From positions 1-64,000 of the forward strand of contig JAFGIY010000065.1 in the NCBI GenBank assembly GCA_016929335.1: a DNA stretch of 64,000 nucleotides, read 5' to 3'. The notes below the pieces were generated by a model, which was given only the letters and a program-made list of their open reading frames with translations, had not been told where the DNA came from and did not search any database. The stretch's first letter is position 1, and each line of letters opens with the position of its first letter. The position numbers and the translations under genes are program-made. Shown here piece by piece: positions 1 to 64,000 of the stretch. The stretch comes from Acidobacteriota bacterium. Its GTDB lineage: Bacteria > Acidobacteriota > UBA6911.

Positions 1-69
1 CGCCTTCGGAATCCTCCCGTCGCGCGCCTTGCAGCCACGCCCGTCTGCACCGCCTCGCGACGAACCTTC

Positions 70-87
70 ATGAATAAAGCGGGTTAA
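70..87. repeat. 18-bp dispersed repeat, copy 1
   Basis: The sequence ATGAATAAAGCGGGTTAA occurs here, exactly again at 59607-59624, and with one mismatch at 62947-62964. The rest of 1-184 holds no complete gene. All three frames entering from the left edge close by about position 87, so the end of a preceding gene may lie here. A few bases upstream of the repeat also resemble those upstream of copy 2. Confidence 0.6.
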
Positions 88-184
88 GACTTGAACACTC
101 CATGCCTCCAAGAAATCAGACAGGATTTCGGACATCAGGTGTTGCCACATCGGCAGGCTCGATAAGGTTTGCATTCATTATTCT

Positions 185-547
185 ATGGAATTAAGCGAAT
201 TCGAGGAAATCATCGATAAAGCCCTGAACAAAATCCCAAGGAAGTTCAGGGAAATATTAAAGAGAGAAGACATACAAGTACTGGCCAGAGAAGAAGTGCC
301 CGATGCATTTGGGGACCAGCACAAAGGTTATCTGGTATTCGGCGTTTTTATAGGCATACCCTACAACAAGCGCTCCATGTTCAGCATTCAAATGGAACCG
401 ACCCGCATTGAGCTCTACAAGAGCAGTTTTGAAAGAGCTTTTTCTGAGCGGAAAGATATGGAAGAGCAAATCGCCAAAACGGTTGTACACGAAATCGGCC
501 ACTACTTCGGTTTTTCCGAAAAAGAACTCCGCCGCCGCAATCTCTGA
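185..547 (+). CDS. small zincin-like metallopeptidase (DUF1025/PF06262 type)
   Basis: This 120-residue protein has no signal peptide, so it is probably cytoplasmic. Near its C-terminus it carries HEIGH at residues 102-106, followed by G109 and acidic residues at 112 and 114. That is the H-E-x-x-H-x-x-G zinc-binding pattern of the small possible-zinc-metallopeptidase family, whose normal length is about 110-130 residues. The substrate is unknown for the family. No good Shine-Dalgarno sequence precedes the ATG. It is followed after 124 bp by carbamate kinase on the same strand, and no functional link is evident. The family assignment rests on the motif and size. Confidence 0.8.
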   Translation: MELSEFEEIIDKALNKIPRKFREILKREDIQVLAREEVPDAFGDQHKGYLVFGVFIGIPYNKRSMFSIQMEPTRIELYKSSFERAFSERKDMEEQIAKTVVHEIGHYFGFSEKELRRRNL

Positions 548-671
548 GATACTCCTGACAAAGCGTGGAGTGTAGAATATCTCATAGGAGATCCGGAGGG
601 ATGCTGCCGAATCCTGACGTTCTTGAAGAAACGCCGGCATGGCATGAGCTCTTCCCGACGCTGAGATTCGT

Positions 672-1625
672 ATGTCAAAGGTTATTCTCGTGGCCGTAGG
701 CGGAAATGCCCTGATCCGCAGAGAGCAGGAAGGGACGGCTCAGGAGCAGTTTGAAAATGCCGTTGAAACGGCTGCCGCCGTTGTCCGACTGATCCGCGCC
801 GGTCATCGCGTTGTGCTTACGCATGGCAATGGTCCTCAAGTTGGAGCTCAGCTTATCCGCTCGGAATCAGCGGCGACGCATGCCTACCGTCTGCCTCTCG
901 ACTGTTGCGTTGCATCGACACAGGGGGAAATCGGCTACGTGCTGCAATATGCCATGTGGCAGATGATGCAGGCGGAAGGATTGAACACGCCCGTTGTTTC
1001 GCTGATCACACAGGTCCTCGTTGATCCCCGGGATACTGCGTTTCAGAATCCGACGAAGCCTATCGGGCCTTCCTACACAAAAGAAGCTGCGGAACGCTAT
1101 CGGGATCATCTTGGATGGGCAATTGCGGAGGATCCTCGGCACGGATTTCGCCGGGTAGTTCCTTCGCCGGAACCGGTCGCCATAGTTGAGCTCGAGGCGA
1201 TCAAAGCGTGTGTCGATCGTGGCCTGGTAGTAATTGCGGGTGGCGGCGGCGGTGTGCCTGTGTTCAACGATCACGATATTTCCAAGGGCGTCGAAGCTGT
1301 GATCGACAAAGACCATACTTCTGCAATCCTTGCGCGACAGCTTGATGCGGATGTGTTTGCTATCGCCACGGATGTAGACCATGTCTACCTGGATTTCGGA
1401 AAGCCGAAGCAGCGGCCGCTGGATAGTCTCACTATTGGTCAGTGCAGGAGATACCTCGAAGAGGGACAATTCCCGCCGGGTAGTATGGGACCGAAAATTA
1501 CAGCCGCCATTAAGTACCTCGAGCTTGGAGGGAAAATGGCGGTGATTACGGATCATGAGCACCTGCTTCAAGCCACGGAAGGGAAAGCGGGAACACGAAT
1601 CATTCGGGATGAAGAGAGCGGTTGA
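672..1625 (+). CDS. arcC: carbamate kinase
   Basis: Carbamate kinase interconverts carbamoyl phosphate plus ADP with carbamate plus ATP, usually as the last step of fermentative arginine or citrulline breakdown. The 317 residues match the family length. Visible amino-acid-kinase signatures are VGGNALIRREQEG near the N-terminus, LTHGNGPQVG (about 50-59), AGGGGGVPV (about 195), IDKDHTSAILA (about 213) and SMGPKITAA near 273. No arginine deiminase or ornithine carbamoyltransferase gene is visible in the window. The next gene, a predicted GTPase, starts 103 bp downstream on the same strand, which suggests co-transcription. Confidence 0.93.
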   Translation: MSKVILVAVGGNALIRREQEGTAQEQFENAVETAAAVVRLIRAGHRVVLTHGNGPQVGAQLIRSESAATHAYRLPLDCCVASTQGEIGYVLQYAMWQMMQAEGLNTPVVSLITQVLVDPRDTAFQNPTKPIGPSYTKEAAERYRDHLGWAIAEDPRHGFRRVVPSPEPVAIVELEAIKACVDRGLVVIAGGGGGVPVFNDHDISKGVEAVIDKDHTSAILARQLDADVFAIATDVDHVYLDFGKPKQRPLDSLTIGQCRRYLEEGQFPPGSMGPKITAAIKYLELGGKMAVITDHEHLLQATEGKAGTRIIRDEESG

Positions 1626-1728
1626 TCCGCGGCCTGTTTATTCCCTCATCGAGAGACTTAACCTTTGGACTTGGTCCTGGATTTGGGGCGGATGCAGCTG
1701 GAAATACTTGGATACACAGGAGAGTTTT

Positions 1729-3090
1729 ATGCCGCGTACTCGCGTTGTGATTATGGGCGCCGCAGGGAGGGATTTTCACAACTTCAACACGGTGTTTCGC
1801 GGAAGCAGGAGGCATCAGGTAGTAGCATTCACAGCGACGCAGATTCCCAACATTGATGGACGCAAGTACCCTGCAAGACTCGCCGGTGCACTTTATCCGA
1901 AGGGAATACCGATCGTTTCGGAACAGGAGCTTCCCCGCCTGATCGTCCGGCACAAGGTGCAGGAAGTTGTTTTTTCCTATTCGGATGTTTCGAACCAGTA
2001 TGTGATGGAACGCGCGGCGCTGGTAAATGCTTGCGGAGCGAGGTTTATCCTCTTGGGTGCGGATGAGACCATGCTTGCTGCGAAGGTGCCGGTAGTTGCC
2101 GTGGTAGCTGTCAGGACTGGTTCAGGAAAAAGCCAGACTTCGAGAAAGGTCTGTTCCTATCTCAGAGGCCTGGGATTGCGCGTCGTGGCGGTGCGTCACC
2201 CGATGCCGTATGGCAATTTGATGAAGCAGGTGGTTCAGCGTTACGCGACATTGGATGACCTCCGAAAGCATCAGTGCACGGTGGAGGAAATGGAGGAGTA
2301 TGAACCGCATATCGTAGAGGGGGGAGTGGTATATGCGGGAGTGGATTATGCCGCGATTCTGCGCCGGGCCGAACGCGAAGCCGACATAATCATCTGGGAT
2401 GGCGGAAACAACGATATTTCTTTCTACAAGCCGGATCTTACCATCACCGTTGTCGATCCGCACCGACCGGGCCATGAACGGACGTACTACCCGGGTGCGG
2501 CAAATGTACGGCTTGCGGATGTCATCATCATAAATAAAGTAGATAGCGCCTCGAAGGAAAACATCACATCGGTTCTCGCCGCTGTGACGGAGATGAATCC
2601 GAAAGCGCAGATTATTCGAACGGCTTCGCCGATTTCAGTCGATGATGCCGATGTCATAAAGGGAAAGAGCGTTCTGGTAGTTGAAGATGGGCCGACATTG
2701 ACACATGGAGGCATGCAGTTCGGCGCCGGCACTCTGGTGGCGAGGCTTTTCGGGGCGCGGGAAATAGTGGATCCTCGTCCCTACGCGGTTCATTCAATTG
2801 CCGAGACATTTCAAAAATATCCGGAGACCGGAATCCTTCTTCCTGCAATGGGATATGGCCCGGATCAGATTTGCGATCTGGAAACGACAATTAACCGTGT
2901 CCCCTGCGAAGCGGTTATTATTGGTACTCCGGTCGATCTGCGCAGAATCCTCAAGATTCAAAAACCGTCAACCCGCGTCCAGTACTCCCTGGAGGAACAG
3001 AGCAAGCCGGATCTTCAGACTATCCTTCGCGATTTCGTCCGTAGAGAAATATCCCGTCGCCGCAAAGGATTTCGGCGACTGGACTTATAA
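1729..3090 (+). CDS. predicted GTPase, cyclic 2,3-diphosphoglycerate synthetase-like (COG2403)
   Basis: I start this protein at ATG 1729, where it begins MPRTRVVIMGAAGRDFHNFN and is preceded by AGGAGAG. The frame stays open upstream into carbamate kinase, but those residues look non-coding. The 453-residue protein has a Rossmann-like N-terminal part (about 1-115), then a nucleotide-binding loop ending TGSGKSQTSRK near residue 130, and further P-loop NTPase features such as IIWDGGNND and IIINKVD (near 265, an NKxD-type guanine motif). It resembles the family named after archaeal cyclic 2,3-diphosphoglycerate synthetase. Bacterial members have no settled function, so a role with carbamate kinase is inferred from position only. 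It ends 8 bp from the convergent next gene. Confidence 0.75.
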   Translation: MPRTRVVIMGAAGRDFHNFNTVFRGSRRHQVVAFTATQIPNIDGRKYPARLAGALYPKGIPIVSEQELPRLIVRHKVQEVVFSYSDVSNQYVMERAALVNACGARFILLGADETMLAAKVPVVAVVAVRTGSGKSQTSRKVCSYLRGLGLRVVAVRHPMPYGNLMKQVVQRYATLDDLRKHQCTVEEMEEYEPHIVEGGVVYAGVDYAAILRRAEREADIIIWDGGNNDISFYKPDLTITVVDPHRPGHERTYYPGAANVRLADVIIINKVDSASKENITSVLAAVTEMNPKAQIIRTASPISVDDADVIKGKSVLVVEDGPTLTHGGMQFGAGTLVARLFGAREIVDPRPYAVHSIAETFQKYPETGILLPAMGYGPDQICDLETTINRVPCEAVIIGTPVDLRRILKIQKPSTRVQYSLEEQSKPDLQTILRDFVRREISRRRKGFRRLDL

Positions 3091-3098
3091 CTTCAATA

Positions 3099-3782
3099 CT
3101 ATTCTGAAATAGACCAGCCGCTTTCGGTAGCGCCGCAGTCGCTGCGAAGAAGCGTGGCGAAACGCTCGGCTGCAGCATTAATTTCTGCGAGAGCTTCGGA
3201 CGTTGGGGCGTAAATGACTGCTGCGATGTTCTGCGTGGACTCGCGGATCTTTGTGGCCATGGCATCTTTGACGGGATTCCCGCAGGGGAGCCATGCGGAT
3301 CCTTCTTTGCGGCAGACGCAGAGGAGGTCCTTGAGATCGATGCTTTGCCCGGAGAGGTTGAAAATATAGGATTCGCCTGACAGGCCCCTCCGGAGCAGAA
3401 GGGCGGTGCCGCAAATCTCCATGTCGAATATGCTGGCGGGATAGCCCCATTCCAGACTGATCACGTTGTTCACGTCCACAGGACCGTTGACGAGAGGGAA
3501 GTCCCCTGTTAATGCGGCTGCAAGCAGATATTCGCTGGACGGTTTGCTGCGCCCCGAGGGTTTGTAGGATCCGAAACGAAGCATATTTCGCACGGCAGCT
3601 TTTCGTTCTGGGCTCAAAAAGCATTCACCTGCCGCGCGGACGCGGACGAGAAGCTCAGAAAGATAAGCCGGCGTTGAAACTGATTTCGGACAGCCTGGCA
3701 GATTGAAGCCCCAAACCAGGGCGGCACGCATATTACGAGGCTCAAGCCCAGGATCGCAACAAAGGGAAGGGACCATGTTCAT
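3099..3782 (-). CDS. solo B3/4 (PheRS beta-type tRNA-binding) domain protein
   Basis: This 227-residue protein matches the stand-alone B3/4 domain family (COG3382) related to the editing region of phenylalanyl-tRNA synthetase beta. Typical elements are KPSSEYLLAAAL, VNGPVDVNNVISLEWGYPAS and FNLSGQSIDLKDLL. The most likely role is trans-editing or binding of a mischarged tRNA or free aminoacyl substrate, but this is not established for the family. GGAGG lies 4 nt before the chosen ATG at 3782, and a second ATG two codons later is also possible. The gene converges on the GTPase with only 8 bp between the stop codons. Confidence 0.75.
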   Translation of the reverse strand: MNMVPSLCCDPGLEPRNMRAALVWGFNLPGCPKSVSTPAYLSELLVRVRAAGECFLSPERKAAVRNMLRFGSYKPSGRSKPSSEYLLAAALTGDFPLVNGPVDVNNVISLEWGYPASIFDMEICGTALLLRRGLSGESYIFNLSGQSIDLKDLLCVCRKEGSAWLPCGNPVKDAMATKIRESTQNIAAVIYAPTSEALAEINAAAERFATLLRSDCGATESGWSISE

Positions 3783-4609
3783 CTTTCCTCCGAGCCGGAC
3801 GGTTTTTGCAGCTGTCCGGATGCTGTATGGTAATTGCTATTGAAAGAAAGGCAATAACAAATTGCCCCGCAAAATCAAATCATGGAAATCAAATCATGGA
3901 CACCCGTAAAAATCCCTCTCTTCAGAATAATTTCGCTTTTGGCAAACCTCCGGCTCTGCCGGAGAACTTGTAAGGTTTGACAATTCCAGGAATGAATGTA
4001 GTGTCGGCAGATAATCAGGATCAAGCCCCGAAAGGAGCGCAGCAGCGAAGCCCAGGGCTTGCGAGACTGTCCCAAAATTCGAATCAATTAGGCATGCCTT
4101 GAACCATGTGGGTCGCGGCTTCAGCCGCGACATGTTGGTGCAAACAGAAGAACGGGCATAAATATCTCTTACACATGGAAATCTTTGCTTATGCAGATTG
4201 CGTCATCGCCCCCACGGTTTTCAACCCCATTGTTGAGTTTCGAGACAGTCTCTTGCGCCCTGGGTTTTGCTGTCGGGCCCTTTCAAAGCCTGCCGCTTTG
4301 AGCGGCTCACAACCTAAAGCCTCCGGCTCTGCCGGAGTGATATTAATAGTAAGGGAAGAGTTGAGTTCTATATATAAAGGCAAATTGTGGAAGGAAGGTC
4401 CGATGATGCTACAAAAAGATGGGTGTCCACGATTTGCCTACGATTTGCATTAGGCAGGTGCTTGGTTTGATAAGCCTCGGGACACGCTATCGAACATGTA
4501 ATATAATTGAATACTATTAACGCTGAATCCGGCATCGAGAATGTAGATAGATGCTATACGATATTGAAGGTTCCTAACGGCCGGATAGGAGGATGGGTGC
4601 AAGATTAGT
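3783..4609. other. 827-bp intergenic region made of nested imperfect palindromes
   Basis: I see no convincing gene here. Short open frames exist but follow the repeats. Hairpins built on CTCCGGCTCTGCCGGAG lie at about 3948-3967 and again at about 4321-4339. Inside them, the sequence around 4020-4085 (AGCCCAGGGCTTGCGAGACTG) is roughly complementary to 4233-4270 (GACAGTCTCTTGCGCCCTGG), giving a long imperfect inverted repeat. Its centre holds the element at 4091-4163 shared with the imuB-dnaE2 spacer. The last 100 bp presumably carry the promoter of the transporter at 4610. Confidence 0.6.
4091..4163. repeat. dispersed element half-copy with GCGGCTTCAGCCGC palindrome
   Basis: This stretch is similar along about 73 bp to 41625-41697. 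Both share GGCATGC, TGAA, ATGTGGGT, GCGGCTTCAGCCGCGACA, TGCAAACAG and GGCATAA in the same order with similar spacing. In the second locus it forms the left half of a 111-bp inverted-repeat element. Confidence 0.7.
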
Positions 4610-6262
4610 ATGCTGGATTTGTTAGCAGAGAATCCGCTGTTGCTGCTTTTCACTGTGATTGGCCTCGGCTACCTGGTTGGAAATACCAGTATTTTCGGCT
4701 TCAAGCTTGGCGTCGCCGCGGTGCTTTTCGTCGGAATCTTTTTCGGAGCTCTGGATCATCGCCTGAGTCTGCCTGAGCATATCTACATCATTGGATTAGT
4801 ACTTTTTGTTTATGCCATAGGACTCCAGTCCGGCCATGGATTCTTTGCGTCATTCCGGAAGCGAGGACTTCGCTTCAGTATTGCTGCGGCTTTGATTCTT
4901 GTCGTCGGAGCAGCGGTAGCGATTGCCATCTGCAAGTTTATGGGACTTTCTGCGCCGAGTACTGCGGGCCTCTTTTGCGGGGCTTTAACCAATACTCCGG
5001 CTTTGGCAGCGGCAGTCGAGACCTCTAAAAATCTTTCGGTGAATCTTTCTCCGGAAACACGAGCGCTTTATGCCAGTAGTCCCGTTGTGACGTACGGCTT
5101 GGCTTATCCGTTTGGAGTCTTCGGAGTCATACTCTGGTTTTTTATCAGCAATAAAGTGTTGAAATCGGATCGAGCCAAGGAGACGGCTGAAGCGAACAAA
5201 GAAGCAGGTTCAGAGTCTATCTTCAGCCACACTTTCAAGGTCATCAATCCTGCAATCATAGGGAAAACGGTAGAGGATGCACTTGCTCCCTTTAAAGATC
5301 ATGGATTTATTCTCAGCCGGATTAAAAAGGGGGATCAGACCGACATCGTACAATCGCAAACAGTGCTGGAACTTAATGACTGTATTGTTGCGGTTGGAGA
5401 TGCAGATGCCATGCAGCGGGCTCAATTAATCTTCGGCGAGCTGGCGCAGGAGCATTTAGCCATGGGGCTTGATGGCATCAGCTATCGAAGAATATTTGTT
5501 TCGAACAAAGAGGTAGTGGGTAAATCCATTCGTGAGTTGAATTTATCCAAGGAACTGCATGCCATAATCACCCGCCTGAGAAGAGGCGATGTGGACATGG
5601 TTCCGACTCCGGATATGGTGTTGGAGATGGGTGATCGAATTCGCGTTATTACACAGCGCGAGAATATGGATCGCGCCACCAAATATTTCGGCGATTCGCT
5701 CAAATCGATCTCTGAGACCGACTACCTCTCTCTTTCACTGGGAATTGTGCTTGGGGTGTTCCTTGGAATGATATCAATCCCGCTTCCCCAAGGCCTTAGT
5801 TTCAAGCTTGGATTTGCAGGTGGTCCGCTGATTGCGGGATTGATATTGGGCCGGCTTGAGAGAACCGGACCCATAACATGGGAAATGCCGTTCAATGCCA
5901 ACCTGGTTCTTCGCCAAGTTGGTTTGGTCTTCTTCCTGGCATCGATCGGGACCAAAGCGGGGGATGGGTTTGGGGCAACTTTCGAAGCGGGTGGATGGGG
6001 CTTGATTGTTGGAGGCGCTATCATTACAACTACCGTTACAATTGTGACCATCCTGATCGGGCATAATTACCTCAAATTGCCGATGGCTGCGGTCATGGGA
6101 TTGATGTCGGGCATACAGACCCAGCCGGCTTGTTTAGCCTATGCCAATCAACAGACCGAGACGGATCTTCCAAATATTTGGTATGCCACGGTTTATCCAG
6201 CTTCAATGGTAGCCAAAATCATTCTAGCGCAGGTGATCCTTTCAATCCTGATGATACGGTGA
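4610..6262 (+). CDS. YidE/AspT-type transporter with two RCK_C (TrkA_C) domains
   Basis: This is a 550-residue inner-membrane protein. Five or so hydrophobic segments lie in residues 10-185, then a soluble central region (about 200-375) contains two RCK_C-like repeats (IGKTVEDALAPFKDHG and VGKSIRELNLSKELHA). A second hydrophobic block follows (about 375-550). This duplicated-membrane, central-RCK layout is that of the aspartate:alanine exchanger family (AAE; E. coli YidE and YbjL belong to it) and the length is usual. The transported substrate cannot be read from sequence, and exchange of an amino acid or dicarboxylate is the family precedent. It stands alone between a palindromic spacer and a convergent OsmC gene. 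Confidence 0.85.
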   Translation: MLDLLAENPLLLLFTVIGLGYLVGNTSIFGFKLGVAAVLFVGIFFGALDHRLSLPEHIYIIGLVLFVYAIGLQSGHGFFASFRKRGLRFSIAAALILVVGAAVAIAICKFMGLSAPSTAGLFCGALTNTPALAAAVETSKNLSVNLSPETRALYASSPVVTYGLAYPFGVFGVILWFFISNKVLKSDRAKETAEANKEAGSESIFSHTFKVINPAIIGKTVEDALAPFKDHGFILSRIKKGDQTDIVQSQTVLELNDCIVAVGDADAMQRAQLIFGELAQEHLAMGLDGISYRRIFVSNKEVVGKSIRELNLSKELHAIITRLRRGDVDMVPTPDMVLEMGDRIRVITQRENMDRATKYFGDSLKSISETDYLSLSLGIVLGVFLGMISIPLPQGLSFKLGFAGGPLIAGLILGRLERTGPITWEMPFNANLVLRQVGLVFFLASIGTKAGDGFGATFEAGGWGLIVGGAIITTTVTIVTILIGHNYLKLPMAAVMGLMSGIQTQPACLAYANQQTETDLPNIWYATVYPASMVAKIILAQVILSILMIR

Positions 6263-6379
6263 CAAAATTCGCCAGGATAAGAGAGAACACCAGAAACGCC
6301 ATTCGGAAAACTAATTGCCTGTTTCTTCAAAAGATACGCTTCCCCTGGAGCTCGAGGAGGTCGTGTTTCCTGCAACCTC

Positions 6380-6790
6380 CTATGTGGGTAGAGTTTGTGC
6401 TATAGAAGTGCTTGCCTCGAACGCAGCGATTGTCCCCAGATGTTTTTTTACAAGACACGATTCAGCCGCACGAATCACTGCTGGTACATAATGTTGCGGG
6501 AAGTCTTCAGGAAGCTGGATATCCAGAAATACCTTGCTGATCATCCTGGTTTTTGGATCGCGCTCCACTTTTTGGATGAGCTTAATATCCTTGGTAGAGA
6601 TGCCTCTCATTTTACAGAATCCTTGGACATATGCACCGGCGCAGGTAGCAAGTGATGCGAGAAATAAATCAAATGGTGCAGGGGCTGATTCCTCTCCTCC
6701 CAATGCTACGGATTGATCTGTTGAAACGGTAAAAGAACCAAAACGGGCATCTACACGAGCTCCACCGGGGAAATTAACCGCTATTTCCAT
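6380..6790 (-). CDS. OsmC/Ohr family peroxide-reducing protein
   Basis: The 136-residue length and the two conserved cysteine regions (FLASLATCAGAYVQGF near 45-60 and AESCLVKKHL near 110) are those of the OsmC family, cytoplasmic thiol-dependent peroxidases that reduce organic hydroperoxides. It belongs to the general OsmC-like group (COG1765). Which subgroup is not certain from sequence alone. AAAGG lies about 8 nt before the ATG. It lies downstream of the FmdB-like gene on the same strand (70 bp), and both may belong to a small stress operon. Confidence 0.85.
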   Translation of the reverse strand: MEIAVNFPGGARVDARFGSFTVSTDQSVALGGEESAPAPFDLFLASLATCAGAYVQGFCKMRGISTKDIKLIQKVERDPKTRMISKVFLDIQLPEDFPQHYVPAVIRAAESCLVKKHLGTIAAFEASTSIAQTLPT

Positions 6791-6860
6791 TTGTTAAACC
6801 TTTCGATGATGTTTTTAATCTTGGATTGTAGGCACACGGCCCGAATCAAGGCTTCAGGGT

Positions 6861-7055
6861 TCAACCTCCGCTGGGCGCACAATTGACTGTATTAGAAGAA
6901 CCCGCCTTTGAAACCGAGCAGAATGTGGATATTTTCTCTTCTACATTTGAGCTATGACATACAGGGCATTCTACTTCCAAAGTTTCACCGGCTTTTTTCA
7001 CAAGCGTTTCAAATTCTTTACCGCAATCAAGACACTCAAATTCAAAAAGAGGCAT
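6861..7055 (-). CDS. FmdB-family zinc ribbon protein
   Basis: The start at 7055 gives MPLFEFECLDCGKEFETLV, the standard beginning of FmdB-type regulatory zinc ribbons, and it is preceded by GGGAGGGA. The frame continues 11 codons further upstream but without such a signal. The 64-residue protein has CxxC pairs at about residues 8-11 and 29-32 (CLDC, CPVC) that should bind one zinc ion. The family is widespread and lacks a firm function. It lies between the Bat operon and OsmC on the same strand. Confidence 0.85.
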   Translation of the reverse strand: MPLFEFECLDCGKEFETLVKKAGETLEVECPVCHSSNVEEKISTFCSVSKAGSSNTVNCAPSGG

Positions 7056-7164
7056 TCGTCCCTCCCTGTGGAATTCCCAAATATACACCTCACAATAGTA
7101 ACATCGGATATTAAACGCGTCAGGCTCATTTAATAAATAGAATGGACTGCCGGCTTAGAGAACG

Positions 7165-9876
7165 CTAAAGAAGACGAAGCGAGGCTTGCTGAAGCCAGCC
7201 GCTCCAGCCATTTGGCAGGCTGATTTGATACCAACCATTGTGGGATTCGTGCACTCTGACTTTCAGGCCTTCGTGTATGGTAAATACGGATATGTTTTCA
7301 ATCCCCGGTCCGCTGCGTACATCTGCTTTCTGTTCGACTACAATTCCTTTTTTCCTGAAATCCTGGTCATAGATTTTCCAGGAAAGCGAAGATGCAAAAG
7401 CGAAGAACAGAAAGCCTGCTCCAAAGCAGCCCAAAAGGGCACGGTAGGAATTGCGCGGATTTTTTGATAGCAGGTATAACGAAAACAATAAATTGGCTAT
7501 GATAAAAAGCAAGGCAACAAGCCACGCCTCCTGGGTTATCGAAAGCAACCTCGGAAACCATGTTAATAACTTCAACGGTAACGGATTCGACGCGGTTTCG
7601 ATCCGATCCACTATCATTGAATTGGCGAGCTCAAGGTTCTCCCGTATTTCCCGGTCGGCAGGCAGTTTCTGCAGGGCTTTTTCCCAATTATAAACAGCAT
7701 CTCCCAGCCGCTTCTGTTTGAAACAGGCATTCCCAAGATTGTAATAAAGAGAACTACTGCTATAGCCCGAATGTAAGATCCGAATATAAATCTGTTCGGC
7801 AGATGCATAATTGCCCGCCTGGTATTCCAAATTGCCTCGTTCAAACAACTTCTCAGGAGAACCCTCCCCAATATCCGCATGCAAAGTCCATGGAGAAAAT
7901 AGGAACATGAAGGATAAAAAAACAGCCAGTGCCGTACCGCCCGTCTTTCCGGCTTTTTCAAGGGCGTCAATATTTTTGCGAATTCGCTCATTCAATTTGT
8001 TCGTTCCGTCGGTTGATGCGGAGGCGCTGACAAATCTGCCGAAATCACATTCCTGCAGGCATGCTCTGGTTTCTTCCACAATTTTGTGTGGAATCGATTT
8101 TGCCGACAAAGCGCGTTCCAGACTATCGCCCGTCAATTCAATCTCCGCCAATCCAAACTTATCTATCAGGTATCCCGAAAGAGCCGCGGCCGCCTCATCA
8201 TAAAAAGAACGCGCGCTCGATTTGGACTTTCTTTCCGCAATCTTCAGTCTTTCCAAAGCGCGGCGCTTAGCCTTCCTGTTTCGGAGAAAGCCGATGTCTT
8301 CGGCATGCCTGGAACGCTGTTTCTGATAAAGAAAGAGAGCCGCGTTAAACGCCAGCGGAATCCCGGCAATCAGAAAGATCCAAAAATGTTGATAAAAAGG
8401 TTTGCCCGTTTTCTCAAACTTGCCCGAAGCTGTCTTGATGAAGTTAATGTCGGTTGCACGCCGAACGAGGCTTTGTTTTTCGTCCACGGGAAGCACAGAA
8501 ATGGAAGCGGCGCTATCTGCACCTTTCAGCACTTCGATATTCAGAGAAGACGTCCTGGCAACTTCGTATTTTTCGCTTTCCGGATTAAAGAAGGAAAAGG
8601 AGAGGGGAGGAATGGTCTGCCGGCCCGGCGCTTTGGGAACAATGACGTATTCCCATGTTTTATCTCCCCCTATTTGTCCTCCAGCCTGGACGCGCACGCC
8701 GTCGACTCGTTTGGAAGAATAGACTGTAAAGTCGGGGAAAGGAGGAACGGCAATATCAGGAATCATCTTCAGATTTCCCGTTCCTTCCAGCTTGACACGA
8801 AGTGAAACCGCTTCTCCGGTTGAAACTTGATTCTTGTCTATGCCGGCAGCCAGATGGAAGGATCCAACCGCGTTGCGGAAGTCCGCGGGCCGACCTGCAA
8901 CCGGCAGCGGCTTTACCTCCAGAATCAGTTCATCTGTCTTGCGATAGAGCGTCTCTCTTCGACTGAAAATCCCAAGCAAATCTCCACCGACGCCTGCCGA
9001 AACGGCAAATGTGCTTGATGGAATTTTGAGTCTTCCCGTTGTCGTGGCAAACAGGGCCTGCTTTTTGATCGTGTAAACCACATATTCTTTGCCATTTATG
9101 ACTTTGCGAGTGCCTTTCGGATTCTTCTCCACTTCAATGTCTTCCACCCAAAAACCGGATAGCGGAGGGTTCTCCTGAAGCTGAATTCCATTGATCCCAA
9201 TCTGCGTGCAGATCTCATATGCAAGAGTCACCTGTTGCCCAGGGTAGGCGGAGGTTCGATCGAGCTCGGCCTTGACAAGAACCGCATCTCCAACGGACCT
9301 GCGACGCGGAAGAACCTCATCTTCAAAATCATCAAAGGGACTCAGAGATCGTGGTGCTTGAGGAACACTGCCGCGCGGAGCCGAAGTGACGCGAACCTGC
9401 AGCGGTTGAGTTTTATAGATTTTTCCTCCGACAGGCACTTCGACCGGATCAATCGTAAACTGACCCTCTTTCTCCGGAAGCAGGATATAAATATAGCTTT
9501 TGCTGCTGCTGGATCTCCCGTTGATCCATTGGAATTGGGTGCTGATGTTCGGTCCGGAAACAATCCTGAAGCCCGGGATGCTGGGAAGCCGCGGATTTCC
9601 AGCATCGGCATTGTCTTTTCCGGAAACCGTAATCGCAAATTGAAACTGGTCCTGAATTCCTACCGTATCACTGCCCACGGAGGCCGTGACCTGAACATCC
9701 TGGCTCCAGGCGCTCGGAATAGACAATAGAGGCAAAAAGAGCGGCAATATTAAAAATAAGTGTCCGATTCGAGATTTGAGATTCGAGATTCGAGATGGAA
9801 AGGCTAATCCCGGTTTAATGTCTTCAATCTCCAATCTCGAATCTCGAATTGTCATTAAATTACCAGTCTTTCTCAT
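7165..9876 (-). CDS. BatD-BatE fusion: aerotolerance protein with TPR and SH3 domains
   Basis: This is a 903-residue envelope protein. After an unusually long N-terminal stretch comes a hydrophobic signal segment (about 38-58), then BatD-type beta-rich domains (about 60-450, with VTASVGSDTVGIQDQFQFAI at the start). A transmembrane helix near 500 leads to a cytoplasmic region. A second part (about 670-903) carries TPRs (LFERGNLEYQAGNYASAEQIY), two TM helices and a C-terminal SH3-like domain (VRSGPGIENISVFTIHEGLKV). In Bacteroides-type loci BatD and BatE are separate proteins, so this looks like a fusion. The start at 9876 has AGGAAA and overlaps the preceding gene's stop by 17 bp. The first 40 codons run through a palindromic repeat. 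Confidence 0.8.
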   Translation of the reverse strand: MRKTGNLMTIRDSRLEIEDIKPGLAFPSRISNLKSRIGHLFLILPLFLPLLSIPSAWSQDVQVTASVGSDTVGIQDQFQFAITVSGKDNADAGNPRLPSIPGFRIVSGPNISTQFQWINGRSSSSKSYIYILLPEKEGQFTIDPVEVPVGGKIYKTQPLQVRVTSAPRGSVPQAPRSLSPFDDFEDEVLPRRRSVGDAVLVKAELDRTSAYPGQQVTLAYEICTQIGINGIQLQENPPLSGFWVEDIEVEKNPKGTRKVINGKEYVVYTIKKQALFATTTGRLKIPSSTFAVSAGVGGDLLGIFSRRETLYRKTDELILEVKPLPVAGRPADFRNAVGSFHLAAGIDKNQVSTGEAVSLRVKLEGTGNLKMIPDIAVPPFPDFTVYSSKRVDGVRVQAGGQIGGDKTWEYVIVPKAPGRQTIPPLSFSFFNPESEKYEVARTSSLNIEVLKGADSAASISVLPVDEKQSLVRRATDINFIKTASGKFEKTGKPFYQHFWIFLIAGIPLAFNAALFLYQKQRSRHAEDIGFLRNRKAKRRALERLKIAERKSKSSARSFYDEAAAALSGYLIDKFGLAEIELTGDSLERALSAKSIPHKIVEETRACLQECDFGRFVSASASTDGTNKLNERIRKNIDALEKAGKTGGTALAVFLSFMFLFSPWTLHADIGEGSPEKLFERGNLEYQAGNYASAEQIYIRILHSGYSSSSLYYNLGNACFKQKRLGDAVYNWEKALQKLPADREIRENLELANSMIVDRIETASNPLPLKLLTWFPRLLSITQEAWLVALLFIIANLLFSLYLLSKNPRNSYRALLGCFGAGFLFFAFASSLSWKIYDQDFRKKGIVVEQKADVRSGPGIENISVFTIHEGLKVRVHESHNGWYQISLPNGWSGWLQQASLRLL
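9765..9850. repeat. heptad-period inverted repeat, GAGATTC class
   Basis: The left arm (9765-9796) repeats GAGATTC every 7 bp. The right arm (9825-9850) is its complement (AATCTCGAATCTCGAATT). About 28 bp separate them. The repeat lies within the first 40 codons of the BatD-BatE gene and encodes peptide pieces such as RDSRLEIED and SRISNLKSRI. Confidence 0.85.
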
Positions 9877-10687
9877 TCACTTTCCTGCGAGCGCGGCTTT
9901 CCATCAATTTACGTTGTTGCTCAATCTCCTGATTCCTGAGCGCATCAAGTATCTGAGCTGCCTGCTCTTTGCCTATGGATCCGTCCCTCTGAGACTGCTG
10001 AAGGGTTTGTTGTTTCAGAGGCTTGTCCTTTTCCTTCCCGTTGCCGGCGTGATCCCTGGAGATTTCTTGCGATTGCTGCTCCCCTCCGCTTTCTCCGGAT
10101 GAAGCTTGAGAAGAAGCCGAAGTTTTGGAGTCCTGCTTCTTTTGATTTGAATCGGACTGATTCCGTTGCTGCTGCTTCAGCTTCTTTAACGCCAGTTCAA
10201 GATTATGCTTTGCTTCAGTGTCCGATGAATCGAGCTTTAGTGCCTCGACAAAGGCTCCGGCTGAATCTTCATAATTACCCATCGAGAATAGGGCATTCCC
10301 GGTGTTATACAAGCTGTTCTTCTTTATTTCTTTGTTGCCTTTGTCCTGAGACTGACGAAGCAATTGCATGCCCTGGTCGTATTTTCCCTGTTTAATGAGC
10401 GAATTACCGAGATTGTAAAGGACTTCCGGCCTGCCTGGATTTTTTACCTGGGCTTCCAGGTAAGCATTTTCCGCAGCCTCAAACTTGCCCTGATCGAAAA
10501 GCCGATTGCCCTCCCTGTTCTTCGAAGCCAGAGATTCTGCGTTTAGTGTGGCGGGAAGAGACAGAACCATAGCGGCGGCCAACACGAACAGGACCCCGAT
10601 CAAAGCAAGCCTATTATTGCTTGCCCCTAATCCTGCTACGGGTTGTCGATTGCTGACTGCCGACCTGTTCGAAGCCTGCTGAGCCAT
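9860..10687 (-). CDS. BatC-like membrane-anchored TPR protein
   Basis: The 275-residue protein has one hydrophobic segment (about 28-48), then three or four TPR units (about 58-165, for example NREGNRLFDQGKFEAAENAY and LYNLGNSLIKQGKYDQGMQL). A Gln/Ser/Lys-rich low-complexity region (about 170-235) and a charged tail ending RKVNEKDW follow. Position and architecture match BatC of Bat operons, which is thought to scaffold the vWA proteins in the periplasm. GGAGG precedes the ATG. Its first 17 codons overlap the end of batB, and this stretch reads QASNRSAVSNRQP, typical of translated repeat sequence. Confidence 0.8.
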   Translation of the reverse strand: MAQQASNRSAVSNRQPVAGLGASNNRLALIGVLFVLAAAMVLSLPATLNAESLASKNREGNRLFDQGKFEAAENAYLEAQVKNPGRPEVLYNLGNSLIKQGKYDQGMQLLRQSQDKGNKEIKKNSLYNTGNALFSMGNYEDSAGAFVEALKLDSSDTEAKHNLELALKKLKQQQRNQSDSNQKKQDSKTSASSQASSGESGGEQQSQEISRDHAGNGKEKDKPLKQQTLQQSQRDGSIGKEQAAQILDALRNQEIEQQRKLMESRARRKVNEKDW

Positions 10688-11694
10688 GTTCCTCCGGGCT
10701 TGCGCCGTTCATTAATCCATAATGCCGCAACAAGAAATAGGATTGCCAAAGACAAAGGATATTGGAACCGGTCCTCGAAGTTCTGAAACAGCCTCGATTC
10801 CAGTTCCTTTTTCTCCATGCCGGAAATGTCATTATAAAGAGCTTCTATTTCGTTCTCCGAGGTGGTTGCACGAAAATATCTTCCTCCCGTTTCAGCCGCT
10901 ATTTCGGCCAACGATCTTTCGTCAAGACTGCTTATTACGACCTGGCCGTCCGGATCTTTCCGGTATTCAATGACGTCGCCCTTTGAATCTCTGATCGGGA
11001 TCGGTTTGCCCTGAGCTGTTCCAATGCCAACTGCATATATGATAACTCCGGCTTCCCGCGCCTTGCGAATGGCCTTATCCACCTGTCCTTCCAGATCTTC
11101 TCCATCCGTAAAAAGCACAAGCACTTTATACTTGCGCTCTTTCTCTATAAACGCCGATGTGGCCGTTTCAATCGCTGCCGCCAGAGATGTCCCCGGTTCT
11201 GAAATCATTCCTGCTGTGGCGGCATCCAGAAAGAGCTCGATCGCTCCGTGATCCAGCGTCAGAGGGCACTGGACCATTCCACTGCCTGAAAAAGTCACCA
11301 GCCCAATCCGGTCTCCCTCCGATCTTTGCAGCAGCCTTCGAATTTCCCCTTTGGCTTTCTCGAGGCGATCAGGAGCTATATCTTCCGCATTCATGCTGAA
11401 GGATGTGTCAAGCGCGACGATGATGTCGACTCCCCTGCGATGCACCGTTTCCAGCCTTGCCCCCCATTGTGGACGGGCGATGGCAAGAATTCCAAAAACA
11501 TAGAATCCTGTAAGCAGTATGGCTTTCCAAACGGCCTTGCTTCGACTGAATTCCTCCGTAAGCCTGGACGCCAGGATTGGACTTACTACTCTTTCAAGCC
11601 TTTTCCTTCGAGCACGAAAAGCGCAGAAGAAAAAGAGTCCAAGCGCTGGAAGCCCCCACAGCAAGTTCAGGTATTCAGGTCTGGCGAAATGCAT
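10636..11694 (-). CDS. BatB-like vWA-domain membrane protein
   Basis: The 352 residues begin with a membrane segment near 8-25 and another at about 60-75, then a von Willebrand A domain (about 88-290) with an intact MIDAS start DTSFS and the sequence TFSGSGMVQCPLTLD. A C-terminal TM helix (about 310-330) follows. BatA/BatB proteins pair in the inner membrane and are linked to oxygen or oxidative-stress tolerance in Bacteroides and Leptospira. The ATG at 11694 directly follows a repeat (CTAACGACTAAC) with no Shine-Dalgarno sequence. The C-terminal residues RTGRQSAIDNP also appear repeat-derived. Confidence 0.88.
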   Translation of the reverse strand: MHFARPEYLNLLWGLPALGLFFFCAFRARRKRLERVVSPILASRLTEEFSRSKAVWKAILLTGFYVFGILAIARPQWGARLETVHRRGVDIIVALDTSFSMNAEDIAPDRLEKAKGEIRRLLQRSEGDRIGLVTFSGSGMVQCPLTLDHGAIELFLDAATAGMISEPGTSLAAAIETATSAFIEKERKYKVLVLFTDGEDLEGQVDKAIRKAREAGVIIYAVGIGTAQGKPIPIRDSKGDVIEYRKDPDGQVVISSLDERSLAEIAAETGGRYFRATTSENEIEALYNDISGMEKKELESRLFQNFEDRFQYPLSLAILFLVAALWINERRKPGGTWLSRLRTGRQSAIDNP

Positions 11695-11695
11695 G

Positions 11696-11775
11696 TTAGT
11701 CGTTAGTTGGCAGTCGTCAGTCGGCAGTGAAATCTGTTTGATACTGCCTACTGTCGACTAACGACCGCCGACTAC
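11696..11775. repeat. heptad-period inverted repeat, GTCGGCA/CGACTAA class
   Basis: The left arm at about 11696-11729 contains GTTAGTCGTTAG and GTCAGTCGGCAGTG. The right arm (11741-11775) contains TACTGTCGACTAACGACCG, largely complementary to it. It fills the 82-bp gap between the stop of batA and the start of batB. Confidence 0.85.
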
Positions 11776-11776
11776 C

Positions 11777-12769
11777 TTACGGTATTTTCATAAAACGTGT
11801 GAAACCTGCAATTGTTCCAACAAAAACCAGTACCAAAGCGGGCATAAGGAAATCGCTGAAGCGTTCGTTATAGTGTGTATATGTTTTTACCTGAATTTTT
11901 GTTTTTTCCAGACGCCCGATATCCTCAAAAATCCGGTTCAGAGATGGACGGTCTGTCGCCCGGTAATATATGCCTCCGGTGATGTCCGCAATCTGTTTCA
12001 GGGATGCTTCATCAATTTCCACTTCCAGATCCGCATATATTTTCCCATAAACCGGATCGTTTACAGGAAACCTGGCCATGCCGGATGATCCGACGCCTAT
12101 GGTGTAGATTTTCACTCCAAGCGTTTTCGCAATCCCGGCAGCATCAAGCGGTTGAATCTCTCCACGGTTATTGACTCCGTCCGTTACCAGGATAATGACT
12201 TTGGATTTCGCCCTGCTCTCTCTCAAACGGTTAAGACAGGTGGCGAGAGCATTGCCGATGGCGGTCCCATCTTCGATCAAGCCAAGGTCCGTGCCCGCCA
12301 GCACTTGCTGTAAAGCTCCATAATCCAATGTTGGAGGGCAACGCGTGATTGCTTTGGCCGCAAAAACCACCAGTCCTGCACGGTCATGCTGCAATCCTTC
12401 AACGAATTTGTTCACAACCAGCTTGGCGACATGGAAACGGTTCCGTGGCTCAAAATCCTCCGCCGCCATACTCCCGGAGGCATCCAGGGCAATCACAATG
12501 TCAATCCCTTCCGCAAGCATTTCTTCCGCCTGAGTGCCTTTCTGGGGCCGGGCAAGTGCAGTGACAGCAAGAGCAAGAGCCATTATCTGAATCGCAAAAA
12601 GGGAATGGTTGATGCGAATAGTCCACGAAGGCCGGATGCCCTCCAACGCAAGAGTCGAAGCAAACCGGAGACTCCCCTGCCCTCGCCGTCCACGATGAAT
12701 ATGCTTCCATATCAATAGCGGCAGGATCAGCAGGAGTAAGAGGAATTCCGGATTTGCAAAATGAAGCAT
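11777..12769 (-). CDS. BatA-like vWA-domain membrane protein
   Basis: This 330-residue protein has a TM segment near residues 5-22, a second at about 55-72, a von Willebrand A domain (about 88-285) with MIDAS residues in DASGSMAAEDF, and a final TM helix (about 305-325). It is the partner of the next gene and shares its fold, including FAAKAITRCPPTLDYGALQ. The pair presumably forms a heteromeric inner-membrane complex whose activity is gated by the MoxR ATPase encoded upstream. GGAG lies 7 nt before the ATG, so unlike batB it keeps a recognisable ribosome-binding site. Confidence 0.88.
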   Translation of the reverse strand: MLHFANPEFLLLLLILPLLIWKHIHRGRRGQGSLRFASTLALEGIRPSWTIRINHSLFAIQIMALALAVTALARPQKGTQAEEMLAEGIDIVIALDASGSMAAEDFEPRNRFHVAKLVVNKFVEGLQHDRAGLVVFAAKAITRCPPTLDYGALQQVLAGTDLGLIEDGTAIGNALATCLNRLRESRAKSKVIILVTDGVNNRGEIQPLDAAGIAKTLGVKIYTIGVGSSGMARFPVNDPVYGKIYADLEVEIDEASLKQIADITGGIYYRATDRPSLNRIFEDIGRLEKTKIQVKTYTHYNERFSDFLMPALVLVFVGTIAGFTRFMKIP

Positions 12770-12785
12770 TCATTTGCTCCGCTTT

Positions 12786-12884
12786 AGCAGTCGCTGGTGG
12801 CTAGCAGGCATTCGCCAATAAGTTGTGCAGACAGGTTAATCTGCATTCTTGACTAACGACTGACGACTAACGACTGCCGATTAC
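12786..12884. repeat. degenerate heptad-period array, CGACTAA class
   Basis: The right part (about 12850-12884) is regular: TGACTAACGACTGACGACTA has a clear 7-bp period. The left part (12786-12810) is a decayed complement. The array contains the last codons and stop of the DUF4381-like gene, whose tail reads AVGNRQSLVVSR. Confidence 0.7.
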
Positions 12885-13905
12885 CAACCGCCTTCCTCGC
12901 CTCAGCCAGTACGCTCAGGGCATCCTGCGAGGCGGCGTCCTGTTCTGTTCTGTCAGGAATGTATTTCGCAAATTTGACAACATCGCAACGGGAAAGAAAC
13001 GATTCGATCAGATCTCTGTGTCCAGGATTCAGAGCAGGCCTGGCATTCAGAACATCCATGATTTCGGAAGTCGTCTGCTCGGCCGTGTGAATGTCGTAGC
13101 CTGCTTCCAGAATTCTTTTAACTATGTCCGATAGGTCAATATAAAACTGCTTTTCCATCCCATCGCCCGGCAGGCCGCGTCCGAGCAAATTTCTAAGATC
13201 TCTTTCGGCGACATCAAGCAGGTCCAGCGTCTGTTCCGGCGTGAGAGGTTCGGGGGGGGCGGGCCGCCGTTTCCGGAAATACCATGCGGCCGCGCAGAGT
13301 ATGCAGGCCGCCGCTGCCAGCAGAATCCATAAAAGCCACCGCACAGGCTCCTGTATTTCCGCTTGTTTCTTCAGATCTTTCAGTTCGGCGTCCTTCTCTG
13401 TGAGGATGCTTCGAATTTCGATTTCCACCGGCGGACTCTGGGCGGCAATCTCTCTGCCTTCCGCCGTTATTAAATTTATCGGAATGGATGGGAAGAAAAA
13501 CCGACCGGTTCTGTAAATAGCAATGGTTATCTGCGCCTGAAAATGCACCGGCGCGGCGGTCTTTGACCCGACTTTTCTCCCTGATTCATGCGGCTTGCCG
13601 GTTTCGGACGGGACAATCCCGGAAGCAAATTCCGTAATGATGAAGTCTCCGGATTTCGCCACAGGCCTCGGGACGTCGGCTCGATAGCCCGGAGGCATCG
13701 TAATATCCAGGTTGAGACGAATCGGATCACCGATGGTTGCCGATTCAGGATGAGCCTCTATGTGAATTGCTATGCCGGGAGGAAGCGGAGGAGTGTTTTC
13801 ATCCCCTTTTGCCTGTCCCCAGGTGTTTTGCAGCAACATACAAAGCAACGCTATCCCGATGAGGAAAGCTTTGCTTTTTCCCTTTATATACAATACGAAA
13901 CTCAC
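12853..13905 (-). CDS. Bat-operon membrane protein with periplasmic BatD/DUF4381-like domain
   Basis: A signal peptide (about 12-31) is followed by a beta-rich periplasmic domain (about 40-180, IHIEAHPESATIGDPIRLNL), a TM helix (about 200-218) and a cytoplasmic alpha-helical domain ending near 340. The layout is that of the unnamed gene commonly found between DUF58 and batA in MoxR/Bat operons. Its role is presumably structural or accessory. Its GTG/ATG start overlaps the DUF58 stop by 4 bp, indicating translational coupling. The final residues are encoded by the repeat array and are unlikely to be functional. Confidence 0.7.
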   Translation of the reverse strand: MSFVLYIKGKSKAFLIGIALLCMLLQNTWGQAKGDENTPPLPPGIAIHIEAHPESATIGDPIRLNLDITMPPGYRADVPRPVAKSGDFIITEFASGIVPSETGKPHESGRKVGSKTAAPVHFQAQITIAIYRTGRFFFPSIPINLITAEGREIAAQSPPVEIEIRSILTEKDAELKDLKKQAEIQEPVRWLLWILLAAAACILCAAAWYFRKRRPAPPEPLTPEQTLDLLDVAERDLRNLLGRGLPGDGMEKQFYIDLSDIVKRILEAGYDIHTAEQTTSEIMDVLNARPALNPGHRDLIESFLSRCDVVKFAKYIPDRTEQDAASQDALSVLAEARKAVGNRQSLVVSR

Positions 13906-14780
13906 CTGATTCTTCTCGCTCGTTCCTCAAAGAACCGTATCAATGGGACATCATAGGGCTTGCCTGTTTCAATTGTAAGGTGGTCCATTCGATGCGATTC
14001 AAACAGCTTTGAAAGCCTGGATTGATTCCTGATCCAATTCTCCCGGAATATCTCTCGAACCAACGGTAATGCGGTATCCAGCTGCACGATTTCGCCTGTT
14101 TCCGCATCCTGGATTTCCAGAATACCCACATTCGGCAATTCTTTTTCCCGGGGATCCATGATCTGAATAATGACAACGTCATGCCTGCGGTTTGCCGCCT
14201 TCAATGGCTGCTCGAAACCCTGATCGAGCAGGTCGGAGATCAAGAACACAACAGATCGTTTATGCACTACCAGGTTCAGGTGTTCCAAAGCTGTCTGGAT
14301 TCGAGTGCCCCGATGCTCCGGCTTGTGAAAGAGCACTTCGCGAATGACGCGCAGAACGTGCGTGCTGCCGCGCCGCGGGGGGATAAACTTCTCAATGCAA
14401 TCCGTAAACAGGATTGCTCCCACGCGGTCATTATTCTTGATGGCGGAAAATGCAAGCAGGGCTGATATTTCCGCAGCAATTTCGGATTTCATTTTATCGA
14501 CGGACCCGAATATTCCGGAGGCACTCATGTCGATCAGCAACATCACCGTCAATTCGCGCTCTTCCACATATCGCTTTACAAACGGCCGGCCCGCTCGTGA
14601 GGTTACATTCCAATCGATGGTTCGAACATCGTCGCCGTGCTGGTATTCCCGGACTTCATCAAACTCCATGCCGCGGCCCTTGAAAACCGAATGGTATTCG
14701 CCTGCCAGTGATTCGTTAACCAGCCGGTTGGTTGTGATCTGGATCCGCCGTATCTTGTGGACTATTTCTTTAGGCAACAT
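13902..14780 (-). CDS. DUF58 domain protein of the MoxR/Bat operon
   Basis: This 292-residue cytoplasmic protein shows the DUF58 signature GRGMEFDEVREYQHGDDVRT (about 35-54) with the following IDWNVTSRAGRPFVK. A vWA-like fold with IDMSASGIFGS (about 88) comes next. DUF58 proteins are nearly always encoded beside MoxR ATPases and are thought to be their substrates or adaptors. The ATG at 14780 lacks a Shine-Dalgarno sequence and lies about 10 nt from a heptad repeat array. The stop overlaps the next gene by 4 bp. Confidence 0.9.
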   Translation of the reverse strand: MLPKEIVHKIRRIQITTNRLVNESLAGEYHSVFKGRGMEFDEVREYQHGDDVRTIDWNVTSRAGRPFVKRYVEERELTVMLLIDMSASGIFGSVDKMKSEIAAEISALLAFSAIKNNDRVGAILFTDCIEKFIPPRRGSTHVLRVIREVLFHKPEHRGTRIQTALEHLNLVVHKRSVVFLISDLLDQGFEQPLKAANRRHDVVIIQIMDPREKELPNVGILEIQDAETGEIVQLDTALPLVREIFRENWIRNQSRLSKLFESHRMDHLTIETGKPYDVPLIRFFEERARRIR

Positions 14781-14789
14781 GTAACAACA

Positions 14790-14883
14790 TTTACGATTTA
14801 CGATTGACGATTTACGATTGACGATTGAAAAGGACCGACCGCATTTTTCTCAATCGTCAATCGTAAATCGTCAATCGTAAATC
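14790..14883. repeat. heptad-period inverted repeat, ACGATTT/ACGATTG class
   Basis: The left arm (14790-14828) alternates ACGATTT and ACGATTG units. The right arm (14851-14883) is the complement (CAATCGTCAATCGTAAATCG). It occupies nearly the whole 105-bp gap between moxR and the DUF58 gene. Confidence 0.92.
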
Positions 14884-14885
14884 CG

Positions 14886-15878
14886 TTAGGGGACCTGGAC
14901 CGCATCGAAGATTCGGCTGATGACGGATTCGGTTGTTACCTCTTCGGCTTCGGCTTCATAGGTGAGTATGATCCGGTGTCGAAGCACATCCAGGCCGATT
15001 GCCTTTATATCTTCCGGTGTGACATAGCCGCGTCCCTTGATGAATGCATGAGCGCGTGCCGCCTGGGCCAGATAAATGGTTGCTCGTGGGGAAGCACCAA
15101 AAAGAATCAGGCCTTTCAAGTCGAGCTTGAATTCCTGGGGTTTCCGCGTAGCGAAGACGAGCTGGACGATATAGTCTTTGATGCGTTCGTCCATATAGAC
15201 TTCCTTGACTACTTCACGTACGCGAAGAATATCCGCAGGGATGACGATTTTTTGTATTGGGATGGGAATATCCTGTGCCATCAAGTCCAATATCTGCCGT
15301 TCCTCTTTTTGATCGGGATAGTCGATCTTCAGCTTGAGCATGAAACGGTCTATCTGGGCTTCGGGCAGCGGGTAGGTCCCTTCCTGCTCGATAGGGTTCT
15401 GAGTCGCCATCACAAGGAAGGGCTCATCCAATGGATATGTATTATCCCCAATGGTAACCTGACGTTCCTGCATGGCCTCCAGCAGTGCGCTCTGCACCTT
15501 GGCCGGCGCCCGGTTGATTTCGTCTGCAAGAATGATATTGGCAAAGACGGGCCCCTTTCGGGGAACAAAGCTGCCGTCTTTCTGGTTAAAGATCATGGTG
15601 CCGATAAGATCGGCGGGAAGAAGATCGGGTGTGAACTGAATGCGCTGAAACTTGGTATCAATGGCGGCAGACAGGGTTTTGACTGCCAGCGTTTTGGCTA
15701 GTCCCGGTACTCCTTCCAGCAGAATATGGCCGCGTGCAAGCAGTCCGATCAGGAGACGCTCGATCATATACTTCTGTCCGATGATCGCTCTGTGCACCTC
15801 CGTAATCAACTGCCCGACGAAGCCGCTTTCATTCCTGACTTTCTGATTGATTTCACTGACCTGTGCGGCAATTTCCAC
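14886..15878 (-). CDS. MoxR-family AAA+ ATPase
   Basis: The 330 residues show a Walker A variant EGVPGLAKTLAVKTL (about 56-70), Walker B LADEINRAPAKVQSALLEAM (about 118) and the sensor region MATQNPIEQEGTYPLPEAQ (about 162), all typical of MoxR ATPases. These act as chaperone-like activators of vWA proteins. Here it is the first gene of the Bat operon. The start is GTG at 15878, and the open frame has no better upstream candidate. A promoter presumably lies within the following 380-bp spacer. Confidence 0.93.
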   Translation of the reverse strand: MEIAAQVSEINQKVRNESGFVGQLITEVHRAIIGQKYMIERLLIGLLARGHILLEGVPGLAKTLAVKTLSAAIDTKFQRIQFTPDLLPADLIGTMIFNQKDGSFVPRKGPVFANIILADEINRAPAKVQSALLEAMQERQVTIGDNTYPLDEPFLVMATQNPIEQEGTYPLPEAQIDRFMLKLKIDYPDQKEERQILDLMAQDIPIPIQKIVIPADILRVREVVKEVYMDERIKDYIVQLVFATRKPQEFKLDLKGLILFGASPRATIYLAQAARAHAFIKGRGYVTPEDIKAIGLDVLRHRIILTYEAEAEEVTTESVISRIFDAVQVP

Positions 15879-16259
15879 CGGTTTTCTCTTTTTCTAAGTA
15901 AAGGGTTTGGCTTATGGATTCGCAGTAAAAATACAATACTAGTGAACCCCGATGGGCAAGTCAAATCCGTTGCGACTGTTGAAATGATGCCGGGCTCGCC
16001 GGGAGTGTCAGCGGGCCCGGCCGTATGGTGAGGGGCTAGAAAGCGTTATTCCAGGCAGCGAGACTGCAGATGCCTGTGGATAACGCTGTTTGATGTCAAA
16101 ATTAAACGCGCCGGAGATGGATCTTAATTAAAGAGTGAAGGGAGTTTCTTAATACCACGGAATGAAGTGAAAAAGCAATCCTGAGATTATCATATTGGGG
16201 TCGAATAAGTCGGGAGGAAAAACCGGTCCCGCTTCCGACCCCGATGTGATATGGGGAGG
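15879..16259. other. 381-bp spacer between moxR and rho
   Basis: No gene is visible. The part next to moxR is AT-rich and probably carries its promoter, though I cannot fix -35 and -10 boxes with confidence. The part next to rho contains the hairpin described at 16191-16253. Confidence 0.5.
16191..16253 (-). terminator. large hairpin just downstream of rho
   Basis: CATAT..GGGGTCG..CGGGA (16191-16215) pairs with TCCCG..CGACCCC..ATATG (16227-16253), giving a long interrupted stem 7 bp past the rho stop codon. It could end or stabilise the rho transcript. There is no clear U-tract, so a strict intrinsic terminator is uncertain. The arm CGACCCCGAT recurs in the hairpin at 27886-27919. Confidence 0.5.
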
Positions 16260-17594
16260 CTACCCTTTATTCAGAGAATTCAGAAAATCGGAGTTGCTCT
16301 CCGATTTCCTCAATTTGTCCAGAAGCAGGTCCATGGCTTCATCAATTGAGAGTGGATTCAATACCTTTCGGAGGATCCAGATCTTGTTGAGATCGGCATT
16401 TTCCACCAGGAGTTCTTCCTTACGAGTCCCGGACCTGTTGATGTCGATAGCGGGGAAGATGCGCTTGTCGACGAGCTTACGGTCCAGGATAATTTCCATA
16501 TTGCCGGTACCTTTGAACTCTTCAAAAATTACATCATCCATGCGACTGCCGGTGTCGATTAGGGCCGTTGCCATAATCGTCAGGCTGCCGCCTTCCTCGA
16601 TCTTGCGAGCAGCTCCGAAGAAGCGCTTGGGTTTTTCCAGGGCGTTGGCGTCAACGCCGCCCGACAATACCTTGCCGCTGGAGGGTATAACTGTATTATA
16701 GGCCCGGGCTAAACGCGTGATGCTGTCGAGCAGGATTACCACATCTTTTTTGTGCTCTACGAGGCGCTTGGCCTTCTCCATCACGATTTCCGCAACCTGG
16801 ACATGACGTGAAGCGGGTTCATCAAAAGTGGAACTGATAACCTCTCCTTTGACCGACCGCTCCATATCTGTCACTTCTTCCGGACGTTCATCAATCAGCA
16901 GGACGATCAGGTAGATCTCGGGATGATTGGTGCTTATTGAATTCGCGATATTCTGGAGCAGCATGGTCTTTCCTGTTCTGGGAGGAGACACGATCAAACC
17001 ACGCTGTCCTTTGCCGATAGGAGTGAAAATATCCATGACCCGCGCGGAGAGATTATCCCGGACCGTTTCAAGCCGGATTCTTTCCTGCGGATAAAGAGGC
17101 GTCAAATTATCGTAGAAGATACGGTGCCGGGCTTCTTCGGGCGGCTCGAAGTTGACTGCGTCCACCTTTACGAGGGCAAGATATCTCTCTCCTTCGTTCG
17201 GCATCCGGATCTGCCCGGAAACGATATCTCCGGTTCGGAGATCAAATTTTCGAATCTGCGAAGGAGAAATATAGATGTCGTCCGGACCCGGCAGATAGCT
17301 ATAGTCGGGGGAACGGAGAAAGCCGTATCCTTCAGGCAAGACCTCCAGTACTCCTTCGGAAAAGATGAGACCATGCTTCTCAGCCTGGGCTTGCAGGACG
17401 GCAAATATGAGGTCCTGCTTGCTCATTTTGCCCGCTTCCGCAATCTTGTATTTCTTTGCAATCTTCGCAAGCTCTTTTATATTAAGAGCCTGCAACTCGC
17501 TGATATGAAGCTGTTCCCCTTCTTTATCCAGAGCTTCCTGAATTGAGATCTTTTTATCGCCTGAAACGTTATTCCGGGTATCCTTTTCTGCCAT
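16260..17594 (-). CDS. rho: transcription termination factor Rho
   Basis: The 444 residues have a Rho N-terminal helical region ([15 protein letters not shown]-like, about 33-80), an RNA-binding cold-shock-like domain ([20 protein letters not shown], about 97-116), and an ATPase core. The core has Walker [13 protein letters not shown] (about 200), the Walker B region [18 protein letters not shown] (about 285) and the Q-loop/R-loop region [20 protein letters not shown] (about 333). The length is normal for a Rho without insertions. AGGTG precedes the ATG. It is transcribed alone, upstream of the hairpin at 16191. Confidence 0.97.
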
Positions 17595-17739
17595 ATAACA
17601 CCTATTTGGGTTGATTTATAGTCCGGTGCAAGTGTGAGCGTGGACGACTAACGGCTGCAAATGTTTAATTTACACTTGCCCTCTGCTAATTGCCAGTGCA
17701 TTTTCGAAGCGCTGCAAAAATCCGCCCTGTCCGGATTCT

Positions 17740-18858
17740 CTACATCCCGAGCTCGGATTTGGCTTTGGCGAGCACCTGATCCAGCCCGTCCAATGTGTTA
17801 TTATTGCGAGCCTTATATAAATCTTCCATGTATCCTTTAGCTCTTGCTGCGAGTTGTCCGTTCAGCACCACGCATTTGGCGAAAGATACGATCGCTCCTT
17901 CAGGATCCTTGTTCTGCCATTTGCACATGCCTATGTAGTAGTGAGCGTCCTCTCTCTTGGGCTCAAACTTGGCAACTTTCTCATACAATTCTTGAGCCTT
18001 TGTATAATCCTTGCTCGCGTAGATGCCGGATGCTATTACACCATAGGCAAAGGCGCGTGTGGCGTTCCATTGTGCTTCCTGCACATTTGGCGGAACTTTG
18101 TCTCCATAAACGTCCATGACTTTAGTCAACAGATCCGACGCGGCCGCTATATTCTGTTTCTGGATATAGACTTGGGCCATTTTAATGGCAGTATCATAAC
18201 CCTGCGGCTGGTCCATGGGGAACTCCGCCAGCATCTTCTCGCCGGTCGTAAGATACTTATCCATGTTTTGCATTTTGAGGTAAATATCCGCCAGCACAGG
18301 CAGAGTTGCCTTGTCCGGAGCCATTGCATAAATCTTCTCAACGGTCTCTGCAGCCTTGGGCCAATTTTCTGATTGATAGTAAGCTCCTGCCAGTGAGGAC
18401 AGCAGAAGCTTTTGGGAGGGTTGCAGATGGACATTAATATACTCTTCTACTCCCGCCTTCCAGACCTGCTCATCCATCCCCGCCGGAACTTCTCCTTCCT
18501 TCATGGCTTTTTCAGCCGGCAAGAGAGCAAAAAACGATTCAATCATTGGAATTGCCTTGGCAAATTCCTTTGTAGATAGATGGGGCTTTATGCACTCCAG
18601 ATAATCGTTTGTGGCGTAGAGAAGCAGCTTCGAAATCGCGCGCTCCTTTATAAATGCCATTAAAAGCTCTGCCCGCTTTTGCGGATCTGCTTCCTTTTTG
18701 ATAGCTTCATATCGCGGGAGATCCTTTTTACTGTATTGATAGTCGGATAGTGGCGAGATTCCTTCCTGTAGAGCGAATGTATTGACTGAACAAAGAAATA
18801 GGATCGCGACGGCCAGGGCGACAATTCCTCGGATCTGCTTTCGAGCGTTACCATTCAT
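17740..18858 (-). CDS. secreted TPR protein (paralogue of the gene at 59728)
   Basis: This 372-residue protein has a signal peptide (hydrophobic core about 13-29, cleavage near TFALQ) and TPR-like repeats through the remainder, for example LASLAGAYYQSENWPKAAETV and ALFEKVAKFEPKREDAHYY-type units. It is probably periplasmic. Its C-terminal third (HYYIGMCKWQNKDPEGAIVS, then YMEDLYKARNNNTLDGLDQV) matches the protein at 59728-60723, so the two are paralogues. No function is known. GGAG lies 7 nt upstream of the ATG, and a plausible promoter lies at 18979-19002. Confidence 0.75.
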   Translation of the reverse strand: MNGNARKQIRGIVALAVAILFLCSVNTFALQEGISPLSDYQYSKKDLPRYEAIKKEADPQKRAELLMAFIKERAISKLLLYATNDYLECIKPHLSTKEFAKAIPMIESFFALLPAEKAMKEGEVPAGMDEQVWKAGVEEYINVHLQPSQKLLLSSLAGAYYQSENWPKAAETVEKIYAMAPDKATLPVLADIYLKMQNMDKYLTTGEKMLAEFPMDQPQGYDTAIKMAQVYIQKQNIAAASDLLTKVMDVYGDKVPPNVQEAQWNATRAFAYGVIASGIYASKDYTKAQELYEKVAKFEPKREDAHYYIGMCKWQNKDPEGAIVSFAKCVVLNGQLAARAKGYMEDLYKARNNNTLDGLDQVLAKAKSELGM

Positions 18859-18978
18859 TTCATTACTCCTGGAAATAAAAGGGCTGTCAACGACATCCCG
18901 ATCTTGATAATAAAGAAGTCAAGCTCCCGAAAAAGTTTCGAGAACAAATCCTGCCAAGCCATTTTGTGATTAAGGTTC

Positions 18979-19002
18979 TAATGGATAGGGCTATTCTGTC
19001 AA
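18979..19002 (-). promoter_or_regulatory. putative sigma-70-type promoter of the TPR gene
   Basis: On the minus strand, TTGACA (19002-18997) is followed after 16 bp by TAGAAC (about 18980-18975), leaving a leader of about 105 nt before the ATG. The -35 box is a perfect consensus and the -10 matches 4 of 6. Confidence 0.45.
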
Positions 19003-19023
19003 GGCAAATTACGCCTTTCCCAA

Positions 19024-19106
19024 AGTGCCTCTTGGAAACCTCCGGTCTTTGAGACTTCGAATAAAAAAACTCCAAAGGTTTAAAGACTTGAAGACTCTGG
19101 GGACGC
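19024..19106. repeat. degenerate inverted repeat of the AGACTTTGAGACTT class
   Basis: GGTCTTTGAGACTTCGA (left) and AAAGACTTGAAGACTCTGG (right) are partly complementary around AAAAAAACTCC. A similar arrangement lies at 57027-57096. Both sit in gaps between genes. Confidence 0.5.
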
Positions 19107-19107
19107 T

Positions 19108-19494
19108 TCAAATGGTCTCCTTCAGCTTGGTGAGCAGCCAGCGGTTGCCGGGGTACCATATCATCCTTCGAAATTCATATTTCCCCGAGAGCTTTTTCCC
19201 TGAAAACCGCAATATCAGGCGTTTCGGCAATGATGTAATAATTTCAACTTCTCCCTCATCCCATACAGTTACGCGACCTCGGCCGAAAGCCTCTTCCTCG
19301 AAAATGCTGCTTTTAATGGATTCTGCCGGGAAATTTTCTCTCTCAATCGCGAGTCTTCTCTCTCCGTTCCGGCAGGGCGGTTCTTTCAGGAGAGACCAGG
19401 AACGCAAAATCCCGCTCTCGATGACTCTCAAATCAAAATGAGATCGGCCGGCTTTATGCTGATGGACCACATAATGTGAAACCGTTGCGTGCAT
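19108..19494 (-). CDS. stand-alone LigD-type 3'-phosphoesterase domain, key residues altered
   Basis: The 128 residues correspond to the PE domain of bacterial LigD, which trims 3' ends in non-homologous end joining. The metal-site motif is visible as H13-x5-H19-x-D21-x-R23 (HKAGRSHFDLR), then RSWSLLKEPP and a GRGRVTVWDEG strand. In the usual LAV-x-VEDHP-x-x-Y segment this protein reads LAIERENFPAES. The metal-binding histidine is replaced by Phe 55 and the tyrosine by Ser 59. There is no ligase, polymerase or Ku gene nearby. It may be an altered or inactive enzyme. It is divergent from the STAS gene with only 52 bp between starts. Confidence 0.7.
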   Translation of the reverse strand: MHATVSHYVVHQHKAGRSHFDLRVIESGILRSWSLLKEPPCRNGERRLAIERENFPAESIKSSIFEEEAFGRGRVTVWDEGEVEIITSLPKRLILRFSGKKLSGKYEFRRMIWYPGNRWLLTKLKETI

Positions 19495-19546
19495 CAGGCG
19501 CTTGCTCCTGCTCGCAAAATGTGACAGTATTTTGGCCTAAAGGACC

Positions 19547-19876
19547 ATGCGCATCCAAGTTGAATCTCGTGGAAATCGTCGAGTCGTCCGAATCAAGGGT
19601 AAAATCACGTTTGAATATTGCCCGGTCTTCCAAAGCCACCTTGACTCGATTATGAATGAGGGTGTTAATGAAGTAATTATTGATTTCAAAGACGTTCCAT
19701 TTATAGACAGCTCCGGGATCGGTGAGATTCTGCGCCTGTTCAAGCATATGAGAGAAGCGGGCGGCGAAGTCGTGCTTATGAATCCCAATCAAAAACTAAG
19801 CGATCTCTTCGACATGTATCGCTTCGGTCAATTCATGAAGATTTGCGATGAATCCTACTTGGGCGCTCATGAATAG
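19547..19876 (+). CDS. STAS-domain anti-sigma factor antagonist
   Basis: This 109-residue protein is a complete STAS domain. The phosphorylatable serine is in the loop VPFIDSSGIGEILRLF (about 50-65), with the usual helix and the strand EVVLMNPNQKLSDLFDMYRF following. Such proteins bind anti-sigma kinases in partner-switching cascades, and no RsbW-type kinase is encoded nearby. AAAGGA lies upstream of the ATG. Its stop overlaps the start of the next gene by 8 bp, so the two are probably co-translated. Confidence 0.9.
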   Translation: MRIQVESRGNRRVVRIKGKITFEYCPVFQSHLDSIMNEGVNEVIIDFKDVPFIDSSGIGEILRLFKHMREAGGEVVLMNPNQKLSDLFDMYRFGQFMKICDESYLGAHE

Positions 19877-20756
19877 GCAGGCTTTAAGAAAATGCTATAG
19901 GAAATCCTTCGCATTAGTCTGTTTCGGCATGCTGATGCTCCTTGGCAAATTTCCGTCGCAGGGTGCTCCTGCGCAGAGGCCCCCTTCACGCGTGCCGGCT
20001 CCGGGTTCCGCACCCGCACAGCAATCCGCGATACAGATCATGCGTGTGGAAGAAGGGAAGATTACCGCGACCATAATCAGCAGCCCCATGCAAAATGTGT
20101 TGAAGGATCTGGCCGATCGGACAGGAATAATTTTTGAGGTGCGGAGCCAGGATAATCCGCTGGTCTCGGTACATCTCCAGCAAGTAGCCCTGCAGGAAGC
20201 GATCCAGCGCATGGTTCCGGGATTCAATACGATCTACTTTTACGACCAAAAACAGCCTATGTCGGAGCGGATTATTCTAGTGCAGATATTCCCGCGCGCA
20301 AATGCCAACCCCCAACCCAGCATCCAATATCTGGGGTCCGGAGCCGTTGTCAAAAGCAATGACAGTATTGAAACCGTGGAACAGGCGCTGAAAGCTCTTG
20401 CGGAGAGCACAGATATAGAAGCCAAGGAGAAGGCTGTGGAACTCCTCGTAATTGCCAAAAGCGAAGAGACGAACAATGCCCTGATCAAATCCATCTCCGA
20501 TCCTGCGCCGGAAATTCGAGTCGCGGCTATTGAGGGGCTTGCCGCTCTTGATGTGAAAGCGGCTTTGCCGAGCATTTTGAAAAGCCTTAAGGACAGAAAT
20601 CCGGCAGTCCGCCAAAGCGCATCTACGGCTGTTGCTCTTCTGGGAACGGCGCAAAATCTTAATGACCTCAAGCCGTTGAGCACCGATAGAGACCCGGGTG
20701 TTGCTGCGGCTGCAGAGACGGCCATCCGGAAACTATCCGCATCCATGAAAAAGTAA
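19869..20756 (+). CDS. secreted protein with STN-like domain and HEAT repeats
   Basis: I choose ATG 19869, which overlaps the STAS stop. An ATG seven codons upstream is possible. The 295 residues comprise a signal peptide (about 10-33), a Pro/Ala-rich linker, a short secretin/TonB N-terminal-like fold (about 55-120, with PMQNVLKDLADRTGIIFEV) and three or so HEAT/armadillo-like repeats (about 165-290, with IRVAAIEGLAALDVKAALPS). It is probably periplasmic, perhaps a scaffold near an outer-membrane secretin. No partner secretin is in the window. Coupling of a STAS protein to a periplasmic HEAT protein is unusual. Confidence 0.7.
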   Translation: MNRQALRKCYRKSFALVCFGMLMLLGKFPSQGAPAQRPPSRVPAPGSAPAQQSAIQIMRVEEGKITATIISSPMQNVLKDLADRTGIIFEVRSQDNPLVSVHLQQVALQEAIQRMVPGFNTIYFYDQKQPMSERIILVQIFPRANANPQPSIQYLGSGAVVKSNDSIETVEQALKALAESTDIEAKEKAVELLVIAKSEETNNALIKSISDPAPEIRVAAIEGLAALDVKAALPSILKSLKDRNPAVRQSASTAVALLGTAQNLNDLKPLSTDRDPGVAAAAETAIRKLSASMKK

Positions 20757-20794
20757 CGTTGGTATCTATGTGCCATTTATCGAAGCCGATCACT

Positions 20795-21481
20795 ATGAAG
20801 CTACATTTCAAACCCGCATTTCTATTCGGCTTGTTCCTGGCTGTTTTTGCCGGAACAGGTTTATGCCAGAGTTCCTACGAAGATTTAAAGAATAAAGTCG
20901 ATGTCGTTGTTTCTGAAGCCTATCAATCAGCCGCGGCTGCATTTCCATGCAAGATAAAAGCCGGCGGTGATCCCAAAATGATGAGTTGGGAAGGAATAGA
21001 AAAATGCTTTTATAAGGCAGATGAACGGATCGACTGGGAAGATCTGAATAAAAGGATTCGGGAAATACGGGATAAGGGCCGATACGAGACAACCGATGTG
21101 CTCAGTGCGGTAGAATCCTCCCTTACCAGACGTGCGCTTATATTTGACAGCGTTTTCAGCGTGAAGAAGGATGAAGTCCTGCTGCCTCTATCCAATTCAA
21201 TTCTCAGGCATCTGCCGGAGAATTCGCTGATGGATCTTTCCGTCTATGACAAGTCCGGCAGGCGGGTTGGGACATTTGCCGGAGGCTATACGTATGAAAG
21301 AATGGGTGAGATCTCCGGGAACAGGCAATTGCACTCCCTCTTTCAATACACTGATGCCAACGGGAAAATCCACTCTTCTTCAGATAGACTGCTGCTCGAT
21401 TCTTTCGGGGTTCCCTGGAAAGAGGCAAGCTCTCAGCCCGGATTCCGGTTGAACTCGGATAAATTCATGCCGAAGCATTAA
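20795..21481 (+). CDS. secreted protein of unknown function
   Basis: The start at 20795 gives MKLHFKPAFLFGLFLAVFAG, a clear signal peptide with cleavage near GLCQS. The open frame runs 12 codons further upstream. The 228-residue protein is mixed alpha/beta with a mature N-terminus rich in Lys and Asp, two cysteines (about 50 and 68) and a C-terminal half rich in Arg/Gly and aromatic residues (FAGGYTYERMGEISGNRQLH). I do not recognise a family. It is 38 bp downstream of the HEAT gene and is probably in the same operon. It converges on trmJ with 15 bp between stops. Confidence 0.6.
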   Translation: MKLHFKPAFLFGLFLAVFAGTGLCQSSYEDLKNKVDVVVSEAYQSAAAAFPCKIKAGGDPKMMSWEGIEKCFYKADERIDWEDLNKRIREIRDKGRYETTDVLSAVESSLTRRALIFDSVFSVKKDEVLLPLSNSILRHLPENSLMDLSVYDKSGRRVGTFAGGYTYERMGEISGNRQLHSLFQYTDANGKIHSSSDRLLLDSFGVPWKEASSQPGFRLNSDKFMPKH

Positions 21482-21496
21482 ACCGCAAATCGTCGG

Positions 21497-22225
21497 CTAA
21501 TTGTTGCCGGCTTTTGCGCCGGCGTACCAGCCGATCTGCCGTGCTATGCCTCTCAGGATTCCCACATCGGATGTTTCCAGCCCGGCTCTGCCCAGCATCT
21601 GACGCAGAGTCAACATCATATGCTTCGCGTTCTGCCGATGAAGGAATCCAATATGAAGGAGTGCCTGCTCGAGCTGTTCGTACATGGCATCGATCTGCTC
21701 CAGAGACGCCAATTTCGGAACACGCGCAGGATCGCGCTTAAGGCTTCCGAGCAGAAGTTCATACGCAACGACCATTACTGCCTGCGAAAGATTCAGGCTG
21801 CTGGCTTTGTGCTGTGTGGGAATGCGGATCAACATCTGACAATGCTGCAGATCTTCGTCAATCAGGCCCGTATCTTCCGGACCGAAAAGAATGCCTGCCT
21901 TCTGTTGCTCCGCATGATTCAGAATCCGGGGAGCCAGGGATCGCGGGGTATAAACCTGCGATCGATATCCACCGCTTTTGCCGGTTGTTCCGATCAGCAG
22001 GCGAAATCCCCGGAGTGCGCCTTTTAGAGTTCGACAGGTCCTGGCAGAGTCGAGGATGAGTTTGCCTTTCTTCGCCAGCCGATAAGACTCTTCGTTTATC
22101 GCGCACTGCGGAGCGGCGAGAATAAGCCGCTCAAGACCCATGTTAAACATAGCTCTGGCGGCAGACCCGATATTTCCCGGATACTTTGTGCCAACCAGGA
22201 TAATGGTCACATTCTTAAGAGACAT
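21497..22225 (-). CDS. trmJ: TrmJ/TrmH-family SPOUT RNA methyltransferase
   Basis: The 242 residues begin VTIILVGTKYPGNIGSAARA, motif 1 of SPOUT 2'-O-methyltransferases. They contain GILFGPEDTGLIDEDLQHC (motif 2, about 117) and IPTQHKASSLNLSQAVMVV (motif 3, about 140), which forms the trefoil knot binding S-adenosylmethionine. A C-terminal helical extension after residue 160 is typical of TrmJ, which methylates the ribose at position 32 of some tRNAs. Assignment to TrmJ rather than another SPOUT enzyme rests on the C-terminal extension and is moderately secure. Confidence 0.85.
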   Translation of the reverse strand: MSLKNVTIILVGTKYPGNIGSAARAMFNMGLERLILAAPQCAINEESYRLAKKGKLILDSARTCRTLKGALRGFRLLIGTTGKSGGYRSQVYTPRSLAPRILNHAEQQKAGILFGPEDTGLIDEDLQHCQMLIRIPTQHKASSLNLSQAVMVVAYELLLGSLKRDPARVPKLASLEQIDAMYEQLEQALLHIGFLHRQNAKHMMLTLRQMLGRAGLETSDVGILRGIARQIGWYAGAKAGNN

Positions 22226-22334
22226 AATGCCAATCTAAGTCAGTCTGTGTGCGATTGCTAAAGAAAATTTCGCAGCGAAGCGCAAATCGTGCCCGAATCA
22301 TCTACATTGTCGGATCCGGAATAGTGCGGAACGG

Positions 22335-23291
22335 TCAGGATGAGAGATGGAATTCGATTTCGCGCACATCTCCAAACGATTCGATCATGTATTTCTTCAG
22401 TTTCGCGATCAGCTTCTTTTCCGCTACGCGGATGGCTTCGCGCGAAATACCGTATTGATCCGCCAGCTGCTGGAGCGTTTCAGGCTCATCCGCGATAAGC
22501 CTCCGAGTCAATATCACTCTCTCCCGCTCCGATAAAGTGGAGGAGAACTCGGCGAATCTTTTTTCCAGCATCTCACGGAATTCTCCCTGCGCTATTTTTT
22601 CATCGACGCTTTGTTCCATGAGGCGAAGCGTATCGATGTAGCGCGTATCACTGTTTTCGTCGCTGATTGGAGCATCCAGAGAAATGTCAAATCCCGCCAT
22701 GCCTTGTTCCACTTCCTTTAATTCCTGCTCATCAACACCCAGATTTTCCGCCAGCAGTTTGGATGTCGGCGCGATGCCTTTCGCCTCCAATTCCCGCTTT
22801 TCCCGGTTGAGATTCATGAGAATTTTGCGCCGGGTATTGGTGGTTCCTATTTTGACCATTCTTGCGTTATCCAGCAGAAATTTGAGTATATATGCCTTTA
22901 TCCACCAGGCCGCGTATGTCGGAAGCCTTGTGCCGCGGTAGGGATCGAAACGTTTGACCGCTTGAATCAATCCGAGGTTCCCCTCCTGAATGAGGTCAAG
23001 GAGGTTGCGGTAAACCTTGTGGTAGATCATCGCGATTTTAACCACGAGCTTTAAATTCGATGTCACAAGCCGATAGGCAGTCTCGCGGTCTCCCGTTTCT
23101 TGATAATGCACTGCCAGCCTATGTTCGTCTTCTCTGCTTAAAGGAATAAATCTGCTGATTTCCGCCAGATAGCGGCGGAGCGGATCATACGGAGCCAGTT
23201 CGGTGGATTCTGTCGCGGAAATACTGACATTTTCGAGAGAGGTTTCAGATGAGATCTGTTGCTCCTCAAGGTTTTCTTCAGTCTCAGGCAT
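22335..23291 (-). CDS. RpoH-like alternative sigma factor
   Basis: The start at 23291 (MPETEENLEE) is chosen over the upstream frame because of the promoter described beside it. The 318 residues contain sigma region 2 (NLDLIQEGNLGLIQAV-type, with YAAWWIKAYILKFLL, about 140-155), a linker ARMVKIGTTNTRRKI, region 3 and region 4 with the helix-turn-helix ADQYGISREAIRVAEKKL near the C-terminus. The region after 2.4 resembles heat-shock sigma-32 (RpoH) rather than RpoD, and the large N-terminal domain of RpoD is absent. Which regulon it directs cannot be seen. Confidence 0.85.
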   Translation of the reverse strand: MPETEENLEEQQISSETSLENVSISATESTELAPYDPLRRYLAEISRFIPLSREDEHRLAVHYQETGDRETAYRLVTSNLKLVVKIAMIYHKVYRNLLDLIQEGNLGLIQAVKRFDPYRGTRLPTYAAWWIKAYILKFLLDNARMVKIGTTNTRRKILMNLNREKRELEAKGIAPTSKLLAENLGVDEQELKEVEQGMAGFDISLDAPISDENSDTRYIDTLRLMEQSVDEKIAQGEFREMLEKRFAEFSSTLSERERVILTRRLIADEPETLQQLADQYGISREAIRVAEKKLIAKLKKYMIESFGDVREIEFHLSS

Positions 23292-23327
23292 AACAATCAT
23301 TATACGGGAAGGAATTGAAACAAGCAA
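23289..23327 (-). promoter_or_regulatory. promoter of the sigma gene, predicted leaderless
   Basis: On the minus strand TTGCTT (23327-23322) and TATAAT (23304-23299) are spaced 17 bp apart. The expected transcription start, about 7 nt after TATAAT, falls at or next to the ATG at 23291. The mRNA would thus have almost no 5' leader. No Shine-Dalgarno sequence precedes the ATG. Confidence 0.5.
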
Positions 23328-23494
23328 AAGGCCTTGGGAAATCGGGTGTAGAGCGTCATGGATCTCTTCACATATCAATACGAGTCCGCATACTCATCCG
23401 TAAAAACTCGCGCCGGCTTCCGGCAGGATTTTTTGTTCATAGTGCCCGGGCAGCATGGCGAATTCCATAGCACAGCCGCACACGAAGCGGGATT

Positions 23495-26400
23495 CTACTG
23501 AGGCTTGCTCATCAATTTTGACGCCGACGGATCCGGTGGCGTTGCTTTTCCCTGGCTTTCACGTGAGGCCGGCGGGTATTGCTGAGGCTTTTCATCTGAA
23601 GTCGTAAATGACAGAATATCTATGATTCCTCGCTCTTCCGCTTCCCAGAGGTCGTTCAGAGCTTCTGTGGTTATGCTCCCTTTGTAATCCGGCCGGGCGG
23701 CAATGCCGGTCCAGGCATTGCGGCCGCTATTTTTAGCGAGATAGAGACAGCGATCCGCCAAAGACAGAATCTCCTGCCATCCCAGAGCATCCGGCTCAGA
23801 ATTAAACAAAGGCCAGGAAGCGAATCCCAGGCTGCAGGTCAATCGAATATTCTTCTCCTCGCTTACCGCGAAGGCAGTCGAGGCTATTTTGCTGCGAATG
23901 CGCTCCGCCAGCACCGCAGAATCGTTTTCTTTTGAGCCTCGTGCAAGGACGAGGAACTCCTCTCCTCCCCAACGCACTGTTGTATCTGTTTCGCGAACGG
24001 CTGAGGATAGAACGGAACCCATCTGGCGCAGTACGCGATCGCCGGCGGCATGGCCAAGACTGTCGTTGACCTGCTTAAAATAATCTATGTCGATCAGCAG
24101 GAAACCGATGCTGACGGCTTCTTCCGTGTTGGCGGAGGGCTCTCGCTGAATAAGCTGAAGCGTGCGCCGTATACGTGCCAGGTCCTCGCAAATTGAAAAC
24201 TCGAGAAATCTGCGGTTCTTCAAGCCGGTCAGCGGATCCGTGATGCTGAGACGCTCCAGATCGGAGTTTGCGGCTGCCAGTTCATTTGTACGAGCGGATA
24301 CCAGGAGTTCCAATTGACGCGTGCGGTTGCGCAGATGCTGCAACCGCCAGCGGAATCCGATAAATGATGCGGACGCGATCAGGATCAGCCACGCCGCAAT
24401 CGCCGGCCAGGTCCGCCACCACGGCGGCCTGATCTCAAATGAAACTGTTGCTGTATCACTCCACGGCCCCGATCCGATGCGTGAGCGGACTTCATAGACA
24501 TAATAGCCAGGCGTAAGCCCGGGGTACCGGGATTCGCGAATTCGTGTGTTGTGCCACTCCGATTCAAGTCCTCTTAGACGGATTCCAAACTCAATTTGAG
24601 ATTCGTGCAAAAAGCTCAAGACGGCGTAATCGGCACTGAATGTATTGTGTCCATGCGAGAATTGCTGAGCCGAACCGGGGGCCGGATCCAGCGGTTGACC
24701 GCCAAGTTCGACGCCCAAAAATATCGGTTTTGGAGCTTGAATCCGGCTGAAATTGTTGTCGCTTCGATACAGGCTCAATCCCGTACTGGTGCCGATAAAC
24801 AACGCCCCGTCTCTGTCGGCCAAGATCGCCATGGCATCAATGTCATTACCTGCCACACCATCGTCCTTCGTGAAATGCAAAATGCCGTGAGGAGAAATTA
24901 CATTGATGCCCTTGCCGGTACCTATCCAAAGATTCTTTTTTTGGTCTTCACCCAGGAGATAGATTTTATTGGAAGCCAGCCCATTTTCCTGATTAAGCTG
25001 TCCAAGCACATGCAGCTTACCTTCTTTTATTTTGAACCGGATGATTCCAAGCGGTTCGAAGTAAGAGAGGCAGAGATCGCCGGAATTCAGTTCGGCAATA
25101 TAGGAGACGTGATTCCGCAAGAGTCCGTCCTTCTTGCTGAACCGTTGCCATTTTCCTCTATCTCTCAGCAATAATCCTTTTTGACCTGTCACCCAAAGCC
25201 TGCCGCGGCTGTCCCGGAGTATGAACCGGAATGTCTCTTCCGGAGTTCCTTCAGGCACCTCTTCCCGTATAAAGCTATTCTTGTCAGGCTGATACCGAAG
25301 TAGTCCCGCCCCGTCGGTGGCGGCCCAAATGTTTCCTTCGCCATCTTCTCTTATACAAAGCGCTCTGGTCCCCGAAACGCCGGATGCGCCTTCATACCTT
25401 GAAAGCCGGTTCATGGCAGGATCGTATTTCAGGATGGCGGAAGGCACCAGGGCCAGCCAGAACCGCCCGAGTTTGTCTTCATAAATTCTTCTTATGATGG
25501 ATTTTTCAGTCCCCGGAAGGACCTTCCATCCACCGGGAGTCGCAAGGCATAAGCCCTTGTCCGTTGCTACCCATAGCTGGCCGCTCCGGCTTCGATAAAT
25601 ATCCCAGATTGTGTCGCTTGGAAGCCCCTGTGCTCGTGTCCACGAAGTCCACGAACCGCGCCCGATAAGCCTGTGTACACCGATGCTCGCAACCCACAGA
25701 GAGCCTTCCCGGTCTTCAAAGACGTATCTGGCCCAATCTGTCGGCAAACCATCCTGGATAGCAAAATGCTGCCATTGATCCCCGACCATGCAGCTTATTC
25801 CTTCATCTGTCGGTACCCACAATCGTCCCCCCCGGTCGGTAGTGAGAACTCCTCTTGAGGAAATAGTGGGTAATTTGGAGCTCAGATCCTGGAATCTGTC
25901 TGATCCCGGGAAGAGGCAATAGAGTTTTAGTTCACTATGAATCCAGATTCTTCCGGATTGATCAACCGCCATTGAATCAACCGTCTCAGGTGATTCAGGC
26001 AATGCGGGCAGACTGCCGACAACGCCGAAATCGTTGATGCGAATGATATTGTTCCTTGTCGATACAAGGATAGAGCTTGATGATCCCGGAAGAGATGCGA
26101 TGGAGCTTATCTGGCCTTCGGGAAGGCCGGTGAATCGCTTGAATCGGTTATCGTGGCGGAAGAATAGCCCGCTATTATGGGCAACCCAGACAACACCACT
26201 GCCGTCGCGTATGATCGCGCGGCAGAAGCCGGCCGGAAGCTCATCTGATTCCTTCCCAATGGTTTTAAATTCGGGACCGTTTTTGACAGCCAGTCCCTGA
26301 GGAGTGCAGACCCATAAATCGCCTTCCGGTGTTGCGAGAAGATCGCTTATCCAGGTAGAAGGCAATCCTTCATCCAAACCAAATCCGGAAAATTTGTTCC

Positions 26401-26740
26401 CATCATAGCGGTAGAGTCCATCCTCGGTGCCAACCCATAAAAAGCCTGTGGAGTCCTGCACAATGCGCCGTACGGCGAGATTGCCGAGCCCGGAGTGAGT
26501 GTCGTAGCTTTGAAAAGGGAAAAGGGAACGGGGAAGTCCAGAGGGACGATCGAGAATAGGAGGCAATGGAGACGCGCCGGCATTTTTATCGGATCCTGAG
26601 CTCGACATCGGCAATAGAATAATTGAAGATGTCAGAATGCTCAGGGCAATCCTATGGCATAGTTTTGGGGAGAATGAGCGGAGAAATAGGTGTATGGCTC
26701 CAACGATGGTATTGCACAAGGCTCTTCTTAAGGGCCGCAT
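23495..26740 (-). CDS. membrane diguanylate cyclase with two-component-type propeller sensor
   Basis: The start is taken at ATG 26740 because GGAG lies 7 nt before it. The frame begins with GTG 21 bp earlier. The 1081 residues have an N-terminal membrane segment (about 25-45). About a dozen Reg_prop beta-propeller repeats follow (FLWVGTEDGLYRYDGNKF and variants, about 75-680), then a Y_Y_Y domain (about 690-770) and a TM helix (about 780-800). The C-terminal GGDEF domain has the active-site form GGEEF and an intact inhibitory RxxD site (RETDTTVRWGGEEF, near 925). It should make cyclic di-GMP in response to an extracytoplasmic, perhaps carbohydrate, signal. A hydrophilic C-tail ends the protein. 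Confidence 0.9.
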   Translation of the reverse strand: MRPLRRALCNTIVGAIHLFLRSFSPKLCHRIALSILTSSIILLPMSSSGSDKNAGASPLPPILDRPSGLPRSLFPFQSYDTHSGLGNLAVRRIVQDSTGFLWVGTEDGLYRYDGNKFSGFGLDEGLPSTWISDLLATPEGDLWVCTPQGLAVKNGPEFKTIGKESDELPAGFCRAIIRDGSGVVWVAHNSGLFFRHDNRFKRFTGLPEGQISSIASLPGSSSSILVSTRNNIIRINDFGVVGSLPALPESPETVDSMAVDQSGRIWIHSELKLYCLFPGSDRFQDLSSKLPTISSRGVLTTDRGGRLWVPTDEGISCMVGDQWQHFAIQDGLPTDWARYVFEDREGSLWVASIGVHRLIGRGSWTSWTRAQGLPSDTIWDIYRSRSGQLWVATDKGLCLATPGGWKVLPGTEKSIIRRIYEDKLGRFWLALVPSAILKYDPAMNRLSRYEGASGVSGTRALCIREDGEGNIWAATDGAGLLRYQPDKNSFIREEVPEGTPEETFRFILRDSRGRLWVTGQKGLLLRDRGKWQRFSKKDGLLRNHVSYIAELNSGDLCLSYFEPLGIIRFKIKEGKLHVLGQLNQENGLASNKIYLLGEDQKKNLWIGTGKGINVISPHGILHFTKDDGVAGNDIDAMAILADRDGALFIGTSTGLSLYRSDNNFSRIQAPKPIFLGVELGGQPLDPAPGSAQQFSHGHNTFSADYAVLSFLHESQIEFGIRLRGLESEWHNTRIRESRYPGLTPGYYVYEVRSRIGSGPWSDTATVSFEIRPPWWRTWPAIAAWLILIASASFIGFRWRLQHLRNRTRQLELLVSARTNELAAANSDLERLSITDPLTGLKNRRFLEFSICEDLARIRRTLQLIQREPSANTEEAVSIGFLLIDIDYFKQVNDSLGHAAGDRVLRQMGSVLSSAVRETDTTVRWGGEEFLVLARGSKENDSAVLAERIRSKIASTAFAVSEEKNIRLTCSLGFASWPLFNSEPDALGWQEILSLADRCLYLAKNSGRNAWTGIAARPDYKGSITTEALNDLWEAEERGIIDILSFTTSDEKPQQYPPASRESQGKATPPDPSASKLMSKPQ

Positions 26741-27069
26741 CAAACGCTCCACTCCGGACACGCCTATGGACTTTACCCAGTTCTTTTCGGCTCATGTCCG
26801 ACGACACATGAGCGGATAGAATGGGTTTGTTCATCTTTTTACGGATGTCTTAAAAGCGAGACAGTTGCGGGCTTTCCAGGGATATTCTTCTGAGATGGTT
26901 TTCTTATTGAAAAAGAAGATTTTATGGGTTTTGACCATGGCCGGTCCGGTTGGCAGGTTTTGGATCCGTTTCCGCCGAAGCCGGGGCGCCGCTAACGCCG
27001 TGAGATGTGATCGAGTCTAAGATCCCTGTTAGAAGTCCTCGCTTCAGGACATGGCTGACAATGCGGGTA

Positions 27070-27112
27070 TTTTCGTTCTGGCTGCAAGGAATGATCCCGG
27101 GAAAGAGGTCCC
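27070..27112. repeat. copy of a 40-bp dispersed motif also found at 41577-41614
   Basis: Both copies share TTTTCGTTCTG, a purine-rich middle (GGAATG or GGGATG) and GGGAAAGAGGT in the same order and at similar spacing. The second copy is within the imuB-dnaE2 spacer. Confidence 0.5.
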
Positions 27113-27138
27113 CAATTCTCTGTCCTCGGCATGGATTA

Positions 27139-27166
27139 AGCGTAAAAGGCGCAAGAGCGCTTACGC
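27139..27166 (-). terminator. hairpin downstream of the ferritin-like gene
   Basis: GCGTAA pairs with TTACGC and GGCGC with GCGC, forming a compact stem-loop about 70 bp past the stop of the minus-strand gene. It lacks a clear poly-U run, so termination is a guess. Confidence 0.35.
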
Positions 27167-27233
27167 AATTCCGGAGACTTTATCGTTCGGATCCAAAATT
27201 TTTGAAAACAGCCTGATAATTCGCGAGACCGAA

Positions 27234-27746
27234 TTATCTGGTTTTCCCGAGTCCGCGTCCGACCATGAGTTCGAGGTCTTCCTGAAGCGACTGGAGGTCC
27301 TCTTCGTGCTCCACTTCCTGTTCAAGGATGGTAAGCGCAATATTGTATGTCACCATATCCTTGTCTTTTGTGGCATCCATGAGATTTTTGTATGTGGTGA
27401 TGGCGCATTGTTCGCCGGCAATATTTTGAGCAAGCAGCACCGCCACATAAGGATCTTCAGGCGCATCGTAGGCGCACGGGCTCAAATCGTACCAATCCCG
27501 TGGATTGGTGACAGGCGTGCCTCCGAGTTGTACGATGCGGTTTGCCAGCAACACCGCATGATTCAGCTCTTCCGTTGCGTGCAGATTGAGTTCAGCGGCG
27601 ACGGCGTCTTTCATGGGGCCTTTAATGACTTTTGCTCCGAGCCAGTACTGATAGTAGGCAAACCACTCGCTGGCAAATGCGGCGTTTAAGAGCTGAAGCA
27701 ATTCCTCTACATCCATCCCGACTATCTCGCGTCCTCTTGTGCCCAT
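27234..27746 (-). CDS. ferritin-like di-iron/Dps-like protein
   Basis: The 170 residues are four helices long with conserved iron-ligand-type residues. These are EWFAYYQYWLGAKVI (about 27-41), ELNLHATEELNHAVLLANRI (about 52-71), GEQCAITTYKNLMDAT (about 110-125) and EQEVEHEEDLQSLQEDLE (about 142-159). It resembles the ferritin-like family near Dps, probably storing or oxidising iron and limiting oxidative damage. GAGAGGAGC lies just before the ATG. It is monocistronic. Confidence 0.8.
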   Translation of the reverse strand: MGTRGREIVGMDVEELLQLLNAAFASEWFAYYQYWLGAKVIKGPMKDAVAAELNLHATEELNHAVLLANRIVQLGGTPVTNPRDWYDLSPCAYDAPEDPYVAVLLAQNIAGEQCAITTYKNLMDATKDKDMVTYNIALTILEQEVEHEEDLQSLQEDLELMVGRGLGKTR

Positions 27747-28094
27747 AAGCTCCTCTCAATTCAATTGCTGCTTTTGTTTCGAAGTTAACCATAAGGCTTA
27801 TCATTCTTTTAACAGCCGCACGGCTTAATATATCATTCGCTGCATGACTCCGAAATGGAACATTTATGCTTTCGCTGCGAGAAAAATCGGGATCGTCCCC
27901 TATCGTTTTCGACCCCGATCATGATCCAGGCCTTGATAACCATGGCTCGATCGACGATTGCGAAGTATGAATTTCACTGAGACAGTGCTTCCCATTTCTC
28001 CTTGTGCATGTTCGGGGATTGTCCTATAAGTTATAGGCTCGGCTCCACAGGATGAAGCAGAATCTGTAAACGAGGCCGAAGGAGAATCGCGATC
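27747..28094. other. 348-bp divergent region between ferritin-like gene and lysA
   Basis: No gene is visible here. The hairpin at 27886-27919 sits in it. A lysine riboswitch upstream of lysA was looked for and was not recognisable. AAGGAGA precedes the lysA ATG at 28095. Confidence 0.5.
27886..27919. repeat. inverted repeat ATCGGGATCG / CGACCCCGAT
   Basis: ATCGGGATCG (27886-27895) faces CGACCCCGAT (27910-27919) with a 14-bp loop. The same right arm appears in the hairpin after rho at about 16237-16246, so this may be a third small repeat family in the genome. Confidence 0.55.
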
Positions 28095-29366
28095 ATGCAC
28101 CACTTCCATTACCAGGGTGATGAGCTTTGCTGTGAAAACATCCCTCTCAGAAAAATTGCCGGGCAGGTGGGAACCCCCTGTTATGTTTATAGCTGCGCAA
28201 CGCTGAAGCACCACTTTGCGGTTTTTGACGGCGCATTCCACGGAATGCCTCATTTGATATGCTATTCGGTAAAAGCAAACGGCAATATCGCCATACTGGG
28301 TCTTTTCGCGGCGCTTGGAGGAGGCGCCGATATAGTTTCGGGCGGTGAGCTTTTCAGAGCGCGCCGCGCGGGGATTTCTGCCGATCGGATTGTCTATTCC
28401 GGCGTGGGAAAAACTCAGGCGGAGATCGATTACGCTCTTCGCGAAAATATCCTGATGTTCAATATAGAGTCCACTCAGGAACTGGAAGCAATAAGCCGCC
28501 GCGCAGCAGTTCTGGGTTTGAAGGCGAGAATCGCGCTTCGCGTAAATCCGGACGTCGATCCTAAAACCCACCCCTATATCTCCACCGGACTCAAGAAGAA
28601 CAAATTTGGGATTGATATCGAGCAAGCCATACAGGCTTACGAGCATGCAAGAGATCTCAAGAGCATTGAAGTGGTCGGCATTGATTGCCATATCGGGAGT
28701 CAGCTGACCGAAATCTCGCCGTTCATCGAAGCCCTGGAACGATTGAAGCTGCTGGCAAGCCGTCTGGAGCAGATGGGAATCCGCATCCAGTATGTAGATC
28801 TCGGCGGCGGGCTTGGAATTCCCTACCGCGAGGAAGAACCGCCTCATCCGCGCGAATATGCAAAAGCCATCATCGAGCGGCTGAAGGATTTGCCCTTTAA
28901 GCTGATCCTGGAACCCGGCCGAGTCATTGTGGGAAACGCAGGCTTGCTTTTGACGGAGGTCCTTTACATCAAGAAGACGCCGAGCAAGGAATTTATCATT
29001 GTGGATGCCGGTATGAACGATCTGGTCCGACCCAGCCTATACGGTTCTTATCACGAAATTGAGCCCGTGCTCAAAAACCAACGGGAACCCCGAGTGGTGG
29101 ATGTCGTGGGCCCGATCTGTGAGTCTTCGGATTTTATTGCACGTGACCGCAGTCTGCCGATGATGCAGCAGGGAGAGATACTCGCCGTCATGAGTGCCGG
29201 CGCCTATGGGTTTTCGATGGCATCCAACTACAATTCGAGAAACCGCGCGGCCGAGGTGTTGGTTGACGGAGACCGGTTTCACGTGATTCGAAAACGTGAA
29301 TCATGGGAGGATCTGATTCGCGGGGAAACGATGCCGGAGTTCATTAAAGGAGCGGCTGGCCAATGA
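28095..29366 (+). CDS. lysA: diaminopimelate decarboxylase
   Basis: The enzyme removes CO2 from meso-diaminopimelate to give lysine. Its 423 residues include the pyridoxal-phosphate lysine K60 in ICYSVKANGN, the glycine-rich phosphate site DLGGGLGIPY (about 235-245), the EPGR motif (about 275) and the C-terminal substrate-binding cysteine region (PICESSDF, about 340) with GAYGFSMASNYNSR. AGGAG lies before the ATG. The gene is translationally coupled with dapF, whose ATG overlaps its TGA. Confidence 0.97.
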   Translation: MHHFHYQGDELCCENIPLRKIAGQVGTPCYVYSCATLKHHFAVFDGAFHGMPHLICYSVKANGNIAILGLFAALGGGADIVSGGELFRARRAGISADRIVYSGVGKTQAEIDYALRENILMFNIESTQELEAISRRAAVLGLKARIALRVNPDVDPKTHPYISTGLKKNKFGIDIEQAIQAYEHARDLKSIEVVGIDCHIGSQLTEISPFIEALERLKLLASRLEQMGIRIQYVDLGGGLGIPYREEEPPHPREYAKAIIERLKDLPFKLILEPGRVIVGNAGLLLTEVLYIKKTPSKEFIIVDAGMNDLVRPSLYGSYHEIEPVLKNQREPRVVDVVGPICESSDFIARDRSLPMMQQGEILAVMSAGAYGFSMASNYNSRNRAAEVLVDGDRFHVIRKRESWEDLIRGETMPEFIKGAAGQ

Positions 29367-30235
29367 ATCAGAACAAGCAGCAGCGTATGCATTTTTTCAA
29401 GATGACCGGCGCAGGCAACGACTTCATCTTGATTGATAACAGACAAAAGATTGTGGACTCGGATCACTGTCAGACCTTTGTTCGCCATGCGTGCCGGCAT
29501 AAGCTTTCCGTCGGCGCGGACGGCATGATACTGATCGAAAATGATCCTGAGGTGGATTTCAAATGGCGGTTTTTCAATGCCGACGGCAGCGAGGCGGAGA
29601 TGTGCGGAAACGGCGCCCGCTGCGCCGCACGATTTGTCCATTTGACGGGAATTGTCAAAAAGAACCGGATGTCTTTTCGCACTCTGGCCGGCATAATCAG
29701 CGCCGAGCTGCTGGGCAGCCGGATTAAAGTGCAGATGACGGCTCCCCACAGTTTTCAAACGGATCTGAATCTCGAAGCCGAAGGCCGGAGTTTTGCCCTT
29801 GATTTCATCAATACGGGCGTTCCTCACGCTGTCTGCTTTGCCGGAGATGAGAGTGAACTGGAACGAACGGATGTCCTGCGCTGGGGGCATGCGCTCCGAT
29901 TTCATCCCCATTTTCAGCCTGCCGGTACAAACGTAAATTTTGTTTATGTGCAGGATTCTCACCACATAATTGTCAGAACATATGAACGCGGCGTCGAGGG
30001 AGAGACTCTCGCCTGCGGCACCGGCTGCATTGCCTCAAGCCTGATCAGCGCAGCCCGACACCGTGCGGCGCCTCCCGTTAATGTATTAACAAGGGGTGGT
30101 GAAACGCTGACGATCTACTTTGAAATGTCCGGCGGAAAGCAAACCCTTGCCGATGCAAGGTTTGCGGAGGTCTATCTTGAGGGGGAGGCCAGAGTTGCTT
30201 ATGAAGCGGACCTCTGGACTGAAACACTCCAATAG
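29363..30235 (+). CDS. dapF: diaminopimelate epimerase
   Basis: This enzyme converts LL- to meso-diaminopimelate, the precursor of both lysine and peptidoglycan cross-links. The 290 residues carry the two catalytic cysteines in MCGNGARCAARF (C81) and LACGTGCIASS (C218). The GAGND motif lies at about residues 16-20. The length is normal. It overlaps lysA by 4 bp (ATGA). Although dapF acts before lysA in the pathway, the gene order is reversed. Confidence 0.97.
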   Translation: MNQNKQQRMHFFKMTGAGNDFILIDNRQKIVDSDHCQTFVRHACRHKLSVGADGMILIENDPEVDFKWRFFNADGSEAEMCGNGARCAARFVHLTGIVKKNRMSFRTLAGIISAELLGSRIKVQMTAPHSFQTDLNLEAEGRSFALDFINTGVPHAVCFAGDESELERTDVLRWGHALRFHPHFQPAGTNVNFVYVQDSHHIIVRTYERGVEGETLACGTGCIASSLISAARHRAAPPVNVLTRGGETLTIYFEMSGGKQTLADARFAEVYLEGEARVAYEADLWTETLQ

Positions 30236-30266
30236 GAAAAAGCCGTTGGCTGCAAGAATTCAAGAC

Positions 30267-30692
30267 TTACGCCAGATGAGGGGCCAGATGTTCGAGTAGA
30301 GCATCCTTCGATATTGCTCCCACGAGAGTTTCCACCGGCTGTCCATTCTTAAATAAAATCATCGTTGGAATACTCCGGATATTGAATCGCTCCGCCGTCG
30401 TCGGATTGTGGTCCACATTGATTTTTACCAGCTTGATATGCCCGGCCCTGTCGCGGGCCACGTCATCCAGAACAGGCGCGGTTATGCGGCAGGGAGCGCA
30501 CCATTCAGCCCAGAAATCAACGAGAACGGGAATAGAGGTTTCCAGCTCTTTGCGAAAGCTGATGTCCGATCCGGTGATGATCCATGGCAAAGCGCTCTTG
30601 CATTTGCCGCAGACCGGCATCTGGTCGGCTGCCGGATTTCCAAGGCGATTGCTGGCGCCACATTGGGAACACATGACAAGGGATTCTTCCAT
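30267..30692 (-). CDS. trxC: thioredoxin 2 (zinc-ribbon thioredoxin)
   Basis: This 141-residue protein has an N-terminal zinc ribbon (C8, C11, C28, C31) followed by a thioredoxin fold with active site WCAPC (C65, C68). It keeps the cis-proline loop IRSIPTMILFKNGQ. This is the TrxC layout, a cytoplasmic oxidative-stress disulfide reductase, with Ala in place of the usual Gly in WCGPC. GAGG precedes the ATG. It converges on dapF with 31 bp between stop codons. Confidence 0.93.
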   Translation of the reverse strand: MEESLVMCSQCGASNRLGNPAADQMPVCGKCKSALPWIITGSDISFRKELETSIPVLVDFWAEWCAPCRITAPVLDDVARDRAGHIKLVKINVDHNPTTAERFNIRSIPTMILFKNGQPVETLVGAISKDALLEHLAPHLA

Positions 30693-30750
30693 AGGCCATC
30701 CTCTCCATTCGCTACATACCCCGCAACAATAGCAGGCATGTAATTACAAT

Positions 30751-31659
30751 TTAATCCTTGAGCAGATTCCTTGCAAGGAACAGCACATTGGCAGGGCGTT
30801 CTGCAAGCCGTCTCATGAAATAGGGATACCAGCGCCGCCCGTATGGGATATAAATGCGAACATTGTAGCCTTCCTGTACCAGCTTCAATTGAAGGTCACG
30901 GCGGATCCCGTAGAGCATCTGGAACTCAAAACGGCCGCTGGAAATATTTTGCCGGTGCGCGTATTCCCTGGCGGCTTCAATCATCCGTTCGTCATGCGTG
31001 GCAATCGCATGATAGGATTTGCTGCTTAAAAGCATCTTCATGAGATTTACGAAATTGTCGTCGACTTCCTTTTTCTTCCGAAAAGCAACGCTTTCCGGCT
31101 CCAGATAGGCGCCTTTCACCAGTCTGATGCTGATGCCCCGCTCCAGCAACCGGCGCATGTCCTGCTCGCTGCGATAGAGATAGGATTGGATTACGGCCCC
31201 TGTATTCCCCAGCTTCTCATAGGCATCCTCGACAATATCGAGCGTGTTTTGGGTGTATGGGCTGTCCTCCATATCTACGCGGACAAAGATGCCTTTTCCC
31301 AGAGCGCATTCAGCAATTTGAAGGAGATTCCGGCGGCTGAGTTCCGGATCGAGAGTGAGCCCAAGCTGAGTTAGTTTGACCGAGATGTTGCAGCGCATCT
31401 GTTCCGCAAAGATCCTGTCCAGAATCCCGGCAATTTCCCGGCACGCATTCGCCGCGTCCTCTTTGGTCAGAGTGTTCTCCCCCAGCAAATCCAGCGTGCC
31501 GGTCATGTTCTGCTGATTAACCCGCTGCACGGCTTTGACGGCGTCATCCAGGCTTTCTCCGGCGACAAAACGCAAAGCAGCCTTGCGAAGAATCCCGAAT
31601 TTCATGGCAAAATTCTTGAAACCTTCCTGTTTGGCCAGAAAGAGGAAGATGGCCCGCAT
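30751..31659 (-). CDS. proline dehydrogenase
   Basis: The 302 residues form a single PutA-type TIM barrel, as in the monofunctional Gram-positive/Deinococcus proline dehydrogenases rather than the long PutA. Recognisable parts are FVRVDMEDSPYTQNTLDIVE (about 127) and RLVKGAYLEPESVAFRKK (about 178). The C-terminal FAD and substrate-binding region has FEFQMLYGIRRDLQ and VRIYIPYGRRWYPYFMRRL. It oxidises proline to pyrroline-5-carboxylate, using a membrane quinone. No P5C dehydrogenase (PutA C-domain) gene is beside it. Confidence 0.92.
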   Translation of the reverse strand: MRAIFLFLAKQEGFKNFAMKFGILRKAALRFVAGESLDDAVKAVQRVNQQNMTGTLDLLGENTLTKEDAANACREIAGILDRIFAEQMRCNISVKLTQLGLTLDPELSRRNLLQIAECALGKGIFVRVDMEDSPYTQNTLDIVEDAYEKLGNTGAVIQSYLYRSEQDMRRLLERGISIRLVKGAYLEPESVAFRKKKEVDDNFVNLMKMLLSSKSYHAIATHDERMIEAAREYAHRQNISSGRFEFQMLYGIRRDLQLKLVQEGYNVRIYIPYGRRWYPYFMRRLAERPANVLFLARNLLKD

Positions 31660-31698
31660 AGGGGATAGCCTCCACCGCTGCCGCCATTGTATCAGAAG

Positions 31699-31860
31699 CA
31701 GTCGGCAGTGGGCAGTGGGCAGTCGGCAGTGGGTAGTCGGCAGTTGCTAAGATCAACTATCGGCTATCCACTACCCACTATCCACTACCCACTATCCACT
31801 GTCCACTATCCACTGCCGACTGCCGACTGCCGACTAACGACTGCAGTGTTGACTGCCGAC
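31699..31860. repeat. heptad-period inverted repeat array, CAGTCGG/CCACTAT class
   Basis: The left arm (31699-31745) repeats CAGTCGG, CAGTGGG and TAGTCGG units every 7 bp. The right arm (about 31758-31860) begins with CCACTAT/CCACTAC units and passes into CGACTGC and CGACTAA units. The array is between the proline dehydrogenase and LON-domain genes, near their divergent starts, and ends about 17 nt from the ATG at 31887. It is not a CRISPR array, since there are no spacers. Confidence 0.9.
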
Positions 31861-31886
31861 CGGCAACTGACTAATATCGATTCGAA

Positions 31887-32543
31887 ATGATTGTTCCACT
31901 TTTCCCACTGCCCAATGTTGTGCTTTTTCCCAAAACGCCGATGCCTCTCTACATTTTTGAAGAGAGATATCGGATTATGGTTAAGGAAGCCATTGCCGGA
32001 AACAGAGAATTGGTTATAGCGCTTTTGCGGGGTAATGCGGAGACCGGCCACACAAATGTTTCCGCAGTACACGATATCGCCTGCCTCGGCAAAATCGAAA
32101 CATATGAAGAGCTGAAGGACGGCAAGTACAATATTGTGGTCATTGGCATGCATCGCGTTCGCATTGTGCGTGAAATACAGCATTCTCCCTACCGGTTGGT
32201 TGAAGTTGAAAAGCTCGAAGAAAAGGTATCCGATGAACGCTCAAACGAGGTTATAGACCGCCAAAATCACCTGGGAAGCCTTTTTGCCAGATTCACCGAA
32301 TTGGCAACTGGAGTAAAACAGCAGGCTTGGGAACTAATGCCCCAGCTGGATTTCGAATCTCTGGTCAATATGGTGGCTATGACTCTGAACCTTGCAATTG
32401 AACAGAAGCAGGAACTGCTGGAAATCGACGAGACGGCCCAACGATGCGAAATGCTGATACCTGTTCTGCAGCAACAGCTTGATACGCTGATACTCGTGCG
32501 CAGGTTTGAACACATCAAGCCGGAGAATCCTCACTTAAATTAG
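31887..32543 (+). CDS. LON-substrate-binding-domain protein
   Basis: This 218-residue protein starts IVPLFPLPNVVLFPKTPMPL, the hallmark of the LON N-terminal/PUA-like domain. It has the associated ILEERYRIMVKEA and the helical region IDRQNHLGSLFARFTELA. No ATPase or protease domain is present, as in other stand-alone LON-domain proteins whose function is unknown. The start lacks a Shine-Dalgarno sequence, and the repeat array lies shortly upstream. Confidence 0.88.
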   Translation: MIVPLFPLPNVVLFPKTPMPLYIFEERYRIMVKEAIAGNRELVIALLRGNAETGHTNVSAVHDIACLGKIETYEELKDGKYNIVVIGMHRVRIVREIQHSPYRLVEVEKLEEKVSDERSNEVIDRQNHLGSLFARFTELATGVKQQAWELMPQLDFESLVNMVAMTLNLAIEQKQELLEIDETAQRCEMLIPVLQQQLDTLILVRRFEHIKPENPHLN

Positions 32544-32739
32544 CCGGAAGGAAATGAAAAGCCACTGCCGGAGACTGCCTTCCTTTAAAAGAGTTGCCAG
32601 ACTCATCGTGCAGCATGAGGTATTGGGAAAAACGACAACCAAAAAGATCCAGCGGTGTTTATATGCCGGCTGTCATAAATGGGACTGAATCAACCGCGGA
32701 TGGATGGAGCTATTCGCGGCGAATGGACCGGGCAAAGCA

Positions 32740-33489
32740 ATGCAGAATTTAACTGGGAATTCGCGTGTAGCATTAATATCCGGAGGAGTTCGGGGCATTG
32801 GAAGAGCGATTGCCTTAACCCTTGCCCGCGAGGGTTGGGTGATTGCGGCGTGCTATCGGAAGAGCGAAAAGGAAGCCGAGATTCTGCGATCCGAACTGCA
32901 ATCCTGCGAAGCGCAATCCCGGATCCTGCGTGCGGATGTTTCGGATCCCTCTGCCGCGGAAGATCTTGTGCAGCGCATCGAGAGAGAATGCGGCCGCATT
33001 GATGCACTCATCAACTGCATCGGCGCCTATCACCGGATACCTCTGATGCAGGAAAGCGTAGAAGGCTGGCATAGGATGTTTGACAACAACCTCCATCCTG
33101 TTTTCTATTTATGCCGGGCCGCGGCTCCCGGCATGATACAGAGAGGATGGGGAAGAATTATCAATTTCAGCATGGTAAACGCCGACCAGAATGCGGGACA
33201 GCCGTTCGTGACTGCGCACTATATCGCGAAGATCGGAGTCGCCGTTCTGACGCGCTCTTTGGCGAAGGTCCTTGCTCCGCACGGCATTACTGCCAATTCC
33301 ATTTCGCCCGGTTTCATAGAGACCGGCAGCGTGCCGCCGGAGGAGCTATTGCCGTCGTTTCAGAGCATTCCCGCCGGCTATCCGGGCAGCCCGGATGACG
33401 TGGTGACCGCTGTATGCTACCTTCTGTCCGACGAAGCCCACTATGTGAACGGTGCAAATATACAGATAAGCGGCGGCTGGGGAGTGTAG
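32740..33489 (+). CDS. short-chain dehydrogenase/reductase
   Basis: The start at 32740 gives MQNLTGNSRVALISGGVRGI. The frame extends 12 codons upstream. The 249 residues have the Rossmann nucleotide-binding GGVRGIGRAI (about 15-24), the NAG-type segment INCIGAYH, the catalytic Ser-Tyr-Lys region IINFSMVN...AHYIAKIG and the C-terminal ISPGFIETGSVPPEE. The family uses NAD(P)H on unknown alcohols or ketones. It resembles FabG-like enzymes, but the substrate cannot be named. It converges on the acyl-CoA dehydrogenase gene. Confidence 0.87.
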   Translation: MQNLTGNSRVALISGGVRGIGRAIALTLAREGWVIAACYRKSEKEAEILRSELQSCEAQSRILRADVSDPSAAEDLVQRIERECGRIDALINCIGAYHRIPLMQESVEGWHRMFDNNLHPVFYLCRAAAPGMIQRGWGRIINFSMVNADQNAGQPFVTAHYIAKIGVAVLTRSLAKVLAPHGITANSISPGFIETGSVPPEELLPSFQSIPAGYPGSPDDVVTAVCYLLSDEAHYVNGANIQISGGWGV

Positions 33490-33595
33490 CCGGCGCAGTG
33501 CATCCAACAGATCCTTCCGCAAAATGCTGATTCGCCTTGAAAACTGCGTTGCCAATCGCTGGAATAGCCTTCCGGCGGAGGTAAGGCAGACGATC

Positions 33596-34762
33596 TCATG
33601 TCCGCGTCATTTCGCGCAGGATGGCAAGATGCTGGATGTCGTTCGTGCCTTCGTAAATGCGCGTGACGCGTGCATCACGGTAGAGACGCTCAACCGGGAA
33701 GTCGTTGGTGTAGCCGTAGCCGCCAAGTGTCTGGATCGCTTCGGAACAGACCCATTCCGCGGATTCCGAAGCCACCAGCTTGGCCATGCAGGCTTCCTTA
33801 AGACATGGCTTGCGGGCGTCCCGTAGCTGGGCGGAATGCAGAATAAGCTGCCGGGCTGCCTCAATGCGAGTAGCCATTGCCGCCAGGCGGAATCCAACCG
33901 CCTGGTGCTCGATGATGGGTTTGCCGAAGGTGACGCGCTCGCGGGCGTAGTTGAAGGCAACCTCGAATGCCGCCTGCGCGATGCCAACCGCCTGTGCAGC
34001 GATGCCGATTCGACCTTCCTCCAGGTTGGCAAGAGCGATGCTGTAACCCTCACCCTCTTTGCCCAGGCGGAATGCGGCCGGTACGCGCAGATTCTCAAGC
34101 ACGATCTGGCAAGTGTCCGAGGCATGCTGGCCCAGTTTCGATTCTACCCGCCCGACGATATAGCCGGGAGAATCCACCGGAACGATGAAGCCGGTTATGC
34201 CATGGCTGCCCGCTGCGAGATCGGTTTTCGCGAAGATCAGCGCGACGTCGGCATTCTTCCCCGTTGTAATGAACTGCTTGGTGCCGGAGAGCACATAATG
34301 GTCTCCATCACGGCGTGCTCGTGTCGTCATCGCGCCGATGTCAGAGCCGCCCTGCGGCTCGGTCAGGCAGAATGCCGAGAGCATCGTGCCCTGCGCCATC
34401 GGACGCAAAAAGCGTTCCTTCTGATCGGCAGTGCCGAACACGGCAATGGGCATGCACCCGACCGAATTGTGGCCGCTCATGATTGTCGCGCAGGCGGCAT
34501 CGCCTGCGGCAATTTCCTCCAGTGCGACCGCGAGTGATACGACATCGGCGCCAACACCACCCCATTCGACCGGCACGGTCATTCCGAGAAATCCCAACCG
34601 CCCCATTTCCGTCAGCGCGTCACGAGGGAAAATCTTGTTCCGATCCCAGTCGGCGGAATTAGGTTTAAGGTGCCGGCGTGCAAACTGCCGGGCAGTTTCT
34701 CGGATCATGGATTGTTGTTCGCTGAGAATCATGAACACACCATCAGGACGAGCAGACATCAT
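33596..34762 (-). CDS. acyl-CoA dehydrogenase
   Basis: The 388 residues have the acyl-CoA dehydrogenase signature AFCLTEPQGGSDIGAMTT (about 125-142), the FAD-binding QFITTGKNADVALIF and the C-terminal catalytic Glu region IEGTNDIQHLAILREM with VTRIYEGTND. It oxidises an acyl-CoA, passing electrons to an electron-transfer flavoprotein. The start may be the ATG at 34762, overlapping an upstream TGA, or ATG 34732 (MILSEQQSMIR). The gene looks more GC-rich than its neighbours. It converges with the SDR gene. Confidence 0.9.
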   Translation of the reverse strand: MMSARPDGVFMILSEQQSMIRETARQFARRHLKPNSADWDRNKIFPRDALTEMGRLGFLGMTVPVEWGGVGADVVSLAVALEEIAAGDAACATIMSGHNSVGCMPIAVFGTADQKERFLRPMAQGTMLSAFCLTEPQGGSDIGAMTTRARRDGDHYVLSGTKQFITTGKNADVALIFAKTDLAAGSHGITGFIVPVDSPGYIVGRVESKLGQHASDTCQIVLENLRVPAAFRLGKEGEGYSIALANLEEGRIGIAAQAVGIAQAAFEVAFNYARERVTFGKPIIEHQAVGFRLAAMATRIEAARQLILHSAQLRDARKPCLKEACMAKLVASESAEWVCSEAIQTLGGYGYTNDFPVERLYRDARVTRIYEGTNDIQHLAILREMTRT

Positions 34763-34913
34763 TTCAGCTTGAGTGCCGCAATCCTTGCATATTCCTCATC
34801 GGTTGCGCAACAGGGAACACAGCATCATTTGCGAACTGCACGCGAGGCAAGTCCTGAAGCAACAAGATATATCGGCTTCAAGGCTTGAATCTTTATTTCA
34901 GACGACCGATCGG
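34763..34913 (-). pseudogene. possible 3' remnant of an upstream gene
   Basis: A minus-strand frame ends in TGA overlapping the ATG of the acyl-CoA dehydrogenase (ATGATG). The last codons read ATDEEYARIAALKLK, which looks like a real protein C-terminus coupled to the next gene. An in-frame stop lies about 21 codons before this end, and the stretch above it (LKPIYLVASGLASRAVRK) also has coding-like composition. It might be the decayed end of an operon partner. The evidence is thin. Confidence 0.25.
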
Positions 34914-35948
34914 CTACCGCAAGAGGGAGATGAGGTCGGAAAAAAGTCCGAACGCGGTCTGATCGACCGATGGATTATTCTCCACAATAGCCAGTTCGCG
35001 CATGGTGTCCGTATTTATGATCAGAATGTTGCTCAGCCCGCGGATCGCGGCCAAAGGATCGAAAACCTCCAGTTCCTGCAGTTCAACCTTCCCGATGACC
35101 CTGCCGCCCTGGCGATAGGCCCTCGCTACCAGCCGGAGACGACGTTCGCGGCGTATGGCGGCCCGGACAATACGGCCTGTTTCTTCGGTTATGCTGCTTC
35201 GTTCGATATCCTTTGGTTTAACACGTCCTCCCATCATGGCCTGTATCAGAATAGACAGCTTGGCGGCTGAATCCCATCCGTCGAGATCCAGGCTGGGATC
35301 CGCTTCTGCAATGCCCGCATCCCTTGCATAATCCAGCGCGGCTTCAAATGGGGTCCCCTGTTCCATCTGAGTGAGGATGTGGTTGGTCGTGCTGTTGAGA
35401 ATTCCCCGCAGGGAACGGATGCGCGTTGCCGGAAGCGTCTGGCGAAGCATATTAAAAACCGGGGCGCCATCCATGACAGTTCCTTCATAAAGGAACCGGA
35501 CTCCGCGCAGGCGGGCTAAACCGGTAAGCTGGCGGAAATGGGTTGCTACAGGGCCCTTGTTGGTTGTGATGACGTGAAGGCCTGCCCCGAGCGCTTCCCG
35601 GATGTAGGTCGCGGCGGGTTCTCCACTAAGATCGAGTACGCTCATTTCGAAGAGAACATCGGCGCCGCATTGGCGAATGAAATCGGTGGGCGAGCTGCAG
35701 GCCGGGCCGTTGTGGAAATTGTCTATGTTGGAATGGCGCTTCCATGAGCTCAGAATTTTCTTAACCGGCAAGCCCTGGGAATCGATTGCCGTTCCGTGGC
35801 TTTTCGTCGCGATGCCGGTAACCTTCCATTCGATGCCATATTCCTTCAGAAGCCATTTCCGGCGGTCGATCAGCAGCCTGGCGAAAGCCCGGCCTACATG
35901 TCCGAAACCGATAAAGGCGAAATTGATCTGTCGAGATTCCTGTTCCAT
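34914..35948 (-). CDS. hom: homoserine dehydrogenase
   Basis: This enzyme reduces aspartate semialdehyde to homoserine, the branch point to threonine and methionine. The 344 residues contain NAD(P)-binding FIGFGHVGRAFARLL (about 12-26), HVITTNKGPVA (about 125) and the substrate loop EGTVMDGAPVF (about 155), then GILNSTTNHILTQME (about 180). There is no C-terminal ACT regulatory domain, so it is the short monofunctional form. It lies on the same strand as the acyl-CoA dehydrogenase, but the distance and content do not suggest a common pathway. Confidence 0.93.
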   Translation of the reverse strand: MEQESRQINFAFIGFGHVGRAFARLLIDRRKWLLKEYGIEWKVTGIATKSHGTAIDSQGLPVKKILSSWKRHSNIDNFHNGPACSSPTDFIRQCGADVLFEMSVLDLSGEPAATYIREALGAGLHVITTNKGPVATHFRQLTGLARLRGVRFLYEGTVMDGAPVFNMLRQTLPATRIRSLRGILNSTTNHILTQMEQGTPFEAALDYARDAGIAEADPSLDLDGWDSAAKLSILIQAMMGGRVKPKDIERSSITEETGRIVRAAIRRERRLRLVARAYRQGGRVIGKVELQELEVFDPLAAIRGLSNILIINTDTMRELAIVENNPSVDQTAFGLFSDLISLLR

Positions 35949-36215
35949 CGGTCATCCGTATTTGTCTTCAATAACGCGCGCTTGATTGCCGAATCTGCAC
36001 GATGCATCCGGCGGGCCAGATATTACATCTTTGGACCGGCGCCCTGCAACAGAGGCTATAGCGGAATGTGATCGATTTTCCCCGATCCTGATCCCGAGGC
36101 TGGGCGCCGTCCTGGATATGCGCCGGTATCGGCCGAGATGATTTTTACACCGATGAACAGATCGTCTCAAACCGGCAGACCTTTGGCTTTCACGGATTTC
36201 CGATTCGGGCCGGGC

Positions 36216-39200
36216 TTATGGTTCAAGGACGTGCGTGCCGGCAGTTCCGAGCGTGAGGATAAGCACTCCGGATTCCGCCGCGATAATCGGTTGATCATCG
36301 AGGCGAAAACGGCTGCCGGCTTCTATAGACGGCGAGAGAATCTCCACCCGCGTATCGGGACGTGTATTCATGAATCCGCCGCTCAGACCTCTCAATGAGG
36401 CGGTTACGGGTTTTGAGCTCTTCAGGGAGTGTGAATGAATCCGGAGTTCCAGACCGGAGACCAATAATAGTGCAGGGAACGACTGCTTCCTGTCGCGCAC
36501 GACCGCATATTCGCTAATATGCATCAGAGGACCTGCAGTGACTCGAGTATCGTGATTGCCGAGGCTGACCCAGTCCGATGTCCCGATACGGAAGGAATTA
36601 TTACCAACCGGCTCCATTTTCATCTGCGCTTCGCCGGGCTTGCGGGGAGTCAGAACGCTGCAGAACCTCCTGGATCCTGTCCATTCAATAATCACGCCTT
36701 CGGAGATTTGACTTAAACATGAAAAAGGCGAATGAGTTGTCCCGGACACTTTTGACAGGCTACCCGGAACTCCCATCGGGTGGGATGCTTCCAGAATGAC
36801 ACGATCCGGCCACAGGTTCGGCGGATTAAAAGCAGCAGATGTCCAGCGCGATACCTGAGAAACACCAGTCGCCAGTTTCCCCCTTCCGTGCAGATGCCAT
36901 TGAACCGCAGTTGCATTGTCGCTGACGAATACATCGTCGAGCAGGAGAAAGTACGCGGGATGATCCTTCTCCGGACGGGCCATGACGATATCCCGTTTTA
37001 CCTGGCCGTAATCATAGGTTTTGTCTGCCAGACCGCGGACATAATCAAATACGGGCTGATTCAGCAGTGATGTTTCGATCCCCGTGCACTTGGTTGCCGC
37101 CTGATCTTCTCCATTGAGCGTGATGGAATTTGAGGCAGCTGTTCGAGTGGATCCGTGATAGGCGGGATGCTTCGTGCCCGGGAAGCCGGGACCATTGAGA
37201 AGCAGGCTCCGGCAAGCATACATGTCAAAAGTCAGGATATCCCTGTGCGCGGCATAATTGGATCGCGTCATATTCAGCGCAAGGTATGCCGAATCCGGAT
37301 CTTCTCCCGTACGAAGCACCGCCATCTGACCTTCGCCGAGAATGGCACATGGTGATTTAAGCGAAGCCGGGCGAAGCTCTTGCGTGTATTGAAACAGGAT
37401 ATAGGGATTTTTATAAAACATCATTGCCGGCTGGATCGCCGGCAGGATCCATTTTAACCAACCGCTTGCGTGGTATCGGCCATGAGTCCAATAACGATCG
37501 TAGGCAGCCATACATTGGCGTCCTGCATCGACGGGAACATGATTGGCTGTTTTCAGGAAAAATGCACTGAGACAGGAGGATTGATCCAGGCTGGTGTTTC
37601 CAAATAAGGGCAATGTCCCGACGGGAGACAGCATCTGCAAAGTCGCGCTGAGATATTTCCTGAAGGAAACATGAGAGAAATAATCCGCACGCCCCGCATT
37701 CTTTAATCCATAAAAGAAGTTTACTGCTGAATCCATAGCGGCACTGCCCGGCCCCGGTCCGGATCGATGAAGACCGCCGACCAGCTGGCCTTCAAGCGTT
37801 TTGTCGATAACTTCACGGGCAGCCGTAATATAGGGTTCATAGCTTAAAGCAAGCCCTGTCATTCCCAGCCCTGCCGAGATCACGCTGCTGCCGGGCATAT
37901 TTGAGCTCCATCCGCGGGACGCTCCGAAAAGAGGCATCGCATATTGGATAAGGTCTCTTTCAATCTGCTCCTGCCGCTCGGCCTTTAAATCAGGACGGAT
38001 AAGATCATAGGCGAATGCATAAGCCTGGCAGGAATATCCCAGGTCTTCCATCGACTGCGCCGGCGCTTCGACCATAAAATCGCTTAAAAGGGCATCGGCC
38101 TTTGCGGCCTGCGATACACGACCGGTGGCGGCATATCGCATGGCTGAATGTAATGCAATCAGGCTGCGATCGCGCGGATTGTGGAGTTGCCGGGAAGCGA
38201 TCCACGCAAAGAGGATGATGCAGCTAAAAAGCAATCCGACCAGAAACAGGCTCCATCGGAACGGATCTCCCGTCTGGCGGCGCCGGCGCAGAAGCACAAA
38301 ACCCAGCCCAATAAGAAATATCATTACAGCCAATGAAATCAGCCGGGAGGAAACGGATGGAGGAATGATGTAGCCGATCCAGGGCAGTGCTGTCGCCCAG
38401 AGAGCAATCAGACGATTCATCCTGTCCCAGCCGGACCATGGATTGCTTTCCAGGCGCGTCCGGAAAGAATGAAGGTCTGCCGTATTCAAAAACAGCGTGG
38501 GTCGACTCGAATCGGCGTCCGGTTTGAAGCCGAATGATCCAACCCATGGATGGAGGCGAGGACGATTGAAGAGTCCCTCTGTTTCCGCTATCGGAAAGCT
38601 TTTATCGAGAAGAAATGTTCCGACAACATTTCCGCCTTCTATATAATCCAGCCTCCTGGCGTATCGATGCCCGCCTGAATCAACCGGATCCGACATCCAT
38701 ATTTCAAATCCCGTTGACGGGCCGGGCACATACTGCAGAGAACTGGATCCATCCGGTTTGATGAGAGGGATCAGCCAGGCCGCAGAGGACTTATCTTTTG
38801 GTATTACCGACACTTTTCTCGGGAAATAGTCGACAACATTGAAGACAAATGTCGCTGCCCATCCGTTCTGAAGCTTTCCCGTGACATGAATCTCGTTGGC
38901 GATGGCTTCTATGCCAAAAGCCGGATCGCGAACGCCTCTTTCCAGGATTCCCAGCAATGCCTCATAGAGCTGATAAAAGTCGAGCCGGGCCATGTAGGGA
39001 GCACTCTCCGGCTTAAGATCGGCTGTAATTTCAGGAGACGCAATCCAGGCTTCCTTGCCGGAAAAGACGTATCGCAGGTTGCGTGACGGATCATCCTGGG
39101 AAAAATCCGCTGCCCAACGGTCTGAAGCACGAACATATCTGGCTTTGTAGGGTATCTCCTCGCCAGTCGCTTTGAGGATAAACCGGCCTTCCAGCATGTA

Positions 39201-39356
39201 GCCACCGGCGAGATTCCTTGGGGATTCTCCGATGGAATTCAAAAGGCGCTGTCGAAGCTGTGCGGGAATGGGATTCGATGTGTCTTCGCTGAAAGCGAAA
39301 ATGCATGCCGCTGTGATCACAATCGGGAGAATAATGAATTGTCTCATCGGCCACAT
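36216..39356 (-). CDS. membrane-anchored heparinase II/III-like protein
   Basis: This 1046-residue protein starts with a signal/anchor (about 4-22) and an uncharacterised beta-rich region (about 40-300). Two or three strong TM segments follow (about 318-395), then an alpha-helical toroid-like region (about 400-660). From about residue 690 comes a beta-sandwich with the heparinase II/III motif AAHRDILTFDMYACRSLLL and the STRTAASNSITLNGEDQ sequence. This is the layout of polysaccharide lyases of the heparinase II/III fold, preceded by extra domains. Whether it cleaves a polysaccharide and which one is unknown. The catalytic tyrosine/histidine pair cannot be fixed by eye. The domain combination is uncommon. 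Confidence 0.65.
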   Translation of the reverse strand: MWPMRQFIILPIVITAACIFAFSEDTSNPIPAQLRQRLLNSIGESPRNLAGGYMLEGRFILKATGEEIPYKARYVRASDRWAADFSQDDPSRNLRYVFSGKEAWIASPEITADLKPESAPYMARLDFYQLYEALLGILERGVRDPAFGIEAIANEIHVTGKLQNGWAATFVFNVVDYFPRKVSVIPKDKSSAAWLIPLIKPDGSSSLQYVPGPSTGFEIWMSDPVDSGGHRYARRLDYIEGGNVVGTFLLDKSFPIAETEGLFNRPRLHPWVGSFGFKPDADSSRPTLFLNTADLHSFRTRLESNPWSGWDRMNRLIALWATALPWIGYIIPPSVSSRLISLAVMIFLIGLGFVLLRRRRQTGDPFRWSLFLVGLLFSCIILFAWIASRQLHNPRDRSLIALHSAMRYAATGRVSQAAKADALLSDFMVEAPAQSMEDLGYSCQAYAFAYDLIRPDLKAERQEQIERDLIQYAMPLFGASRGWSSNMPGSSVISAGLGMTGLALSYEPYITAAREVIDKTLEGQLVGGLHRSGPGPGSAAMDSAVNFFYGLKNAGRADYFSHVSFRKYLSATLQMLSPVGTLPLFGNTSLDQSSCLSAFFLKTANHVPVDAGRQCMAAYDRYWTHGRYHASGWLKWILPAIQPAMMFYKNPYILFQYTQELRPASLKSPCAILGEGQMAVLRTGEDPDSAYLALNMTRSNYAAHRDILTFDMYACRSLLLNGPGFPGTKHPAYHGSTRTAASNSITLNGEDQAATKCTGIETSLLNQPVFDYVRGLADKTYDYGQVKRDIVMARPEKDHPAYFLLLDDVFVSDNATAVQWHLHGRGKLATGVSQVSRWTSAAFNPPNLWPDRVILEASHPMGVPGSLSKVSGTTHSPFSCLSQISEGVIIEWTGSRRFCSVLTPRKPGEAQMKMEPVGNNSFRIGTSDWVSLGNHDTRVTAGPLMHISEYAVVRDRKQSFPALLLVSGLELRIHSHSLKSSKPVTASLRGLSGGFMNTRPDTRVEILSPSIEAGSRFRLDDQPIIAAESGVLILTLGTAGTHVLEP

Positions 39357-39475
39357 GTTTATCTATTCGACGTAATTAGTGTACTGCGTCACAGATCTCT
39401 TTGCCGGTAATCCCTGCAGGAAGCTGATCAGCCCCGGCTATTTTCCTTGATTTTCACCTAATCTTCACCTATTTT

Positions 39476-40300
39476 ATGGTCATGATCTTAGTCGGGACAA
39501 GCGGGTTCCAATACCGTGATTGGGTGCCGGTGCTCTACCCCAGGGATCTCGATCCCGGTTCGTGGTTGAGCTATTACAGCCGTCAGTTTGGCTGTTGTGA
39601 GCTTGGTTTCACATGCTACCGAATCCCGGAAGTGTTGACAATTCAAGATATTATCGAAGGAACTCGAGGCATTATGCCCCTGGTATTCCGTACCCCTTCC
39701 CGGCTCTCGGAAGGGCACTCGGACAATGCCGAACTGGCTCGCCGGTTCGCCGCGGCCTTGTGGCCTCTGAAGGATACAGGGCAGCTGGCCGGGGTGCTGG
39801 CGCAGTTCCCTCCGAAGTTCGAGTTTATCCGGGATAACTTCGACCGGTTATGTATGCTTCGGGATTCCCTGGAAGGCATTCCGCTGATAGCGGAGTTCGG
39901 TTGTCCAGACTGGCTGTCGCCGAGAGCGGCAAAGCATCTGGCTGCGGCGCATATTGCTCTGGCTTGTGTCGATGGCGGAGCTGCTTTGAAAGAAAAGACT
40001 TTCTTTTGCGCGACGGCCGAACTGGCATATGTCCGTTTCCAGGGACGGAATCAGTCCATGTGGCTCAAAGGTGACGGGTCGGCTCAACATGACTACCTTT
40101 ACAGCCGGGCTGAGCTGGCATCCGTAATCCCGGAGATCCGCCGTCTGGAACAGGAGAGTGAGCGGGTATTGGTCTTCATGAACAATCCCTGGCGAGGCCA
40201 AGCCGTCATCAACGCCCGCATGCTGATTGACGATTTACGATTGACGATTGACGATTGTAATCCAACGCTTCAATCGTCAATCGTAAACCGTAAATCGTAA
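39476..40300 (+). CDS. DUF72 (YecE) TIM-barrel protein of the mutagenesis cassette
   Basis: The 274 residues follow the DUF72 pattern. ILVGTSGFQYRDWVPVLYPR is at the N-terminus, then a modified EINSTFY box reading ELGFTCY (about 42-48) and RTPSRLSEGH. LAGVLAQFPPKF (about 103-114), AYVRFQGRNQSMW and LVFMNNPWRGQAVINARM come near the end. Family function is unknown, with suspected nucleic-acid roles. It lies directly upstream of the ImuB-like gene, where ImuA is usually found in imu cassettes. The C-terminal LRLTIDDCN...SSIVNRKS and stop are encoded by a palindromic repeat. Confidence 0.85.
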   Translation: MVMILVGTSGFQYRDWVPVLYPRDLDPGSWLSYYSRQFGCCELGFTCYRIPEVLTIQDIIEGTRGIMPLVFRTPSRLSEGHSDNAELARRFAAALWPLKDTGQLAGVLAQFPPKFEFIRDNFDRLCMLRDSLEGIPLIAEFGCPDWLSPRAAKHLAAAHIALACVDGGAALKEKTFFCATAELAYVRFQGRNQSMWLKGDGSAQHDYLYSRAELASVIPEIRRLEQESERVLVFMNNPWRGQAVINARMLIDDLRLTIDDCNPTLQSSIVNRKS

Positions 40301-40303
40301 ATT
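40225..40303. repeat. heptad-period inverted repeat, ACGATTG class
   Basis: The left arm (about 40225-40257) is GATTGACGATTTACGATTGA and onward. The right arm (40270-40303) is CAATCGTCAATCGTAAACCG and onward. The array holds the final codons of DUF72 and ends 5 nt before the ImuB-like ATG. It is the same class as at 14790-14883. Confidence 0.92.
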
Positions 40304-40308
40304 GAATC

Positions 40309-41502
40309 ATGGACCGCGAAATTATCTACATGACGGTTACGGCGTTTCCCGTTGCGGTAGAGCGGGTCATTCATCCGGAACTGCGCGGCCGGCCGGTGGT
40401 CGTGGCGCCTTTTGGAGCGGCTCGTTCCGTCGTCACGGCATTGTCTTCAGAAGCCTGGAAGGCGGGGATTCGCAAAGGGATGCCCCTTGCAAAGGCGATG
40501 CGTTATTGCAGGAATGCAATCGTGTTGCCGCCGAACGAGCCGCTGTATCTTCGGGCTTCCCGGGCGATTTTCAAAGTCCTGGAGAATTTTTCTCCTGTAC
40601 TTGAACCCTCAGGGCATGGTCATGCGTACCTGGACATCACGGGCACCGGCCGGCTTTTCGGCCCGCCGCGGGATACGGCATGGAAAGCGCAGAAAGAAAT
40701 CCGCCGGCAGCTTCGTCTGGATGCTTCGCTCGGCATTGCTTCCAATAAAATGGTGAGCAGGATCGCGTCTGAAGTAATCCGGCCCGCCGGATTGCAGGAT
40801 GTTCCTCATGGGAGTGAATCCGCTTTCCTGTCGCCGTTGCCGGTGCGCCTGCTCCCCGGCGTAGGCCTCCAGACGGAAAGGCAGTTTGACGATCTCAACA
40901 TCCGTATTATTCACGATATTGCGGCGATGCGGGTGGATCTCCTGACTCTGGCCTTCGGCCGTTTCGGATTCGTGCTTCACCAGCGCGCGCTTGGGATCGA
41001 TCGCACGCCCGTTTATCCGATACGCGCGGTTCCGGCGCTGGAGCAGGGGAGCATTCTTTCTGAGGACAGCAACGATTATGAAATTCTGAAAGGCATACTG
41101 TTTGATCTATGCGAAAACGCCGGGAAACAGTTGCGGGAGAAAACGCAATGCGCGGGACGGGTGGAATTGCGTATCCGTTACGCTGATTACCGGGAGGAAG
41201 GGCACAGACTGCAGATGAAGCCTCCTGTGCGGTCGTCGGCAGTCCTTTATGCACGCACGCTGCCGTTGCTGGATTTGATTCTGAAGCGTCGCACGCGCGT
41301 CCGTTCTATGAATCTGTGCTTGACGGAGCTTTCCCATGGCTCAGTGCAACTGGAATTATTTGCCGACCCCAAACCTGACCGCCATTTGAAGCTGGAGCAT
41401 GCTCTCGACACCTTGCGTAAACGTTACGGCGAGTCAGTTATCAGTCGGCAGTCGGCGGTCGGCAGTCGGCAGTATAGCCCGATCTGTCGCACTGCCGGTT
41501 AA
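40309..41502 (+). CDS. imuB: ImuB-like, catalytically inactive Y-family polymerase
   Basis: The 397 residues align with the Y-family polymerase fold. The N-terminal strand reads IIYMTVTAF where active DinB has IIHVDMDAFF, so the first metal Asp is Thr 9. The second metal site SIDEAYLD reads GHGHAYLDI, replacing Asp and Glu with Gly 104 and His 105. The LDITGTGRLFG part matches ImuB. The helix-hairpin-helix region (LLPGVGLQTERQFDDLNI, about 185-205) and the little-finger domain (about 240-365) are intact. It should act as an adaptor to DnaE2, not as a polymerase. The last 20 residues (SVISRQSAVGSRQY...) are repeat-derived. Confidence 0.88.
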   Translation: MDREIIYMTVTAFPVAVERVIHPELRGRPVVVAPFGAARSVVTALSSEAWKAGIRKGMPLAKAMRYCRNAIVLPPNEPLYLRASRAIFKVLENFSPVLEPSGHGHAYLDITGTGRLFGPPRDTAWKAQKEIRRQLRLDASLGIASNKMVSRIASEVIRPAGLQDVPHGSESAFLSPLPVRLLPGVGLQTERQFDDLNIRIIHDIAAMRVDLLTLAFGRFGFVLHQRALGIDRTPVYPIRAVPALEQGSILSEDSNDYEILKGILFDLCENAGKQLREKTQCAGRVELRIRYADYREEGHRLQMKPPVRSSAVLYARTLPLLDLILKRRTRVRSMNLCLTELSHGSVQLELFADPKPDRHLKLEHALDTLRKRYGESVISRQSAVGSRQYSPICRTAG

Positions 41503-41515
41503 CGACGCCGACTAT
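41440..41515. repeat. heptad-period repeat, CAGTCGG class, left flank of insertion
   Basis: It contains GTCGGCAGTCGGCGG-type units (left) and the complement ACTGCCGGTTAACGACGCC (right). The unit at 41463-41498 is nearly identical to 41837-41871, so the two form direct repeats around the spacer. Confidence 0.85.
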
Positions 41516-41871
41516 GTTTACTTAAACAGTCGCCCCACTGTGCGCTCACTGTGGGACACACTTGACACTGTGGGTGTTTTCGTTCTGAGGCAGGGATGCA
41601 GGGAAAGAGGTTCCGCTTCAAGCAGGCATGCTGTGAATTATGTGGGTAGCGGCTTCAGCCGCGACAAGTTTATGCAAACAGGGGGGCAGGCATAAGTAAT
41701 TCTAAAATATAGGATCAACTGCGCGTCACGGCTGAAGCCGCGACCCACATGAGTAAGTACACCCACAGTGTCAAGTGTGGGTAAAAGTGAGCACTATGTG
41801 GGACAGGCCGAAGCCGCGGCTTCCAGCCGTGGTGATCAGTCGGCAGTATGCCCCGATCTGTCGCACTGCCG
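41463..41871. mobile_element. about 370-bp nested palindromic insert bounded by 35-bp direct repeats
   Basis: Direct repeats of about 35 bp (41463-41498 and 41837-41871, sharing CCGATCTGTCGCACTGCCG) flank two nested inverted repeats. The outer arms are 41534-41577 and 41760-41802, sharing CACTTGACACTGTGGGT and its complement. The inner element is 41640-41750. There is no gene inside. The arrangement looks like successive insertions of MITE- or REP-like elements into one array. Confidence 0.6.
41640..41750. repeat. 111-bp MITE-like inverted-repeat element
   Basis: The ends ATGTGGGT.GCGGCTTCAGCC and GGCTGAAGCCGCGACCCACA are inverted over about 26 bp. The left half and its flank match 4091-4163. 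The palindrome GCGGCTTCAGCCGC is at each end. There is no open frame of note. Confidence 0.75.
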
Positions 41872-41930
41872 ACTGCCGACTAACGACTAACGACTAACGA
41901 CTAACGACTAACGACTAACGACTAACGACT
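41837..41930. repeat. heptad array ending at the dnaE2 start codon
   Basis: CGACTAA units repeat about seven times without interruption up to the base before ATG 41931. They are preceded by ACTGCCGACTGCCG and a short complementary left arm (41837-41848). Replication slippage could easily change its copy number. Confidence 0.92.
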
Positions 41931-44906
41931 ATGTTCACCCACCTGCACGTTCATTCGAACTACTCGTTCTGCCGCGGTGCCAGCAGAATAGAAGCGCTGG
42001 TTGATGCGGCTTTGGCCAGGGGCATGTCCGCTCTGGCCTTGACCGATATCAACGGCGTGTATGGGTTGATCTGGTTCCTGCAGTATGCAGCCGAGCGTGG
42101 CTTACGACCGATCGTGGGTTCCGAACTGCGCTCGGGAAAGGAGCGGGCAACGCTTCTGGCGCGCGATCGCGATGGCTATGAGACTCTCTGCCGCATCATC
42201 TCCCGGTGTCGGCTTGAACCGGATTTCTGTTTGAGCAGGACGCTTAGGGAGGATCGTGAGAAACTGATAGTGCTTAGCGATCAAATCCCATTGCTGAGTG
42301 CTCTTGGCCGACGGAACGGGACATCGGATATTTATGTGGAATTGAACGATCCCAAAGCGGAACCTCCTTTGCTGCAGTTCTCGCGCGCCAGTGGAATCCC
42401 GGTAGTGGCAACCAATGATGTTTATTTTGTCGATTCGTCCGATTTCCCGATGCATCGGCTGTTGCGTGCCATCGATTTAAACACGTCTTTATCGCGGATT
42501 CCTTCGGGAGAGCTGGTGAGCGAAGATCATTGGCTGAAGCCGGAAGATGTGATGGCGCGCCGGTATCCGCATCTCGTGCAGGCGCTGGAGAACACTCAGC
42601 GAATTGCGGACGAGTGTTCCGCCCCGGCTGTCGGCAAACCCGTGTTCCCTTCGTTCGATCTCCCCGGTGGGGAGGATGCTTTCGAATATCTCAGGGAGGA
42701 GTGCTATCGCGGTGCTGAGCAGCGCTATGGCGAACTCTCCGATTCGGTGTTGAAGCGTCTGGAGCATGAACTGAGGATCATCAAGGACAAAGGCTTTGCG
42801 GCTTATTTTCTGATTGTACGGGATATTGTCCGGCAGTCGGAGCGCACATGCGGCCGGGGGTCTGCGGCTGCAAGTCTGGTTTCGTATTGCCTCGGGATCA
42901 CGCATGTGGAGCCGATTACGCACAATCTGTTTTTTGAGCGCTTTCTCAACGAAGGTCGAACGGACCCGCCCGACATCGATATCGATTTCCCGTGGGATGA
43001 ACGCGACGCTGTTTTCGATTACGTTTTTAGCAAGTACGGCGCCGTCCGGGCTGCCATGATCTCCAATCATGTGGGATTTCGCGCGCGAGCGGCTGTGAGG
43101 GAAGTCGCGAAAGTATATGGTCTGCCGGAACAGGAGATCAAGGCCGTCACGCAACGTATGGGGTACTACTGGTCGGTTCGAAACCTGGAAGATTCTATCA
43201 ATCACCATCCCGTATACAAGGATATGGAATTGAAGGATCCCTGGCCGGAAATTATCCGCCTGGCGATGAAACTCGACGGTTATCCGCGTCATATGTCGGT
43301 GCATTGCGGGGGGGTTGTCATTGTTCCCGACAGAATTGATCGGTACGTCCCGGTTGAACCTGCTCCCAAAGGCGTTCCGATTATCCAGTGGGAAAAGGAT
43401 CAGGCGGAAGATGCCGGCCTGATAAAAATCGATCTCTTGGGGAACCGGTCTCTTGCCGTCATCCGGGATGCGCTGGCGGCCGTCAGGGAAAATTACGGGA
43501 AAGCGATCGACTACGCACGGTGGGATCCTACAACGGATGCCCGAACCCAGGACCTTATCCGCAGAGGTGACACCATCGGCGTATTCTATGTGGAATCCCC
43601 CTCGATGCGGCAGCTGCAGCAGAAGTGCCAAACGGGAGACTTTGATCATCTGGTGATCCACAGTTCGATCATACGTCCTGCGGCAAACAAATATATCCGC
43701 GAATATGTGCGACGGCTGCGCGGAGGTTCCTGCAAGTCTCTGCATCCTATTCTGGATGAGGTGTTGGGTGAAACCTACGGGATCATGGTGTATCAGGAGG
43801 ATGTTTCCCGCATTGCCATGGCAATGGCAGGATTCAACGCCTCAGATGCGGACCTGTTGCGGAAGATTCTTTCGAAGAAACGCTCAGGCAGGAAGCTGGA
43901 GGATTATAAGGAGATGTTCTATGCAGGAGCTGAGGAGCGGAGTGTTTCGCGGGAGGTTATTGACCAGGTCTGGGAAATGATCATGAGTTTTTCGGGATAC
44001 TCGTTCTGCAAGCCGCACTCCGCTTCCTATGCTCTGGTATCCTACAAGTCCTGTTATTTACGCGCTCATTATCCCGCCGAGTTTATGGCGGCTGTGCTTA
44101 CGAATCAGGGCGGTTATTATTCGTCTTTTGCGTATGTCTCGGAAGCGCGCCGGATGGGGCTGCGGGTACTTCTGCCGGATGTAAACGGGAGCCGCAAAGC
44201 CTACTGGGGCAAAGATAAGACAATCCGCGTCGGATTGATGCAGTTGAAAGGCTTGCATGAAGCGGCGCTGGAAGCGATTCTGGACGCGCGGCAGAAAAAA
44301 CCATTCTCATCGCTTGAAGATTTTCTCTGCCGCGTGGAAATAGATCCGGCGGATGTGAAGATCCTAATCAAGGCTGGAGCGATGGACTGCATTTCCGGCG
44401 GTGCTACGCGTCCGGAAATGATCTGGAAAGTGCTGTCGTGGAATGAAATACGTTCGGCTCGCCGGCCGGTTATGCGCTCGCTTTTTCAGGAAATGCCGTC
44501 GGTGATCCCGCCGAGGGTGCCTCAGTATAGCGCCCGCACGGTTCTGGAGCATGAACTGGAAACGCTGGATTTTCTGATCAGCCGGCATCCGTTGTCGCTG
44601 TATACCCAACAACTCTCGAATCTCAGCTATGTCAGAGGTTCGTCTCTTCCAAAGTACGTCGGAAAGAGAGTAACGACTGTGGGTTGGTGGGTCACAGGAA
44701 AGCTCATTGCAACAAAAGACGACGAGCCGATGGAGTTCATCAGTTTCGAAGACACCAGCGCTATATACGAAACAGTCTTCTTCCCGGAAGCCTATGCCCG
44801 CTTCTGTCACATTTTGAATCGCTCCCGTCCTTATGTGCTGACCGGCGTCGTCCAGGAAGAATTCGGCGCCGTCACCCTGACCGTCGATTCCGTCCGCTTC
44901 CTCTAA
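41931..44906 (+). CDS. dnaE2: DnaE2 (ImuC) error-prone DNA polymerase III alpha subunit
   Basis: The 991 residues begin MFTHLHVHSNYSFCRGAS, the PHP domain of bacterial DnaE. The palm contains PDIDIDF (about 346-352), the two metal aspartates, and later KIDLLGN with the third. RHMSVHCGGVVIVPD and PHSASYALVSYKSCYLRAHY are DnaE hallmarks, and a C-terminal OB-fold domain (about 910-990) is present. It lacks the PHP histidine in ATNDVYF (usually VHY/VHF). At 991 residues it is the short DnaE2 type that makes translesion errors with ImuB. The start directly follows a repeat and has no Shine-Dalgarno sequence, and an in-frame TAA lies 15 nt upstream. Confidence 0.93.
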   Translation: MFTHLHVHSNYSFCRGASRIEALVDAALARGMSALALTDINGVYGLIWFLQYAAERGLRPIVGSELRSGKERATLLARDRDGYETLCRIISRCRLEPDFCLSRTLREDREKLIVLSDQIPLLSALGRRNGTSDIYVELNDPKAEPPLLQFSRASGIPVVATNDVYFVDSSDFPMHRLLRAIDLNTSLSRIPSGELVSEDHWLKPEDVMARRYPHLVQALENTQRIADECSAPAVGKPVFPSFDLPGGEDAFEYLREECYRGAEQRYGELSDSVLKRLEHELRIIKDKGFAAYFLIVRDIVRQSERTCGRGSAAASLVSYCLGITHVEPITHNLFFERFLNEGRTDPPDIDIDFPWDERDAVFDYVFSKYGAVRAAMISNHVGFRARAAVREVAKVYGLPEQEIKAVTQRMGYYWSVRNLEDSINHHPVYKDMELKDPWPEIIRLAMKLDGYPRHMSVHCGGVVIVPDRIDRYVPVEPAPKGVPIIQWEKDQAEDAGLIKIDLLGNRSLAVIRDALAAVRENYGKAIDYARWDPTTDARTQDLIRRGDTIGVFYVESPSMRQLQQKCQTGDFDHLVIHSSIIRPAANKYIREYVRRLRGGSCKSLHPILDEVLGETYGIMVYQEDVSRIAMAMAGFNASDADLLRKILSKKRSGRKLEDYKEMFYAGAEERSVSREVIDQVWEMIMSFSGYSFCKPHSASYALVSYKSCYLRAHYPAEFMAAVLTNQGGYYSSFAYVSEARRMGLRVLLPDVNGSRKAYWGKDKTIRVGLMQLKGLHEAALEAILDARQKKPFSSLEDFLCRVEIDPADVKILIKAGAMDCISGGATRPEMIWKVLSWNEIRSARRPVMRSLFQEMPSVIPPRVPQYSARTVLEHELETLDFLISRHPLSLYTQQLSNLSYVRGSSLPKYVGKRVTTVGWWVTGKLIATKDDEPMEFISFEDTSAIYETVFFPEAYARFCHILNRSRPYVLTGVVQEEFGAVTLTVDSVRFL

Positions 44907-44971
44907 TAATTATGGTGACAGGCCGCCTGCTGATGGCCGGCATACACCCTTCTGAAATGACGCGGGCTCTG

Positions 44972-45430
44972 CTATTGCTTTTCTTTTCCTGCGATCGCTT
45001 TTTTGTATTTCTCCGTGGGCCCGGTCGCGAGGTACCAGATCGGCCTTTCGATCTTCCTGAAATAAATCGGAGCATGCTTCAGTCCCGCAGGGATGAAAAT
45101 GGCGCAGCTTTTTGTAATTATGTGTTTTTCGCCGCCAAGCCATAACTCGACTTCACCGCACAGATCATTCGGATCCTCGGGATTTGTGCCGAGAAATACC
45201 AGGTATTCATCAAACTCATGATCGTGCTCCTCTGCCGGACTGCCCTTGCCTGTGATCTTTTTCCACCATGCAGCCATGAAATAATAGGCTCCGGGCACTA
45301 CCTCCTCGTCGACATAAATGGGAAATTTCACACACTCTTCCCGGCGTTTCGCCTCTTCAGGTGTTTCCGGCGGGCCGAATCCTTCTTTGGGTCTGTCGAT
45401 GATATTCTTCGCGTATTTTGATTCAGACAT
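44972..45430 (-). CDS. cupin-domain protein
   Basis: The start at 45430 (MSESKYAKN) has GGAG 10 nt upstream. The open frame extends much further but looks non-coding. The 152-residue protein has a single cupin barrel with HDHEFDEYLVFLGT (about 75-90) as the first metal-box region and IPAGLKHAPIYF (about 122) as the second. Residue spacing fits a cupin 2 domain. Substrate and metal are unknown. The frequent acidic-aromatic segment YVDEEVVPGAYYFMAAWW is distinctive. It converges on dnaE2. Confidence 0.8.
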   Translation of the reverse strand: MSESKYAKNIIDRPKEGFGPPETPEEAKRREECVKFPIYVDEEVVPGAYYFMAAWWKKITGKGSPAEEHDHEFDEYLVFLGTNPEDPNDLCGEVELWLGGEKHIITKSCAIFIPAGLKHAPIYFRKIERPIWYLATGPTEKYKKAIAGKEKQ

Positions 45431-45726
45431 AAAATCATTCTCCTGTTGCGGATCATTGAGAATTCCATGGAAACCGTGATAGATGGGAGCCTGACCATGT
45501 TTGTTCCTTCCGCTCCCCGTCGCGCTAATTTCTAATCTGAATGCAATCTGGAGCATATTGTGAGGGATTTGGCAGTTAATTGCAAAACAGAGTTTGAAAG
45601 GTCTCCGTTCTGATTCAAGATGTCGTGGTGCCGGCGCTGTCTCTCCCGGCATCAAAGGATGCGTCATGCCCGCAGATTCAATAAGACTATGGATGGAACC
45701 GCAAAAATTATAGAATCCCTCCTGCG

Positions 45727-46656
45727 ATGTATGATTACCTGTCTTTAATTCTAGGTGTTGGATGTGCTGCTGCCGGCGGTGAGCTTTTTGTTCGTGGTGC
45801 AGTCGGTCTTGCCCGATGGGCAAGGATATCGCCGGGTATCATTGGTGCAACCGTTGCCGCATTTGCGACTTCAAGCCCCGAGCTTTCGGTTGCCGTCAAT
45901 GCCGCAATTGCCGGCAAACCGCAAATATCCCTCGGCGATGCCCTAGGCAGCAATGTGGTAAACGTCGCTCTGATCCTTGGGATTGCTCTTCTCTTTTCCG
46001 GAGTTCAGAGCTCCCGCGGCAGTGTGAAAAGAGATTTTCGCGTTGCCATGCTTGCACCGGTCATTATAGGCATTCTGTTTTTCGATGGAAAGCTCTCAAG
46101 GCTCGACGGGATTGTAATGCTGGGCATGTTTGTCTTCTGGCTTACGGCCGTTGTCGTTGAGGCAGCGAGACAGCGGAAAGCAACCGCGAAAGCAGCAGCA
46201 CGGGCAAGCGGTTGGAAGGCGGCGTTGTCCTGCATTTTCGGGCTCGCCTTTCTGGTTGCGGCTGGGAATCTCATCGTTACCGGCGCGAGAGGTATTGCCG
46301 TTTCGTTCGGCATCAGCGAATTCATTATCGGAGAAACGGTCGTCGCGATAGGGACCTCTATGCCCGAACTCGCGACCACTATCATTGCACGGCTGCGCGG
46401 GCATGACGAAGTCGGGCTCGGAACGATCCTCGGGAGCAACATATTCAATGGCCTGTTTATTATTCCCGTGGCGGCTGTCATTTGCCCTATTAAGGTCGGC
46501 TTAAGCGAAGTAACGATAGCGCTGCTTTTCGGGCTGTTGGCAATTGTATTCACCTGTCCCGATAAGGAAAATTTCATCCGACGAAGTCGGGGAGTGATTT
46601 TGCTGGCAATTTATGCGGCATACCTTCTTGCCGTCATCCTGTACCACCGGGCATAA
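45727..46656 (+). CDS. calcium/sodium antiporter of the CaCA family (YrbG type)
   Basis: The 309 residues have about ten TM segments and two inverted alpha-repeats, the exchanger signatures. The first is GATVAAFATSSPELSVAV with GDALGSNVVNVALILG, and the second GETVVAIGTSMPELATTI with GTILGSNIFNGLFII. It should exchange Na+ for Ca2+ at the inner membrane. No strong Shine-Dalgarno sequence is seen before the ATG. It is transcribed alone. Confidence 0.92.
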   Translation: MYDYLSLILGVGCAAAGGELFVRGAVGLARWARISPGIIGATVAAFATSSPELSVAVNAAIAGKPQISLGDALGSNVVNVALILGIALLFSGVQSSRGSVKRDFRVAMLAPVIIGILFFDGKLSRLDGIVMLGMFVFWLTAVVVEAARQRKATAKAAARASGWKAALSCIFGLAFLVAAGNLIVTGARGIAVSFGISEFIIGETVVAIGTSMPELATTIIARLRGHDEVGLGTILGSNIFNGLFIIPVAAVICPIKVGLSEVTIALLFGLLAIVFTCPDKENFIRRSRGVILLAIYAAYLLAVILYHRA

Positions 46657-46730
46657 CCGTTCTTTAATGGTTTGTACCGGCAGGCAGGGATCCGGCGTTG
46701 CCGGACTTAAACTGGAATTGCCGCAGCCAT

Positions 46731-47174
46731 CTACTTTGTTCCAATTCGCTGCAGTTCGGCCCGGCTTAAAACGATTCTTGCCGATGCCAGTTTCCTGTAA
46801 TATTTCTTGATCTTCTCGGCATCTCCTCCCGCGACTGCCTTTATCAGATCTCCCTCCAATTCTGCGACTTCCAGGAGCTTGTAATAGTCGAGGGATTCCT
46901 TGAAATGTGCCAGCACAATGAGTCCGGTGAGTATCGGGTGATTATTGGTGACATTGGCATCTTTGAATCGGACGCCATGTTCCAGCTCCACCTCGAGCCC
47001 TGCGCGGAAATCATCCAAAGCGATCTTCGTTTTCGAGGTATTAACCAGAGGCAGGATGGTTTTTGCTTCTCTGGGAAGCACCTGAGCCTTCTTGAGTTTT
47101 GTCCAATCCCTGATTTTGAGTTCCCTGCATACCCGTTTCACTTCATCAGCAGTGACATATTGAGGCATTTTCAT
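46731..47174 (-). CDS. DUF5661 protein
   Basis: The start at 47174 (MKMPQYVTADEVK) has GGAG 8 nt upstream. The frame can begin at a GTG six codons earlier. The 147 residues contain the family core DDFRAGLEVELEHGVRF (about 55-72), DANVTNNHPILTGLIVLAHF (about 75-94) and LDYYKLLEVAELE. The function is unknown. It has no membrane segment and is probably cytoplasmic. It converges with the antiporter gene. Confidence 0.75.
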   Translation of the reverse strand: MKMPQYVTADEVKRVCRELKIRDWTKLKKAQVLPREAKTILPLVNTSKTKIALDDFRAGLEVELEHGVRFKDANVTNNHPILTGLIVLAHFKESLDYYKLLEVAELEGDLIKAVAGGDAEKIKKYYRKLASARIVLSRAELQRIGTK

Positions 47175-47409
47175 ATTCTTTCTCCGGTTCACAACCTAAG
47201 ATTCAGATGGTCGCGCATCCGAGTTCGCGACTTATATTCTTTTACTCCGTCCTGCTGCTAAAGACAACCGGAGAACGGCTGCTGGATTGGCAAATGTTGT
47301 TTATGCCTCTATAGCGTACGGCAGCGGGCGCCTGCAGGCAAATTCGGAAGTGGCGCCGGATTTCATATGCGGTTAACATATGTAAATAACGGAGGCCACG
47401 AGTCAAAAA

Positions 47410-48786
47410 ATGAATAATAGGATGAGATGGTATTGTAATCCCCTTCTGTTAGCCGGCGTTCTTGGCCTGGGTGCTTACGGCGGAAGACTCTGTTTCCCTG
47501 AAGAGCCTGTGCAGAAGGCTCAGAAAGGGCTTCATCCCTATGAAGCGTATGAAGCATCGGAACGATGCGCTCTGTGTCATAAGCAGATATCGCTCCAATA
47601 TCAACAATCGGCCATGGCGAAGGCGCAGGTGCTGCCATGGGACCAGGCCGAATACTTCCAGCTTGCGGTCCCCCATACGAAGATTGAAGCGAAGGTTGCT
47701 CCCGTCGAAGCGGGATGCATTAATTGTCATGCGCCGCAGGCCTTTCTGGCGGGAGATATCCCGCCACCGAAAGCGGGGGCAGCCGATCCAAAAGCGGATG
47801 GAGTTTCATGCGACATGTGTCATTCCATTATCGGATTTGAAGGTGATGTTCCGGTCAACGGCAACTTTGCCGTAAAACCGGGCAAGGTCAAATTCGGTTC
47901 AAGAAAAGATGCAAAGGCCGTAGGGCATGAAACCCAGTACTCATCGTTTTTTAAAGGCTCCAAGCTGTGCGGAACATGCCACGATGAGACCAGCCCGTAC
48001 GGCGCCTGGGTCAAAGAAACCTATCGGGAATGGAGCCGGACTCCCTATGCGGCGGCCAACGTATATTGTTTGAGCTGTCACGTTCCTCCGGCGCCCGGAA
48101 AGGCGGCAGTAACAGGAATCGAGCGTACGGATGTTGCACAACACATTTTCCAGGGAGCTTATTCGCAGGCCATGCTGAATGGAGCGGCGACGCTCTATAT
48201 CTATCCTCTCAGCAAGGAAATTCGTGCGGGAAAGCCTTTTGATATTTCAGTGGTGATCACCAATAGCCGTGCCGGTCATCGGATCCCAACCGGATCTACC
48301 GAGGAAAGACAGCTTTGGCTGCGGCTGGAAGTGCGGGACGCCAACGGTAAAATCCACCATATCCCGGCAGGTATTGCTCCCGGAGATACTCCGGAAAACA
48401 GCTATAGCGTCACCGTGAATAAGCCGGCCTACAGAGACCTTGGAACCATGATGGGCATCAAGGACTTCAAAGGAATTGCCAGAGATTCTCTCCCGGAAGG
48501 CGACCGATTGTTCAGAAAGGTTTTCCTGAATCCCAACGGTGAGGAAACGATCGCTCAATGGTATACGGTTAACTCGGAAGCATTTGACAACAGATTGAAA
48601 CCGCTGGAAGCCGTCACTGAACAATATGTGTGGAATGTACCCGGCGATATAGCGAAAGGAAACGCCACAATTACGGCAACGCTCAATTATCGGAGGCTTC
48701 CTCAATCAGTCGCCGACCTGGTGAATATCGGGAAGGTTCCGATTCTTCATGTCGCCGCGGATCAGGCTGTCGTGGAGGTGAAATAG
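47410..48786 (+). CDS. five-heme c-type cytochrome
   Basis: A hydrophobic N-terminus (about 8-25) signals export. Five heme-binding CxxCH motifs are present: CALCH (about 54), CINCH (103), CDMCH (134), CGTCH (187) and CLSCH (220). The C-terminal half (about 265-458) is a beta-rich domain (AGKPFDISVVITNSRAGHRI) with no hemes. It resembles the cytochrome c554-like family and probably carries periplasmic electrons in respiration. The partner reductase is not encoded here. Confidence 0.87.
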   Translation: MNNRMRWYCNPLLLAGVLGLGAYGGRLCFPEEPVQKAQKGLHPYEAYEASERCALCHKQISLQYQQSAMAKAQVLPWDQAEYFQLAVPHTKIEAKVAPVEAGCINCHAPQAFLAGDIPPPKAGAADPKADGVSCDMCHSIIGFEGDVPVNGNFAVKPGKVKFGSRKDAKAVGHETQYSSFFKGSKLCGTCHDETSPYGAWVKETYREWSRTPYAAANVYCLSCHVPPAPGKAAVTGIERTDVAQHIFQGAYSQAMLNGAATLYIYPLSKEIRAGKPFDISVVITNSRAGHRIPTGSTEERQLWLRLEVRDANGKIHHIPAGIAPGDTPENSYSVTVNKPAYRDLGTMMGIKDFKGIARDSLPEGDRLFRKVFLNPNGEETIAQWYTVNSEAFDNRLKPLEAVTEQYVWNVPGDIAKGNATITATLNYRRLPQSVADLVNIGKVPILHVAADQAVVEVK

Positions 48787-48857
48787 CCGCTGTTGAAAAC
48801 AACGCTGCTTCCGCGGATTTTCCTGCAATCCATTTTGGGGAAATGGGCCCTGACGCA

Positions 48858-50402
48858 TTAGCTGCTGCCAAACCGAATGCCTTGTGCTAACGGAAGCTCC
48901 TTGGACCAGTTGATGGTGTTGGTTTGCCTGCGCATATATGCCTTCCAGGCATCGGAGCCCGATTCGCGTCCGCCGCCGGTTTCTTTCTCGCCGCCGAATG
49001 CTCCGCCGATTTCGGCGCCCGATGTTCCGATATTGACATTGGCGATACCGCAGTCGGAGCCTCGCGGCGACAGGAACTCTTCAGCTTTGCGCAGACTCCC
49101 CGTGAATATGGCGCTGGAAAGCCCCTGCGGTACATCGTTATGGAGTGTCAGTGCATCCTCGAAATCTTCATATTCGAGAATGTAGAGGATTGGAGCGAAC
49201 GTCTCGCTCTTGACAACATCAGTCTGGAGCGGCATCCGCACGATAGTGGGCTCGACAAATTGCGCTCCAAGTTCCGGGAGGCGCCGTCCGCCGAAGAGAA
49301 CCTGACCCCCATCTTCCTTTGCCCGTTCGATTGCTCTGAACATGTTATCCACCGCATCCGGAGTGATGAGAGGCCCCATCAATACACCCTGCTCCAGTGG
49401 ATCCCCGATCTTTACCTGGCGATATGCTTCCACCAGTCTGCGGACCAGATCCTGCGCAATGCTTTTATGTACAATGATGCGCCGGGTTGAAGTACAGCGC
49501 TGGCCGGCCGTGCCGACCGCTCCAAACAGGATCGCCCGTGCTGCAAGATCGAGGTCGGCGTCTTCCGCAACAATGATCGCATTGTTGCCGCCAAGCTCAA
49601 GAATGGTGCGGCCGAATCGACGGGCAACGGTTTCGGACACATGCCTGCCGATGAGCGTAGAGCCGGTAAAGGATATCAAAGCAAAACGAGGATCATTCAG
49701 CATGCTTTCCCCAATACTGCTGCCGGGACCGATAATCAGATTCAGGATCCCGCTGAGATTGTGGTCGCTCATGACTCGATTGGCTATATGCTGCACCGCG
49801 ATCGCGCATAAGGGTGCAGGCCCTGCCGGTTTCCATACGACAGGATCCCCGCATACTGCCGCGATCGAGCTATTCCAGGACCAGACGGCAACCGGGAAGT
49901 TGAATGCCGTAATTACGCCGATAACACCCAATGGATGCCATTGCTCCATCATGCGGTGCGCAGAGCGCTCCGAAGCCATCGTCAGTCCATAGAGCTGCCG
50001 TGACTGTCCAACCGCAAAATCGCAAATATCGATCATCTCCTGGACTTCGCCATGTCCTTCTGCCCGGATCTTGCCCATCTCGAGGCTGACCAGATCGCCC
50101 AGAGGCTCCTTCATTTCCCTTAAAGCATTCCCGAGATCGCGGACCAGGCTGCCTCGTCTGGGCGCCGGAACCATCTGCCATGTAACAAAAGCGCGCGCGG
50201 CTTCAGCAACGATCCGTTCATAAGCTTCCGGTCCTGCCTGGATTACGCGTGCCAGAACCTCACCGGTCGCCGGATTACGGGAGGTAATTTCGCCGCCCTG
50301 CGGATCAGCAATCCAGCCGTCAGGCCCGAAGCAGGCTCCCGGGTTCACATCCTTAATGAAAAGCTTTTTCAGCAGACCAGTTGATTTTGAAGCCATCATC
50401 AT
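48858..50402 (-). CDS. aldehyde dehydrogenase, ALDH7 (alpha-aminoadipic semialdehyde dehydrogenase) type
   Basis: The start at 50402 follows AGGAGG at 5 nt spacing. The 514 residues have the catalytic Cys in GTAGQRCTSTRR (about 315), Glu in ILELGGNNAII (about 280) and the NAD site SFTGSTLIGRHV (about 255). The C-terminal GAEIGGAFGGEKETGGGRES and YMRRQTNTINWS are typical of ALDH7A1-like piperideine-6-carboxylate dehydrogenases. It probably oxidises an aminoaldehyde (for example from lysine breakdown) to the acid. No lysine-degradation partner is adjacent. Confidence 0.88.
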   Translation of the reverse strand: MMMASKSTGLLKKLFIKDVNPGACFGPDGWIADPQGGEITSRNPATGEVLARVIQAGPEAYERIVAEAARAFVTWQMVPAPRRGSLVRDLGNALREMKEPLGDLVSLEMGKIRAEGHGEVQEMIDICDFAVGQSRQLYGLTMASERSAHRMMEQWHPLGVIGVITAFNFPVAVWSWNSSIAAVCGDPVVWKPAGPAPLCAIAVQHIANRVMSDHNLSGILNLIIGPGSSIGESMLNDPRFALISFTGSTLIGRHVSETVARRFGRTILELGGNNAIIVAEDADLDLAARAILFGAVGTAGQRCTSTRRIIVHKSIAQDLVRRLVEAYRQVKIGDPLEQGVLMGPLITPDAVDNMFRAIERAKEDGGQVLFGGRRLPELGAQFVEPTIVRMPLQTDVVKSETFAPILYILEYEDFEDALTLHNDVPQGLSSAIFTGSLRKAEEFLSPRGSDCGIANVNIGTSGAEIGGAFGGEKETGGGRESGSDAWKAYMRRQTNTINWSKELPLAQGIRFGSS

Positions 50403-50578
50403 GGGATCCTCCTGCATTAACAGCAGAATTCAGGAGACGGAAGTCAGACGCCGGAGTGAATCGTCTCCACGAGAGCCGTTAAAAACGCAATTTGTCAGAG
50501 ATAAGAAAACAAATACGTTGCGTTATGTGATTTACTATAGCATGCACTGCCAATTGAATTCGATTCAAGGAGGGAATT

Positions 50579-51295
50579 ATGAAGGGAATGCTTTTAGCGA
50601 TTCTAATCTCCGCCATCGTGGTTTTCGCGGGATTTGCGCAAAAGAAGTTCCAGTCGGACGTGTTTAAGACCTCGGGCGGCGAATTAAAAATTACTTTTAT
50701 AGGCCACGGCACGCTGATGCTGAACTATGCAGGGAAAGTGATCCACGCCGATCCTGTATCGATGTACGCGGACTATGCAACCCTTCCCAAAGCGGATCTG
50801 ATCCTGATTACCCATGAGCATGGTGATCATCTGGACATGAAGGCGATTCAAGCCGTCAGTACGGCTAACACGGCAATTGTTGTCAATCCCGCCTCCGCCA
50901 AAACTGTTGTCAACGGCATTGTAATGAAAAACGGCGATACGAAGACCGTCTCGAACGTCAGCATCGAGGCTGTTCCTGCATATAACCTGGGAAAACCGTT
51001 CCATCCTAAGGGAAACGGCAACGGATACATTTTGACTTTGGGCGATATGCGGGTTTATATCGCGGGAGATACCGAAAATGTTCCGGAAATCAAAGCCTTG
51101 AAGAATATAGATGTAGCCTTTCTGCCGATGAACCAGCCGTACACCATGACGCCTGAACAGGTGGCCGATGTTGCAAAAGCCATAAGACCGAAAATTCTAT
51201 ACCCCTATCATTTCAGTGACACCGTCACCGGCAAGGTTGTGGATCTTCTGAAGGATGAAAAGGGAATTGAAGTCCGCATCCGCGATTTGCAGTAA
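50579..51295 (+). CDS. secreted metallo-beta-lactamase-fold hydrolase (UlaG-like)
   Basis: A signal peptide (about 3-20, cleavage near FAQKK) precedes an MBL fold. The motif THEHGDHLD (about 78-86) and the later VYIAGDTENVPE and ILYPYHFSDTV supply the metal histidines and aspartates. At 238 residues it is close to UlaG-like/RNase Z-like MBL hydrolases of unknown substrate. AAGGAGG lies before the ATG. The leader suggests the periplasm, which differs from the cytoplasmic UlaG. Confidence 0.85.
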   Translation: MKGMLLAILISAIVVFAGFAQKKFQSDVFKTSGGELKITFIGHGTLMLNYAGKVIHADPVSMYADYATLPKADLILITHEHGDHLDMKAIQAVSTANTAIVVNPASAKTVVNGIVMKNGDTKTVSNVSIEAVPAYNLGKPFHPKGNGNGYILTLGDMRVYIAGDTENVPEIKALKNIDVAFLPMNQPYTMTPEQVADVAKAIRPKILYPYHFSDTVTGKVVDLLKDEKGIEVRIRDLQ

Positions 51296-51455
51296 TAGCG
51301 CCAGAGAGGGCAGAAACGGCGGATGCTTCGAGCGTCTATTCGGGTGCGGGTGCAACGAGCGCGGCGCCGGAATGCGGCAATGCATCATTTTTCCACCGGG
51401 CTTAATCGACTTCCGGTCTCGGCATTAAGTAGTTAATACACATGGCGGAGGATTT

Positions 51456-53579
51456 ATGAGGGACTTCATTCCATCAGGGCTATGTCTGACACTGGTGCTT
51501 TTCCTGGCATGTTCACAGGAGTCGTGCATGAAATCATCACATAAAGAGAATATCAAGACCACAAGCGAAGCCGTTGCCGCGCCGTCCTGGATGGCGGCGG
51601 CGACAGCGAAGCTGGAAAGAGAACTCGCTGCGAAATACGGTGAATCCCAGAAGAGCCGCATCCAGCGTGGATTGAAACAGCTTTCCGAGTCCTGGCGGAA
51701 TTCCGATGGGGATCAGGCATTCTTTGAAGAGTTCGTTGCCGGGAATTTTGCAGGAGATACTGCGTCGCTGGATACTATGTTCAGCCGCTTCCAGTATCTT
51801 TTCGAACAGGCTTTCGGCCATATGTATGAAATCAGCCGCGAGTTCCGCCAGCAGACGGATCTTGATTCCGGTCCGGTGCAGCCCTTCGACGAAATATTTG
51901 CAGCCTATGATCCATCGGCGCATTTAATGGATGACTTTTTTAATAACAAGCTGGCGTTTGTCGTCCTGCTGAACTTCCCATTGACCACGCTGGATCAAAA
52001 GCTTTCCGAGGGAGATAAATGGACTCGCCGTCAATGGGCTGAAACGCGGCTAGCCGAATATTTTTCCAAAAGAATTCCTGCTGAAGTGAACCTGGCCATT
52101 TCGAAAGCCGCCGCGGAATCGGAACAATATATTTCCGAATATAACATCTGGGCGCATCACCTGATCGATGATAAGGGGACCCGCCTCTTTCCCCCCGGGC
52201 TTCGCCTGCTGTCGCACTGGAATCTGCGCGACCAGATCAAGGCGGACTACCAGGATTCTCAGAACGGATTCGCCAGGCAGCGGATAATTGAAAAGGTCAT
52301 GGAGCGCATCGTCACTCAGACTATTCCTGCATCCGTCATCAATAATCCGCAACTGGACTGGAATCCCTATGCGAATGAAGTCAAGCCTGTAGCGGAAAAG
52401 GATTCCGATTTCGTGCCGGGAGTGCGTGAGGCTGCGAATACACCGGAACCGAATACACGCTACCGGCACCTGCTGGAAACGTACCGGGCATCGAAACTCG
52501 CCGATCCGTACTCGCCGAATGCCCCGACGCTGATCGCGCGGCGTTTCGAAGAAGACAGGCAAATACCGGAAGAACGTGTGCAGAAAATGTTTGAGCAGGT
52601 GCTTGCTTCGCCTCTGGTCCCGCAAGTGGCGGCACTGATACAAAGACGGCTGGGACGGCCGCTCGAATCTTTCGACATCTGGTATAACGGATTCAAGCCG
52701 AATATGAAGTACACCCAGATAGAACTGGATTCCCTCGTCGCCGGAAGATTTCCGACCGCAAAGGCCTATGAAAAGGCCATTCCTTCGCTGCTGGAGAAAC
52801 TGGGTTTCTCACCCGACCGGGCGGCTTTCGCCGCCGCAAACATAGTGGTGGATCCGGCGCGCGGTTCCGGGCACGCAATGGGAGCAGCCATGCGCCAGGC
52901 GAAGGCGCATCTGCGTACGCGGGTCGGAAAAGAGGGGATGAACTACAAGGGATTCAACATTGCGGTCCATGAAATGGGGCATAATGTGGAACAGACCTTT
53001 TCGCTGAATGCCATCGATTATTATTCGCTGAACGGCGTGCCGAACACTGCGTTTACGGAGGCGTTGGCCTTCGTGTTTCAGGGACGCGATCTGGAGTTGC
53101 TGGGATTGCAGCCGCGCGACGCACAGGCAGACGCGCTCAAGGCTTTGAATGATTTCTGGGCAACCTTTGAGATCTGTGGAGTCAGTCTGGTTGATATGCG
53201 CGTCTGGCATTGGCTCTATGATCACCCTCAAACCACACCCGAACAGCTGCGCGATGCGGTCCTGCAGATTTCCAGGGATATTTGGAATCAATACTACGCT
53301 CCGGTTTTCCATAAAAAGGATGTTGTCCTGTTGGGCGTTTATTCTCATATGATCCACTCGTTCCTCTATCTGCCCGATTACCCTCTCGGACATATGATTG
53401 CTTTCCAGCTGGAGGAGCATATGAAAAAGGCAGGAAGGATCGGTCCTGAATTCGAACGAGTCTCCCGCCAGGGCCGCATTGCTCCGGATCTTTGGATGAG
53501 AAACGCCACCGGTTCGCCTGTGGGCCCGGAAGCTCTTCTTACAGCTGCCGAACGAGCGTTAAACCTTGTTAGGAATTGA
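51456..53579 (+). CDS. lipoprotein zinc metallopeptidase of unknown family
   Basis: The N-terminus has a hydrophobic run ending LVLFLACSQESC, resembling a lipoprotein signal with Cys 19. The 707 residues include a gluzincin motif HEMGH (about 505-509), and EALAFVFQ (about 541) offers a third ligand Glu. The preceding region is rich in aromatic and charged residues. It resembles the M3/gluzincin group by motif but I cannot name the family. It is presumably exported and may cut peptides that the downstream transporters do not handle. GGAGGA precedes the ATG. Confidence 0.65.
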   Translation: MRDFIPSGLCLTLVLFLACSQESCMKSSHKENIKTTSEAVAAPSWMAAATAKLERELAAKYGESQKSRIQRGLKQLSESWRNSDGDQAFFEEFVAGNFAGDTASLDTMFSRFQYLFEQAFGHMYEISREFRQQTDLDSGPVQPFDEIFAAYDPSAHLMDDFFNNKLAFVVLLNFPLTTLDQKLSEGDKWTRRQWAETRLAEYFSKRIPAEVNLAISKAAAESEQYISEYNIWAHHLIDDKGTRLFPPGLRLLSHWNLRDQIKADYQDSQNGFARQRIIEKVMERIVTQTIPASVINNPQLDWNPYANEVKPVAEKDSDFVPGVREAANTPEPNTRYRHLLETYRASKLADPYSPNAPTLIARRFEEDRQIPEERVQKMFEQVLASPLVPQVAALIQRRLGRPLESFDIWYNGFKPNMKYTQIELDSLVAGRFPTAKAYEKAIPSLLEKLGFSPDRAAFAAANIVVDPARGSGHAMGAAMRQAKAHLRTRVGKEGMNYKGFNIAVHEMGHNVEQTFSLNAIDYYSLNGVPNTAFTEALAFVFQGRDLELLGLQPRDAQADALKALNDFWATFEICGVSLVDMRVWHWLYDHPQTTPEQLRDAVLQISRDIWNQYYAPVFHKKDVVLLGVYSHMIHSFLYLPDYPLGHMIAFQLEEHMKKAGRIGPEFERVSRQGRIAPDLWMRNATGSPVGPEALLTAAERALNLVRN

Positions 53580-53651
53580 TGCGCAAAAATTGAGGACGTT
53601 CTACTCGTTTCTTGTCGGATGAATCAGCAACGAATGTGAAAAGGAGCCTAT

Positions 53652-55076
53652 ATGGAATCGGACTCGGGAAACGGAGTGAAGGCGCACGGATACAAGACGA
53701 TTGTTTATATCATTTGCATGGTTGCCGCCTTGGGCGGACTGCTGTTCGGCCTGGATCAGGGATTCATCGCCAATTCGCTTGATACTCTAACACAGCATTA
53801 TAAATTTGAGGTCCATGACAAGGAGAGCTACTCCGCGATCCTGGCTACGGGAGGAATTTTCGGCGCCCTGCTCTCGGGACTTTTCGCAAGGTTCCTTGGC
53901 CGGAAAAGAAGCCTGGTTCTCGCAGGCTTTATCTTTACAGCGGCCTCTGCACTTTCGGCGCTTCTCCCTCCTCTTCCCATGTTGTCGGTTTGCCGCTTCG
54001 CGCTCGGATTCGGAGTCGGAATTGCGTCCTTTATCGTTCCTCTCTACCTTTCTGAAACGGCTCCGGCGGCTATCCGCGGTTCCATGGGTACGCTCTTCCA
54101 GTTGATGATTACGATCGGCATCTTCGTGATTTCACTCAGCAACGTATTCATCGCGCGGGTTTTCATCGGTCCGACGACTTCTCTGCCTCTGATGTTCCTG
54201 ACGATTACGCTTTTTGCCGCGCTGATGTTCGCCGGCAGCTTCATCCTTCCTGAAAGCCCGAGGTGGTTGATGCTGAAAGGCAGAAAGGACCGGGCCGTTG
54301 CGGTTCTGCAAAGGACACTGGGTACTCAGGCGGAGATCGACAAGGAAATAGGAGAAATCGAGGAGGCGCTGCACGGTCCGCAGGGCGCCGGATTCGGAAT
54401 TGTCTTTCGCGGATATTTCTTCAAGGTCTTGCTGGTGGGCGTCTTACTTCAGATGTTTCAGCAACTGGTCGGCATAAACATGATGATCTACTATGCGCCG
54501 ACCATTTTCGGCTACGCCGGGATGACGGGCCTCATTGCCATGATGACCGTTCCCACCGTCAATATGCTCTTCACCTTTCCTGCGATCCACCTGGTTGAGA
54601 AATGGGGGCGCAAAAAGCTGCTCTATGTAGGCGCCATAGCCATGATCATCACGATGCTGGCTGCGGGATTCGCATTCCAATCCATCGGCAGCGTATCCGA
54701 TCCGTCACTCATTGGAGATGCTCCCAAGACGCTCCTGCTGATTTCGGTCATCATCTACATTTTCGGCTTTGCGGTTTCCTGGGGGCCGGTCGTTTGGCTG
54801 GTCTGCTCTGAAATTTTTCCACTCGAAGGGCGGGAAGTCGGCATGACGATTACGACCATGATCAACTGGACATTTGCGGGATTGGTGATGAATTACGCCC
54901 TTTCATTCATGAGCCGGTTCGGGAACGCTTCAATCTTCTATGTTTTTGCCGGTTTTTGCGTGATCGCGATCCTGTTTGTCGCCGCATTTGTCCCGGAAAC
55001 AAAGGGGATAACTCTCGAAAAGCTCGAATTTAATCTTAAAAAAGGGGTTCGGCTTCGGAATCTCGGGAATCGCTGA
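53652..55076 (+). CDS. MFS sugar porter (XylE/GalP-like)
   Basis: This 474-residue inner-membrane protein has 12 predicted TM helices. Sugar-porter signatures are FGLDQGFIANSLDTL (TM1 loop), GRKRSLVLAGF, FIVPLYLSETAPAAIRG (about 125-142), FQQLVGINMMIYYAPTIF (about 275) and VPETKGITLEKLE at the C-terminus. It should import a hexose or pentose with protons. AAAGGAGCC is upstream of the ATG. It lies 72 bp downstream of the metallopeptidase lipoprotein and may share its transcript. A terminator-like hairpin follows it. Confidence 0.92.
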   Translation: MESDSGNGVKAHGYKTIVYIICMVAALGGLLFGLDQGFIANSLDTLTQHYKFEVHDKESYSAILATGGIFGALLSGLFARFLGRKRSLVLAGFIFTAASALSALLPPLPMLSVCRFALGFGVGIASFIVPLYLSETAPAAIRGSMGTLFQLMITIGIFVISLSNVFIARVFIGPTTSLPLMFLTITLFAALMFAGSFILPESPRWLMLKGRKDRAVAVLQRTLGTQAEIDKEIGEIEEALHGPQGAGFGIVFRGYFFKVLLVGVLLQMFQQLVGINMMIYYAPTIFGYAGMTGLIAMMTVPTVNMLFTFPAIHLVEKWGRKKLLYVGAIAMIITMLAAGFAFQSIGSVSDPSLIGDAPKTLLLISVIIYIFGFAVSWGPVVWLVCSEIFPLEGREVGMTITTMINWTFAGLVMNYALSFMSRFGNASIFYVFAGFCVIAILFVAAFVPETKGITLEKLEFNLKKGVRLRNLGNR

Positions 55077-55086
55077 TAGGGTGATT

Positions 55087-55126
55087 TAATCGCGGATTTT
55101 TATGGATCCGCGGATAAATTTTTTCT
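55087..55126 (+). terminator. terminator-like hairpin between the sugar porter and SSS genes
   Basis: ATCGCGGAT pairs with ATCCGCGGAT around TTTTTATGG, and a T-rich run (55118-55124) follows, as in intrinsic terminators. The CCGCGGAT core also occurs in the inverted repeat at 59631-59702, so it may be a dispersed element serving as terminator. Confidence 0.6.
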
Positions 55127-55139
55127 GAGGAGTGAGGGA

Positions 55140-56801
55140 ATGACTACGCTTGGGCTGAATGCGATAGATTGGCTGATCATCGTTATTTATTTTGCCTTCA
55201 TCATCGGTCTGGGATTCTATCTAAAGCGCTTCACCAGAACTCAGGACGACTTCTTTCTGGCGGGAAGGAAAAACAGCGCATGGGTCGCCGGGCTGGCCTT
55301 CCTGTCTGCAAACCTCGGAGCTCTGGAGCTGCTCGGGATGGCGGGGAACACGTTCAAGTACGGGATGTACGTCGCGCATTTTTACTGGATTGGCGCAATC
55401 CCCGCGATGGTCTTCCTTGGCCTTTATATGATGCCTTTCTATTACAGCAGCCGCATTCACTCGGTCCCGGGCTATCTGCGATTGCGGTTCGATGAAAAAA
55501 CCCGCGTACTGAATGCCATTGCTTTTGCCGTAATGACTCTTCTGGTTTCCGGCATCAACCTGTATGCCATGGCGCTGGTATTGCACACATTCGTCGGATG
55601 GAACTGGGACGTCAGCATGTGGTTTTCGGCCATTGCAGTTGCGGCTTATATCACGATGAGCGGATTGTTGTCCGCCATCTTCACGGAAATCATACAATTC
55701 TTCCTGATCTGGTTTGGCCTTTTCCTGGTTGCAGTCCTGGGCATCGTGGAAATAGGCAGCATAGACCAGATTTTTGCCCGCATCCCTCCTTCCTTCGCTG
55801 CACTCTGGTCGACGGCAGGGGATGCCGGTCAGAATGGAATGGCTGTTACATGGGCGGGAATTGTACTTGGGCTGGGCTTCGTGCTTTCGTTCGGATATTG
55901 GACAACCGACTTTCTGGTTGTTCAGCGCGCCTTTTCGGCGCGCGACCTGCGCGCCGCCAGAATGACTCCCATCATTGCGTCGTTCTTTAAAATGGCCGTG
56001 CCGTTCCTGGTTATCATGACCGGCCTTGTAGCCCTGATTTTGGCTGGTGATCCAAAAAGCGGGTTCGCGCTTCTAAATGATGGAGGCCAGATCAACTACG
56101 ATTCGGCTCTCCCCCTGTTGATCCAACGCTACTATCCGGCAGGATTGATGGGGTTGGGAGTTACTGCGCTGCTGGCGGCGTTCATGGCCGGGCAGGCCGG
56201 AAACGTGAGCGCATTCAATACAGTGTGGACGTATGATATTTACCGCGCTTTGATCAATCCCAAGGCTTCCGATGAACTGCTGCTATGGATGGGGAGAGTG
56301 ACAACAATTGTCGGTATTTTCCTCAGCGTCGGGACCGCCTATTGGGCTAAAAGCTTCCCCAGCATCATGGATTACATGCAGGCGATCTTCTCCTGGGTGA
56401 ATGCACCGTTGTTTGCCACGATGCTGCTGGGAATGTTTGTCGTCTGGATCACGCCGAACGGCGCCTTCTGGGGATTGCTTGCCGGAATGGGATCCTCCTT
56501 TTTCCTGTTTCTTGCCGTTAAGTTTCAATGGATTGATCCTACGGCAATAACTCTTTCTTCAACCGCCAGTGATATGGCTGCAAATTTCTGGAGGGCATGG
56601 TGGGCCTGGCTGATTTGCTTCGCAATCACGATAGTCATCAGCCTTTTCACCCGAAAGAAGGATAAATCGGAGCTCGTGGGATTGGTAAAGGGACTCACTA
56701 TCGAAAAGGCGATGCAGGATATTCCGTTTGTTAAAACTCCCGAGTTCTATGGCATCCTCTCCATTGTCGTTTTTATCGTTCTTAACATTTATTTCTGGTA
56801 G
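55140..56801 (+). CDS. sodium:solute symporter (SSS family)
   Basis: The 553 residues are a typical 13-TM SSS protein. GLNAIDWLIIVIYFAFI is the first TM, FFLAGRKNSAWVAGLAFL the conserved first loop, and LGALELLGMAG and GMAVTWAGIVLGLGFVLSFG later segments. The sodium-site region SALPLLIQRYYPAGLMGLG is also recognisable. The substrate may be a sugar, amino acid or carboxylate and cannot be chosen. GGAG lies upstream. A 66-residue membrane protein gene follows after 9 bp. Confidence 0.9.
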   Translation: MTTLGLNAIDWLIIVIYFAFIIGLGFYLKRFTRTQDDFFLAGRKNSAWVAGLAFLSANLGALELLGMAGNTFKYGMYVAHFYWIGAIPAMVFLGLYMMPFYYSSRIHSVPGYLRLRFDEKTRVLNAIAFAVMTLLVSGINLYAMALVLHTFVGWNWDVSMWFSAIAVAAYITMSGLLSAIFTEIIQFFLIWFGLFLVAVLGIVEIGSIDQIFARIPPSFAALWSTAGDAGQNGMAVTWAGIVLGLGFVLSFGYWTTDFLVVQRAFSARDLRAARMTPIIASFFKMAVPFLVIMTGLVALILAGDPKSGFALLNDGGQINYDSALPLLIQRYYPAGLMGLGVTALLAAFMAGQAGNVSAFNTVWTYDIYRALINPKASDELLLWMGRVTTIVGIFLSVGTAYWAKSFPSIMDYMQAIFSWVNAPLFATMLLGMFVVWITPNGAFWGLLAGMGSSFFLFLAVKFQWIDPTAITLSSTASDMAANFWRAWWAWLICFAITIVISLFTRKKDKSELVGLVKGLTIEKAMQDIPFVKTPEFYGILSIVVFIVLNIYFW

Positions 56802-56810
56802 AGAGGCGTC

Positions 56811-57011
56811 ATGAAATCCATCTGGTACTTTGTCGGCTTGCTTCTAACGGTCATAGGCGCCATCATCACGGCTTCGGCGGTGTATTCATTGTTCAATCCG
56901 CCTGATAATCCCAAGATCCTGTCGCATTTGCACCCGGATCTCTGGTGGGGAATTGTCATGCTGGCATTCGGGATCTTTTTTGCAATACGGAACCGCCGTA
57001 GCATGGAGTAA
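56811..57011 (+). CDS. 66-residue membrane protein with two TM helices
   Basis: GAGAGG lies just before the ATG, 9 bp after the SSS stop. The protein has two predicted helices (about 4-26 and 44-60) and a basic tail (RNRRSME). It is too short for a known domain. The gene is probably real because of its ribosome-binding site, hydrophobicity and tight spacing. It may be an accessory subunit of the SSS symporter, like other small DUF485/DUF997-type partners. This is inference. Confidence 0.7.
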   Translation: MKSIWYFVGLLLTVIGAIITASAVYSLFNPPDNPKILSHLHPDLWWGIVMLAFGIFFAIRNRRSME

Positions 57012-57026
57012 TAGTGCCGTCCTGGG

Positions 57027-57096
57027 AGTCTTTGAGTCTTCGTGTCTTTGCGACTACAATGAAGCAACTCTGAGGCTCTAAGACTCTAAGAGATCC
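57027..57096. repeat. inverted repeat of GAGTCTTTGAGTCTTCGTG class
   Basis: GTCTTTGAGTCTTCG units (left) and CTCTGAGGCTCTAAGACTCT (right) are partly complementary, with a 7 to 8-bp period. It is related to the array at 19024-19106. It lies between the 66-residue protein and alanine dehydrogenase. Confidence 0.55.
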
Positions 57097-57120
57097 ATAT
57101 TGCGCAGAGGGAGGAGTCCC

Positions 57121-58254
57121 ATGATTGTCGGCATACCGAAGGAATGCTGGGGCGATGAACGCCGGGTGGCATTAACACCGGCCGGAGTCCATACGCTGTC
57201 GGCAGCAGGCCTCAATATCATTGTTCAATCGGATGCGGGGTTAGGCTGCGGCTTCTCGATGGATTCTTACAGGGAAGCGGGGGGCTCCATCGCCTTTTCT
57301 TCGGAAGAGGTTTTCGCCCGATCCGATCTTGTCGTGAAGGTCATGCCTCCAACCATTCAGGAGTGCGGATGGCTCGGCGAAGGGAAGTTTCTATTCAGTG
57401 TCGTACACCTGGGCTCCGCCAATCCGGAAATCCACCGCCTTCTGAGGCAGCAAAAAATAATTGCCGTAGGCTTGGAGATCATCGAGGATGACGATCACCT
57501 GCTGCCGGTTACCAAGGCCATGAGCGAAATAGCCGGCATGCTGGTGCCGCAGATTGCGGGGCGGTTCCTCGAAACGACACATGGAGGGCGAGGAGTGATG
57601 CTCGGCGGCGTCCCGGGAATTCCTGCTTCCCATGTGGTCATTGTCGGCGCCGGCACCGCCGGTGCTGCTGCCGCACATGTATTCAACGGGTTTGGCGCAA
57701 GCGTCACCCTGATGGACCATGATCTGAAACGTTTGCGAGCCGTAGACGCCTATCTGCCCAAAACGATCAACACGGCTTTGGCGAATCCATACAATATTGA
57801 GCGCTATGTGGTTTCAGCTGATGTTGTTTTGGGAGCTATTCTCGTGCATGGGCAACCCACTCCACACATCATTACGGAAGCCATGGTCCGAAAAATGCGG
57901 CCCGGCAGCGTTATCATCGACCTGTCGATCGACCAGGGAGGTTGTGTGGAAACAAGCCGGCCGACCACTCTGTCGGATCCCGTATTCAAGAAGCACGGCG
58001 TCATTCATTTCTGCGTCCCGAATGTCCCCTCCTCCGTCGCACGCACGGCGTCGCATGCGTTGAATAATGTGATTGTGCCTTTCGTGGAGGATATTGCGGA
58101 AAATGGGGAAGAATCCTTTCAAAACAACCCGGCTCTGCGCCGGGGAGTGTATCTCTTTTTCGGACACTGCACACATCAAGGATTGGCCGGATTGTTGGGC
58201 TGCGATTATGGCGACCTCGACCTGCTTTTAAAAACTTCAAGCCATGAGGATTGA
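57121..58254 (+). CDS. ald: alanine dehydrogenase
   Basis: The start at 57121 follows GGAGG. The frame opens 7 codons earlier. The 377 residues have the N-terminal motif MIVGIPKECWGDERRVALTP of alanine dehydrogenase/PNT. The substrate lysine lies in VVKVMPPTIQE (about 72), with the NAD-binding site VVIVGAGTAGAAAAHVF (about 178) and VIIDLSIDQGGCVETSRP (about 270). It interconverts alanine and pyruvate with NAD. The following CoA-transferase is overlapping or adjacent, so the two are co-transcribed. Together they suggest fermentation of an amino acid. Confidence 0.95.
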   Translation: MIVGIPKECWGDERRVALTPAGVHTLSAAGLNIIVQSDAGLGCGFSMDSYREAGGSIAFSSEEVFARSDLVVKVMPPTIQECGWLGEGKFLFSVVHLGSANPEIHRLLRQQKIIAVGLEIIEDDDHLLPVTKAMSEIAGMLVPQIAGRFLETTHGGRGVMLGGVPGIPASHVVIVGAGTAGAAAAHVFNGFGASVTLMDHDLKRLRAVDAYLPKTINTALANPYNIERYVVSADVVLGAILVHGQPTPHIITEAMVRKMRPGSVIIDLSIDQGGCVETSRPTTLSDPVFKKHGVIHFCVPNVPSSVARTASHALNNVIVPFVEDIAENGEESFQNNPALRRGVYLFFGHCTHQGLAGLLGCDYGDLDLLLKTSSHED

Positions 58255-58256
58255 GT

Positions 58257-59615
58257 ATGTCGACCTTGATGCCGGGATCAGGAGAAAAGGGGATTTCCAA
58301 TAGAACCGGCCGGTCCGCGCCATGGCTGGATAAATACCTGAGCAAACGCAGGACAGCGGTTGAGGCGGTCTCGGTGATCCGCAGCGGAGATTGTGTATAC
58401 ATATACCCCGGATGTGCGGAGCCGGAGCAACTGGTTCGAGCAATGGTGGATCGTGCGGAAGAACTCCGGAATGTGAAAGTCATTCACATATTGACCAAAG
58501 GCATCGCCGACTATGTTCATCCCGGGATGGGAAAAAGTTTCCGGCATATCGCTCTCTTCTCCGGCGCCAACGTTCGTGAAGCCATCAATGAAGGCCGCGC
58601 CGATTTCGTTCCTATCTTCCTCAGCGAAGTGGAATCGCTGTTCAGCAGCGGTGCCATGCCGATCGACGTCGCTCTGATTCATGTCTCGCCTCCGGATGAA
58701 CACGGCTTTTGCAGTTTCGGCGTGGGAGTGGATACCACCAAAACAGCAGCCGAATGTGCCCGCATCGTCATCGCCCAGGTGAATCCCAAGATGCCGCGTA
58801 CCCTTGGAGATTCCTTTATACATTTGAACAAGATTCATTGCGTGGTTGAAGTTTCGGGCGACCTGCTTGAATTTCCAATGGGGACGGTTTCGGATGTCGC
58901 GATGAAAATCGGCCGCCATATAGCCGATCTGATCGAGGACGAGTCAACTCTGCAGCTGGGCATCGGCGAAATTCCCGATGCGGTCCTGCATTACCTTACC
59001 GAAAAAAAGCACCTCGGCATCCATTCCGAAATGGTCAGCGATGGAGTCATTGATCTGATCGAGGGTGGAATTATCACCAATGAAAAGAAAACGCTGCATC
59101 CCGGAAAAGTGCTGGCCGGGTTTGTGCTCGGGACACAACGGCTGTTCGACTTTATCCACAATAATCCGGTTTTTGAGTTCCACCCCAGCCACTATACCAA
59201 CGATCCCTTCATTATCAGCCAAAACCATAAACAGGTCTCGCTTAATTCGGCAATTGAAGTGGATCTGACCGGGCAGATCTGCGCGGATTCCATCGGATAC
59301 AGCTTTTACAGCGGCATTGGAGGGCAGGTGGATTTCGTACGCGGCTCGGCCCGCAGCAAAGGGGGGAAGTCCATCATCGCCCTGCCTTCAACCGCGCGCA
59401 ACGATACGGCCAGCCGAATTGTATCTCACCTGAAAGAAGGGGCCGGTGTCGTGACCTCTCGAGGCGATGTGCACTACGTGGCCACGGAATACGGTGTGGC
59501 TTATCTGCACGGCAAAACAGTGCGGGAGCGCTGCCAATCGTTGATCAGGATTGCTCATCCTAAATTTCGGGAAGAACTGGAGAGAAGCGCCCGCGAGCGA
59601 AAGCTACATGAATAA
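58257..59615 (+). CDS. acetyl-CoA hydrolase/transferase family (4-hydroxybutyrate CoA-transferase-like)
   Basis: ATG 58257 has AGGA 7 nt upstream and is two codons past a TTG. The 452 residues are close to Cat-type and 4-hydroxybutyrate CoA-transferases. They contain SGANVREAINEGRADFVPIF (about 100), the catalytic-Glu region LGIHSEMVSDGVIDL (about 240), and GGQVDFVRGSARSKGGKSII and TPEYG-like VATEYGVAYLHGKTVRER near the C-terminus. It should transfer CoA between acetyl-CoA and a carboxylic acid. The stop codon lies inside the 18-bp repeat. It follows alanine dehydrogenase immediately. Confidence 0.87.
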   Translation: MSTLMPGSGEKGISNRTGRSAPWLDKYLSKRRTAVEAVSVIRSGDCVYIYPGCAEPEQLVRAMVDRAEELRNVKVIHILTKGIADYVHPGMGKSFRHIALFSGANVREAINEGRADFVPIFLSEVESLFSSGAMPIDVALIHVSPPDEHGFCSFGVGVDTTKTAAECARIVIAQVNPKMPRTLGDSFIHLNKIHCVVEVSGDLLEFPMGTVSDVAMKIGRHIADLIEDESTLQLGIGEIPDAVLHYLTEKKHLGIHSEMVSDGVIDLIEGGIITNEKKTLHPGKVLAGFVLGTQRLFDFIHNNPVFEFHPSHYTNDPFIISQNHKQVSLNSAIEVDLTGQICADSIGYSFYSGIGGQVDFVRGSARSKGGKSIIALPSTARNDTASRIVSHLKEGAGVVTSRGDVHYVATEYGVAYLHGKTVRERCQSLIRIAHPKFREELERSARERKLHE

Positions 59616-59624
59616 AGCGGGTTA
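59607..59624. repeat. 18-bp dispersed repeat, copy 2
   Basis: ATGAATAAAGCGGGTTAA is identical to 70-87. Its first TAA is the stop codon of the CoA-transferase. Confidence 0.75.
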
Positions 59625-59630
59625 AAATAA

Positions 59631-59702
59631 AACCGCGGATTTTCACGCATAAACAGGGCCGTAAAGGAATCCGATTCCCAGTTTATCCATGAAAATCCGC
59701 GG
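59631..59702. terminator. 23-bp-arm inverted repeat between convergent genes
   Basis: ACCGCGGATTTTCACGCATA (59631) faces GTTTATCCATGAAAATCCGC (59680). The stem is long with two or three mismatches and a 26-bp loop. Lying between the convergent CoA-transferase and TPR genes, it could act as a bidirectional terminator. It shares its core with the hairpin at 55087. Confidence 0.65.
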
Positions 59703-59727
59703 TCCGCAAACCTCTGTCGGCGGACGG

Positions 59728-60723
59728 TTACCTGAGGTCCTGCTGGGCGCGCTCGATTACACGCTCGATTCCGGCAAGCGAATTCCGGTTGCTCGATCTA
59801 TAGAGCTGATCCAGATATTTCTTCGCCGAGGATGATGTAGATCCTTTGATTACGTAGGCTTTGGCGAAATTCAGCATGGCCGGCTGCAGCTTGTTCTGCT
59901 GCCAGTAGCACAGGCCCAGATGATAGTAAGCCGAGTCGTTTCTTTTGAAATATTTGACTGAGTTTTCAAAGTTTCTTACGGCTTCAGCGTAGCTCTGGTT
60001 CTGATAGGCATTCGCTCCCAAGACTGCATAGGCGGTGGCATAGCCTGCATCCGTCGTGTTCTTCCAGTCTTTATCGCTGACTCCCTCGGGCTTTTTTGCC
60101 TTCGGCAGAGCGCTAAGGGTTTGCTTCGCGTATTTCACGGCTTGGGCTGTGTTCTGGCTTGCCATATACCTTCTGGTCATGTCGATCAGAATTTCGATAT
60201 TATTGGGATCCTGTGCCAGAACCTTCTCTCTCCACTGGTTATATTTCGCGTCGTTGCCTATTTTCTGGTAGGCCTGCGCGATTGCCAATGCAAGTGCCGC
60301 AGTTGGTTTCTGTGCATATGCTTTCTCGCCGTATGTGGCAAAGCCCCTCATGTTGTTTGTCTCAGCGTAAGCTACAACCAGAGCTTTCTCTGTGAAATCA
60401 TCGCCGGGAGCAACATCCAGAAACCTGTCTCCGAGCGAGATAATCTCATTCCATCGCTTTGCATCTCTAAACTCAATAATGATCCTCTGATATTCAGCCA
60501 TTACATGCTCTTTGTAAGAGCTTTTGGGTTTCTCTTTGAGAAAGGCGAAAATCAAGTCGATCTTCTTGCCGACTTCTTTCTCATTCTGGATGGCTGTTAA
60601 TGCGTTGTACTCCTCTTCTGTCGGTTCCTGTGCCCTTATGATGCTCGGGCTGAGAACCAAAGCTCCAATAAACAGAATGCTAAGGAGTGATTTGGATAAA
60701 TAAGAAACCGAGTGGGAAGCCAT
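59728..60723 (-). CDS. secreted TPR protein (paralogue of the gene at 17740)
   Basis: The 331-residue protein has a signal peptide (about 10-32, cleavage near IRAQE). TPR-like helices follow through to YYHLGLCYWQQNKLQPAMLNF (about 255-280), with a C-terminal segment KKYLDQLYRSSNRNSLAGIE. It resembles the 17740 protein both in this C-terminal part and in overall layout, but lacks about 40 residues. It is probably periplasmic with no known function. It is preceded by GGAG and by a good promoter. Confidence 0.77.
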   Translation of the reverse strand: MASHSVSYLSKSLLSILFIGALVLSPSIIRAQEPTEEEYNALTAIQNEKEVGKKIDLIFAFLKEKPKSSYKEHVMAEYQRIIIEFRDAKRWNEIISLGDRFLDVAPGDDFTEKALVVAYAETNNMRGFATYGEKAYAQKPTAALALAIAQAYQKIGNDAKYNQWREKVLAQDPNNIEILIDMTRRYMASQNTAQAVKYAKQTLSALPKAKKPEGVSDKDWKNTTDAGYATAYAVLGANAYQNQSYAEAVRNFENSVKYFKRNDSAYYHLGLCYWQQNKLQPAMLNFAKAYVIKGSTSSSAKKYLDQLYRSSNRNSLAGIERVIERAQQDLR

Positions 60724-60788
60724 GTCATGATCTCCTTGATGTGAGCGGAATCGCCCTATTTCATCTTCCGCTCTGTAATTCTGGCCCT

Positions 60789-60817
60789 TTTATATCAAAA
60801 GCATTGTTGAAGTACAA
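60789..60817 (-). promoter_or_regulatory. sigma-70-type promoter of the TPR gene
   Basis: On the minus strand, TTGTAC (60817-60812) and TATAAA (60794-60789) are separated by exactly 17 bp. This gives a leader of about 60 nt before the ATG at 60723. Confidence 0.55.
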
Positions 60818-60863
60818 TAAATGAAATTGCCGGAAATATTGTGGATTGTACCCTCCTTTCGCT

Positions 60864-61838
60864 ATGCTTCAACACATGATAATTAAAGAGATACCATTGG
60901 AAGAGATTAGTTTCGAAAACGATGATTTTCGAATCAGCGAAGATCTGGATTCCGCTTCTATCCGCGACTCAATCCGTCATGTTGGGCAGTTGAGTCCCGT
61001 TATTCTCCTGGATCAAAAGCCCAAATTGGCTGTTGTTTGTGGGTTCCGTCGCGTTTGTGCATTTAAACAGCTCGGCATCCCACGGTTATATGCCCGAATT
61101 CTCTCAGCTGAGGATTATGATGCAGAAAAGGCTTTTATGCTCTCGCTATGGGATAACCTGTCGCACCGGCAGCTGAATCCGCTTGAAAAGGCGCGGGTGC
61201 TTTTAAAACTCCGGCGTATGTGCGGGATTCCGGACGAGCGTCTTATAGGCGAATATTTGCCCGTTCTGGGATTGGCGCCCAACGCAAAGGTACTGGATAG
61301 CTATCTTCTGCTTAGCAGCATTCACCCGGGCCTTCGGCGGACTCTAATCGATGACAGACTGACTCTGACCAGCCTGGAATTCCTTTCTGAGTTGCCGGCT
61401 GACATCCAGGGATGCATGGCTTCTCTAATGGACAAGATCCGATTAAGCGCCAGTTCGCAAAAGAAGCTGCTGAGTCTGTTGGACGAATTGGCTGCCAGAA
61501 CCGGAAATTCTTTTGATGCGCCCCTTAAGGAGTCACAAATATCGAGGATCCTGGAAGATGCGGGATTGTCTTCTTTTCAGAAAGGAGAGAAAGTGTATGA
61601 TTTCCTTTATCGCCTTGTATATCCAAGACTTTCGCATACGGCCGACCTCTTTCTGGAGCGAAAGAAGCAGTTGAGAATACCGGGCGTGATCCAGATTAGG
61701 GCGCACCCGTTTTTTGAGGATCCCGGCCTGCGAGTCGAATTCGAGGCCTCCGATATCCATCGCTTTCGCCAACTGACTGCGGCTCTTCAGGATGCTGCGC
61801 TGTCTCCCGAGGCGGAAGAATTGTTCAATCTTGATTAG
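60864..61838 (+). CDS. ParB-like N-terminal domain protein
   Basis: I take ATG 60864. A TTG six codons upstream and an ATG four codons downstream are alternatives, and none has a clear Shine-Dalgarno sequence. The 324 residues start with a ParB/Srx-type domain. LDSASIRDSIRHVGQLSPVI (about 19-38) is box I, and VVCGFRRVCAFKQLG (about 48) is a degenerate box II in which the conserved GERR reads GFRR. An alpha-helical middle with a helix-turn-helix-like segment follows. There is no ParA. It is followed 16 bp later by the radical SAM gene, so the two form an operon. A DNA-binding regulatory or nuclease role is inferred. Confidence 0.75.
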   Translation: MLQHMIIKEIPLEEISFENDDFRISEDLDSASIRDSIRHVGQLSPVILLDQKPKLAVVCGFRRVCAFKQLGIPRLYARILSAEDYDAEKAFMLSLWDNLSHRQLNPLEKARVLLKLRRMCGIPDERLIGEYLPVLGLAPNAKVLDSYLLLSSIHPGLRRTLIDDRLTLTSLEFLSELPADIQGCMASLMDKIRLSASSQKKLLSLLDELAARTGNSFDAPLKESQISRILEDAGLSSFQKGEKVYDFLYRLVYPRLSHTADLFLERKKQLRIPGVIQIRAHPFFEDPGLRVEFEASDIHRFRQLTAALQDAALSPEAEELFNLD

Positions 61839-61854
61839 TATATGGCGTGCTTCA

Positions 61855-62922
61855 ATGATTCCTTACCGTCCGAAACTTGTTCTCGTTCACCATCAATCCC
61901 TGCAGGACCGGTGTACGCAGGAGATGCTGGAAAGGCTGCAGGATATTGAAATCAGAACAATTTGCGATAAAAACATCGACTGCTTTGGCAATGATGCTCT
62001 GGTCCTGATGCGTTATCCGGGTAAATTCCTGCGCATTTGCCAGGGATCCGGAGCTGAGATTTGCTGCAATATTTTGATCGTAAGCTACGCGTGGAACTGT
62101 CACCTGGAGTGCAGCTATTGCGTGCTGCAATCCTATTTGAGCAGCGGTGCACTCGTTGTCTGTACGAATTTTGAGGATCTGTTGAGGGACATAGCGGATA
62201 CGCTTAAGCAGTCGCCGGACCGCACATTCAGAATCGGAACCGGTGAGCTGGCCGATTCTCTCGCGCTGGATCACATAACCTGCTTTTCGCAGAAGATAGT
62301 GCCTTTCTTTGCCTCCCTCCCAAATGGGATTCTCGAGCTTAAGACAAAGTCCGATCAGGTCTCGAATTTGAGAAATTTGGATCATGGCGGACATACGATC
62401 GTATCCTGGTCGATGAATTCCCGGGAAATCTGCTGTACAGAGGAATCGAAGGCTGCCTCTTTCGAAGAACGGTTGGATGCGGCGCGCCGTTGCCAGGAAT
62501 GGGGCTATCGAATTGGATTTCACTTCGATCCCATCATTTATTATGAAGGATGGGAGACGGGGTACCGGGATGCTATAAGGGATATCTTCAATGTGATCGA
62601 TCCGGATAATGTGGCATGGATCAGCCTGGGAGCCCTTCGTTTTACGCCTCATTTGCGCGAAATGGCACGCAAGCGCTTCCCGGAATCCAGGGTGCCTTGT
62701 GGCGAGTTCGTTCCCGGGCATCATGGGAAGCTGCGCTATTTCCGTCCAATCCGCGAAGAGATGTACCGCAAGATGAGGGCCTGGATCCGTTCGGCGGCGC
62801 CCCATGTGTTTGTTTATCTGTGCATGGAAAGCCGTGTAGTCTGGGAGAACAGCTTCGGCGAGGCGCCCCAAAATGCATCCCAGCTTGCCCAAAAAATGAA
62901 TGACCTGTTCCGCAGCCGTTAA
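61855..62922 (+). CDS. spore photoproduct lyase-like radical SAM protein, catalytic Cys absent
   Basis: The start at 61855 gives MIPYRPKLVLVHHQSL. The 355 residues are close to SplB in length. The 4Fe-4S motif is CHLECSYC (C82, C86, C89), followed by LQSYLSSGALVVCTNFED. In true SPL a cysteine follows in the AACTSD segment. Here the aligned segment reads RIGTGELADSLALDH with no cysteine (roughly Glu 131 in its place). Later parts (SWSMNSREICC, EERLDAARRCQEWGYRIGFH and DPIIYYEGWETGYRDAI) are conserved with SPL. It may repair or modify another DNA or RNA lesion. It pairs with the upstream ParB-like gene. Confidence 0.82.
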   Translation: MIPYRPKLVLVHHQSLQDRCTQEMLERLQDIEIRTICDKNIDCFGNDALVLMRYPGKFLRICQGSGAEICCNILIVSYAWNCHLECSYCVLQSYLSSGALVVCTNFEDLLRDIADTLKQSPDRTFRIGTGELADSLALDHITCFSQKIVPFFASLPNGILELKTKSDQVSNLRNLDHGGHTIVSWSMNSREICCTEESKAASFEERLDAARRCQEWGYRIGFHFDPIIYYEGWETGYRDAIRDIFNVIDPDNVAWISLGALRFTPHLREMARKRFPESRVPCGEFVPGHHGKLRYFRPIREEMYRKMRAWIRSAAPHVFVYLCMESRVVWENSFGEAPQNASQLAQKMNDLFRSR

Positions 62923-62931
62923 CCGCACCTC

Positions 62932-62963
62932 TAACCCGATTTATTCATAAATAAAGCGGGTTA
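62932..62963. repeat. hairpin containing copy 3 of the 18-bp repeat
   Basis: TAACCCGATTTATT pairs with AATAAAGCGGGTTA with one mismatch around a short CATA loop. It sits 10 bp past the SPL-like stop and includes the third copy of the repeat at 62947-62964, which differs by one base. It might end the ParB/SPL transcript, but there is no U-tract. Confidence 0.7.
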
Positions 62964-63101
62964 AGCGCCATAAACTTTAGAAAAGGCATAATTTCTAGAG
63001 AATATTTGTCCCCCCTGCGTCGATAAGAGTTGCTGAGACATTTAAAGGCATCTCTCTATCAGAAGAGAGAATTGGAATTAGGGGCTTGGACGCTGATCGT
63101 T

Positions 63102-64000
63102 ATGTCCACCGTTAGAAGTTTACAAGAGGATCCGCAGCAGCTTTCTGTCGGTCCGGTTTTTCACCCTGCGCGCATTCTGATTGTTGATGATGAAGCAATT
63201 GTGAGAGATGTCCTCGCGCGCAAGCTCGTAAGCCTCGGCCATGCATGCGAAAGCTGTGAAAACGGCATGGAGGCGCTCGAGCTTTTGGCGTCCGGGAAAT
63301 TTGACCTCGTTCTGGCAGATGTGCTGATATCTGAAATACAGGGGACAACTCTCCTCAAAGAGGCTTTGAGAATCAGCCCGGACATTGCAGTAATTCTGGT
63401 AACATCCGTCGTTGACATTGGGGTGGCGGTGGATTCCCTGAAGGACGGCGCCTACGACTTTATAACCAAGCCATTCAGCCTGGAGGAGGTTTCCATCAGT
63501 GTTTCGCGGGCACTTGAGAAGCGCCGGTTGCTGCTGGAGAACCAGAATTATCAGCGTACGCTGGTGGAAAGAGTCGCCAGCCGCACGGGTCAGTTAAAAG
63601 AGGCGCTGGGAGTACTCGAGCATACCTATCATTCCACCCTTGTTGCCCTAAGCAAAGCATTGGACAGCCGCGATGCCGATTCCGATGGCCATTCGCTCCG
63701 AGTCACGGTTTATGCCACGAAGCTGGCCCGCCAGCTTGGTATGAGCGAAGCACAAACAAAAACGATTGAGCGGGGAGTATTGCTGCATGATATCGGGAAA
63801 ATCGGAATTCCGGATGCATTGTTGAGGAAACGGGAGAAACTGAATCCGAGTGAATGGCAGTTGATGCAGAGGCATCCTGAAATCGGCTACAGGATACTTT
63901 CAAGCATTAAATTTTTAAAAGGTGCGGCGCAGTTGGTGCTGCATCATCATGAGCAATTTGACGGAAATGGCTATCCACAAAAATTGAAGGGCTCCGAAAT
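63102..64000 (+). CDS. response regulator with HD-GYP domain (partial, runs off window)
   Basis: From ATG 63102 the frame stays open to the window end, giving at least 299 codons. The N-terminal receiver (about 24-145) has acidic residues D29/D30, phospho-acceptor D73 in LVLADVLIS, and the late Lys of FITKPF. A short coiled linker leads to an HD-GYP domain with HDIGKIGIP (about 235) and HHHEQFDGNGYP (about 285). Such proteins degrade cyclic di-GMP, counterpart to the GGDEF enzyme at 23495. The C-terminus is not seen, and the sensor kinase is not in the window. Confidence 0.9.
   Translation, partial: MSTVRSLQEDPQQLSVGPVFHPARILIVDDEAIVRDVLARKLVSLGHACESCENGMEALELLASGKFDLVLADVLISEIQGTTLLKEALRISPDIAVILVTSVVDIGVAVDSLKDGAYDFITKPFSLEEVSISVSRALEKRRLLLENQNYQRTLVERVASRTGQLKEALGVLEHTYHSTLVALSKALDSRDADSDGHSLRVTVYATKLARQLGMSEAQTKTIERGVLLHDIGKIGIPDALLRKREKLNPSEWQLMQRHPEIGYRILSSIKFLKGAAQLVLHHHEQFDGNGYPQKLKGSE

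Follow-up and report, generated by a model that had tools for sequence, protein, structure and literature searches.

A ParB/Noc-like protein, a spore photoproduct lyase-like radical SAM protein and a family-2 glycosyltransferase co-occur in Acidobacteriota and other bacterial phyla

Two adjacent genes in a 64,000-nt stretch of DNA from an Acidobacteriota bacterium (hereafter called the window; contig JAFGIY010000065.1) raise the question of what a ParB-like protein and a spore photoproduct lyase (SPL)-like radical SAM protein do together. The ParB/Noc-like partner gene (60876..61838, + strand) encodes 320 aa with an N-terminal domain of the ParB_N/sulfiredoxin fold, an HTH-like middle part and a family-specific C-terminal domain; after an intergenic gap of 16 bp (61839..61854, + strand) it is followed by the gene for the SPL-fold radical SAM protein (61855..62922, + strand, 355 aa). 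We confirmed both ORFs, their strand and the gap, which had been given in a preliminary description of the locus. For the start of the ParB-like ORF homologues favour the ATG at 60876, another in-frame ATG being present at 60864, and in relatives the two genes either share 4 bp or are separated by 2 to 280 bp. Divergent to the pair lies a TPR protein gene (59728..60723, - strand), with a homologue close to the pair in 17 of 102 loci (synteny only), the named ones among these all being titled Acidobacteria or Acidobacteriota; the downstream neighbour is a response regulator with an HD domain, as found in a profile scan of window proteins.

The ParB-like/SPL-like pair is real and widely conserved. 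In a sample of 149 relatives that favours near kin, the SPL-like protein is encoded by 50, about one third of the sampled Acidobacteriota relatives and more than by chance. In 27 of the 30 SPL-like loci returned from relatives the partner was found by tblastn; in one of the remaining three it lies in a longer stretch next to masked sequence, in another it is missing from 14 kb, and the third ends ~1.2 kb upstream. At the phylum level 6 of 17 regions contain the partner. In the named collection at least 560 stretches encode an SPL-like relative, and the titles of those listed include Acidobacteria, Deltaproteobacteria, KSB1, Zixibacteria, Binatia, Omnitrophota, Neomarinimicrobiota, SAR324 and others. 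A genome-neighbourhood search, as proposed in the preliminary description, found the pair conserved: in 64 of the 80 best of these at least 560 loci a relative of the partner lies on the same strand no more than 1 kb upstream of the SPL-like gene (63 by search, plus L130, in which the partner was first missed because the SPL frame had been extended upstream). Three of the 16 named loci without a partner start within ~130 bases of the SPL-like gene.

By clustering the neighbouring genes we found a third component of the module, which is new here: a family-2 glycosyltransferase (GT2) occurs near the pair in 29 of 102 loci (27 of the 80 named ones). The gene order is GT2, partner, SPL in 24 of the 27 named GT2 loci, and GT2 directly precedes SPL in L117, L139 and L149. 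These GT2s belong to a single subfamily (47-55% identical to the first row); the protein of L099 matches PF00535 with 130.9 bits (cut-off 23.3) and reaches no NCBIfam equivalog, the best being TuaG with 124.7 bits against a cut-off of 400 (25 of 32 families listed). Among the 149 relatives the subfamily is present in 30 genomes, all of them SPL-positive (score gap 272 to 210 bits), and in none of the 99 SPL-negative ones; it was not found in 8 other SPL-positive relatives, nor in any of 15 genomes of the window's own family, 12 of which are SPL-positive (best score 166.6 bits, all candidates scored). We propose that in the window's own family GT2 has been lost or a different glycosyltransferase does its work. 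None of the 20 separate GT2 regions that were read has an SPL or partner gene next to GT2. By eye, the separate GT2 of Acidobacteriota lies near rluD-, lgt- and EF-G-like GTPase genes in 9, 8 and 7 of these 20 regions, respectively (L160, L162, L164, L166, L167, L172, L173 and L174). A protein of ~110-130 aa directly before GT2 was observed in L092, L107, L110, L127 and L132, with a Rho_N domain in L127, the one scanned.

The association extends to the phylum of Desulfacinum infernum, which we take to be Desulfobacterota. SPL-like proteins are present in 142 of 247 genomes of this phylum, more than half: 131 genomes have SPL-like and GT2, 11 SPL-like alone, 8 GT2 alone and 97 neither. The corresponding numbers for the partner (counted at ≥96 bits) are 128 genomes with both, 14 with SPL and no partner, 6 with the partner and no SPL and 99 with neither. 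Fisher and permutation values overstate the significance of these associations, as genomes are treated as independent and phylogeny is ignored; also, single absences in the large searches are soft, since scoring there was limited to the best 8-16 first-look candidates of each genome. Among ten genomes with SPL and GT2 and no partner match, five were read, and four of these (selected for a gap between adjacent GT2 and SPL) have a match to the C-terminal partner domain between the two genes, while the fifth (G419) has a nucleosidase-like gene at the partner's place. Partner and SPL are sometimes on different contigs (e.g. G194, G231), yet they co-occur. For named loci without an Acidobacteria label, 36 SPL-positive genomes out of ~59 given were covered, and 28 of these 36 carry one GT2 copy. 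All three genes are present in a cultured strain, Desulfacinum infernum DSM 9756 (L126, G171).

The partner protein of the window has no Pfam match, PF02195 (ParB_N) included, and is placed by NCBIfam with TIGR00180, below the cut-off; a relative (L127) scores 36.3 bits with PF02195 (cut-off 26.3). In the predicted model (pLDDT 94.5) both a ParB N fold and an HTH-like domain are found, the N-terminal part resembling KorB, ParB, Noc, PadC, sulfiredoxin and free serine kinase, and the middle part ParB-type DNA-binding domains. The GFRR box (residues 56-59; 61041..61052, + strand), which we take to be the ParB GxRR nucleotide-binding box, had been described as degenerate, but the GxRR pattern is kept: G56 and R59 occur in 49/49 rows, F in 37/49 and the middle R in 35/49. 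The E/DN box has an acid at position 93 in 46/49 and N94 in 36/49 rows, and in the HTH region few positions reach 80% conservation. The partner shares with ParB, Noc, KorB and PadC the ParB_N fold, the two boxes and the HTH-like domain, and differs from them in its distinct C-terminal domain, its score below the TIGR00180 cut-off and the lack of ParA among the scanned neighbours; the earlier statement that ParA is absent holds for the eight proteins scanned in the window (53652-63998). Elsewhere in the genome, on a different contig, there is a strong match to ParB_N, so the window protein is probably not the chromosomal ParB. In 13 named loci (L086, with masked sequence, is left out) the ParB part is undetected and only the C-terminal part matches, from model position 143 on, which makes the C-terminal domain the most widely kept part of the partner. 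A search of four proteins against the anti-phage defence proteins of PADLOC-DB gave no matches at E 0.01. Before the partner gene we observed a purC-like gene (SAICAR synthetase, by eye) in L126, L128, L130, L144 and L148.

The SPL-like protein passes the gathering score of PF20903 (SPL; 102.4 bits, cut-off 27) and its predicted model contains the full SPL fold, whereas with TIGR04070, the SPL equivalog, it scores 113.6 bits against a cut-off of 400. It is a member of the SPL fold family, but the equivalog cut-off, the donor position and the relay do not place it among the SPL enzymes. In a 93-row MAFFT alignment of the family all three Cys of the radical SAM CxxxCxxC motif (CHLECSYC, C82-C89; 62098..62121, + strand) are found in 93/93 rows; this motif and RIGTGELADSLALDH are present as originally described. 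E131 of GTGE (62245..62247, + strand) shares its column with the SPL donor cysteine (B. subtilis (Bs) C141, Geobacillus (Gt) C140), where 92/93 rows have Glu and one Gln; the three solved SPL chains shown are Ala or Ser mutants in this column and B. velezensis SplB has Cys. Judged from the alignment, Glu at the B. subtilis donor position is a family trait. The first relay tyrosine (Y88; Gt Y96, Bs Y97) is present in 93/93 rows, the second (Gt Y98, Bs Y99) is Tyr in 25/93, another residue in 68/93 and Val in the window protein; the full SPL relay (Bs Y97 and Y99) is therefore not kept across the family. In the alignment the lesion-flipping hairpin is six residues shorter than in SPL, and K165, presumably the pocket lysine, is kept in 93/93 rows. 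The sporulation context is missing as well, as the preliminary description had claimed, in so far as Spo0A_C, the sole sporulation gene searched, has no match in the whole genome (B. subtilis was positive in the control). SPL-like genes were also seen in other settings: a second paralogue (NLGELGDPLA or NLGELCDPLA, 207-233 bits) occurs in L190, L192, L193 and L195 (genomes G343, G149, G400 and G279), with TcmP as neighbour in L190 and L192, the two scanned (TIGR04474, 183.6 and 210.6 bits, cut-off 53). This is possibly another SPL-like pair, likewise with a paralogue beside a partner gene, the partner being TcmP and not a ParB-like protein or GT2. A Roseomonas plasmid (L183:1674-3795) carries two tandem SPL-family genes directly 3' of repA-repB.

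The SPL-like protein had been said to lack the catalytic cysteine, a statement that applies solely to the B. subtilis/Geobacillus position: C62 (62038..62040, + strand; Cys in 92/93 rows), C71 and C323 (each 93/93) could act as hydrogen donor instead. C71 is part of the C70-C71 pair (62062..62067, + strand), in which C70 is Cys in 84/93 rows; C323 (62821..62823, + strand) belongs to a conserved CME motif near the C terminus. None of the four is present in B. velezensis SplB. In C. acetobutylicum SPL, a spore former's enzyme unlike those of this family, the donor C74 lies on the other side of the pocket (PMC5368176). In the preliminary description another cysteine at the donor position counted against its reading; C62, C70 and C71 lie near Gt S76, taken here as the presumed equivalent of C74, and alignments disagree on the exact column. 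C62 falls on S76 in the MAFFT alignment and in that with 4rh0, driven there by an engineered Cys; it is one residue off with hhalign and opposite a gap with 4fhg, which has the native Ser. Alternatively, C62, C70, C71 and C323 may bind an auxiliary iron-sulfur cluster or zinc, C62 thus being a candidate donor or a candidate metal ligand. This role, which would be compatible with any of the functions considered here, would fit their conservation and absence from SplB, but the replacement of C70 in 9/93 rows speaks against it, and we regard it as possible, if rather doubtful.

Further hints come from proteins related to nucleosidases. In three lineages a nucleosidase-like protein replaces the partner or is fused at its place. 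In L045, L046 and L197 its gene separates GT2 from a variant SPL that has neither GTGE nor C62 (checked by alignment for L045 and L046, by eye for L197), and in Fusobacterium vincentii (L181:3001-3843 and upstream) a nucleosidase-like domain, identified by eye and from an alignment, forms the N-terminal part of a single 623-aa ORF that also contains an SPL-like radical SAM domain. Profile scores are low: PF01048 gives 20.9 bits in L046 (cut-off 25.1) and no match in L045, and the futalosine hydrolase model 24.4, 25 and 12.8 bits in L046, L197 and L045 (cut-off 124.7). The nucleosidase tail resembles the partner domain weakly (hhalign probability 5.5%, E 0.007). Also, a nucleoside phosphorylase subfamily is encoded divergent to the pair in L032 (PF01048, 100.5 bits), L035, L039 and L118; it is present in 86 of 142 SPL-positive and 16 of 105 SPL-negative genomes among the 247, a partial link. 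Hopanoid synthesis uses HpnH to add a 5'-deoxyadenosyl radical, HpnG, a putative phosphorylase, to take off adenine, and HpnI to attach a sugar (PMC12583986). That a radical SAM enzyme, a nucleoside phosphorylase and a glycosyltransferase occur here as well suggests, by analogy, a similar logic; however, the phosphorylase scores 32 bits compared to 187.1 for HpnG, and adenosyl transfer would be read from the gene set.

Taken together, we favour, with a probability of roughly one half, a conserved module of usually three proteins in one pathway, the SPL-fold radical SAM enzyme, its partner and a specific GT2, in which a nucleoside-type or small-molecule substrate is modified by radical chemistry and then glycosylated. 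This reading builds on genome co-occurrence, the order GT2, partner, SPL where the genes are linked, the modelled full SPL fold and the conserved Cys and Glu residues. There is good support for joint action of the proteins, and GT2 hints at a glycosylated product rather than at repair of UV damage. Against this reading stand the missing GT2 in the window's own family and in 8 further SPL-positive relatives, the 13 named loci in which no ParB part of the partner is detected, the partial phosphorylase link and the faint resemblance of the nucleosidase tail to the partner domain. The radical SAM enzyme would apply the 5'-deoxyadenosyl radical to a substrate that is small or of nucleoside type and occupies the thymine-dimer site of SPL. 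Ordinary radical SAM enzymes have a GGE-like SAM-binding motif, which Glu131 may restore, and a Cys, C62 or one next to it, may quench the radical of the product. As the second relay tyrosine is not conserved, SAM is probably consumed. The partner might dock the radical SAM enzyme or deliver the substrate, and GT2 would glycosylate what is formed. The occurrence of nucleosidase-like proteins instead of the partner in some lineages suggests that an adenosyl group is transferred and adenine then removed, in the manner of HpnH, HpnG and HpnI, or that 5'-deoxyadenosine is disposed of.

The strongest competing function, which we consider unlikely, is nucleic-acid hypermodification, an oxygen-independent analogue of base J: the SPL-like protein would oxidise or alkylate a base in DNA, tRNA or rRNA, the partner would target it through nucleotide binding and its HTH, and GT2 would glycosylate the base. 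The SPL fold with its invariant K165, the ParB N and HTH-like folds of the partner model, the co-occurring GT2 and the housekeeping genes adjoining some loci (resembling secA, murI and clpX by eye) are all in line with it. Nevertheless, the ParB and HTH part goes undetected in 13 named loci, few positions of the HTH region are conserved at the 80% level, the lesion-flipping hairpin is shortened and some lineages have a nucleosidase-like gene in place of the partner.

Reversal of a DNA lesion as in SPL, in which C62 or a Cys next to it would donate hydrogen instead of C141 and the ParB-like protein would locate the lesion, appears improbable to us. The full fold, the invariant Y88 and the position of C62, C70 and C71 near that of C74 would suit it, but the variable second relay tyrosine, the shorter hairpin and the co-inheritance of a glycosyltransferase weaken the case for repair. 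Of the earlier proposal of a DNA-lesion or nucleotide-modification system, the first part has thus lost ground, while the second is possible. It is very hard to credit that the ParB-like gene has nothing to do with its neighbour and is retained through synteny alone: such a gene is missing within 1 kb in the 16 named loci mentioned (three of them starting close to the SPL-like gene), but across the 247 genomes partner and SPL co-occur even from different contigs.

The most far-reaching reading is one that we put forward tentatively and hold to be less probable than not: an undescribed radical-SAM glycosylation pathway, present in several phyla and hundreds of genomes. An enzyme of the SPL fold would here have turned from DNA repair to making a modified nucleoside or nucleic-acid base or an adenosylated small molecule, glycosylated by a dedicated GT2, with a ParB/Noc-like protein recruited as partner. 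The co-occurrence makes the pathway reading testable, and Desulfacinum infernum DSM 9756 offers a cultured carrier. If the product is indeed glycosylated, the label of the nearest family, DNA-repair lyase, would mislead, and large, mostly uncultured groups of bacteria would possess an unrecognised metabolite or nucleic-acid modification.
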